Positions 1 through 27,264 of a stretch of DNA of 27,264 bases are shown one piece after another (within the stretch, counting starts at the first letter, position 1; each line of letters starts with the position of its first letter). This DNA comes from a virus. The DNA is taken from the IMG/VR virus record IMGVR_UViG_3300030099_005775, positions 1 through 27,264 of that record. One strand, 5' to 3'. A program made the translations under genes and the position numbers. The notes under the pieces were generated by a model. It searched no databases. It had not been told where the DNA came from and saw only the letters and a list, made by a program, of their open reading frames with translations.

Positions 1-1205
1 TTAGGAGCAAACAATCCAATCATACCATTTAGTTTTGTGAAATCAACAACATTATCTTCACCATAACTAAATAAATTACTGAACTCAAATCGTTTCAATT
101 TCCAATGTACATTTCTCTGAATATCAGCTTCAGGTATTACACTATTTAAATCCTTGATAATATTTTTGATTTTTATCATAGTATCATCATCAACTATGTA
201 ATTATTTTTCAAATACTCTCTTACTAAATCATATTGATAATCAGGATTATTTACATCACCAATATTAATCTTTTTATCACGAATCTTATCTGTACTTAAT
301 CCATCTACCTTTGTGATAACACTTTCTTGAATCTTTGCTTTTTTCTGTAATTGTGTCATCAACTTTTTTAATTGTGATGGTTTTGTATTACTTACACGAA
401 TCCTAACTCTTGGTTTCTTAGGAAAGTTTGGTAGTTCTGGTAACTTACCATTATCAATATTGATTGTGTAATAACCATATTCATTTGGTATCTCAATGTA
501 TTTAGATTTTAGAGTTTCCATGTCCCATAGTAAATAACCTTTACCAATATCCTCACCATGATTTTGTTGTACAAGTGAACCACAATAAGATATGGTTTCT
601 TCTTTATTCAAATGTTGTCTTTTATGAATATCACCGAGTAATCCTAAATCATATCCTTTGAACATACTCATCTTTACTTTAGATGGTAACTTAAATCCTA
701 AATCAGTTTCACTTCTATCTACCGTACCATGAAACAACACAACTTTCTTTCTATCACCAGGTACATCTTTTGCCTTAATATAATCTTTTTCTTTATCCCA
801 AACATCCCATACGACTAAATCAGTATCACCACAAGTATAAATACCTGTTCTTTTTAGGTAGTGTAGATTTGGATGATTAAGATTTTCTACGATTGGTGAT
901 AATACATCCATACGATTTAAGTTATTTAGATTACAATCATGATTACCTGCAATGATAACTAATGGACATATGTCTGCTAAGTTCTTGAACAACCTTGATA
1001 GTTGGTCTACTAACTCAGGTGACATTTCTGTCTTAGAGTGTGCAATATCACCACCTATATACGAGATAGCATTGTTAGGATTCTTCCTAACCTCTTCATA
1101 TAATCCTTCAAATACTTGTTCGTATTCTTTGTGTCTTTTTAAGTTTCTGATTTGTATATCACTTATGTGATGTATGTGTTTTAGTTTCCTAAAAGGAACC
1201 TTCAT
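1..1205 (-). CDS. SbcD-SbcC (gp47-gp46-like) nuclease/ATPase fusion, 3' end outside window
   Basis: The frame is open from ATG at 1205 to the window edge, with 401 codons visible. Residues 1-350 read as a calcineurin-like SbcD/Mre11 phosphoesterase: HISDIQIRN (12-20), GGDIAHSK (51-58), GNHD (87-90), LFHGT (157-161, H159) and GDIHKRQ (191-197, H194), followed by the capping region. In the same frame, from about residue 368, the sequence becomes an SbcC/Rad50 N-terminus (KRFEFSNLFSYGEDN, then KLNGMIGLFAP). The Walker A loop is cut off by the window edge. In T4, gp46 and gp47 are separate proteins that together resect DNA ends for recombination-dependent replication and host DNA breakdown. The usual metal-binding DxH of motif I is D16-I-Q18 here. 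The gene starts 1 base after the primase stop. The fusion was read directly by codon-by-codon translation; the function comes from family knowledge. Confidence 0.9.
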   Translation of the reverse strand, partial: MKVPFRKLKHIHHISDIQIRNLKRHKEYEQVFEGLYEEVRKNPNNAISYIGGDIAHSKTEMSPELVDQLSRLFKNLADICPLVIIAGNHDCNLNNLNRMDVLSPIVENLNHPNLHYLKRTGIYTCGDTDLVVWDVWDKEKDYIKAKDVPGDRKKVVLFHGTVDRSETDLGFKLPSKVKMSMFKGYDLGLLGDIHKRQHLNKEETISYCGSLVQQNHGEDIGKGYLLWDMETLKSKYIEIPNEYGYYTINIDNGKLPELPNFPKKPRVRIRVSNTKPSQLKKLMTQLQKKAKIQESVITKVDGLSTDKIRDKKINIGDVNNPDYQYDLVREYLKNNYIVDDDTMIKIKNIIKDLNSVIPEADIQRNVHWKLKRFEFSNLFSYGEDNVVDFTKLNGMIGLFAP

Positions 1206-1206
1206 T

Positions 1207-2130
1207 TTACTTGTTACCATAAATTCTCATTCTCATTAGTTCTTTAAAGTTTACCTCGGTTGATGTGTTTAAGTGATGTATCATTTTTTTGTAACCTAAA
1301 TCACTTGGGTCTTTTCCTTGAAGTTTTACAAAATCAACTTTTATACCCATGTTTTGAAACTTCTCAATCATCTTCAAAGAGTCGTTAAAGGCATCATCAT
1401 CCAAAACGATGACGATATTTTTTACTCTCTTTTCAACGATTTTTTTCTCAAGTTTAGGAAGTATAGTTTTTCCGAAAAGTGGAATCGTATTGTTCTTGAT
1501 GGCCATTGCATCAAACACACCTTCACAAAGGATAATCGGTTCACCCCAATCTACATATAGGTCAAAACCGATAATGTCCTTTGGTATAGGTGGATTTTTG
1601 TATTTCATGGTAGATTTATAAAAGTCTCTACCTACAAAGTAATTCAATATACCATCTGAATCATAACTTGGTATAATGATACGATTCTGATATACTCCAT
1701 TCAAACAATAATGTAGATTATATCGTAATATATCACTCATGTCTAATCCTCTTTTATATAAGAAGTTTAGTGCATGTTGTTTCTGAAGTGAATCACCACC
1801 ATTCCATAATGGTTTTGCTTCCTTTGGAAGATTCAATGTGATTTGTTTATCTTGTTTTTTATCTGATGTGTAATATGTACCACCAATACTATCACTTAAT
1901 TCTTTAAATAATTCTCTTGGTGCACCCACCTGTTTTAACAATTGGAATAAGTTGTGACCACCTTGATTACTTACCCAACAATGCCATTTACCTGTTTGTA
2001 CATTTACTTGTAACTTAGGTTTGTGATGTGTAATAAATGGACTCCACCACATATACTCATTTGATTTCTTAAGGGATTGACCTTTTGATTTCAATGCCTT
2101 ATCTAAAATATTAATTACTAATTGACTCAT
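1207..2130 (-). CDS. DnaG-type DNA primase with degenerate zinc ribbon
   Basis: 307 residues. The N-terminal part has the layout of a CHC2 zinc ribbon (WWSPF around 28-32, H35, GKWHCW at 47-52, NQGGHNLFQLL at 55-65), but only C51 and H35 of the expected Cys/His ligands remain; S30 and S54 sit where cysteines are normal. The C-terminal half is a TOPRIM fold: LCEGVFDAMA (201-210, E203 and D207), IVLDDDAFN (241-249) and GKDPSDLG (272-279). It would make RNA primers for lagging-strand synthesis, as T4 gp61 does with the gp41 helicase. The start overlaps the upstream stop by 4 bases (ATGA), so translation is probably coupled. The recombination nuclease follows directly downstream, which fits a replication/recombination operon. 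Confidence 0.85.
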   Translation of the reverse strand: MSQLVINILDKALKSKGQSLKKSNEYMWWSPFITHHKPKLQVNVQTGKWHCWVSNQGGHNLFQLLKQVGAPRELFKELSDSIGGTYYTSDKKQDKQITLNLPKEAKPLWNGGDSLQKQHALNFLYKRGLDMSDILRYNLHYCLNGVYQNRIIIPSYDSDGILNYFVGRDFYKSTMKYKNPPIPKDIIGFDLYVDWGEPIILCEGVFDAMAIKNNTIPLFGKTILPKLEKKIVEKRVKNIVIVLDDDAFNDSLKMIEKFQNMGIKVDFVKLQGKDPSDLGYKKMIHHLNTSTEVNFKELMRMRIYGNK

Positions 2131-3410
2131 GGTTTTGGTAAATGGTGTAGTGTTGTTATTATTGTATTGTCTAAATAATAGTTATCATAACCTTCAACTT
2201 CTAATCCATAGAAAGTTTGTCTTTCATTATGTATCTCTACATTAGTTATTGGATTATCTAATAATGAGTCACCGACTCTTACTTCTGTTGTTTTAATAAA
2301 TTGGAACATATTATCTCTATTAATATATATAAACTCAATTGGTGAAAACATAAAATTATTTATCTCAACCCAAGTATCAAAATCATATTTGTGGATATTA
2401 TTAATGGTTGAGTATATAATTGAATCATGATGTTCTTTAGACTGATAGGAAACCCATGGATTATTCGTATCAACTATCGTATCATCATTAACTTTATTTA
2501 ATTCAAATGGGTCTGCAGGTATTGGATAATGATGACCTTTCACTATATTACTAACTCTTACCTTATCACCTATTTTTAAATCTCGTATTGGTGTACCTTC
2601 AATCAAAGTATCACCACCAACTTGTGCCCATACACCACTTCTATTGAATGTAGAGTTTTCAAATTCCATCTCAAACATATTATCTAACTTTGGATTCTTA
2701 TCCACATAAGTTGGATTACCCTTTAGATTAATCATCTCTGAATATCCATATTGTGATGATTCTGGTCGTAATGGAATCAATCCTATATTATCCAATAAAT
2801 ACAAACACTTCATAACAATTGGATTCCCATACTCATCAGTTCGTGGTTTAATATATTGTTCACGATAATCACTATCATCATATTTACATTCAGGCATATA
2901 ATGATATTCGTTTGTCGTTTTTAACCAATCTCTAAATAAATTTTTATATCTTGATATGGTGATTAATCCTTCACCATGTTTTGTCGTAGGTAAATTCTTA
3001 ATATAATAAGTGTTATCATCTTGTTCAAAATTTTCTCTTGATTTACGAAAAATTACTTGACATTGTGGTAATTCTTTATTAAGTTTAGATATAAATTGTG
3101 GTTCTGGATTAAAACCATTATCCTCTTCTCTTATAACCAAACAAACCTTTTCATATCCCTTTACATCAATATGTGTTTTTAATCTATTGAAATCAAATCC
3201 ACCTGAACCATACACCATTAAATCAGTAAGTGCGAGGTCTGTGTTTATTTCTAATAAATAAGGTTCATTATCCTCTGATAGAATGTAATCAAAAGTTATT
3301 AGTTCTCCCTCATTAATCTTATTATCTTTGAAATACTCACTAATGAAGAGTTTACTACCAACCTTTAGTGATTTAATATGTGCCTTTGTTAAGATATGGG
3401 AACTTAACAT
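2127..3410 (-). CDS. Unknown protein with C-terminal degenerate Hint domain and ATP-grasp-like motif
   Basis: 427 residues. The N-terminal 65 residues resemble the last part of an ATP-grasp fold (ITFDYILSEDNEPYLLEINT, about 38-57, with the metal-binding ExN pattern), but the rest of that fold is absent, so this is a weak call. The middle is unrecognised. From about residue 263 the sequence follows the Hint (intein/hedgehog) pattern: GGDTLIEGTPIRDLKIGD, a block-B-like FMFSPIEFIYI, EVRVGDSLLD, and a final strand GYDNYYLDNTIITT. Q263 replaces the nucleophilic Cys, S replaces the block-B His, and the terminal His-Asn is missing, so autoprocessing looks impossible. The start lies 38 bases inside the sulfotransferase gene. 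It is supported by AGGGAGA just upstream and by an in-frame stop at 3426-3428. Its stop overlaps the primase start. Confidence 0.75.
   Translation of the reverse strand: MLSSHILTKAHIKSLKVGSKLFISEYFKDNKINEGELITFDYILSEDNEPYLLEINTDLALTDLMVYGSGGFDFNRLKTHIDVKGYEKVCLVIREEDNGFNPEPQFISKLNKELPQCQVIFRKSRENFEQDDNTYYIKNLPTTKHGEGLITISRYKNLFRDWLKTTNEYHYMPECKYDDSDYREQYIKPRTDEYGNPIVMKCLYLLDNIGLIPLRPESSQYGYSEMINLKGNPTYVDKNPKLDNMFEMEFENSTFNRSGVWAQVGGDTLIEGTPIRDLKIGDKVRVSNIVKGHHYPIPADPFELNKVNDDTIVDTNNPWVSYQSKEHHDSIIYSTINNIHKYDFDTWVEINNFMFSPIEFIYINRDNMFQFIKTTEVRVGDSLLDNPITNVEIHNERQTFYGLEVEGYDNYYLDNTIITTLHHLPKP
2130..2624 (-). other. Degenerate Hint (intein-like) domain region
   Basis: This covers residues 263-427 of the protein at 2127-3410. 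The Hint strands are readable (DTLIEGTPIRDLKIGD, FSPIEF, VRVGDSLLD, NYYLDNTII). The three positions that carry splicing chemistry, Cys1, the block-B His and the terminal His-Asn, are Gln, Ser and Thr-Thr. The fold therefore seems retained without catalysis. Confidence 0.65.
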
Positions 3411-3960
3411 TTGGAATCTCCCTATTTAAGAATTTACATAACTTATCCCAACCATCACCTTGTGTTATATCCATATGTAATATGTGTTTAGGATTAACTC
3501 TCTTTTTTAACCAAAGTAAATTACTTTGATGTTTAAATTCTGTTTTACCCTTTAACCATTCTTTTTGATATTGTGGGTAATTTTCAAATACTTCTTTATC
3601 ACCAACTCCTAACCAATTCCAAGAGTCAACTATCCCATCTTCTAATCTTCGTATTTTATCTTTCAATACTGATTCAACATAATCATCAAGTGGTCGTGTT
3701 AATGATATGTATTTTGCCCATGGATAATCATCTACTAAATGTGGGAATACTATTGGGTCATAAATAGGATAGTCAAGAAACACCTCATACTCATCATAAT
3801 CATTTAATAGTTTCATTTTTGTTTTCATATGTTGATATACTGATTCAAGAAGTTCTCCACCACCACCTGTGTGATATACTTTGAATCCAAGAATACTTAA
3901 TGCATCTGATAAACTTTTTGTACCTGTCTTATTATAACCTAAAACAAATATTTTATCCAT
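3373..3960 (-). CDS. Sulfotransferase-family protein
   Basis: 195 residues. The N-terminus has the PAPS 5'-phosphosulfate loop LGYNKTGTKSL (7-17), followed by LSILGFKVYH, a signature of small bacterial and eukaryotic sulfotransferases. The 3'-phosphate binding site reads YISLTRPLDDYVES (84-97), with R89 and S97 spaced as in the family. The C-terminus (CKFLNREIPNVKFPYLN) matches the usual end of these enzymes, so the gene looks complete. The family moves sulfate from PAPS to a sugar, lipid or protein hydroxyl; the substrate cannot be told from sequence. It overlaps the nuclease gene upstream by 8 bases and the Hint-protein gene downstream by 38 bases. Sulfating a phage or host surface glycan is possible, but that is inference. 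Confidence 0.8.
   Translation of the reverse strand: MDKIFVLGYNKTGTKSLSDALSILGFKVYHTGGGGELLESVYQHMKTKMKLLNDYDEYEVFLDYPIYDPIVFPHLVDDYPWAKYISLTRPLDDYVESVLKDKIRRLEDGIVDSWNWLGVGDKEVFENYPQYQKEWLKGKTEFKHQSNLLWLKKRVNPKHILHMDITQGDGWDKLCKFLNREIPNVKFPYLNKGTY
3417..3423 (-). promoter_or_regulatory. Ribosome binding site fixing the start at 3410
   Basis: The minus strand reads AGGGAGA, ending 6 bases before ATG at 3410 and lying inside the sulfotransferase gene. It supports the long 38-base overlap as real rather than as an over-called start. Confidence 0.65.
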
Positions 3961-4288
3961 TTAATAAATCCAATAAGTCATTAATCTCTAATGCAACATA
4001 TGTTTTACTTCTATTTCTTTTAAATACTAATAATGGTTTATGGTCACCTGCATTTCCTTCTGCCTGTTCTAATGAACTCCATATATTTATTTTCTCTTGA
4101 TTTTTACACTCTACTGAAAATGGAAATAGTTTACGAGCTACTGGTGATAACAAAATATCTTCACCACTATCTCCCATTGTGGTTGAACGAACATCGTCTG
4201 GTTCTAATTGTGTGAATTTTTCCAAGATTAAATCTCGGACATTGTTTTGAAGTCTTTTACCTTTGTTTTTTGCTGAACGAGTTTTCAT
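3953..4288 (-). CDS. PD-(D/E)XK nuclease, Holliday-junction-resolvase-like
   Basis: 111 residues from ATG at 4288. A TTG eight codons upstream is also in frame, but ATG has TTAGG upstream and the N-terminus is then complete. The basic start (KNKGKRLQNNVRDLILEKF, 7-25) resembles the first helix of small resolvase/VRR-type nucleases. Catalytic candidates are D44 in SGEDILLS and E60-x-K62 in FSVECKNQ, followed by SSLEQAE (71-77) and a final strand-helix KTYVALEINDLLDLL. This is the restriction-endonuclease fold used to cut branched or damaged DNA. It is the first gene after the 200-base intergenic region and leads the sulfotransferase-Hint-primase-SbcDC run, which suggests a DNA-processing role. 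The exact substrate is unknown. Confidence 0.75.
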   Translation of the reverse strand: MKTRSAKNKGKRLQNNVRDLILEKFTQLEPDDVRSTTMGDSGEDILLSPVARKLFPFSVECKNQEKINIWSSLEQAEGNAGDHKPLLVFKRNRSKTYVALEINDLLDLLNG

Positions 4289-4304
4289 ATAAAACCTAAT
4301 TTGT

Positions 4305-4328
4305 AAAAGCAAATGCTTTATTGCTTTT
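4305..4328 (-). repeat. Inverted repeat before the nuclease gene
   Basis: The arms AAAAGCAA (4305-4312) and TTGCTTTT (4321-4328) are perfect complements with an 8-base loop. In the transcript this hairpin would lie in the 5' leader of the nuclease gene. It could affect translation or mRNA stability. It is not a classic terminator because the stem is AT-rich and no T run follows. Confidence 0.45.
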
Positions 4329-4393
4329 GCTTATTTGTTAATAAATATATTATAAATCTCTCAGAATGTAATTTTTATTTGATAAGTGCGTAA

Positions 4394-4408
4394 TTTTCTC
4401 AGAGAAAA
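4394..4408. promoter_or_regulatory. Perfect 15-base palindrome, operator candidate
   Basis: TTTTCTC A GAGAAAA reads the same on both strands apart from the central base. It lies about 40 bases upstream of the TATAAT box on the minus strand. Such a symmetric site in an otherwise unstructured AT-rich region could bind a dimeric regulator. No regulator gene is seen in this window. Confidence 0.35.
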
Positions 4409-4488
4409 ATAAGGTTGGATTTTTCTTTGAAACCTTTAATGAATTCATAACTTAAGTTAATAATATATATAAAGTAAAGTAAAAAAAA

Positions 4489-4884
4489 TTAGAATTTATT
4501 TTTCCATTTTTTACGATATTCTTGTTGTGCCCAATTTTCAGCCTTTCTTTCCCATTTATTGGCCCAATATCTATCTTTACCATCTAAATCTGCCATGTTA
4601 GAAGCCTGTTGATACTTCTTCATAAACTTTCTTCTACCATGTTTTTTGATTTGTAATGCATGATGTATCTCATGTAATACGGTAATAATAAATTCAGAAA
4701 CTTTTGGGTAGTATTTATTTAACATTATGGTATCTTTTGTCCAATCATAACCACCCTCATCTTTACCATATGTACCAAATCTAACTTTAGATTTTAATCC
4801 ATAGTATTTTACTAATTCAGATGCAACAAATAATAAGTCTTCTCGTTCTAATAATAAATGTATATGTGTTAGTGCTTTTTTCAT
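4489..4884 (-). CDS. HExxH metallopeptidase-like protein
   Basis: 131 residues. The zinc-site motif is TVLHEIHHALQ (68-78), with H71, E72 and H75. A probable third ligand is E116 in WERKAENWAQ. The fold resembles the SprT/ImmA-IrrE group of small gluzincin-type peptidases. A short N-terminal helical region and DWTKDTIMLNKYY (47-59), shaped like the strand before the active-site helix, fit that group. Many tailed phages carry such genes, and their targets are mostly unknown; in bacteria the group cleaves repressors or DNA-crosslinked proteins. It is the last gene of the 6406-4489 run and starts 1 base after the stop of the 33-residue membrane protein gene. Confidence 0.7.
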   Translation of the reverse strand: MKKALTHIHLLLEREDLLFVASELVKYYGLKSKVRFGTYGKDEGGYDWTKDTIMLNKYYPKVSEFIITVLHEIHHALQIKKHGRRKFMKKYQQASNMADLDGKDRYWANKWERKAENWAQQEYRKKWKNKF

Positions 4885-4885
4885 T

Positions 4886-4987
4886 TTACCACTTTATATG
4901 TTGTTTGTCTTCTACTGCATATCCTATTAAAAAAACTAAACCCATAGTTAAAGGAATCAATATAATGAGTCCCAAGAGTGTTTTCAT
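4886..4987 (-). CDS. 33-residue single-pass membrane protein
   Basis: The product begins MKTLLGLIILIPLTMGLVFL and ends VEDKQHIKW. The hydrophobic helix spans about residues 4-23, with one Lys in front and a charged tail. The ATG overlaps the stop of the PAP2 gene as ATGA, and the next gene begins 1 base after its stop. This tight junction on both sides is the main evidence that it is a gene. The function is unknown; small phage inner-membrane proteins of this type can act as holins, antiholins or superinfection-exclusion factors. Confidence 0.6.
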   Translation of the reverse strand: MKTLLGLIILIPLTMGLVFLIGYAVEDKQHIKW

Positions 4988-5607
4988 TTCTTCATACCTC
5001 TGAATAAAACTTTTGCAATCTTTCTACCATATTCTCTGTCACTTGGGTAATGTGCTTTTGCAATAATTCTTGATTCAGCGATATCATCTCCCTTACCAAT
5101 ATATTCTTCACCATTGGTTGGGTCTTTGTGTGCAAGATACTCTCCGATTAAATAACCTTGGACTGCATGACCACTTGGATAACTTGGTGTTTTCATACTA
5201 TCAAGTGTAGTCCCATTTAAATCTATATCGTAGAACTCAGCAATCTGATATGGTCTTGGTCTATTATAATGATATTTTAACTCCATAATAAACTTAACAC
5301 TTTCTTTTACTATTTTTTTAATATCTTTTCTACTGATATCTAAACTATTTTTTTCTATCAACTCCATAAATGATTCTACAACATCATCATTTGACTCTGC
5401 AAACTTTGGATTAGGTTTAACACCTGCAAGAAACTTAACTTCTTTCAATGTTAATGATGAGTCATTTTCAGGTGGTGTTACTTTTGGTAATACTAAATTT
5501 TCATCCCACAATTCTAATTTACGAGACATTCTTTTTTCGTCTTTAGGTCTAACACTTTCTGCATACACCATATTACGAAGTTCTAATAATTCTTTTAACT
5601 TAATCAT
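4984..5607 (-). CDS. PAP2-superfamily phosphatase
   Basis: 207 residues with all three PAP2 signatures: K111-x6-R118-P119 in KYHYNRPRP, YPSGHAVQGY (143-152, with PSGH at 144-147), and SR-x5-H-x3-D with S179, R180, H186 and D190 in the stretch ending HYPSD. The family removes phosphate from lipids or small organic phosphates through a phospho-His intermediate. No membrane helices or signal peptide are seen, so it looks like a soluble class-A-acid-phosphatase type. The first ten residues, MIKLKELLEL, closely match those of the upstream gene product and resemble a T4-style capsid-targeting peptide. The start overlaps the upstream stop by 4 bases (ATGA). Packaging into the capsid is inference. 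Confidence 0.85.
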   Translation of the reverse strand: MIKLKELLELRNMVYAESVRPKDEKRMSRKLELWDENLVLPKVTPPENDSSLTLKEVKFLAGVKPNPKFAESNDDVVESFMELIEKNSLDISRKDIKKIVKESVKFIMELKYHYNRPRPYQIAEFYDIDLNGTTLDSMKTPSYPSGHAVQGYLIGEYLAHKDPTNGEEYIGKGDDIAESRIIAKAHYPSDREYGRKIAKVLFRGMKK

Positions 5608-6260
5608 TTCTTAACATTCCCTATAACTACTGGTTTAGCACTTTTATTTTTTACACTACGACTAATGTAATAATGTGCATCACTCAAATTAAAATCAAAA
5701 TCTTTTTTGTTAAGTGCGAATCCTTTGATATCAAAAATCTTTGTAAGATATTCATCATTCATAAATGAACCTATTTTTTGATTACCAATATCTGATTGTT
5801 TTGCCTTTGGAAATACCTGTGATACTTTTTGACTATTGAATTTCTCAAGGTTCTTAACAATACTACTTATCTTTTTATATTTAGGCATAAATAATTTTGT
5901 AAAACTTTTACCACCTGGTAATGCATTTATTACTCTGTTTGGTTCTTTAAAGTTTTTCTTAGGATTTCTTAATGCCTGTTCTAATTTCTTTACAGAAGTT
6001 AAAGTAGGTTCATATATAACTCTTTTTTTCCAATCACCTAAATAATAAAATGGTTTTAATAATTCTCTATCATCAAAATCAGTAGCAACTATATCTACTT
6101 TCCTACATAATTCATATAACTCTTTCATTGCCTGAGCTAATGGTTTAAGAAAAAACTTACCATAGTTAATATGTCCAAATGCGATAGTTCCACCTTTTTC
6201 TTTTGGTGGTGACATTGTTGATATTGGATTCTCTACTAATAAATCTTTTAGTTTAATCAT
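5604..6260 (-). CDS. Unknown protein with capsid-targeting-like N-terminus
   Basis: 218 residues from ATG at 6260; an in-frame TTG four codons upstream is less likely, because the ATG forms a TAATG junction with the preceding gene. The protein begins MIKLKDLLVE. T4 internal proteins begin MKTYQEFIAE, with cleavage by the gp21 protease after an (L/I)xE triplet ending at residue 10; here LVE ends at residue 10. The rest is basic and rich in Lys, with no family I can name (for example KKVDF-type acidic motifs are absent and FDFNLSDAHYYISRS lies near the C-terminus). It may be an internal capsid or injected protein. It is coupled to the PAP2 phosphatase downstream. Confidence 0.65.
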   Translation of the reverse strand: MIKLKDLLVENPISTMSPPKEKGGTIAFGHINYGKFFLKPLAQAMKELYELCRKVDIVATDFDDRELLKPFYYLGDWKKRVIYEPTLTSVKKLEQALRNPKKNFKEPNRVINALPGGKSFTKLFMPKYKKISSIVKNLEKFNSQKVSQVFPKAKQSDIGNQKIGSFMNDEYLTKIFDIKGFALNKKDFDFNLSDAHYYISRSVKNKSAKPVVIGNVKK

Positions 6261-6406
6261 TATCTTCCCCAACGATTTTGTTGTTGTGTATTAGGATTCT
6301 TTGCTTTCCACTTCTTATGTTGGTTAGCAGTTCTTCCCTCTCGTGCCCACTTTTTATTTAATTGTTGTCTTTTTTGTTTTCTACTCTTTGCTGCTCTGTT
6401 TGGCAT
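6260..6406 (-). CDS. Very basic 48-residue protein
   Basis: The product begins MPNRAAKSRKQKRQQLNKKW and ends NPNTQQQNRWGR. About one third of the residues are Lys or Arg and there is almost no acidic charge, so it probably binds nucleic acid. Its stop and the next ATG share a base (TAATG at 6262-6258). Upstream, rc GGAATA precedes the ATG within 10 bases, a weak ribosome site. Highly basic small proteins of this kind are seen in phages near head or morphogenesis genes. The function is unknown. Confidence 0.55.
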   Translation of the reverse strand: MPNRAAKSRKQKRQQLNKKWAREGRTANQHKKWKAKNPNTQQQNRWGR

Positions 6407-6407
6407 A

Positions 6408-6482
6408 TTATGTATTCCTTATCCATATATAAATAGTAATCATAGTAAAGATTACTGCTGTTCCTAATGCTAAATCTATCAT
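6408..6482 (-). CDS. Possible 24-residue membrane peptide
   Basis: The product begins MIDLALGTAVIFTMITIYIW and ends IRNT. It is almost entirely one hydrophobic helix, capped by Arg at the C-terminus. The ATG lies 4 bases after the stop of the spanin-like gene and the stop lies 1 base before the basic 48-residue gene. The placement fits a real tiny gene, but the ribosome site is poor and nothing else supports it. Confidence 0.35.
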   Translation of the reverse strand: MIDLALGTAVIFTMITIYIWIRNT

Positions 6483-6486
6483 CCTA

Positions 6487-7239
6487 TCATCTCCAATCCC
6501 ATATTTTAAATGCGTTATAAGTAATCCCAAATCCAATAACAGGTTCTGTTAAACCTGTCACATTATCATAAGTAACACCTATAAAAGGCCCTACACTAAT
6601 TTGGTTTCGTGGTGGTTTAATCTTAAATGGATTACTTCTTCTACTATTTAACTTTAAACCATCAAATTGTTTTTCAGGTACGATTGCGTACCATTCACCT
6701 TTTACTTCACCTTGTTCTATAAAAGGTTCACCTTGTTTTAAACTACCATCAAATCCTAACTCGGTCTCTGAATCCACAATACTATCATTTACTATCGCGA
6801 CACCAGTTCTACCAAAGACTCTTAGGTAGTCATCTTGTCTACCAAATTCTTTTTCAAATGGAACTACTCCAGCACCACTTGAATGAGATTCTCTATTATC
6901 ATAAATAGAAACCTTTTTAGAAAGTCGTTCCTTAATAGTATCTAATTCTACTTGGAACTCATCCATTTTTTTCTTTAGATTTCTATTTTCAATACCACGA
7001 GTTTTATCATGGTCATGTAAATCTTTTAATAAATCATTATTTTGTTTTACCAAAATCTTAACAGAGTCCTGTAACTCTGTAATCATTACATCTTGTCGTT
7101 CAGAATCTTCTCTCAAAAAATTCATTTCTTCTTGAGCGTAATAATAACGAATCCCCACGATACATAAAATGAAAAGAATGTTTAGGAATCCACCTATCAC
7201 CCACTCTCTTCTTTTTTGTGGCCAATGTTTTAACAACAT
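6487..7239 (-). CDS. Membrane-anchored coiled-coil protein, spanin-like layout
   Basis: 250 residues. A basic N-terminus (KHWPQKRREW) is followed by one membrane helix at about 14-32. Residues 36-110 then form a long heptad-rich coiled coil (QDVMITELQDSVKILVKQNN and on). After a Ser/Gly linker, the C-terminal end has short amphipathic strands (ISVGPFIGVTYDNVTG, VIGFGITYNAFKIW) like a small beta domain that could contact the outer membrane. The inner-membrane anchor plus periplasmic coiled coil is the layout of Rz-type inner-membrane spanins, and small phage proteins of this shape are common in Bacteroidota phages. AGGAG lies 5 bases before the ATG. The lysis role is inference; a structural envelope tether is the alternative. 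Confidence 0.55.
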   Translation of the reverse strand: MLLKHWPQKRREWVIGGFLNILFILCIVGIRYYYAQEEMNFLREDSERQDVMITELQDSVKILVKQNNDLLKDLHDHDKTRGIENRNLKKKMDEFQVELDTIKERLSKKVSIYDNRESHSSGAGVVPFEKEFGRQDDYLRVFGRTGVAIVNDSIVDSETELGFDGSLKQGEPFIEQGEVKGEWYAIVPEKQFDGLKLNSRRSNPFKIKPPRNQISVGPFIGVTYDNVTGLTEPVIGFGITYNAFKIWDWR

Positions 7240-7247
7240 ATGAACTC

Positions 7248-7766
7248 CTATTCTATATTTTGAAGTGCATCCTCAATGGCCTTTTTCAAAGAACCACCTA
7301 ACTCACTCTTACCGAACTCCACATCCTCTTGAATTTGTAAACCTGCAGCAGATACTTGTGTTGTTGTTTCACCAATTCCACGATAACTTCTTTGTACACC
7401 TTCTTTGTTTTGTACTAAGTTTAAAAGTAATCTAACTTCAGTTTTTTGATTTCTACGATTGAACAGACCTGCAATACTAAATGCTTCATTTGGTTTACCG
7501 ATATAAAGTATTTCTACATTCGCAGTATAATCAGCATTATCATCTTCAGTCAATCTATATCGTGTATCTTGAAATTGTTCCTCAAGTAATTGTTTGATAC
7601 CCATAGTAACTCTCTCATCAATCACACCAATCGTTTCATCAACTTTAACAAATTGTGATATTCTTAATGTAGGAAATTCTACATCTTTACCAACAACTGC
7701 TGGTTGTGGTAAGGATTGTGAATATCCAAATCCTATCAATAATAACATCATAATTAGTTTCTTCAT
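7248..7766 (-). CDS. Secreted CsgG/LpoB-fold-like periplasmic protein
   Basis: 172 residues with a signal peptide (MKKLIMMLLLIGFGYS, then Gln). The mature part alternates strands and helices in the order seen in CsgG-type proteins: ERVTMGIKQLLEEQF helix, YTANVEILYIGKP strand, VRLLLNLVQNKEG strand, YRGIGETTTQ strand, and a last helix GGSLKKAIEDALQNI. No lipobox is seen, so it is probably soluble in the periplasm. The larger CsgG-like lipoprotein and an outer-membrane barrel are encoded just upstream, which suggests the three work together. The fold call comes from pattern similarity only. AGGAGA lies 5 bases before the ATG. Confidence 0.5.
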   Translation of the reverse strand: MKKLIMMLLLIGFGYSQSLPQPAVVGKDVEFPTLRISQFVKVDETIGVIDERVTMGIKQLLEEQFQDTRYRLTEDDNADYTANVEILYIGKPNEAFSIAGLFNRRNQKTEVRLLLNLVQNKEGVQRSYRGIGETTTQVSAAGLQIQEDVEFGKSELGGSLKKAIEDALQNIE

Positions 7767-7775
7767 TTTCTTCTC

Positions 7776-8762
7776 CTAAAAGTATGTTCCAAACATTATG
7801 GCATATGTTATTGTTCTTTCACCATAATCGTTCACAACCGTATTGTATCCCATACTGAATCCTAAGTTTACTTTAAATGCCTGACTCAATTGAAAATCAA
7901 AAGAAAGTGTAGGCATAAGTATAATAGGACTCTTCAATAATAAATATTGTTTTCCTGAATTTAATCCTTTATAATATCTTAATAATGTATATGAAACATA
8001 GTTTGTAAGTGTTACTTTACCAAATGGTGTTTCTAATGGCATTCTATTACCATACAATACTGATAGATTACCAAATGCATTTTTACTAACATTTCCATAT
8101 GCAGTTGTTAAAACAATTACTTCAGAATTTCTCTTTACAAGTGATTTTGCATATGAACCTGATAATAACCAATCAGTTCCCTCAAATGTTCTAAAGAAAA
8201 CACCTGAACCACTTATCACTTGATTTTGTTTCTTTGCAAGAAAGTTTATTCCTTGACCATACGATGCATTAAATCTACTGAAGTCATCTGTAAAACTAAA
8301 GTTACCATCGTATCTACTTTTACCATCAAAACTTTCTCTTGTATAAATACTATTAAAAGATGTTACCCAACTACTATCTACGGTTGGTGATGTTTTGATA
8401 CCATAATTAACTTGTCCAACATCATTACTTACATCTTGTTTTGTAAATTGTTCTGTTGCGTTACTTGCCAATACTGATGAAAGTATTTCTTCTGCCACTC
8501 TAACTGCACAAGGAAACAAATCTTCAAAATCATTATAGACTTTTTGAGTCCAATTTTCTAATGTTCCATCTACTATTTGGTCAAAGGTAAAAAATTTAGA
8601 TTTGTTATAATAAGTAACATAAAATCCACCATCCATTGGTTGAAGATTATAATTATCCCTAACGATGGTTTGATTACATGGGTCAATATAACTATAAAGA
8701 AAACCTTGTGCAGAGAGTGCACTAATAGATAATATTAAATATAATACAACTCTCTGCCACAT
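7776..8762 (-). CDS. Outer-membrane beta-barrel protein
   Basis: 328 residues. A signal peptide (about 1-18, ending ISALSA before Gln) is followed by a globular segment with two Cys (PCNQ near 28 and PCAV near 87). From about residue 120 there is a long run of alternating strands rich in Tyr, Phe and Ser (NYGIKTS, SWVTSFNSIYTRE, VSYTLLRYYKG, FKVNLGFSMGYN). The last residue is Phe in YAIMFGTYF, the C-terminal aromatic signature used by the BAM machinery. It lies between two CsgG-fold-like genes, so a joint outer-membrane channel or export device is possible. I cannot name the family. Confidence 0.65.
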   Translation of the reverse strand: MWQRVVLYLILSISALSAQGFLYSYIDPCNQTIVRDNYNLQPMDGGFYVTYYNKSKFFTFDQIVDGTLENWTQKVYNDFEDLFPCAVRVAEEILSSVLASNATEQFTKQDVSNDVGQVNYGIKTSPTVDSSWVTSFNSIYTRESFDGKSRYDGNFSFTDDFSRFNASYGQGINFLAKKQNQVISGSGVFFRTFEGTDWLLSGSYAKSLVKRNSEVIVLTTAYGNVSKNAFGNLSVLYGNRMPLETPFGKVTLTNYVSYTLLRYYKGLNSGKQYLLLKSPIILMPTLSFDFQLSQAFKVNLGFSMGYNTVVNDYGERTITYAIMFGTYF

Positions 8763-8767
8763 TCATA

Positions 8768-9430
8768 CTACCAACCTCTACGGTCAATCGCTTTGATTAC
8801 ATTCACAACCGCAGTTTCCATAGCCTTGTTAGACGCAGAACTTAAAGAACTCTGATTCCATTCCATATTAGGATTCTTTAAAAATCCTTGTCCTATGGTG
8901 GATGCTCTTCCTTGTCCACTACCAACTACATACTGAGTATTCTCATTATTGATTACTTTAACTTGGATACCAACAATAGTTTCGTTTATTGTTTGAACTT
9001 TACCAGCTTTGATATCTTCTTTCAAGTTAACAGCAAAATCATAAATAGTTACATATGCAGTGTATTTGGTTTTTTCTATTTTTGCTTCGTTGGCTTTTAA
9101 ATCATTAATTATAGATAATTGTACATCTCTATCTCCCTCTACGAGATTGAATCTACCAATAAAAGAAATCACATTCGCAAGTTCTTGGTTTAACCCAAAT
9201 GCAACCCTTTTATCACCAAGTTCTGGATATCTTTCTTCAAGTTCTTTATTGAACTTAACATCCAAAATCTTTAGATTATCTACTTTAGTGATTTCTACTT
9301 CATCTAATGATTTTTGTTTTTCGTACTCACCAACATATTGTTCGGTTGATACTGATGCGGCACACCCCATAAATTGTACACCTACACTAAACAAAAACAC
9401 AACAACAAGTAGTTTCCAAAATTTACTCAT
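8768..9430 (-). CDS. CsgG-like lipoprotein
   Basis: 220 residues. The N-terminus is a lipoprotein signal (hydrophobic 7-22, then FMGCAAS with C23 as lipid anchor). The rest follows the CsgG pattern: a nucleotide-binding-like alpha/beta core, GRFNLVEGDRDVQL (114-127 region), strand YTAYVTIYDFAV, VGIQVKVINNENTQYVVGSG, and the C-terminal helix AMETAVVNVIKAIDRRGW. CsgG makes the nine-fold outer-membrane pore for curli secretion and is about 277 residues in E. coli; this one is shorter, so one or both membrane hairpins may be reduced. No curlin-type repeats are seen nearby, so its cargo is unknown. GGAGA lies upstream of the ATG. It is followed by the barrel protein and a second CsgG-like gene. 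Confidence 0.65.
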   Translation of the reverse strand: MSKFWKLLVVVFLFSVGVQFMGCAASVSTEQYVGEYEKQKSLDEVEITKVDNLKILDVKFNKELEERYPELGDKRVAFGLNQELANVISFIGRFNLVEGDRDVQLSIINDLKANEAKIEKTKYTAYVTIYDFAVNLKEDIKAGKVQTINETIVGIQVKVINNENTQYVVGSGQGRASTIGQGFLKNPNMEWNQSSLSSASNKAMETAVVNVIKAIDRRGW

Positions 9431-9439
9431 TATTATCTC

Positions 9440-9820
9440 CTATTTGAAATCTGCTAATGGGTCTTTTAATAGTTTTTCTAAACGAGTTATTTCATCTTGT
9501 AGATTATTAATCTCATTTTCTAACCTAACTATATCTCCATCATAAGATTTTACTTTTGGTGTTTTTAAACCATCTACTTTTTCTCGTAGATATTTAAAAT
9601 CTTCATCATATTTCTCAAATTTTTCTGCTACCATTTCTACATCAGATGCATCAGCAAATCCTAAAACTACTTCTTCTAATGAATCAATACGACCTGTAAA
9701 GGTATACCAACCAGCGATAACGGTAGAAAGAAAAGTAACAATAGCAATAATATTGTTAATTGATACTTTGAATCCTTTTGATTTAACTTCTTCAATAGCT
9801 TGTTCTATATCTTTTGCCAT
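9440..9820 (-). CDS. Single-pass membrane protein with C-terminal coiled coil
   Basis: 126 residues from ATG at 9820, chosen because AAGGAG lies 7 bases upstream; an in-frame ATG at 9850 would overlap the zinc-ribbon gene and lacks a site. A helix of mixed charge (2-18) leads into one membrane segment (about 21-41, IIAIVTFLSTVIAGWYTF). Residues 45-122 are acidic, heptad-rich coiled coil (IVRLENEINNLQDEITRLEK). A similar membrane-plus-coiled-coil layout is common near phage lysis genes and could be a holin or a spanin partner of the protein at 6487-7239. The function is inferred from shape only. Confidence 0.55.
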   Translation of the reverse strand: MAKDIEQAIEEVKSKGFKVSINNIIAIVTFLSTVIAGWYTFTGRIDSLEEVVLGFADASDVEMVAEKFEKYDEDFKYLREKVDGLKTPKVKSYDGDIVRLENEINNLQDEITRLEKLLKDPLADFK

Positions 9821-9827
9821 TTTATTT

Positions 9828-9833
9828 CTCCTT
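9828..9833 (-). promoter_or_regulatory. Ribosome binding site fixing the start at 9820
   Basis: AAGGAG on the minus strand lies 7 bases before ATG at 9820 and overlaps the stop of the zinc-ribbon gene. It rules against the longer start at 9850. Confidence 0.7.
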
Positions 9834-9942
9834 AATATCGTAGTATCCAAATACTACTACATTTTACACATCTTGATAGAAAACTAACATACTCAGTCCA
9901 TTTGGTTCTTTTCCAAGTGTGTTTACATTTTAAACATTTCAT
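9832..9942 (-). CDS. 36-residue zinc-ribbon-like protein
   Basis: The product has two CxxC knuckles: MKCLKCKHTW at the start (C3, C6) and RCVKCSS (C25, C28), spaced like a minimal treble-clef or rubredoxin-type zinc ribbon. Between them are basic and aromatic residues (KRTKWTEYVSF). The reading frame is complete, starts 4 bases after the Cys-rich micro-ORF and ends at the ribosome site of the next gene. Such mini zinc proteins often bind nucleic acid or another protein. The function is unknown. Confidence 0.6.
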   Translation of the reverse strand: MKCLKCKHTWKRTKWTEYVSFLSRCVKCSSIWILRY

Positions 9943-9946
9943 AATG

Positions 9947-9982
9947 TTAACAACAAGTGCAATTACAACAATCACAATTCAT
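9947..9982 (-). CDS. Possible 11-residue Cys-rich peptide
   Basis: The frame encodes MNCDCCNCTCC, six Cys in eleven residues. The ATG is 1 base after the stop of the PorV/PorQ-like gene and the stop is 4 bases before the zinc-ribbon ATG, so it fills the gap exactly. Its ribosome site would have to lie inside the upstream gene (GGAGAT about 8 bases before the ATG). It could be a metal-binding micro-peptide, a leader that couples translation, or chance. Confidence 0.3.
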   Translation of the reverse strand: MNCDCCNCTCC

Positions 9983-9983
9983 T

Positions 9984-10853
9984 TTATATCTCCATGTTTA
10001 TTGTTAATAATAATGTATTCTTTAATGGATGGGTTTTATCACCATTTAGTACACCCACTCCAAACTTCCATTTTTCAAATTTAAAATCAAATCCTAATGA
10101 TGAATAATTCAAATCATGTGTTACATCATTATAATATCCAGCATTTACCCAAAACATATTTTTTAAGTTATAGGAAACACCTTGTCCATGAGTGTGATAT
10201 CCATCATAAAGATTCCATTGATTATAAATATCCCATTTATCTTTTATTGGTATGTGAAAACCAACATTAAATGCAGATGGTTGTTCTATTTCATATCCAT
10301 TTATCTTAGTCATATATCCAAAGTTAGATACACCTAAATCTAAATTAACCATACCATATATTTTATGAAAGTGTAAACCTATATCAAATAACATACCATC
10401 AGTTTTTTCTGTATATAAGTCATGGAATATTGCCTTACCTCTAAATCCAAGTGATACACTATCTACTCTTGAACCTTTATATAGTAAATTAGTTCCCCAA
10501 CCCACACCTAATACTAAAGTACTTGGTGAAAAGTTACCACTTATAATACCACTTTCATCCGCAAACTTCTGTTCACCATAATTAAAATACAATAGTGAGT
10601 AATCAAGTTTACCCTTTTCAACTTCTACATAATTATAACCCATATCATCTACAATGTTACCTAACCATTGTACATTAGTGAAACTAACATTAGTAGTAGT
10701 ATCAAGGTTTAAATTGTTAAGTGCAGGATTTCTAAATGCAAGTGATTGGTTACCCAATATTGTTTCACTTGTAGTAGGTGAAATTGTAAGGACACTATTT
10801 ACTTGTCCAAACAAAGTACCAATCATTAATAATCCTATTAATATATTTTTCAT
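9984..10853 (-). CDS. PorV/PorQ-family outer-membrane protein
   Basis: 289 residues. The signal peptide (MKNILIGLLMIGTLFG, then Gln) is followed by family landmarks: LGNQSLAFRNPALNNL (33-48), the aromatic VQWLGNIVDDMGYNY, ISGNFSPSTLVLGVGWG, VSLGFRGKAIFHDLY, FDIGLHFH and LGVSNFGYM. The protein is mostly beta strand and fits a 14-strand FadL-like barrel. PorV (also called LptO) carries T9SS substrates from the translocon to the attachment complex, and PorQ is its relative in the same system. The T9SS cargo gene lies just upstream with only a 35-residue membrane protein gene between. A carrier role for that cargo is inferred from family and position. Confidence 0.7.
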   Translation of the reverse strand: MKNILIGLLMIGTLFGQVNSVLTISPTTSETILGNQSLAFRNPALNNLNLDTTTNVSFTNVQWLGNIVDDMGYNYVEVEKGKLDYSLLYFNYGEQKFADESGIISGNFSPSTLVLGVGWGTNLLYKGSRVDSVSLGFRGKAIFHDLYTEKTDGMLFDIGLHFHKIYGMVNLDLGVSNFGYMTKINGYEIEQPSAFNVGFHIPIKDKWDIYNQWNLYDGYHTHGQGVSYNLKNMFWVNAGYYNDVTHDLNYSSLGFDFKFEKWKFGVGVLNGDKTHPLKNTLLLTINMEI

Positions 10854-10957
10854 TTTCTGTTCTCCAATTTTTCAGATATCCAAACTATACCCTTTAGAGT
10901 TAAATACCCTAATGGTAGTATTAAAAATAGTAATCCAAAAAATTTTATCGTTTCCAT
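10850..10957 (-). CDS. 35-residue single-pass membrane protein
   Basis: The product begins METIKFFGLLFLILPLGYLT and ends ISEKLENRK. The hydrophobic helix covers about 5-27, with a charged tail. Its ATG shares a base with the stop of the T9SS cargo gene (TAATG) and its stop overlaps the ATG of the PorV/PorQ-like gene (ATGA). This double coupling argues strongly for a real gene made in step with the cargo and the barrel. The function is unknown; a membrane adaptor for either neighbour is a guess. Confidence 0.65.
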   Translation of the reverse strand: METIKFFGLLFLILPLGYLTLKGIVWISEKLENRK

Positions 10958-13824
10958 TATTTTACCACCGTAAATTTATTTGCTTTAATCTTTTTATCTG
11001 TTTCAAGAACAAATATGTAAACACCTGGTTCTAATGTTTGATGATTCTCATATACACTCACTTCAGGTAACCAAACACTTGGTTCATTTGTAAAATCAAA
11101 TGTATGTATACCAGCATCAACCACTTCATCCAACAATGCTCCAATGTATTGTCCATTAGAATTTAATATGTAAAGTTTTACATGTTCCATTTCATCTAAG
11201 AAGAATTGGAATTTGGTGTTTTCTTTAAATGGATTTGGATAGTTATAAGTTATATCATCCTCAAGTGGTTCTCCACCACCGAATGCCCAATACTTATTCC
11301 ATACCATTACCTTACCACTTTCTCTTTTCATATTTAAATCATCACCATTTGGATTACCTGCTGCATATTTACCAACGAATCTAATAGGAGCCTCACTCCA
11401 TTCCTCATCAGGAAACTCTGCTCTGAACATTAACTTTAATGCACTCATTTGTTCAGTAATCCAATAGTTAGTAGGTGAGTTACCTGGTGAATAATCCATA
11501 CCACCAAATCTTACTCGTTGCCATCCTGCTTCAACTTCACCTACATTTACATATGTCATCCAAGGGCCTGGTAAATTACCAGTCTTCATATCAATAAAGG
11601 TTAATTCATTTGTATTGAACTCAACTTCAAATTCAAACCCTGCAATATCAATACCCTCTGTTGGTGTAATCTTTAATGGAACTTCAATCACCTCACCACT
11701 CTGAACTCTTACGGTTGAATCTGGTGGGAATGATAATAATACATCATGGTCTGTCATTATTTTACTTAGACTTCTGTTATTATCACCACCAACAACTATT
11801 CGTGCCCATTCATCAGGTGGATTATTACCCCAACGATAATATGTTGTACCATCTACAACTGGTGTAATTGCAGTTCCATCATTATCAACTTTTAAACCTG
11901 TTAGGTTTAAATCACCTGTAAAGTAATATCCAATATCAGAATCATTTGTAGTTCCAATAATATCAACTTGTTTGTCATTGTCATCAGTATCAAACAAGTA
12001 ATCAGGATTTACATCATTTCCAAATGTAGAACTACCTGCTCCAACTTTAATACTTAATATATCTAATCTGGTCTCAACTTCATTCATTAATGGATTAAAT
12101 CTTACAATACCACCACCATCTGTAGTTAGTTCTGCAGTTTCTTGTGCCAAATCACCATCAACAAAAATACTGAACTCTCCTCTTTGATTTCTTGTGTTTC
12201 CATCATAGTCTTGTTTGTAAGTATAAGTGTCATCATTGTTATTTAAATTATCAATACTTGACCATTGTTGATAAGTTTCACCATTGTAGTGTGTGTAATC
12301 TGTAGCAAACACTCCACTTGTGTATGCCCATAAGAAATAGGCATCATTTAATTGGTATCTATCATCACCATCAACATCACCAATTAAATATCCACTTGGT
12401 GATTCTATCTCAATATTTGTTTCGTTATCAAATTTATTACTTTGGAAATTAAATCCTGCAATCGCATCATTAATATTTGTGATTGCATCTCTATCTAATA
12501 AATAAGTGGTATGGTCACCAACTACATCATCTGCTTCTGGTGGCCAAAACGATACTTTATATCTGTTATTTCTTGGTAAAGATATATTGAAATATCCTTT
12601 ATCATCTGTATATGTCCAATACCAATAAGTTACATCTTTAAATCCTTGATTCTGAATCTTTTGGTCTGATGTTGTTCCTGCATTTTGTTCATAGTATCTC
12701 ATATGTTGATACCCTAATGCATTTTCTCCATACTCATCATAAGTTCCCATAACATCATCGTTTAAAGATTCATCTGTTAAACTTGTTGGATAATTGATAT
12801 CTCTTGGGTTTCTCCAATTAGAAAGATTATCTGGATTAGTTTCATCTACCTCAAAGATAACTTTCATCATAGCATATTTGTTTTGTGAAAAATCTTCACC
12901 ACTATCTTTTGTTCCATCTTTATCGGTATCAATCCATTCACCAATGTATCTTAAGTATCCCTCAAGTTGTACAAGTTTTGGATGTAGTGTAATATCACCA
13001 CGAGCCGCTCCATTGAAAGTTCTTCGTGCCGTATATGAATCACCCCAATTACCATCAATGTAAACTTTATAATCTAAAAGATAATCATCTGAAACATATG
13101 TGTAATATCCTTCTGCTCCATCATATTGAGTCGCAACTCTAAACGCTCTTGGTGCAAAATCATCAACAACATCATTGATTAAAAATTGTAATTTTAAGAT
13201 TTGTTTCTGAACTCCATCACCACCACCAAATGTTTTATCTGGTGTTCCATCTTCGTCATCATCAACTCCATGAGATATTGCAGTTATTCTTAACCAATCG
13301 TATCTATTATCTGAAATAGATTCTTCTACTTGATTACCACTTACTGCAAGTGAATCTTGATATCCTACATTTGCATAATGAACTACTTCAAATGAATAAT
13401 CTGCCTCTGAAGTTGCATCACCCTCTGTCCAACCACTTATGTGTGAACCTTTAATAACCCTTGAATTTCCTTGACTCCATGCATTAATTGATGTTTCACC
13501 ACTCTCCACCCAAGTGATTAAATCATTATCAAATGCTATATCTAATCTGAATGTTGTGATATCTGCACCATTATCATCCAAAGTAACTTCCATCTCCAAT
13601 ACTTTATCTCTCCAAATATCAAAGTTGTTGTTATCTTCGGCTGGTTTAGATACATCTTGTGCCAAGAAATCATCTAAATCTTGTGTAACGGAACCTTTCC
13701 ACCACATTGCTGGTGTAGACCAAGTTCCTAATTGTTTAACCCTTATTATTGGTTCCTGAGTCTGTGCAGACAAAGTACCCAACAAAGTCATGGCTATAAC
13801 CATTGTTTTTATCAAACGAATCAT
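10957..13824 (-). CDS. Large secreted T9SS cargo with cohesin-like, dockerin-like and type A sorting domains
   Basis: 955 residues from ATG at 13824, picked over ATG 13836 because GGAGAAG sits 4-10 bases upstream and the signal peptide then begins MIRLIKTMVIAMTLLGTLSA followed by Gln. Two beta-sandwich segments are suggested: one near 40-200 (LEMEVTLDDNGADITTFRLD) and a clear cohesin-like one at about 693-838 (EVPLKITPTEGIDIAGFEFE, then LTFIDM). Around 475-500, LIGDVDGDDRYQLNDAYFLW matches one dockerin calcium loop. The end (854-955) is a T9SS type A sorting domain: YNYPNPFKENTKF, VKLYILNSNGQ and LEPGVYIFVLETDKK. Such domains send proteins through the outer membrane for surface attachment or release. 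This is striking in a phage. The role is unknown; adhesion or surface masking of infected cells is inference. Confidence 0.85.
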   Translation of the reverse strand: MIRLIKTMVIAMTLLGTLSAQTQEPIIRVKQLGTWSTPAMWWKGSVTQDLDDFLAQDVSKPAEDNNNFDIWRDKVLEMEVTLDDNGADITTFRLDIAFDNDLITWVESGETSINAWSQGNSRVIKGSHISGWTEGDATSEADYSFEVVHYANVGYQDSLAVSGNQVEESISDNRYDWLRITAISHGVDDDEDGTPDKTFGGGDGVQKQILKLQFLINDVVDDFAPRAFRVATQYDGAEGYYTYVSDDYLLDYKVYIDGNWGDSYTARRTFNGAARGDITLHPKLVQLEGYLRYIGEWIDTDKDGTKDSGEDFSQNKYAMMKVIFEVDETNPDNLSNWRNPRDINYPTSLTDESLNDDVMGTYDEYGENALGYQHMRYYEQNAGTTSDQKIQNQGFKDVTYWYWTYTDDKGYFNISLPRNNRYKVSFWPPEADDVVGDHTTYLLDRDAITNINDAIAGFNFQSNKFDNETNIEIESPSGYLIGDVDGDDRYQLNDAYFLWAYTSGVFATDYTHYNGETYQQWSSIDNLNNNDDTYTYKQDYDGNTRNQRGEFSIFVDGDLAQETAELTTDGGGIVRFNPLMNEVETRLDILSIKVGAGSSTFGNDVNPDYLFDTDDNDKQVDIIGTTNDSDIGYYFTGDLNLTGLKVDNDGTAITPVVDGTTYYRWGNNPPDEWARIVVGGDNNRSLSKIMTDHDVLLSFPPDSTVRVQSGEVIEVPLKITPTEGIDIAGFEFEVEFNTNELTFIDMKTGNLPGPWMTYVNVGEVEAGWQRVRFGGMDYSPGNSPTNYWITEQMSALKLMFRAEFPDEEWSEAPIRFVGKYAAGNPNGDDLNMKRESGKVMVWNKYWAFGGGEPLEDDITYNYPNPFKENTKFQFFLDEMEHVKLYILNSNGQYIGALLDEVVDAGIHTFDFTNEPSVWLPEVSVYENHQTLEPGVYIFVLETDKKIKANKFTVVK

Positions 13825-13827
13825 CGT

Positions 13828-13834
13828 CTTCTCC
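13828..13834 (-). promoter_or_regulatory. Ribosome binding site fixing the start at 13824
   Basis: GGAGAAG on the minus strand lies 3 bases before ATG at 13824. It overlaps the alternative ATG at 13836, which therefore is unlikely to be used. Confidence 0.65.
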
Positions 13835-13836
13835 AT

Positions 13837-13926
13837 ATATATTTGTAAACATTTCCCTGAACTATGGGAATATCGTGTGTAGCCTTAATTTAGTTCAATA
13901 ATAAATATAAGAAAGGTGAAAATTAT
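13837..13926 (-). promoter_or_regulatory. Intergenic region with inverted repeat, possible promoter
   Basis: This 90-base gap separates the tail-protein genes from the envelope module. On the minus strand, TTGAAC and GATATT are 18 bases apart, a weak -35/-10 pair. They are followed by an inverted repeat TTCCC/GGGAA (plus 13853-13870, 8-base loop). No T run follows the stem, so it is not a clear terminator. A new transcript for the surface genes may start here. Confidence 0.35.
13853..13870 (-). repeat. Short inverted repeat TTCCC/GGGAA
   Basis: The arms are at 13853-13857 and 13866-13870 with loop TGAACTAT. It lies in the probable 5' leader of the T9SS cargo gene, about 30 bases before the ribosome site, and could be an operator half-site pair or a leader hairpin. 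Confidence 0.35.
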
Positions 13927-14922
13927 TTAGACATCAAACCTTATAACGAATGTAGTGTCCAATTCATCACTTAGTTTAATTGGATGGGCTAACTTACCTA
14001 CAACAAGTAAGTTATCTTTATCGTCATATAGTCCTATCGTTGAGACATATGGATAAAAATCTGAACTTGTCACGAATGACAATTGAGTATCGGTAGCATT
14101 GTAAAATGTATTAAAACTACCTGTTCCTTCACCACTTGGATTATCACCTGGTGGGAAAAATAAGTCTGGTCTTTGGGTTTTACTATCTAATGTTATACTA
14201 CCACTATAACCTTTAGTTATACTAACATTCATACTTGTGTTAAAATTGTTAGCAGGAATCATAACTTCGTATAAATATTCATAATGTCTATGTGTTGCCT
14301 TATACTTTATATCATATCCTGTACCGAATCCAACATCACCATATGAACCTGTGTTATTAATAACTGCAATACCATGTTCATAAAATATATTACCAACTTG
14401 TGAACCACTATTATTAGATAATACACCTTGACCTAATGTAAAAGAACTTGATTTATATGCAGAGAAACTTGATGAGAAGGCAAAGTCATAGAGATTACCA
14501 TCACCATCATCTCTTATATCAAATGTTGTACCTCTTGAAGTATCACTTAATTCAAATGTACCAGGTTTAATTCTTTCTCCAAATAAATCTTTTGGAATAC
14601 TAAATACAGAGGCACTTGTGTGAAGTTCTCTTTTTGTACTTGTGGTGTTTGAATTTCCAAACACACCTATAGGATTAGATGCGTCTTTATAATACATTTT
14701 ATTAATTGTATGCCATGTTGGTAAGGCGTAATAATTTGTAGTTATGGAACCTGATGTGATTGTTGTTATGATATCAGAACCAGAATCATAATTGTAAAGT
14801 GATTTTGAAACTGCTCTTACGGCAAACAATCCACTCCCACTATCGTTATGAGTGAGAGTAAATGTTTTGTTAGTTTCAAATCTTTTGATGGAAACATTTT
14901 TTCTATCAATGTCTCTAAACAT
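13927..14922 (-). CDS. Tail/fibre-type structural protein, paralogue of the next upstream gene
   Basis: 331 residues, Ser/Thr/Gly-rich and mainly beta by pattern, with no signal peptide. The C-terminal 45 residues (VSTIGLYDDKDNLLVVGKLA, then PIKLSDELDTTFVIRFDV) align with the end of the neighbouring 344-residue protein (TQVGLYNDNNDLLAVAKVSK, then PLLKSYSREAIIKVKLDF), so the two share a domain and probably arose by duplication. The N-terminus opens MFRDIDRKNVSIKRFETNKT. AGGA lies before the ATG. The order (after the wedge and collar-type genes, before the envelope module) suggests a distal baseplate or tail-fibre component. The receptor-binding role is inference. Confidence 0.6.
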   Translation of the reverse strand: MFRDIDRKNVSIKRFETNKTFTLTHNDSGSGLFAVRAVSKSLYNYDSGSDIITTITSGSITTNYYALPTWHTINKMYYKDASNPIGVFGNSNTTSTKRELHTSASVFSIPKDLFGERIKPGTFELSDTSRGTTFDIRDDGDGNLYDFAFSSSFSAYKSSSFTLGQGVLSNNSGSQVGNIFYEHGIAVINNTGSYGDVGFGTGYDIKYKATHRHYEYLYEVMIPANNFNTSMNVSITKGYSGSITLDSKTQRPDLFFPPGDNPSGEGTGSFNTFYNATDTQLSFVTSSDFYPYVSTIGLYDDKDNLLVVGKLAHPIKLSDELDTTFVIRFDV

Positions 14923-14931
14923 TAGATTATC

Positions 14932-15966
14932 CTAAAAGTCAAGTTTTACTTTGATAATAGCTTCTCTTGAATAAGATTTCAATAGTGGTTTACTAACTTT
15001 TGCTACTGCCAATAAGTCATTGTTATCATTATAAAGACCAACTTGTGTAATAAAAGTCTTAGGGTCTCTTACAAATGTTTGTTGTGTTAAGTCACCATTT
15101 GTATCTGAGAAAGTAGGATTATTACTAAAGTTAAATCTTTGGTTATTAACTCTACAGAAGAAGTTAGTAGAACTAATCTCTTCCTCTCTACGAACTTGAA
15201 AGTAAGAACCTGTTGCAACTGATAGGAAGAAGTTATGTGGATTACCATCAAATGTATCTGTACTTCTTGTAGTTTTAAGTCCACCATTAAGTGCTAATGT
15301 ATGTGGATGTAATAATATAATTCCTAAGTCAGGATAGAATAATCCATATGCACCACCTGTTTCAGATGCTGCCGCAGTTTCTGTTACTGCGGTTCCTGTA
15401 CTTATTGAACCACTAACAACATTAAACACCCTACCTGCTTCATTTACGGTTGGGTTTGTTGTAGCACCACTATCATCAATCAACTTGATTGTTGATGTAT
15501 TACCACTACCACTTAAATGTAGTTCCCAATTACCTGGGTCAATCTTTTCTCTTTGTCGTGCTCTTTGGAAAGATATAAAATAAAAATCATTACTACCTGT
15601 TGTGGTGTTTGCAAATGTAAATTTTGTAGTTAATGATGGTAGGATAACATTAGCAAATTGTCTATAAAGTGCTGCAGTTTGTCTTCCACCACTATTTAAT
15701 TTAGTTGTATTACCAGCCGAACCACTACCTTCTCTGTGTGCATATCCTAATGAGAATTGTATCTCTGCAGTGTCTGCAGTTGCAACTCCTGATGTTGGGT
15801 CTTGATGATACACATCAATATATGAACCTGTTGATGCACCTTGTGCTGACTGACTAAAGAACGATGTTAATGTTCCACTTCCACCAGTAAACACACCACT
15901 TGAAACAACGGTTCTCTGATTTTTTACTACATCATTATCTTCATCAAATCTTTGAAATACTGACAT
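14932..15966 (-). CDS. Tail/fibre-type structural protein
   Basis: 344 residues, beginning MSVFQRFDEDNDVVKNQRTV. The N-terminal part is rich in Gly, Ser and Thr (GVFTGGSGTLTSFFSQSAQG); the middle has NFYFISFQRAR-like strand patterns and basic residues (QRARQREKIDPGNWELHLSG). The C-terminal domain is shared with the downstream 331-residue protein. GGGAGA lies about 7 bases before the ATG. No known family name can be given with certainty; similar short proteins with the GLYnDnnxLLAVaK ending lie after baseplate genes in marine T4-like phages as I remember them. A structural role is likely and a receptor role possible. Confidence 0.6.
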   Translation of the reverse strand: MSVFQRFDEDNDVVKNQRTVVSSGVFTGGSGTLTSFFSQSAQGASTGSYIDVYHQDPTSGVATADTAEIQFSLGYAHREGSGSAGNTTKLNSGGRQTAALYRQFANVILPSLTTKFTFANTTTGSNDFYFISFQRARQREKIDPGNWELHLSGSGNTSTIKLIDDSGATTNPTVNEAGRVFNVVSGSISTGTAVTETAAASETGGAYGLFYPDLGIILLHPHTLALNGGLKTTRSTDTFDGNPHNFFLSVATGSYFQVRREEEISSTNFFCRVNNQRFNFSNNPTFSDTNGDLTQQTFVRDPKTFITQVGLYNDNNDLLAVAKVSKPLLKSYSREAIIKVKLDF

Positions 15967-15979
15967 TACTTAATCTCCC

Positions 15980-16621
15980 TTAATTCGTTGATGTGTTCGC
16001 AGATACTTCAACTGATATATTTGATACAACACCAGTTCCAAGACCTTGAATTGTTAAATTTGTTGTGATTGCAGAATTTAAACTCTTACCAATCAGTTTT
16101 GCAGATTTTGCATTTATAGTTACTGATTTAGTTGAATCTAATGGTGCAGTAAAGTTTACGGTTTGACCAGTATCTGGTTCTGTACCTGCTACTTCAACTT
16201 CAAGAGTCGCTGCATCACTATTGTGTAATGTAAACCTATATCCTACTTGGTCATCCAAGGTAGAATTATCTGTAGATGGTGATATGATTGCAATCCCACC
16301 TGCATTTAAAGGTACTGGTGAAGTTGCACCAATCTGTATCTTAGGCATCTTTGTTGTGTTTTTATTCAAAGTAATAAGTTTGTATCTCATTACTTGATTC
16401 TCATCTACAAATGATTCTAATAGAGGCATGTTTTCAATCACTGCTCCATAATAAGATGAACCATTTGGATGTGTTACATCCCAAAGATTGTAATCAATCT
16501 CATCATCTGCCAATGCAAATTTTGTTATTTGAAACTCGTTCTGTCCTCTTGCCAATAATTCACGACCTTTTTTTGTCAAGACGGCATCTACGGTTATACT
16601 TGTGTTATCTAAAAATCCCAT
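15980..16621 (-). CDS. Tail-collar/baseplate-associated structural protein
   Basis: 213 residues. The start MGFLDNTSITVDAVLTKKGR, then ELLARGQNEFQITKFALADD, follows the pattern of tail-collar fibre N-terminal domains (xLTxxGRxLLA...ITxFALxDDEIDY), which attach fibres to the baseplate. The second half (about 110-213) has an Ig-like strand pattern (YRFTLHNSDAATLEVEVAG, VTINAKSAKL), possibly a surface-exposed beta sandwich. AGGAG lies 7-10 bases before the ATG. It is the first gene after the 1704-residue wedge protein and a 70-base gap holding a stem-loop. The attachment role is inferred from the N-terminal pattern and gene order. Confidence 0.6.
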   Translation of the reverse strand: MGFLDNTSITVDAVLTKKGRELLARGQNEFQITKFALADDEIDYNLWDVTHPNGSSYYGAVIENMPLLESFVDENQVMRYKLITLNKNTTKMPKIQIGATSPVPLNAGGIAIISPSTDNSTLDDQVGYRFTLHNSDAATLEVEVAGTEPDTGQTVNFTAPLDSTKSVTINAKSAKLIGKSLNSAITTNLTIQGLGTGVVSNISVEVSANTSTN

Positions 16622-16644
16622 TATTTTACTCCTGTATGAATAGA

Positions 16645-16675
16645 TATAACTTTACTATAGATAAATAGTGTTATA
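16645..16675 (-). promoter_or_regulatory. Stem-loop in the gap before the collar-type gene
   Basis: On the plus strand: TATAAC-TTT-ACTAT-AGATAA-ATAGT-GTTATA. Eleven base pairs form around a 6-base loop with a 3-base bulge. It lies 16-46 bases after the wedge-gene stop and just before the collar-type ribosome site. No T run follows on the minus strand, so an RNA-processing or mRNA-stability element is as likely as a terminator. Confidence 0.5.
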
Positions 16676-16691
16676 CCTAATTTTTCTTACA

Positions 16692-19600
16692 TTAATTTAC
16701 TTTAAGTTTAGAATCTCCTGGTTCTTTTGTTATCAATTGTGTTGGTGTTGTTGTGGTTGTTTCAACTGGTTCTCCACCATCAATAGTATTTGATTGTGCA
16801 GTCAATTGAGAACTACCGATAGTCACACTACCAATAAATGGTGATTTACTTGATGTAGGATGACTTGTTTGTCCATCGTCTCTTGTTACAGAACCACCAA
16901 TAAATGACCTAAATAATCTTGAATCATAATAAACACTTTGGTGTTCACTTGGTACAAATGAAGAACTATAATGTAGTCCTCTTGATGCACTCAAACTTGA
17001 TGAATAAAAGAATACTTTTTCTTGATTATGTTCTGATAATCTTGAACCTGTAATTACTGGTTGTAATACTTCACCAAAGGTTACACCTTCTCCACCAAAT
17101 GTTACACTTGCAGTTGCATAATTGTAAGAGTGTGGTGTTTTTGGGTCTATAACACCCAACTTAACTAATGTAGGTTCACCTAATGCACCGAGTGAACCAC
17201 TATTATCATGGAATACTCCATTTAATTCACTTTCATGATATCGTGTTTCACCACCTATATCAAAATATGCATCATCTTTTGAACCACTAATAAATCTTGT
17301 TACTGGTACACCATCTTCAAACTCACTGGCGTTTTCAAAGAAACGATTATTAAATGAAGGTCTATCACCAATTACTTGTTTACTTCTTTCTAATATATTT
17401 GGTTCAACTAATATACCTGTTGTGGCTTTACTTCTCATAGGAACCCAATTCTTTAATTGTGTGAATACACTTGGGTCGTAAAATGTAAGTATCCTTAAAT
17501 AGTCAAAAAAGTTATTTGGTGCTGAATACTTTTGCCAATACTCAGTTCTTAATTTTTGTAAACCTCTATAGTTTTGTTTGTATTGGTCTCTTGGGTCTCC
17601 AATAAAATCATCAAAATTAAAATCTGCAATACTATACATTATATCTTCATTTATCACATCAACTGGTGAAAAATAAATACCTACCTTTTCACTATCAATC
17701 GGTGCAAAATCTTGTGATGATTTTTCTTTTCTTTCAGATGGTGATAAATTACCTGTTAATGATGAGTCTTCAATTCTTACTTTAGTTGCATTTCTTCTTG
17801 AAGGGCCAATATTTGGAACTCTTAATTGTTCTTTATCAACTAAACTTCTAAATGTATTTGTTGTGAACCCACTTGAAGAACCAGTTATATCATTGTAGTT
17901 TGAACCATTAGAAACATTATTAACATGAGTTGTAGATGATAAATCAAAATTATTGTCTAATGTATATCTCACCAATAAATCATGATAAGAAGAACTATAT
18001 GAATTACCATTATATGACTTTGGTGCTCTTACATGATTATCAAATACACTTTGACTTAATGGTTCTGACCATAAACGATATTCCATTAATGAACCACTAA
18101 ACCTTGAACCAAAGTTTGTATTTTGTCCACCAAGATAAACATACTTTGTTCCAACACTACCTGTAAATGCAGCATTGATTGCACTACTACTCGCGTGTCC
18201 TTGTCCTGTTGTTAAACTTGAACTTGTTTGAAACTTAACTTTTTCTCTTGTTGAGTCATATTGTTTTGTAGTTAATTCATACTTTACATTTCTTGATATT
18301 AAATCATCTGTCATCTGTACACCACTCGCACTGACTCTTGTTAACATCACACTCCACATTTCGTCATTATAAAATGGTTGTAGTGATGAAGTTATACCAT
18401 ATACACCTGTTGAGGCACTAACACTAAATTTTAAATGTCCATAATTATCAGTCGTTCCATTATCTTTTAAATGTATTGCCCAATCATTTTCTTTTTGTGC
18501 AATCACCATACTACCAGAACTACCAACACTATGTGGTGTTCTAAATCTAAACTCTAATGTTTGTGGATACTGACTATCATTATTATCTGTTGTCCATATA
18601 CTTTTAATATTTTGTGACCCATGAAAATCTAATGCATATGTAAACTTTCTTTTCACTTCATAACTTACTCGTTCTTGATTATCTGGCCCACCATATTCTC
18701 TTACTCTTAATATTGAACTTGGAATACCATAACAATTCAATATACCTTTTAAACATCTAACACTACCTTTTGCCTTTATAAAGAAAGGAATATTATTTAG
18801 TAGTCGTTTCCATATTTCTTCTGTTACTTGTTCTTGTGGTATTTCGTATTTAGTAGAACCATCAGGATTTTTACCTTCAAGATATTCTGGTAAAATTAAT
18901 AAATCATTTCCATTTGTAAGTTCTAATCCAAGAGATTTTGCAAACTCTGCTGCAATATCTTTTGAAATACCCTCTGATATATTTGGTGATAAATCATTTA
19001 CATCAGTAAGATGTTTTGTATATGTCCATATCTCGTCAAATTGTTGTGCAGTCATATCCATAAATTCTATGAATGTATTATTCATAGTATCATCTTTTAC
19101 ATGCATAGGTATATTATTAACAAACCTATTGTTGTTTATTGTATCATATGTAGATGAAGATAATATCATGTTATCAAACCAAGTACTCACTTCAGAACCA
19201 GTTGAGTGGTAAAGAGTGTATGGTTTTGATGAATTTGTTTTAGGCCACGAGTTATCGTGATATTGTCCTGCAGATGAACTTACATAAGATGAACTTTCAA
19301 AATACATATAATGTTCAAATGGGTCAAATGAATTAACGACTCTTTGTCTTTTATTTTCGTTATCTTGAATATCACTTAATGAACCAGTCAAACTAACTAA
19401 TGATTGACTTGTCTCACTATAAGTTTCAATTAACTCTACTTTCTTTTTGAAGTTTCTAATTCTTCTTTCTGCACTTGAGTAATGTACAAAATTACCAAAT
19501 CCTATATCATCAGTTTCTAAATTTAAATCAACTGATGTTCTGTTAAATTCTGTATTGACTTGAACATCTAACAAACTACCACTTACTAATTTTCTCTCAA

Positions 19601-21806
19601 TGTCTCTATTCAATGCATCATTACTTCCTAATAATGTATTGTGTGATTCATATCTCGTTGACCTAAAGTTTATAGGATTATCAACTGAATTTAAATTAGG
19701 TAATTGTAAAAACAATCCATCTGGTTCTTCATCAATAAATGGTATTAATCTTATTACTTCAACATGAGATGGTAGTCTTTTCTCTACAAAATATACTTTA
19801 TCTAATTCTTGTTTTTCACCAGTCAATGGTTGTTTTAATTTAAATACTCTTTTTTCATTTTGAGAATCAAAAAACTCTTTGTTTTCATTTGTGATTAAAT
19901 AATAATCATTATCACAAACCATGTAGGTTTTAAATCTTTCTATATTGTTTTTCTCATATAAAACATTCCAACCATAATAGTCTGAATCTCTACCACTCGG
20001 GCCGTCATGTCCAACATTATCTGCAGCCTGTTGGTATGTTAAACTTACTTTTACTCTATTGTAATCAAGTACTTCTGTAATTGTCGCAACATAATCAAAA
20101 TGAAATGTCTCGTCTTCAAATCGTGTAACCCAACTTTCAACAATCTCAGTTGTGAAATCTTGTGTTCCTTCAGGTACTGGTGTATTTAGAATAAAATCTT
20201 CAAAAGGAGCTATCTCTGCATGTCCTAACATTTCTTGATTTATATCATCTACAATAACTTCATTTTGATATATGTTATTATTGTTTGCACCAAACATACC
20301 CCAACCATCACCACTCTCTATTAATCCACCTTGTGGTAAACCATTACCTGGTGTTATTGGGTCTGTACCCTCTTCACCTAAATCTGTATTACCTGTTGCA
20401 TCAAAATCAATGTATGCGGGTCTGGCAGAACCTTGTTTTTGTCCACGATATGGGTCAACATAACCACTTGCTGCTCTTTGTGCTGCCTGTTGTTTTGCTC
20501 TATCAGACACACCCATTCTAAATCTATTTCTGTCTTCAAGAAATCTTTCTTGCCAATGTTTAGTCTCAGTAGTCTTCCATTTACCAAGAGTCGCTGCAAC
20601 TATATTGTTTGCAAAAATTGTATGGTCTTTATCTAATACTAAGTTCCACACTTTAAAAGGTGGTTTTTGATAATATACTTTACCAATCTCTCTTGACATA
20701 AACCAACCATCTTTTGTTCTGATAGGATGGTGGTCGGTAACAATAAGGTTTTTATATTTAACCATCAAGTCACCAAAACCTCTTTCACTCTTTATGACTT
20801 TCTTAACTCTTGCAACACCCTTATCAGTTCTGACTTTCATACCAATCTTCATCATCTTGATTGGAACTTGTCTACCATTACTTAATGTTACTTTTGTATT
20901 AGGATGAAAACAAACTCCATCATAATCAAATTCCATTCCACCATCAAAATCATCATCTTCAGGTGGGTCATCTTGTGGTGGGTCTGGTTCAGGTGGTAAC
21001 TCATCATAAATTGGTGGAGGTGGTGGTGGTGGTATATCTGGTGGTACTTCTACAGGTACCTGTACTTCTGTTAATACTGATTCAAGATATTCCCTTGTGA
21101 TTGTTTTTTCAAATATTCTTGGTATTCTTATTTCTGCACCAACCATATTTTGTGTAAACCCTCTATCATCATCTTGTAGGTTTGCTACTAATACTCCTGG
21201 TTGATTCTCATCAAACTTAATAGAACCATTTGCTCCACTACCTGCAGTAAGAAATGGTTGATACTTCACTATAGTATTCATTTCTCTAAAGTTTCTATGA
21301 TATGTTTGGTTTTTAAAATCTTGTGTTTTAACTACGACTTCTGTTCTATCACAACTAATTTTATCAAGTGAATATTTTAAATCTCGTATAAATAATTCTT
21401 GTGGTGGATTATCTGTCATGGATTGTGCAGATGCATTTGGTGGTGGTGCAGTATAATATCTTATTTCTTCATTTATATTTCTTGTGATAACTTTACCTGC
21501 GTATAATTCGCCATCACCATTAACCATTACTAAATGGTCTCTACCTGCTAACTTTCTTAAAAATCTATATTGTACAATATACTCACCATCAGATAATCCA
21601 TTATCTCTTAAATGTTGTCCTATATTTAAATCTAAAAATCCAGTTGCATTGGTATCAGGATTAAATTTATCTGTAAGCACAAGTTCATCATTTTGGAAAA
21701 CTTCTAAGACAATATAGTCTCCACTATCTCTTCCAAAACTACTATACACCCTTTCAGGTTTATAATATTCTTCTCTCTCTTGATTATTAAATCCGTATTC
21801 TGCCAT
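16692..21806 (-). CDS. Giant baseplate wedge protein (gp7/tail-protein-I-like) with Hint and LamG-like domains
   Basis: 1704 residues. The N-terminal 240 residues are a beta-rich structural domain. A proline/acidic linker (about 249-297, with a run of seven Pro) leads to a Hint domain at 299-405 (C299 in GVCFHPNTKV, block B LIVTDHHPIRTKDGW, end HTIFANNIVAATL). Residues about 919-1039 match tail protein I / gp7-type wedge sequence (EEIWKRLLNNIPFFIKAKGS, then CLKGILNCYGIPSSILRV). Residues about 1050-1265 fit a LamG/concanavalin-like lectin fold (LEFRFRTPHS, YVYLGGQNTNFGSRFSGSL, MEYRLWSEPLSQ). The remainder is Ser-rich with many GS turns. Position after gp25 and gp6 is where the third wedge protein is expected. 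T4 gp7 has 1032 residues, so this is much larger. The wedge call rests on the 919-1039 region and order. Confidence 0.75.
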   Translation of the reverse strand: MAEYGFNNQEREEYYKPERVYSSFGRDSGDYIVLEVFQNDELVLTDKFNPDTNATGFLDLNIGQHLRDNGLSDGEYIVQYRFLRKLAGRDHLVMVNGDGELYAGKVITRNINEEIRYYTAPPPNASAQSMTDNPPQELFIRDLKYSLDKISCDRTEVVVKTQDFKNQTYHRNFREMNTIVKYQPFLTAGSGANGSIKFDENQPGVLVANLQDDDRGFTQNMVGAEIRIPRIFEKTITREYLESVLTEVQVPVEVPPDIPPPPPPPIYDELPPEPDPPQDDPPEDDDFDGGMEFDYDGVCFHPNTKVTLSNGRQVPIKMMKIGMKVRTDKGVARVKKVIKSERGFGDLMVKYKNLIVTDHHPIRTKDGWFMSREIGKVYYQKPPFKVWNLVLDKDHTIFANNIVAATLGKWKTTETKHWQERFLEDRNRFRMGVSDRAKQQAAQRAASGYVDPYRGQKQGSARPAYIDFDATGNTDLGEEGTDPITPGNGLPQGGLIESGDGWGMFGANNNNIYQNEVIVDDINQEMLGHAEIAPFEDFILNTPVPEGTQDFTTEIVESWVTRFEDETFHFDYVATITEVLDYNRVKVSLTYQQAADNVGHDGPSGRDSDYYGWNVLYEKNNIERFKTYMVCDNDYYLITNENKEFFDSQNEKRVFKLKQPLTGEKQELDKVYFVEKRLPSHVEVIRLIPFIDEEPDGLFLQLPNLNSVDNPINFRSTRYESHNTLLGSNDALNRDIERKLVSGSLLDVQVNTEFNRTSVDLNLETDDIGFGNFVHYSSAERRIRNFKKKVELIETYSETSQSLVSLTGSLSDIQDNENKRQRVVNSFDPFEHYMYFESSSYVSSSAGQYHDNSWPKTNSSKPYTLYHSTGSEVSTWFDNMILSSSTYDTINNNRFVNNIPMHVKDDTMNNTFIEFMDMTAQQFDEIWTYTKHLTDVNDLSPNISEGISKDIAAEFAKSLGLELTNGNDLLILPEYLEGKNPDGSTKYEIPQEQVTEEIWKRLLNNIPFFIKAKGSVRCLKGILNCYGIPSSILRVREYGGPDNQERVSYEVKRKFTYALDFHGSQNIKSIWTTDNNDSQYPQTLEFRFRTPHSVGSSGSMVIAQKENDWAIHLKDNGTTDNYGHLKFSVSASTGVYGITSSLQPFYNDEMWSVMLTRVSASGVQMTDDLISRNVKYELTTKQYDSTREKVKFQTSSSLTTGQGHASSSAINAAFTGSVGTKYVYLGGQNTNFGSRFSGSLMEYRLWSEPLSQSVFDNHVRAPKSYNGNSYSSSYHDLLVRYTLDNNFDLSSTTHVNNVSNGSNYNDITGSSSGFTTNTFRSLVDKEQLRVPNIGPSRRNATKVRIEDSSLTGNLSPSERKEKSSQDFAPIDSEKVGIYFSPVDVINEDIMYSIADFNFDDFIGDPRDQYKQNYRGLQKLRTEYWQKYSAPNNFFDYLRILTFYDPSVFTQLKNWVPMRSKATTGILVEPNILERSKQVIGDRPSFNNRFFENASEFEDGVPVTRFISGSKDDAYFDIGGETRYHESELNGVFHDNSGSLGALGEPTLVKLGVIDPKTPHSYNYATASVTFGGEGVTFGEVLQPVITGSRLSEHNQEKVFFYSSSLSASRGLHYSSSFVPSEHQSVYYDSRLFRSFIGGSVTRDDGQTSHPTSSKSPFIGSVTIGSSQLTAQSNTIDGGEPVETTTTTPTQLITKEPGDSKLKVN
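20592..20912 (-). other. Hint (intein-like) domain inside the wedge protein
   Basis: This covers residues 299-405. The N-terminal Cys (C299) and the block-B TxxH (TDHH) are present, so an N-S acyl shift is chemically possible. The C-terminal His-Asn needed for splicing is replaced: the line NNIVAATL has Ala-Thr where inteins have His-Asn. There is no room for a homing endonuclease. It resembles bacterial intein-like (BIL) or hedgehog-type Hint domains, which cleave or ligate instead of splicing. Confidence 0.75.
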
Positions 21807-21814
21807 TACTTACC

Positions 21815-22333
21815 TTATTCTAAAATTAAATCTATATTATCTTTTAATGGAATTCTTGGTTGATAACCAGATGGTGTTTCAGGTTGACCAAAAGTATCAT
21901 TTATTCCATCTATTGGTTCTTCATCAGGTTCTGGTAATCTTGGTGGTGGATTAAAAGAAGTTTCTTCACCAGGTCTTGGTCGTGTTACTCTACCAGAAGT
22001 ATAGTATTCAAAAAATTGTTCAAAAATAAATTCACTAAATTCTCTCTCTTTATCTATCTCTGGTAACTTCTCATCATCAAAAAATTGTTGTTGATTGATA
22101 ATACGAACATTTTGATAAATTTTATCAACTGCATTACCAAGATTATCTGGGTCTTCATAAGATAATATCACACCATTACCATCTCTTATTGGTTTTGTGG
22201 CATCATAAGACCCACTTATTCTCATAAGTTCTCTATTGTTTTCTATTTCACGATTTAAGGCTATTCGTTCCTCATTAATAATTCTATCGTATAATTCGGA
22301 ATTAAATACTGCCTCATCTTTTGTATATGGCAT
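21815..22333 (-). CDS. Unknown baseplate-region protein with proline-rich tail
   Basis: 172 residues. The first 115 are charged and helical (NSELYDRIINEERIALNREI; EREFSEFIFEQFFEYYTSGR). The last 55 are proline-rich and acidic (RPRPGEETSFNPPPRLPEPD and on to PLKDNIDLILE), likely extended. I do not recognise a family. It is encoded 2 bases after the DNRLRE-like gene and 8 bases before the giant wedge gene, so it is probably a small linker or wedge accessory. The proline-rich acidic tail resembles the linker before the Hint domain of its neighbour. Confidence 0.55.
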   Translation of the reverse strand: MPYTKDEAVFNSELYDRIINEERIALNREIENNRELMRISGSYDATKPIRDGNGVILSYEDPDNLGNAVDKIYQNVRIINQQQFFDDEKLPEIDKEREFSEFIFEQFFEYYTSGRVTRPRPGEETSFNPPPRLPEPDEEPIDGINDTFGQPETPSGYQPRIPLKDNIDLILE

Positions 22334-22335
22334 TG

Positions 22336-23511
22336 TTATCTCTCAATGTTTCTTACAACCTTAAATGACCATGCTGGGTCACTATAGTAATTTATCAATT
22401 CATCTACGGTTCCACTACCACTAACTACTTTAATGTGTATGTCGTAATGTCTCTCTGCTTGAAAACTATCCATTCTTAAATTAAAGAAATTACCAGTACC
22501 ATCACAACTAACAATTGAACCTGTTCCAAATGGTACGATTGTTTCTTCAGTTAGAGAATCTTTAATTGAATAAAAAGTTGAACCACTTGGTAATGTTCTT
22601 ACGGTAAGACCTTCAGGTGTTGTACCAAACACTCTATCATTGTATCTTGGTCTACCCACTAATCTAAATCTTGATATTGACTTTTCTAAATATTCTTCTC
22701 TTATACCTTTAAAATAAATTACGGTATCATCTAATGCACTACCTGTGAGTTGTGCTAAACTTCCTGTTGTCCACTTTGAGTCATCCCAAACTACTTCCAA
22801 TGATGGTGGATAAATTGTATGTGTTTCTCTTGAGAAGAATTGTAAAGTTCCAAGTCTTGATGTTCCACCTTCATCTGAATTAGTGTCTCCACTAAAAGAG
22901 TAAGTCGTTCCATATGAACCTGTAGATTCTCGTTTAATTATAAATCCATTATTTGGATAAATAGAACTTGAGAATATATGATTTCTAACCATATCAGTTA
23001 CATCAAATCTAACATCTCTTTTATCAAAAGTTAAATCAAAAGATTGACTTATATTATATTGTGAAAATGAATCTTGTGAACCAGTAAACCATGCACCACC
23101 ATCAGTTAATATTGAACCTGTTACCCAAGGTAGTTCTCTTTCTTGGTCTCTATATTTGTATGATGCACCATTCTCTGTTACAGGACTATCAAACTTTTTA
23201 CCAGTACCACTTTTCCAACTACCACTAATCATATAGACATGTAGTTTTTGTTCTGCCTCAATATCTTTTGAACCTGCGTCATATAAATTTAAATAAAATT
23301 TTGCAGTGGTTGGTATTCTACCATCTTGAATTGATTGTGAGATATAAGAATAGTCTGCACTTAATAATACACGAGAACTATTAATTGTACTACTATCGTT
23401 ACTTACCTCTTTAACAACTTCAAGTATTTCATCATGACCTGAATTTAATGATGCAGTTGTACCACCAGAATAAATTGTTGTATCTCTTTTTATATATTCA
23501 AAATAATGCAT
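22336..23511 (-). CDS. Baseplate-region structural protein with DNRLRE-like domain
   Basis: 391 residues. Residues about 1-235 follow the pattern of DNRLRE-type beta-sandwich domains: SRVLLSADYSYISQSIQDGR, AKFYLNLYDAG, then RFDVTDMVRNHIFSSSIYPN and NNGFIIKRES, where the D-V-T-x-M/L-V and NNGFxIK elements are the family landmarks. Then LGTLQFFSRETHTIYPPSLE completes the sandwich. The C-terminal 150 residues hold Ig-like strands. The ATG overlaps the gp6 stop by one base. In T4 the gene after gp6/gp7 is gp8, but I see no sequence match to it. A structural role is inferred from order; the domain call is from motif pattern. Confidence 0.6.
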   Translation of the reverse strand: MHYFEYIKRDTTIYSGGTTASLNSGHDEILEVVKEVSNDSSTINSSRVLLSADYSYISQSIQDGRIPTTAKFYLNLYDAGSKDIEAEQKLHVYMISGSWKSGTGKKFDSPVTENGASYKYRDQERELPWVTGSILTDGGAWFTGSQDSFSQYNISQSFDLTFDKRDVRFDVTDMVRNHIFSSSIYPNNGFIIKRESTGSYGTTYSFSGDTNSDEGGTSRLGTLQFFSRETHTIYPPSLEVVWDDSKWTTGSLAQLTGSALDDTVIYFKGIREEYLEKSISRFRLVGRPRYNDRVFGTTPEGLTVRTLPSGSTFYSIKDSLTEETIVPFGTGSIVSCDGTGNFFNLRMDSFQAERHYDIHIKVVSGSGTVDELINYYSDPAWSFKVVRNIER

Positions 23512-25490
23512 TAAAAGTCTCCTACTACTCTACCAATAATATCTGAATTTGGAAATTTTATTTCAAAACAACTTGGGTCAAGTGATGGATATAAAACCCC
23601 ATCTCTTGTGGCAGCGTTTATATCATAAATATTTCCACTATACCCTTCCGCAACTACATGTTTATTTTCAAGTACAATAATATCTTTATTAGGATTATTA
23701 TCATCTGGTGGTGTTAAACTTGCAACACCCTCTACTAATGAAATTTGATATGCAATATCAGTTTTCACAATTGGTTGTCCGATTTGCCATTTTTGAATGT
23801 CAAAATATTCTTTAACTTTTTGTATCGCTTGAAACAATACATCATTTTTATTGAATCCTCGTTTCGTAATAATATTAAATGTTACACCAATATTTATAAT
23901 GTATGCATTTTTAATATTAATCGCATCAGTAACCATTCTGTATTGTGAAAGATAAGTTCTTAAATTTTCTTTTACTGCTCTGTTTACAGGTACTAATTTT
24001 CTATCAACATCATATCCAAGAATATACATGTTAATTGCTAATGGATTTAGTGCATCACTAACACTTGTGTTCTCTACTACTTCACCTGTATTACTATCCA
24101 CATAGGTTTTAGTCTTTTGTTCTAATTGTTCATCTTGAACAACAAAGGCCTTTGCAATATTACCATATTTTTGTGGTAATGAATAAACTCTTGTGATATA
24201 ATCCTTTTGTGTAACTGCACGACCTTGTGAATTAAAAGTAGCAGCTGCGTTTAAACGAATACTTTGTAGAGACTCTTCACCACTTCCACCTGATGCAGGA
24301 TTTGGATTTGTAAATCCTAATGAACTTTCTGATTCATTTACTTTTGTACTATCAAGTCCTTCAGAGTTAATAGTAAAAGTAATTTCATTTTCATTTTGTA
24401 TTGTACTTGAACGAACATTATGTTCAACTGCACCACCATAATTATAAGTTACGGTAAGTGTTGTATCACTTGGTGCAAGTCCAAAAGTTTTTGTTTTTAA
24501 AAAATTACTTGGGTCAAATGTTGAGTCTATTTTAGAAACACCAGTTCCTAAAGATGAACCCACATTGTCTGGATTTGGAATAATTTCTTCATCAGGATTA
24601 TCACTAACACCACTACCAAATAATATTTCTGTTTTTAAATCCTCACCTCTAACTTTAGTTGCAAATCTTCTTGATGTTTTTATAAGTTTTAATAAGTATG
24701 GTGTGTCATTTTCAAATTGTGCAAGATTTGGGTCATTGTCTGAATTGTTTTCTTCATCTTCAAACACCGTGTCTTGTGCCAAGAAAGGAACTTGATACCA
24801 TTTGTTTCCATTAGAATCTGTAATGGATATAATTTCATTTACATTTGGTTCTGATAAAACTATTTTGTCAAATTTAGTTGCATTTGAAAAACTAAATGTT
24901 TCTGTTTTTCTTGTTCCACTTTTTCCTCTTATACTTTTAGTTAATTTAAATTTTTCTGGTATGGTACCTGATGATGGTTGGACGATTTCAATCTTCATTC
25001 TATCTAATGAACTTGAAACTTTAAAATTAATAGAATCTTCTAATGTGAAAGTAGTTCCATTATTTGCACTAACGATACCATTACTTGAAACTACACCAGC
25101 ATATTTTAAATCAGGTTCATATGAAGAACCATCTGTAGTTAATTTTGCAGGTACGGTTTGTGATACCTCAATAATCGCAGTCGCAGGTGAAGAAGTAACA
25201 GGTTTATATCCCATAGATTGTGCAATATCATAAATATTTTTCTTTTCTTCTGCCTGTAAAATTAATGTTTCTCTAAATTGATTATCAATATAGAAATTTA
25301 ATATATCACCAACATATGCAGCCATCTCTATAAACATCATACCAGGGTCTGCCTCATTAAAGTCGTTATATGTATTTGGAAAATATGACTTTGCAAACTC
25401 TATAATATTTTGTCTAATTGATGAAAAGTCTCTACCGAGATAATTTATTTCCTTTGAGACTTGTTTCTTTTGTGTTCCATAATCTGGCAT
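23511..25490 (-). CDS. Baseplate wedge protein gp6 (gpJ family)
   Basis: 659 residues. The N-terminus has the family signature: INYLGRDFSSIRQNIIEFAK (16-35), then FNEADPGMMFIEMAAYVGDI and LNFYIDNQFRETLILQAEEK. The middle is beta-rich with an insert, and the C-terminal third shows SIRLNAAATFNSQGRAVTQK followed by DYITRV, the conserved gpJ/gp6 segment, ending with KWQIGQPIVKTDIAYQISLV. T4 gp6 (660 residues) dimerises to ring the baseplate, and the length here matches. It starts 1 base after the gp25 stop and its stop overlaps the next ATG by one base. This is one of the best-supported calls. Confidence 0.9.
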   Translation of the reverse strand: MPDYGTQKKQVSKEINYLGRDFSSIRQNIIEFAKSYFPNTYNDFNEADPGMMFIEMAAYVGDILNFYIDNQFRETLILQAEEKKNIYDIAQSMGYKPVTSSPATAIIEVSQTVPAKLTTDGSSYEPDLKYAGVVSSNGIVSANNGTTFTLEDSINFKVSSSLDRMKIEIVQPSSGTIPEKFKLTKSIRGKSGTRKTETFSFSNATKFDKIVLSEPNVNEIISITDSNGNKWYQVPFLAQDTVFEDEENNSDNDPNLAQFENDTPYLLKLIKTSRRFATKVRGEDLKTEILFGSGVSDNPDEEIIPNPDNVGSSLGTGVSKIDSTFDPSNFLKTKTFGLAPSDTTLTVTYNYGGAVEHNVRSSTIQNENEITFTINSEGLDSTKVNESESSLGFTNPNPASGGSGEESLQSIRLNAAATFNSQGRAVTQKDYITRVYSLPQKYGNIAKAFVVQDEQLEQKTKTYVDSNTGEVVENTSVSDALNPLAINMYILGYDVDRKLVPVNRAVKENLRTYLSQYRMVTDAINIKNAYIINIGVTFNIITKRGFNKNDVLFQAIQKVKEYFDIQKWQIGQPIVKTDIAYQISLVEGVASLTPPDDNNPNKDIIVLENKHVVAEGYSGNIYDINAATRDGVLYPSLDPSCFEIKFPNSDIIGRVVGDF

Positions 25491-25491
25491 C

Positions 25492-25947
25492 TTAACTTCC
25501 TTGATTTATCGGTGCTTCTTGTGTAAACTCTTCAGTTGCAAACTGACCAAAGTTAAATGTTATTGTTTGAAGAGATTCCTTATCAGTTTGTATTGTGTAT
25601 TCTAATTGAACCAATACTGCATTTTCATTTCTTTCATCACTTCTAACTATAATATTATTAACAATAACATATGGTAACCATCTTTCTAATGCATCAGTAA
25701 TGGCAACTTCAATTCTATCTTCTAAGTCTGGTGTATATTGTTCAAAGACTAATCTCGTTAAATCACTACCAAACTCAGGTTGAAATGGTCTTTCACCTTT
25801 ATTTGTTAACAAGAGATTTCTGATATTTGATTTGGTTTGTTCTAATAATGTTTTACTTTGATTAAAAGTAGAGAACGCAGTTAGGTCTAATGGAAATGTT
25901 AGACCCACAAATATATCAGGATTCCTATCTGTATCTCTTGTACTCAT
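25492..25947 (-). CDS. Baseplate wedge protein gp25 (GPW/gp25 family)
   Basis: 151 residues. It contains the family core: FNQSKTLLEQTKSNIRNLLL, then the EPR-type signature GERPFQPEFGSDLTRLVFE (53-71) and a helix LEDRIEVAITDALERWLPYV, followed by VNNIIVRSDERNE strands. gp25 bridges the sheath and wedge and is the core of the conserved gp25-gp6-gp7 heterotrimer of contractile systems. T4 gp25 has 132 residues, so this is close. The gene is 3 bases downstream of an unknown 157-residue gene and 1 base before gp6. Confidence 0.9.
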   Translation of the reverse strand: MSTRDTDRNPDIFVGLTFPLDLTAFSTFNQSKTLLEQTKSNIRNLLLTNKGERPFQPEFGSDLTRLVFEQYTPDLEDRIEVAITDALERWLPYVIVNNIIVRSDERNENAVLVQLEYTIQTDKESLQTITFNFGQFATEEFTQEAPINQGS

Positions 25948-25950
25948 TTA

Positions 25951-26424
25951 TTATTTTTTTCCTTTGAACTTATCGTGTTTCATTAAATCACTATAATCAC
26001 GAGTTAATGCATTCACTAAAGATTCAGGTACTTGTTCAGAAGAAACTCCTGCTTCTTTCATAGTCATCGCAGCATTTATATTTCTTTGAGCTTCTTTATC
26101 ACCACCTGCTCTTAATGTATCACCATAACCTAACAACTCTGATGCTCTACTTGAATCAAATACACCACCACCTAATGTTGGATACTCTTCGGTATCACCT
26201 TTGGATAGACCTACCGTTTCATTTAAAATATCATTCAATGAATCATTTGATGTGTAGGTAACCTTTTCCTTTTTTACAACAGGTTTAGGTTTTTGTTGTA
26301 TGGTTTCTTTTGCGAGAGACTTAAGAGATTGTTTGTTCTCCTTTATAAATATCTCGTTAACTTGTTTTTTAACTTCTTTACGAACTACTAATTCTATTAT
26401 TTTTATTAGTTCTTGTTTTTTCAT
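25951..26424 (-). CDS. Unknown baseplate-region protein with coiled-coil N-terminus
   Basis: 157 residues. The first 55 are highly charged helix (MKKQELIKIIELVVRKEVKK, then QVNEIFIKENKQSLKSLAKE) suggesting a coiled coil, then a Lys/Pro segment. A Gly/Ser region (YPTLGGGVFDSSRASELLGY) and a final helix-rich part follow. No family is recognised. Position just before gp25 is where T4-type phages often encode a small wedge or hub accessory such as gp53, but no motif supports that. AGGAG precedes the ATG (GGAGTAATAAA). Confidence 0.6.
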   Translation of the reverse strand: MKKQELIKIIELVVRKEVKKQVNEIFIKENKQSLKSLAKETIQQKPKPVVKKEKVTYTSNDSLNDILNETVGLSKGDTEEYPTLGGGVFDSSRASELLGYGDTLRAGGDKEAQRNINAAMTMKEAGVSSEQVPESLVNALTRDYSDLMKHDKFKGKK

Positions 26425-26436
26425 TTTATTACTCCT

Positions 26437-26871
26437 TTATGTAACCGTGTATACACCACTAAATGTTGCACCACTACTTATATTAGTAAATATCACCGTA
26501 TCTAAATGTTCTTTAAAATAATCACCTACATTTGATAAAAATCCATCTAAGGTATCATCTTCCCATGTGGATGTTGGTGGTGTTCCACCAATTGTAGTGA
26601 ATACTCCATTTGTTAATCCTGTCCAATAAGTTACTAATCCTGCTCCAACACCACTCAGTAGTGTTGATACAGATTGTGATTGAAGTCCTGCCTTCATTGG
26701 TGTTAAAATCACATTTTTATTTCCAAGTGTTTGATTGTATGCACCACCACCACTTGTAATAGTAGAGTGATATTGGTTTACAATAAACTCTGCACATTCA
26801 TCAGTAGTGTTGAAGAACTGACCATTGTTCATTCTATTTCTGTAATTGTTTTGTAATGTATCAAACGCCAT
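26437..26871 (-). CDS. Unknown small structural-region protein
   Basis: 144 residues. It begins MAFDTLQNNYRNRMNNGQFF, with a helical segment containing TDECAEFIVNQYHSTITSGG, and continues with Gly/Thr-rich loops (GVFTTIGGTPPTSTWEDDTL) and short strands (VIFTNISSGATFSGVYTV). There are no membrane or secretion signals. The ATG shares a base with the stop of the spike gene (TAATG). It may be a spike-associated or chaperone-type baseplate protein; I cannot name it. Confidence 0.55.
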   Translation of the reverse strand: MAFDTLQNNYRNRMNNGQFFNTTDECAEFIVNQYHSTITSGGGAYNQTLGNKNVILTPMKAGLQSQSVSTLLSGVGAGLVTYWTGLTNGVFTTIGGTPPTSTWEDDTLDGFLSNVGDYFKEHLDTVIFTNISSGATFSGVYTVT

Positions 26872-27264
26872 TATTTATCAATTCTATGTTTCTCACTTAA
26901 TGCATCTTTGACTGCACTTAATGCAGATGTTACTGAACTCCAATTAGGTGCTGCACTTACAGGTCCTGGTGTTGGGCCTGTTGGTGTTGGTATACCAGTA
27001 ACACCACCAATTGCAGTTACTAATGCTTCTAACTTATCATATAAAGTTTGTCCCAATACTTGTGGTTCTTCTGCATTCTCACTACCAACTTTTACTTCTG
27101 ATGATTCCATAACAACGAGTGGTGACTCAACATAAACATCATTAACTGAACCTATTGATATTTTATCACCTGAGAATATTCCAATTGAGTTTCCATCAGA
27201 TTTTTTTGTAGTGAATATTAATCTATCACTACGAATCTGTACTTGTGCCTTATCATAATCTTTT
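26871..27264 (-). CDS. C-terminal end of a baseplate spike/hub protein, start outside window
   Basis: The reading frame is open right up to the window edge: residues before the internal Met at 27110 continue in frame as QVQIRSDRLIFTTKKSDGNS and IGIFSGDKISIGSVNDVYVE. The short strands (IFSGDKISIG, VYVESPLVVM, VKVGSENAEEP) look like the repeated beta-helix segments at the tip of gp5/VgrG-type spikes. They end in VLGQTLYDKLEALVTAI, the helix typical after such spikes. The 79-residue form from Met 27110 is only the tail of this longer frame. A membrane-puncturing tip is inferred from family pattern and gene order. Confidence 0.65.
   Translation of the reverse strand, partial: KDYDKAQVQIRSDRLIFTTKKSDGNSIGIFSGDKISIGSVNDVYVESPLVVMESSEVKVGSENAEEPQVLGQTLYDKLEALVTAIGGVTGIPTPTGPTPGPVSAAPNWSSVTSALSAVKDALSEKHRIDK

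Follow-up and report, generated by a model that had tools for sequence, protein, structure and literature searches.

The window analyzed here, a 27,264-nt (27 kb) fragment of an uncultivated virus held as an IMG/VR record, carries all of its main genes on the minus strand. Genes that look by eye like baseplate and tail genes are followed downstream by a series of seven genes, which runs from a cargo protein of the type IX secretion system (T9SS) to a coiled-coil protein (Table 1). A preliminary description of this DNA had singled out three of the seven, i.e., a CsgG-like lipoprotein (CL1), a barrel, and a second CsgG-like protein (CL2), as tightly spaced genes. All three are real minus-strand ORFs, with 5 bases between CL1 and the barrel and 9 bases between the barrel and CL2, and gaps of 5 to 9 bases are found throughout from the small membrane protein to the coiled-coil gene.

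Table 1. Genes of the seven-gene series in the window.
Feature	Position	Strand	Features and evidence
T9SS cargo, 959 aa	10957..13836	-	signal peptide (by eye), cohesin, C-terminal type A sorting domain
PorV/PorQ-family outer-membrane protein, putative T9SS shuttle, 289 aa	9984..10853	-	NF033709, 6h3i_F
Small inner-membrane-type protein	9440..9850	-	one apparent TM helix and coiled coil
CL1, CsgG-like lipoprotein, 220 aa	8768..9430	-	signal peptide, lipobox ...FMGC; paralogue of CL2
Putative outer-membrane beta-barrel, 328 aa	7776..8762	-	signal peptide, beta-type sequence, C-terminal GTYF
CL2, second CsgG-superfold protein, secreted, 172 aa	7248..7766	-	signal peptide, AlphaFold2, Foldseek, VIA
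Membrane-anchored coiled-coil protein, conserved C-terminal domain	6487..7239	-	spanin-like at best

The small protein probably starts at an internal ATG; it matched no family above that family's cut-off and gave matches of coiled-coil type only. For the coiled-coil protein at the end of the series, matches to Rz-like spanins in PHROG were weak (E 0.013-0.032). Elsewhere in the window, apparent Hint-type (intein/hedgehog-like) stretches are visible by eye in ORF 2127-3410 and in about the first quarter of ORF 16692-21806, which encodes a very large tail-type protein. ORF 4984-5607 shows a PAP2-like phosphatase motif pattern (RPRP...PSGHA), and such an ORF lies near the module in many relatives.

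The first protein of the series combines a cohesin domain (PF00963, E 2.3e-5, 25.1 bits against a cut-off of 24.1) with a T9SS type A sorting domain that lies barely above the curated NCBIfam cut-off (TIGR04183, 23.7 against 23 bits) and below that of Pfam (PF18962, 16.9 against 27 bits). Together with a signal peptide recognized by eye, the sorting domain above a curated cut-off marks the protein as type A cargo. Among its relatives at E <= 0.01, the cohesin domain was found in 14 of 15 and PF18962 in 10 of 15, and TIGR04183 exceeded its cut-off in all nine phage records searched. A dockerin-like calcium-loop stretch (GDVDGDD...LNDAYFLW) was noticed in the window protein by eye only.

PorV is the cargo shuttle of the T9SS, and the gene that follows the cargo gene encodes a protein of the PorV/PorQ family. 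Its match to NF033709 is nearly full length (E 3.5e-22) and, at 79.4 bits, below the cut-off of 90; a PorV-like profile finds the PorV chain of the solved SprA complex (6h3i_F) at E 3.1e-9, mainly over about 67 C-terminal residues. Searches of phage collections with the PorV-like and the 959 aa proteins gave no match. All type A cargo is recognized by PorV according to PMC12618676. The preliminary description had overlooked both of these genes, whose presence as neighbors changes the meaning of finding CsgG-like genes at this locus.

For CL2, an AlphaFold2 model of fair quality (pLDDT 70, pTM 0.61) was compared with known structures. Foldseek returned Cj1090c, which we take to be LptE-like, at E 5e-7, PelC at 2e-5, and CsgG at 2e-4, and VIA gave Z scores of 11.7, 10.8, and 10.9 for the same three proteins. 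The comparison with CsgG (6lqh_A) extends over 124 residues at 3.0 A and covers the alpha/beta core of the fold. As regards the two transmembrane hairpins that each subunit contributes to the CsgG ring, the CL2 segments between strands 80-90 and 106-119 and after strand 124-137 are about 15-17 residues long in the model. FlgT, LptE, and TraT were also among the structure matches, the last with a VIA Z of 8.8, and the TraT family profile (PF05818) matched 4 of 25 CL2 members weakly (best E 0.018). Because the matches span PelC, LptE-like proteins, FlgT, TraT, and CsgG, the model gives good support for placing CL2 in the broad CsgG/PelC/LptE/TraT superfold of outer-membrane accessory proteins, rather than with CsgG in particular.

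The evidence for CL1 is of a different kind. Its AlphaFold2 model is poor (pLDDT 50), and structure searches gave weak matches only, with a best Z of 5.2 and 4.8 to CsgG. When profiles of the mature domains were compared (50 CL1 and 46 CL2 sequences), however, the two proteins matched with a probability of 98.6% (E 7e-16) and a score of 98, against a maximum of 23 over 60 column shuffles. By this profile comparison CL1 and CL2 are paralogues. Assignment of CL1 to the CsgG superfold is thus indirect, by way of its paralogy with CL2 and of a distant homologue that passes the CsgG family profile PF03783. The latter, encoded in one of ten related records (G412), does so barely (21.0 bits against a cut-off of 20.8). 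CL1 is also the most conserved protein of the set, with a mean column identity of 83% over 27 sequences and an invariant lipobox cysteine.

The preliminary description had named PF03783 as the profile by which its CsgG-like proteins could be recognized. That profile was passed by none of the 27 CL1 and none of the 25 CL2 members of the window clade, and by no protein in the whole window. Profile-profile comparison (hhalign) with 11 Bacteroidota CsgG sequences scored 36.5 for CL1 (best of 60 shuffles 20.4) at a probability of only 49%, and 31.8 for CL2 (best of 60 shuffles 21.5) at only 28%; with an earlier, narrow CL1 alignment the result was noise (20.6, shuffle maximum 23.6). Searches of PDB sequence profiles with CL1, CL2, and the barrel yielded no useful match. 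The proposed CsgG fold stands for CL2, given its pTM of 0.61 and Z of 10.9 to CsgG, and is carried over to CL1 by the indirect route described above, its own model being poor.

The protein encoded between the two is a putative outer-membrane beta-barrel, as suggested by its signal peptide, beta-type sequence, and C-terminal phenylalanine (GTYF in the window protein). Its N-terminal domain contains two invariant cysteines, C29 and C85, and DPC and PC motifs of the protein are likewise invariant. Profile comparison of the barrel alignment revealed no relation to CsgG, CL1, or CL2.

CL1 brought in 38 loci of the window clade, and in all 27 that had enough flanking sequence the seven genes occur in the same order on one strand; ten loci (L039-L048), most on contigs already represented, were excluded from this count. 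The alignments comprised the window sequence plus 26 of 26 distinct CL1, 24 of 25 CL2, 26 of 27 barrel, 22 of 25 coiled-coil, 25 of 27 PorV-like, and 14 of 17 cargo sequences, those left out being close to others by listing. The CL1 search also reached the cultured Flavobacterium phage immuto (29% identity, E 2e-23), a 160 kb phage of Flavobacterium sp. LMO8. Here, gp015 combines a cohesin domain with a clear T9SS sorting domain (44.8 bits) and the genes after it encode a small membrane protein, CL1, a homologue of the barrel, and CL2; no PorV-like gene was found.

A search of IMG/VR with immuto CL1 gave 113 matches, of which 80 were kept, on contigs of up to 308 kb. The order CL1-barrel-CL2 was present in all 66 testable loci of these 80. 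The small gene lay upstream in 68 of 77, as counted with a local HMM that, like those termed 'endolysin', 'lectin', and 'two-TM', was built from some of the loci it then counted. Among 22 groups of the surface protein encoded just upstream of CL1 in the immuto clade, TIGR04183 was detected in 21, cohesin in 20, and dockerin in 7, one group (L178) being represented by a 136 aa ORF only. When 13 whole records were searched for the PorV-like gene, it was found in the 3 of the window clade and in none of the 10 immuto-type records. Together, these loci delineate large phages of Bacteroidota-type bacteria that carry a conserved outer-membrane set beside a T9SS-tagged protein. In the immuto clade, C-type lectin proteins also adjoin the module (L193:11679-13373, L204:12619-13617, and L122:10527-11525).

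Among cellular genomes of Bacteroidota, a single one of 390 yielded the barrel and CL2 genes, and two of 395 yielded CL1, one of these weakly (E 0.0013). The sole solid case is a metagenome-assembled genome (MAG), one contig of which bears the CL1-barrel-CL2 genes together with phage-type cargo neighbors and a PorV-like gene, likewise of the phage type. PorV-family genes, in contrast, occurred in 84 of 118 genomes, and PF03783 in 23 of 61. The CL1-barrel-CL2 set therefore looks phage-specific at the search sensitivity used, while relatives of the shuttle-like gene do occur in cells. Presumably the host bacterium has a T9SS; for immuto it is a Flavobacterium, and for the window clade the two MAG matches fall into conflicting bins (Flavobacteriales and Gammaproteobacteria).

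For the role of such a module, export, lysis, or surface change had been suggested in advance. Surface change is now the best supported of these, given that a T9SS-tagged cohesin protein and a PorV-family protein are encoded in the same series, and an export channel is hypothetical. We give an even chance to the reading that the genes form a conserved, phage-encoded envelope module that acts in the infected cell and serves surface display through the host T9SS and an outer-membrane complex. As its sequence indicates, the phage would make a protein of cohesin/dockerin type that starts with a Sec signal peptide and ends in a T9SS type A domain; with these two signals, the host type IX system should carry the cargo to the surface. 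In the window clade, the PorV-family protein could act as a dedicated shuttle for a cargo whose sorting domain scores weakly, and immuto-type phages, in which no PorV was found, would use host PorV. CL1, the barrel, and CL2 may then form one outer-membrane complex analogous to PelBC and LptDE. Both CsgG-superfold proteins would sit on the periplasmic face of the barrel, like PelC relative to PelB and LptE relative to LptD, and the complex would assist in positioning or anchoring what is displayed. To judge from its position, the module would be expressed late. The least certain step is the benefit: the altered surface, produced along with the late genes, might exclude competing phages, or else keep progeny from re-adsorbing to dying cells or make cells adhesive.

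In favor of display are the T9SS/cohesin pair upstream of CL1 in both clades, the adjoining PorV-family gene in the window clade, the fixed gene order, the Flavobacterium host of immuto, the lectins beside the module, the CsgG superfold of CL2 and its paralogy with CL1, and the rarity of the CL1-barrel-CL2 set in Bacteroidota genomes. Against it count the sorting domain of the window protein, which barely exceeds TIGR04183 and fails Pfam, the PorV-like score under the NF033709 cut-off, the failure to find such a gene in the 10 immuto-type records, the conflicting MAG bins, and the closeness of lysis genes in part of the immuto clade. These last genes make lysis the main rival, since endolysin, holin, and two-TM proteins are neighbors of the module. 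The CL1-barrel-CL2 complex, with holin- and spanin-like small membrane proteins, would open the outer membrane at lysis, and the surface protein would be a neighbor through late expression only. In 28 of the 63 immuto-type loci that could be tested, the 3 kb downstream of CL2 include an endolysin gene (phrog_181, E 2e-70), counted with an HMM built from five of these loci, and in one locus a holin (phrog_199, E 2e-5) lies beside it. Within the module or next to it, 6 of 23 groups have a two-TM protein, and 8 loci of the window clade have one downstream of the coiled-coil gene; the coiled-coil protein has the weak Rz-like matches noted above. However, the endolysin is not near CL2 in the other 35 of the 63 loci, none was recognized by eye or with the local HMM in an 83 kb relative, and the two-TM and small proteins have no clear match to a lysis family. 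Lysis also leaves the place of the T9SS cargo in the fixed order unexplained. We regard it as an unlikely account of the module. The two-TM protein itself (about 116 aa, EDWKEMLLILLGAFVGNLNKV motif; L193:9678-10040, L215:9704-10072, and L025:11206-11562) adjoins the module in both clades. It belongs to no clear family and is a candidate holin or complex partner, and its gene moves within the module, lying upstream of CL1 in one group (L190:8517-8876) and between CL1 and the barrel in others (L193:9678-10040).

That the exported proteins join the particle or serve tail attachment seems improbable. In the window clade, the cargo gene directly follows the tail-type genes at 13927-21806, but signal peptides, lipobox, and T9SS signal direct the proteins to the envelope, and in immuto the neighbors of the module are genes for nucleotide metabolism and nucleases instead of tail genes. 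Virion proteomics for immuto was not found in our search; neither 'immuto' nor 'FspM' occurs in a paper on Flavobacterium phages of the Baltic in which LMO8 is named. A curli-like export pore or amyloid system would be in keeping with the CsgG superfold and with marine phages for which CsgG and CsgF are in print (PMC7029224, PMC9599517, and PMC9004378). We consider it highly improbable, as neither a curlin repeat nor CsgF was found in any of the 11 records searched (NC_055915 complete, the others possibly incomplete), and PF03783 found no CL1 or CL2 member of the window clade. A curli system was accordingly rejected, and the earlier statement that the CsgG-fold proteins occur here without curlin holds for these records. 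Since CsgF and curlin were not found in them and a broad superfamily shares the fold, the genes are not the CsgG/CsgF curli genes of pelagiphages. We attach very little probability to a pore for solutes or some other envelope role that involves no display, which would suit the barrel-like middle gene and the habit of CsgG-superfold proteins to assist other barrels, but not the constant linkage of CL1-barrel-CL2 to T9SS cargo.

Within the display reading, a more specific version is tentative and, in our estimate, somewhat doubtful. The phages might extend the T9SS with their own cargo, their own PorV-type shuttle, and a phage-only complex, and so display a viral cohesin-dockerin scaffold. The complex would consist of the two paralogous CsgG-superfold proteins and the barrel, and lectins might be displayed as well in the larger phages.

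CsgG-like pores and T9SS cargo have each been described in phages and await an explanation, and the module joins both themes. The report on Cryophage describes phage-encoded proteins bearing type A sorting domains of the T9SS and suggests a hijack of the host system, possibly for superinfection exclusion (PMC7468147). Phage-encoded type A cargo is common to both cases, but Cryophage has three variable cargo genes (endoglucanase, GH39, and PA14), whereas the set found here is fixed and combines cohesin cargo with a barrel and two proteins of the CsgG superfold, to which one clade adds a PorV-family gene. Pelagiphages and Melnitz are marine phages that also have CsgG-superfold outer-membrane proteins of unsettled purpose; their reports, however, describe true CsgG with CsgF and, in one study, curlin repeats (PMC7029224, PMC9599517, and PMC9004378), in place of which our loci have two paralogues on either side of a putative barrel, together with T9SS cargo. 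Shuttle genes linked to cargo genes are also known from the dedicated pairs of Flavobacterium johnsoniae, which are bacterial and combine type B cargo with PorP/SprF-like shuttles (PMC12618676), in contrast to the type A-like cargo and PorV-family protein of a phage. Solved structures of PelB/PelC and LptD/LptE provide examples of a CsgG-superfold lipoprotein that works with a barrel; the module differs in having two paralogous partners, not one, and the likeness concerns the superfold partners, not the barrels or a polysaccharide or LPS role. TraT, a surface exclusion protein in the outer membrane that belongs to a mobile element and shares the CL2 superfold, acts against conjugation (PMC11733297), and PF05818 is weak in CL2. 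Among titles and abstract beginnings in the open-access literature, none that we found deals with PorV in a phage or with the present set of genes.

The fixed order of the module spans two distant phage clades, whose contigs reach 308 kb. Because one phage is in culture and its host can be grown, the reason why phages carry secretion-system parts becomes testable by gene removal in a single laboratory system. Two of the lectin proteins encoded beside the module also contain a Laminin_G_3 domain. In the 83 kb relative (L277, G397:20001-40000), inspection by eye revealed a long block of sugar-epimerase-like ORFs as well as ORFs with a repeated GCSFT-type start, which are perhaps surface glycan genes.

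Follow-up and report, generated by a model that had tools for sequence, protein, structure and literature searches.

The window, that is the whole stretch of DNA analysed here, covers 27 kb of a marine phage and corresponds to the IMG/VR virus record IMGVR_UViG_3300030099_005775. Among its tailed-phage genes are those for a DNA primase (PHROG 4.9e-36) and for proteins of the baseplate wedge (PHROG 4.8e-19). On its minus strand, a cargo gene (10957..13836) is followed by the gene of a 35 aa single-TM protein (TM35, 10850..10957) and by that of a 289 aa PorV/PorQ-family outer-membrane barrel (9984..10853). As the first-pass annotation had described, TM35 shares a TAATG overlap with the cargo stop and an ATGA overlap with the barrel gene. 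Five to six more genes of the same module, which that annotation had left aside, come after the barrel.

Other genes on the same strand were recorded in passing. A 1704 aa protein of the tail/baseplate region (16692-21806) contains a Hint (Vint) domain at aa 298-412 (Pfam, 1.1e-16), and its gene is split in two ORFs (~300 and 1200-1500 aa) in several relatives (L017, L021, L024 and L026). A 427 aa protein (2127-3410) has a weak match of the intein-splicing type (0.0011) and is shared with only one close relative (loci L002/L030). The phage also encodes a sulfotransferase (3373-3960; Sulfotransfer_4, 5e-26) and a PAP2-type phosphatase (4984-5607; 4.5e-8), the latter adjoining the module in many relatives.

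The cargo and the PorV/PorQ-family barrel

The cargo measures 959 aa from its first ATG, but the start at 13824 that had initially been chosen (955 aa) is probably the right one, being preceded by GGAGAAG and coinciding with the beginning of the signal peptide. This signal peptide is of the Sec type (MIRLIKTMVIAMTLLGTLSA-Q, by inspection; signal peptides and holins were assigned by eye or similarity throughout the analysis). It precedes a cohesin-like segment (aa 708-755), a single dockerin-like Ca-binding loop (GDVDGDDRYQLNDAYFLWAY) and a T9SS type A sorting domain (aa 866-957). The cohesin match is partial and slightly above the cut-off (PF00963, 25.1 bits against 24.1), the relatives reaching 36.7-37.2. 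Dockerins have two Ca-binding repeats whereas the window cargo has one such motif, and even in the relatives PF00404 scores (17.4-19.3 bits) stay below its cut-off of 22.9. A literature search for cohesins or dockerins in phages found nothing relevant.

The claim that the C-terminus of the cargo belongs to the T9SS sorting families holds for one of the two profiles: TIGR04183 (NCBIfam) matches aa 866-957 just above its cut-off (23.7 bits against 23, 3.5e-5), while PF18962 (Pfam) remains at 16.9 bits, under its cut-off of 27. About 40 relatives of the cargo were found in viral contigs. Their TIGR04183 matches are clearly stronger (1e-7 to 1e-15, up to 53 bits), which indicates that the borderline match in the window is real; cargos of relatives devoid of a PorV-family barrel also exceed the PF18962 cut-off (34.6-35.1 bits). 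A chance match as the origin of the sorting domain is ruled out by the scores of the relatives together with the 0/12 count in the control phages described below. Cryo-EM structures show PorV loops holding type A sorting domains inside SprA, with the C-terminal Lys of these domains in contact with PorV (PMC10994853); a near-invariant Lys is retained near the cargo C-terminus (KANKFTVVK). The cargo is a candidate for export by the host T9SS.

The barrel matches the PorV_fam profile (NCBIfam NF033709) over residues 35-288 with 79.4 bits (3.5e-22), short of the cut-off of 90. The same profile is matched by all 15 aligned barrel relatives (best 2e-32) and its cut-off is exceeded in 12 of 50 records, so the barrel clade falls within the PorV/PorQ family and the window lies just under the threshold. 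The sole PDB match of the barrel profile is the PorV of F. johnsoniae (6h3i, 2.1e-13); the original assignment to this family, rather than to an unrelated porin, is therefore upheld. The likeness to host PorV and PorQ is a family-level sequence match across nearly the whole barrel. Yet the window barrel stays far from the PorV equivalog (NF033710, 39.6 bits for a cut-off of 250) and the PorQ equivalog (NF033711, 57.1 bits for 220), and the phage barrels are ~100 aa shorter than host PorV, without its N-terminal extension and one long loop, although the other segments align without large gaps. In a maximum likelihood tree that also took in 20 host PorV and 10 other host family members, mostly PorQ, all 25 phage barrels group together (support 100/97), apart from both. 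This topology suggests that they are an old, deep and phage-only clade. When genomes were scanned with the barrel, the one hit was a MAG contig that is itself of phage origin, and thus no recent bacterial donor was found. Searches of named phages with the cargo and the barrel gave no match.

The expectation that related phage contigs keep both genes together was borne out: among the distinct window-clade relatives whose sequence extends far enough beyond the cargo, 29 of 29 encode the barrel immediately after it (gaps from -3 to 407 nt), and no barrel was seen without an upstream cargo wherever the contig reaches that far. The third member of the proposed trio fared differently, as TM35 is present in the window but only in some of the relatives and is often absent, for instance where cargo and barrel are separated by 0 or 7 nt; it is a dispensable, non-conserved element. 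Cargo and barrel evolve under purifying selection (dN/dS 0.14-0.44; 0.06-0.44 for the module genes overall). At one locus (L014:12987-13823) the barrel is 59% identical to that of the window and the adjoining cargo 86%, which may reflect either local replacement or fast divergence.

A phage-specific block marked by LP220

The genes downstream of the barrel, all on the minus strand, extend the pair into a larger block. TMcc136 (9440..9820), located between the barrel and LP220, has an N-terminal TM helix and a coiled coil (126 aa from a conserved ATG). LP220 (8768..9430), a predicted outer-membrane lipoprotein, is the most widespread marker of the module. OM328 (7776..8762) combines an N-terminal domain, carrying the conserved cysteines C29 and C85, with a predicted 11-12-strand barrel; its versions in other phages range from 300 to 600 aa, many of them with a low-complexity linker. 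LP172 (7248..7766) is a secreted paralogue of LP220 (hhalign 97%, 8.8e-11), and CC250 (6487..7239), with a TM helix, a coiled coil and a C-terminal domain, is an accessory gene of the window clade. Synteny was compared in about 50 loci and then in ~80 more, the best 80 of a longer list, and the order is cargo, (barrel), TM protein, LP220, OM328 and LP172. In modules without the PorV-family barrel, the cargo is followed by a C-type lectin with a dockerin-like match.

LP220 was found in at least 493 viral contigs. Fifty phage records bearing it, which are not independent lineages and most of which are possibly incomplete, were searched for sorting domains: 48 have a type A domain above the cut-off, one of the two exceptions (L092) is a contig that begins inside the barrel, and in the other (L131) the domain was detected by the profile built in this analysis. 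Each of eight large genomes (153-344 kb) has a single sorting domain that exceeds the cut-off, encoded 0.3-1.1 kb upstream of LP220. A small control was made up of 12 cultured Bacteroidota phages that do not carry LP220 (phages of Cellulophaga, Flavobacterium, Polaribacter and Nonlabens), and the domain is absent from all 12. Conversely, LP220 occurs in only 2 of 395 Bacteroidota genomes, once in a phage contig within a MAG (G051) and once marginally. The association with the sorting domain and the near-absence of LP220 from bacteria therefore indicate that the block is a phage-specific set to which PorV was added in one clade, only 17 of the 50 records having a match to the PorV-family barrel. 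The constant partners of the cargo are LP220, OM328 and LP172.

These results lend partial support to the first-pass annotation. Both the cargo and its PorV/PorQ-like partner are brought by the phage as it proposed, and none of the three observations that it had named as contrary to its reading (a C-terminus outside the sorting families, a barrel closer to an unrelated porin, relatives that never keep the pair) was made; but the PorV-like partner is confined to one clade and the constant partners had gone unmentioned.

LP220 was the only query that led to a cultured phage, the Flavobacterium phage immuto, whereas OM328 retrieved none of the named phages. The block of immuto encodes a secreted C-type lectin (gp013), a protein with a cohesin and a type A sorting domain (gp015), LP220 (gp017), OM328 (gp018) and LP172 (gp019), and no PorV-family barrel was found in this phage. 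Its block adjoins replication genes and the annotated endolysin lies ~6 kb off. Since the core of the block exists in a cultured phage, its role in infection is open to test. As to the window clade, one of its phage contigs (L056, NZWA01000008.1) was binned in a Flavobacteriales MAG, which is both weak host evidence and a contamination of that MAG. PorV-family genes of the host, taken as a proxy for its T9SS, are present in this MAG and in 20 of 20 relatives searched.

The structure models of LP220 and OM328 are of low confidence (pLDDT 47 and 59), and because of this poor quality the fold searches provide leads only. Foldseek returned weak likenesses of LP220 to the lipoproteins PelC, HpaA and CsgG (~2e-5) and of OM328 to the FapF and PelB barrels, all with TM-scores <0.55. 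These are weak hints that LP220 may be one of the outer-membrane lipoproteins that form rings or pores, and that OM328 may resemble barrels involved in export. LP220 was rejected as a CsgG orthologue: PF03783 is found neither in immuto nor in the MAG G051 (the CsgG of HTVC008M, as positive control, gave 1.8e-54), none of 13 aligned LP220 members matches CsgG, and the hhalign comparison of the two families reaches 5.6%.

Comparison with known systems

A phage-encoded T9SS cargo is not in itself a new proposal. In the part of the Cryophage study available to us, phage genes with type A sorting domains are described, their use of the host system is proposed and superinfection exclusion is suggested (PMC7468147). 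A type A cargo that would use the host T9SS is common to Cryophage and the window phage, but the part of that study in question deals with three variable accessory genes (endoglucanase, GH39 and PA14) and describes neither a PorV partner nor a conserved outer-membrane block (PMC7468147). Here, a single and constant cargo of the cohesin type belongs to a block of fixed order. The closest parallel to the gene pair comes from Flavobacterium johnsoniae, where type B cargos adjoin the genes of their own SprF/PorP-like shuttles, the cargo gene being directly followed by that of the carrier barrel as in the phage, whereas type A cargos are reported to depend on a common PorV (PMC12618676). The phage pair associates a type A signal with the PorV family instead. 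An adjacent type A cargo and PorV-type barrel would consequently be a new arrangement: type B cargos have it, but we found no report of it for type A.

Pelagimyophages and Melnitz carry the curli-pore genes CsgF and CsgG (PMC7029224, PMC9004378); like the window phage, they are marine and bring genes for outer-membrane lipoproteins of the export type. Unlike CsgG, LP220 has no match to the CsgG profile, and no curlin-like repeat protein was recognised in the window block. The relation of LP220 and OM328 to PelC/PelBC-type lipoproteins is a weak fold likeness in low-confidence models, with no sequence match. Another phage-made surface protein is the Llp of T5, a small, late-acting lipoprotein that masks the receptor and stops adsorption to infected cells or debris. 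It differs from the large T9SS-tagged protein of the window, which is accompanied by helper genes.

Possible roles in infection

Several scenarios may explain the conservation of this block. The one that we favor, to which we give about an even chance, is that a cohesin-type protein of the phage reaches the surface of the infected cell by way of the host T9SS and, in the window clade, with a carrier that the phage itself encodes. The cargo, tagged by its sorting domain, would be displayed on or shed by the infected cell; in the window clade the phage would supply a PorV-family carrier, encoded immediately downstream, that may pair with this cargo. The cargo would act, perhaps in a complex, together with the phage-specific outer-membrane set made up of LP220, OM328, LP172 and the membrane-anchored protein, the core that all these phages conserve. 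The cell surface could thereby be altered late in infection, the purpose possibly being receptor masking, superinfection exclusion, adhesion, or preventing the progeny from binding receptors on debris. In favor of this reading are the sorting domains of nearly all LP220-bearing records and their absence from the 12 control phages, the constant adjacency of cargo and barrel, the purifying selection on both, the old barrel clade, the retained C-terminal Lys, the PorV-family genes of the Flavobacteriales MAG and its relatives, and the presence of the core in immuto. Against it, the phage barrel is without one long PorV loop and scores far below both equivalog cut-offs, and several of the modules that lack the PorV barrel adjoin endolysin and holin-like genes. 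Moreover, a single host PorV handles every type A cargo and is apparently more abundant than required (PMC12618676), so it is puzzling that a phage should need its own carrier, and most phages with the module do not have one.

The main and serious rival, which we hold to be possible but rather doubtful, is that the module mainly performs the outer-membrane step of lysis, with LP220, OM328, LP172 and the TM coiled-coil proteins as a spanin or pore set, the exported cargo and the lectin helping to detach the cell or to weaken its envelope. Among the 33 loci without PorV (L103, L126, L098 and 30 more), 22 have a GH19 endolysin-type gene, 13 a second endolysin-like gene, and most have small TM proteins, possible holins, between cargo and LP220; at one locus, the gene L103:4718-5317 matches a PHROG endolysin (2.8e-12). 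CC250 and TMcc136 have sub-significant matches to PHROG spanins (E 0.013-0.15), Rz-like ones in the case of CC250, and a role in lysis was proposed for the phage CsgG in Melnitz (PMC9004378). Nevertheless, breaking the outer membrane requires neither a type A sorting signal nor cohesin/dockerin-like modules or a C-type lectin, none of the 16 window-clade loci checked has an endolysin-type relative beside its block, and the block of immuto sits next to replication genes at a distance from its endolysin. Surface display and lysis could also be combined if the surface protein were made just before lysis and kept the progeny off debris. The same 33 loci encode an EndoG-like secreted nuclease in 8 cases and a small Zn-peptidase-like secreted protein in 23.

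It is less probable still that the barrel is no shuttle but has another envelope role and adjoins the cargo for co-expression only; it would then be part of a PorQ-like attachment complex, a masking protein or a decoy occupying the SprA gate. The separate position of its clade, the scores under both equivalog cut-offs, the missing PorV loop and the persistence of the cargo in PorV-less phages would agree with such a role; against it stand the adjacency in 29 of 29 relatives, the lack of barrels without an upstream cargo where the contig reaches that far and the alignment of the remaining PorV segments. The idea that a surface protein and a porin were recently captured from the host and play no part in infection is already disfavored and appears very improbable. 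Bacteroidota commonly possess both domain families, and PorV-family genes exist in the Flavobacteriales MAG and its 20 relatives, but the phage-only barrel clade is deep, LP220 is essentially missing from the 395 Bacteroidota genomes, the module genes are under purifying selection and their order is fixed across distant phages.

Returning to display through the host T9SS, a broader version of it can be put forward tentatively: LP220, OM328 and LP172 might constitute a phage-encoded apparatus for surface assembly on the host T9SS, present in hundreds of Bacteroidota phages, whose client would be a T9SS-tagged cohesin scaffold with a dockerin-lectin possibly attached, one lineage having its own PorV-type carrier. 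As far as the literature we found goes, isolated cargo genes had been the only ground for suggesting that phages use the T9SS. In the present case the cargo almost always accompanies an outer-membrane gene set confined to phages, and in one clade also a PorV-type carrier; the phages concerned differ widely and include a cultured one. If the display hypothesis is true, phages would redesign the surface of the host cell through a whole secretion route, and the window clade would offer a natural dedicated cargo-carrier pair for the study of how PorV recognizes sorting domains.
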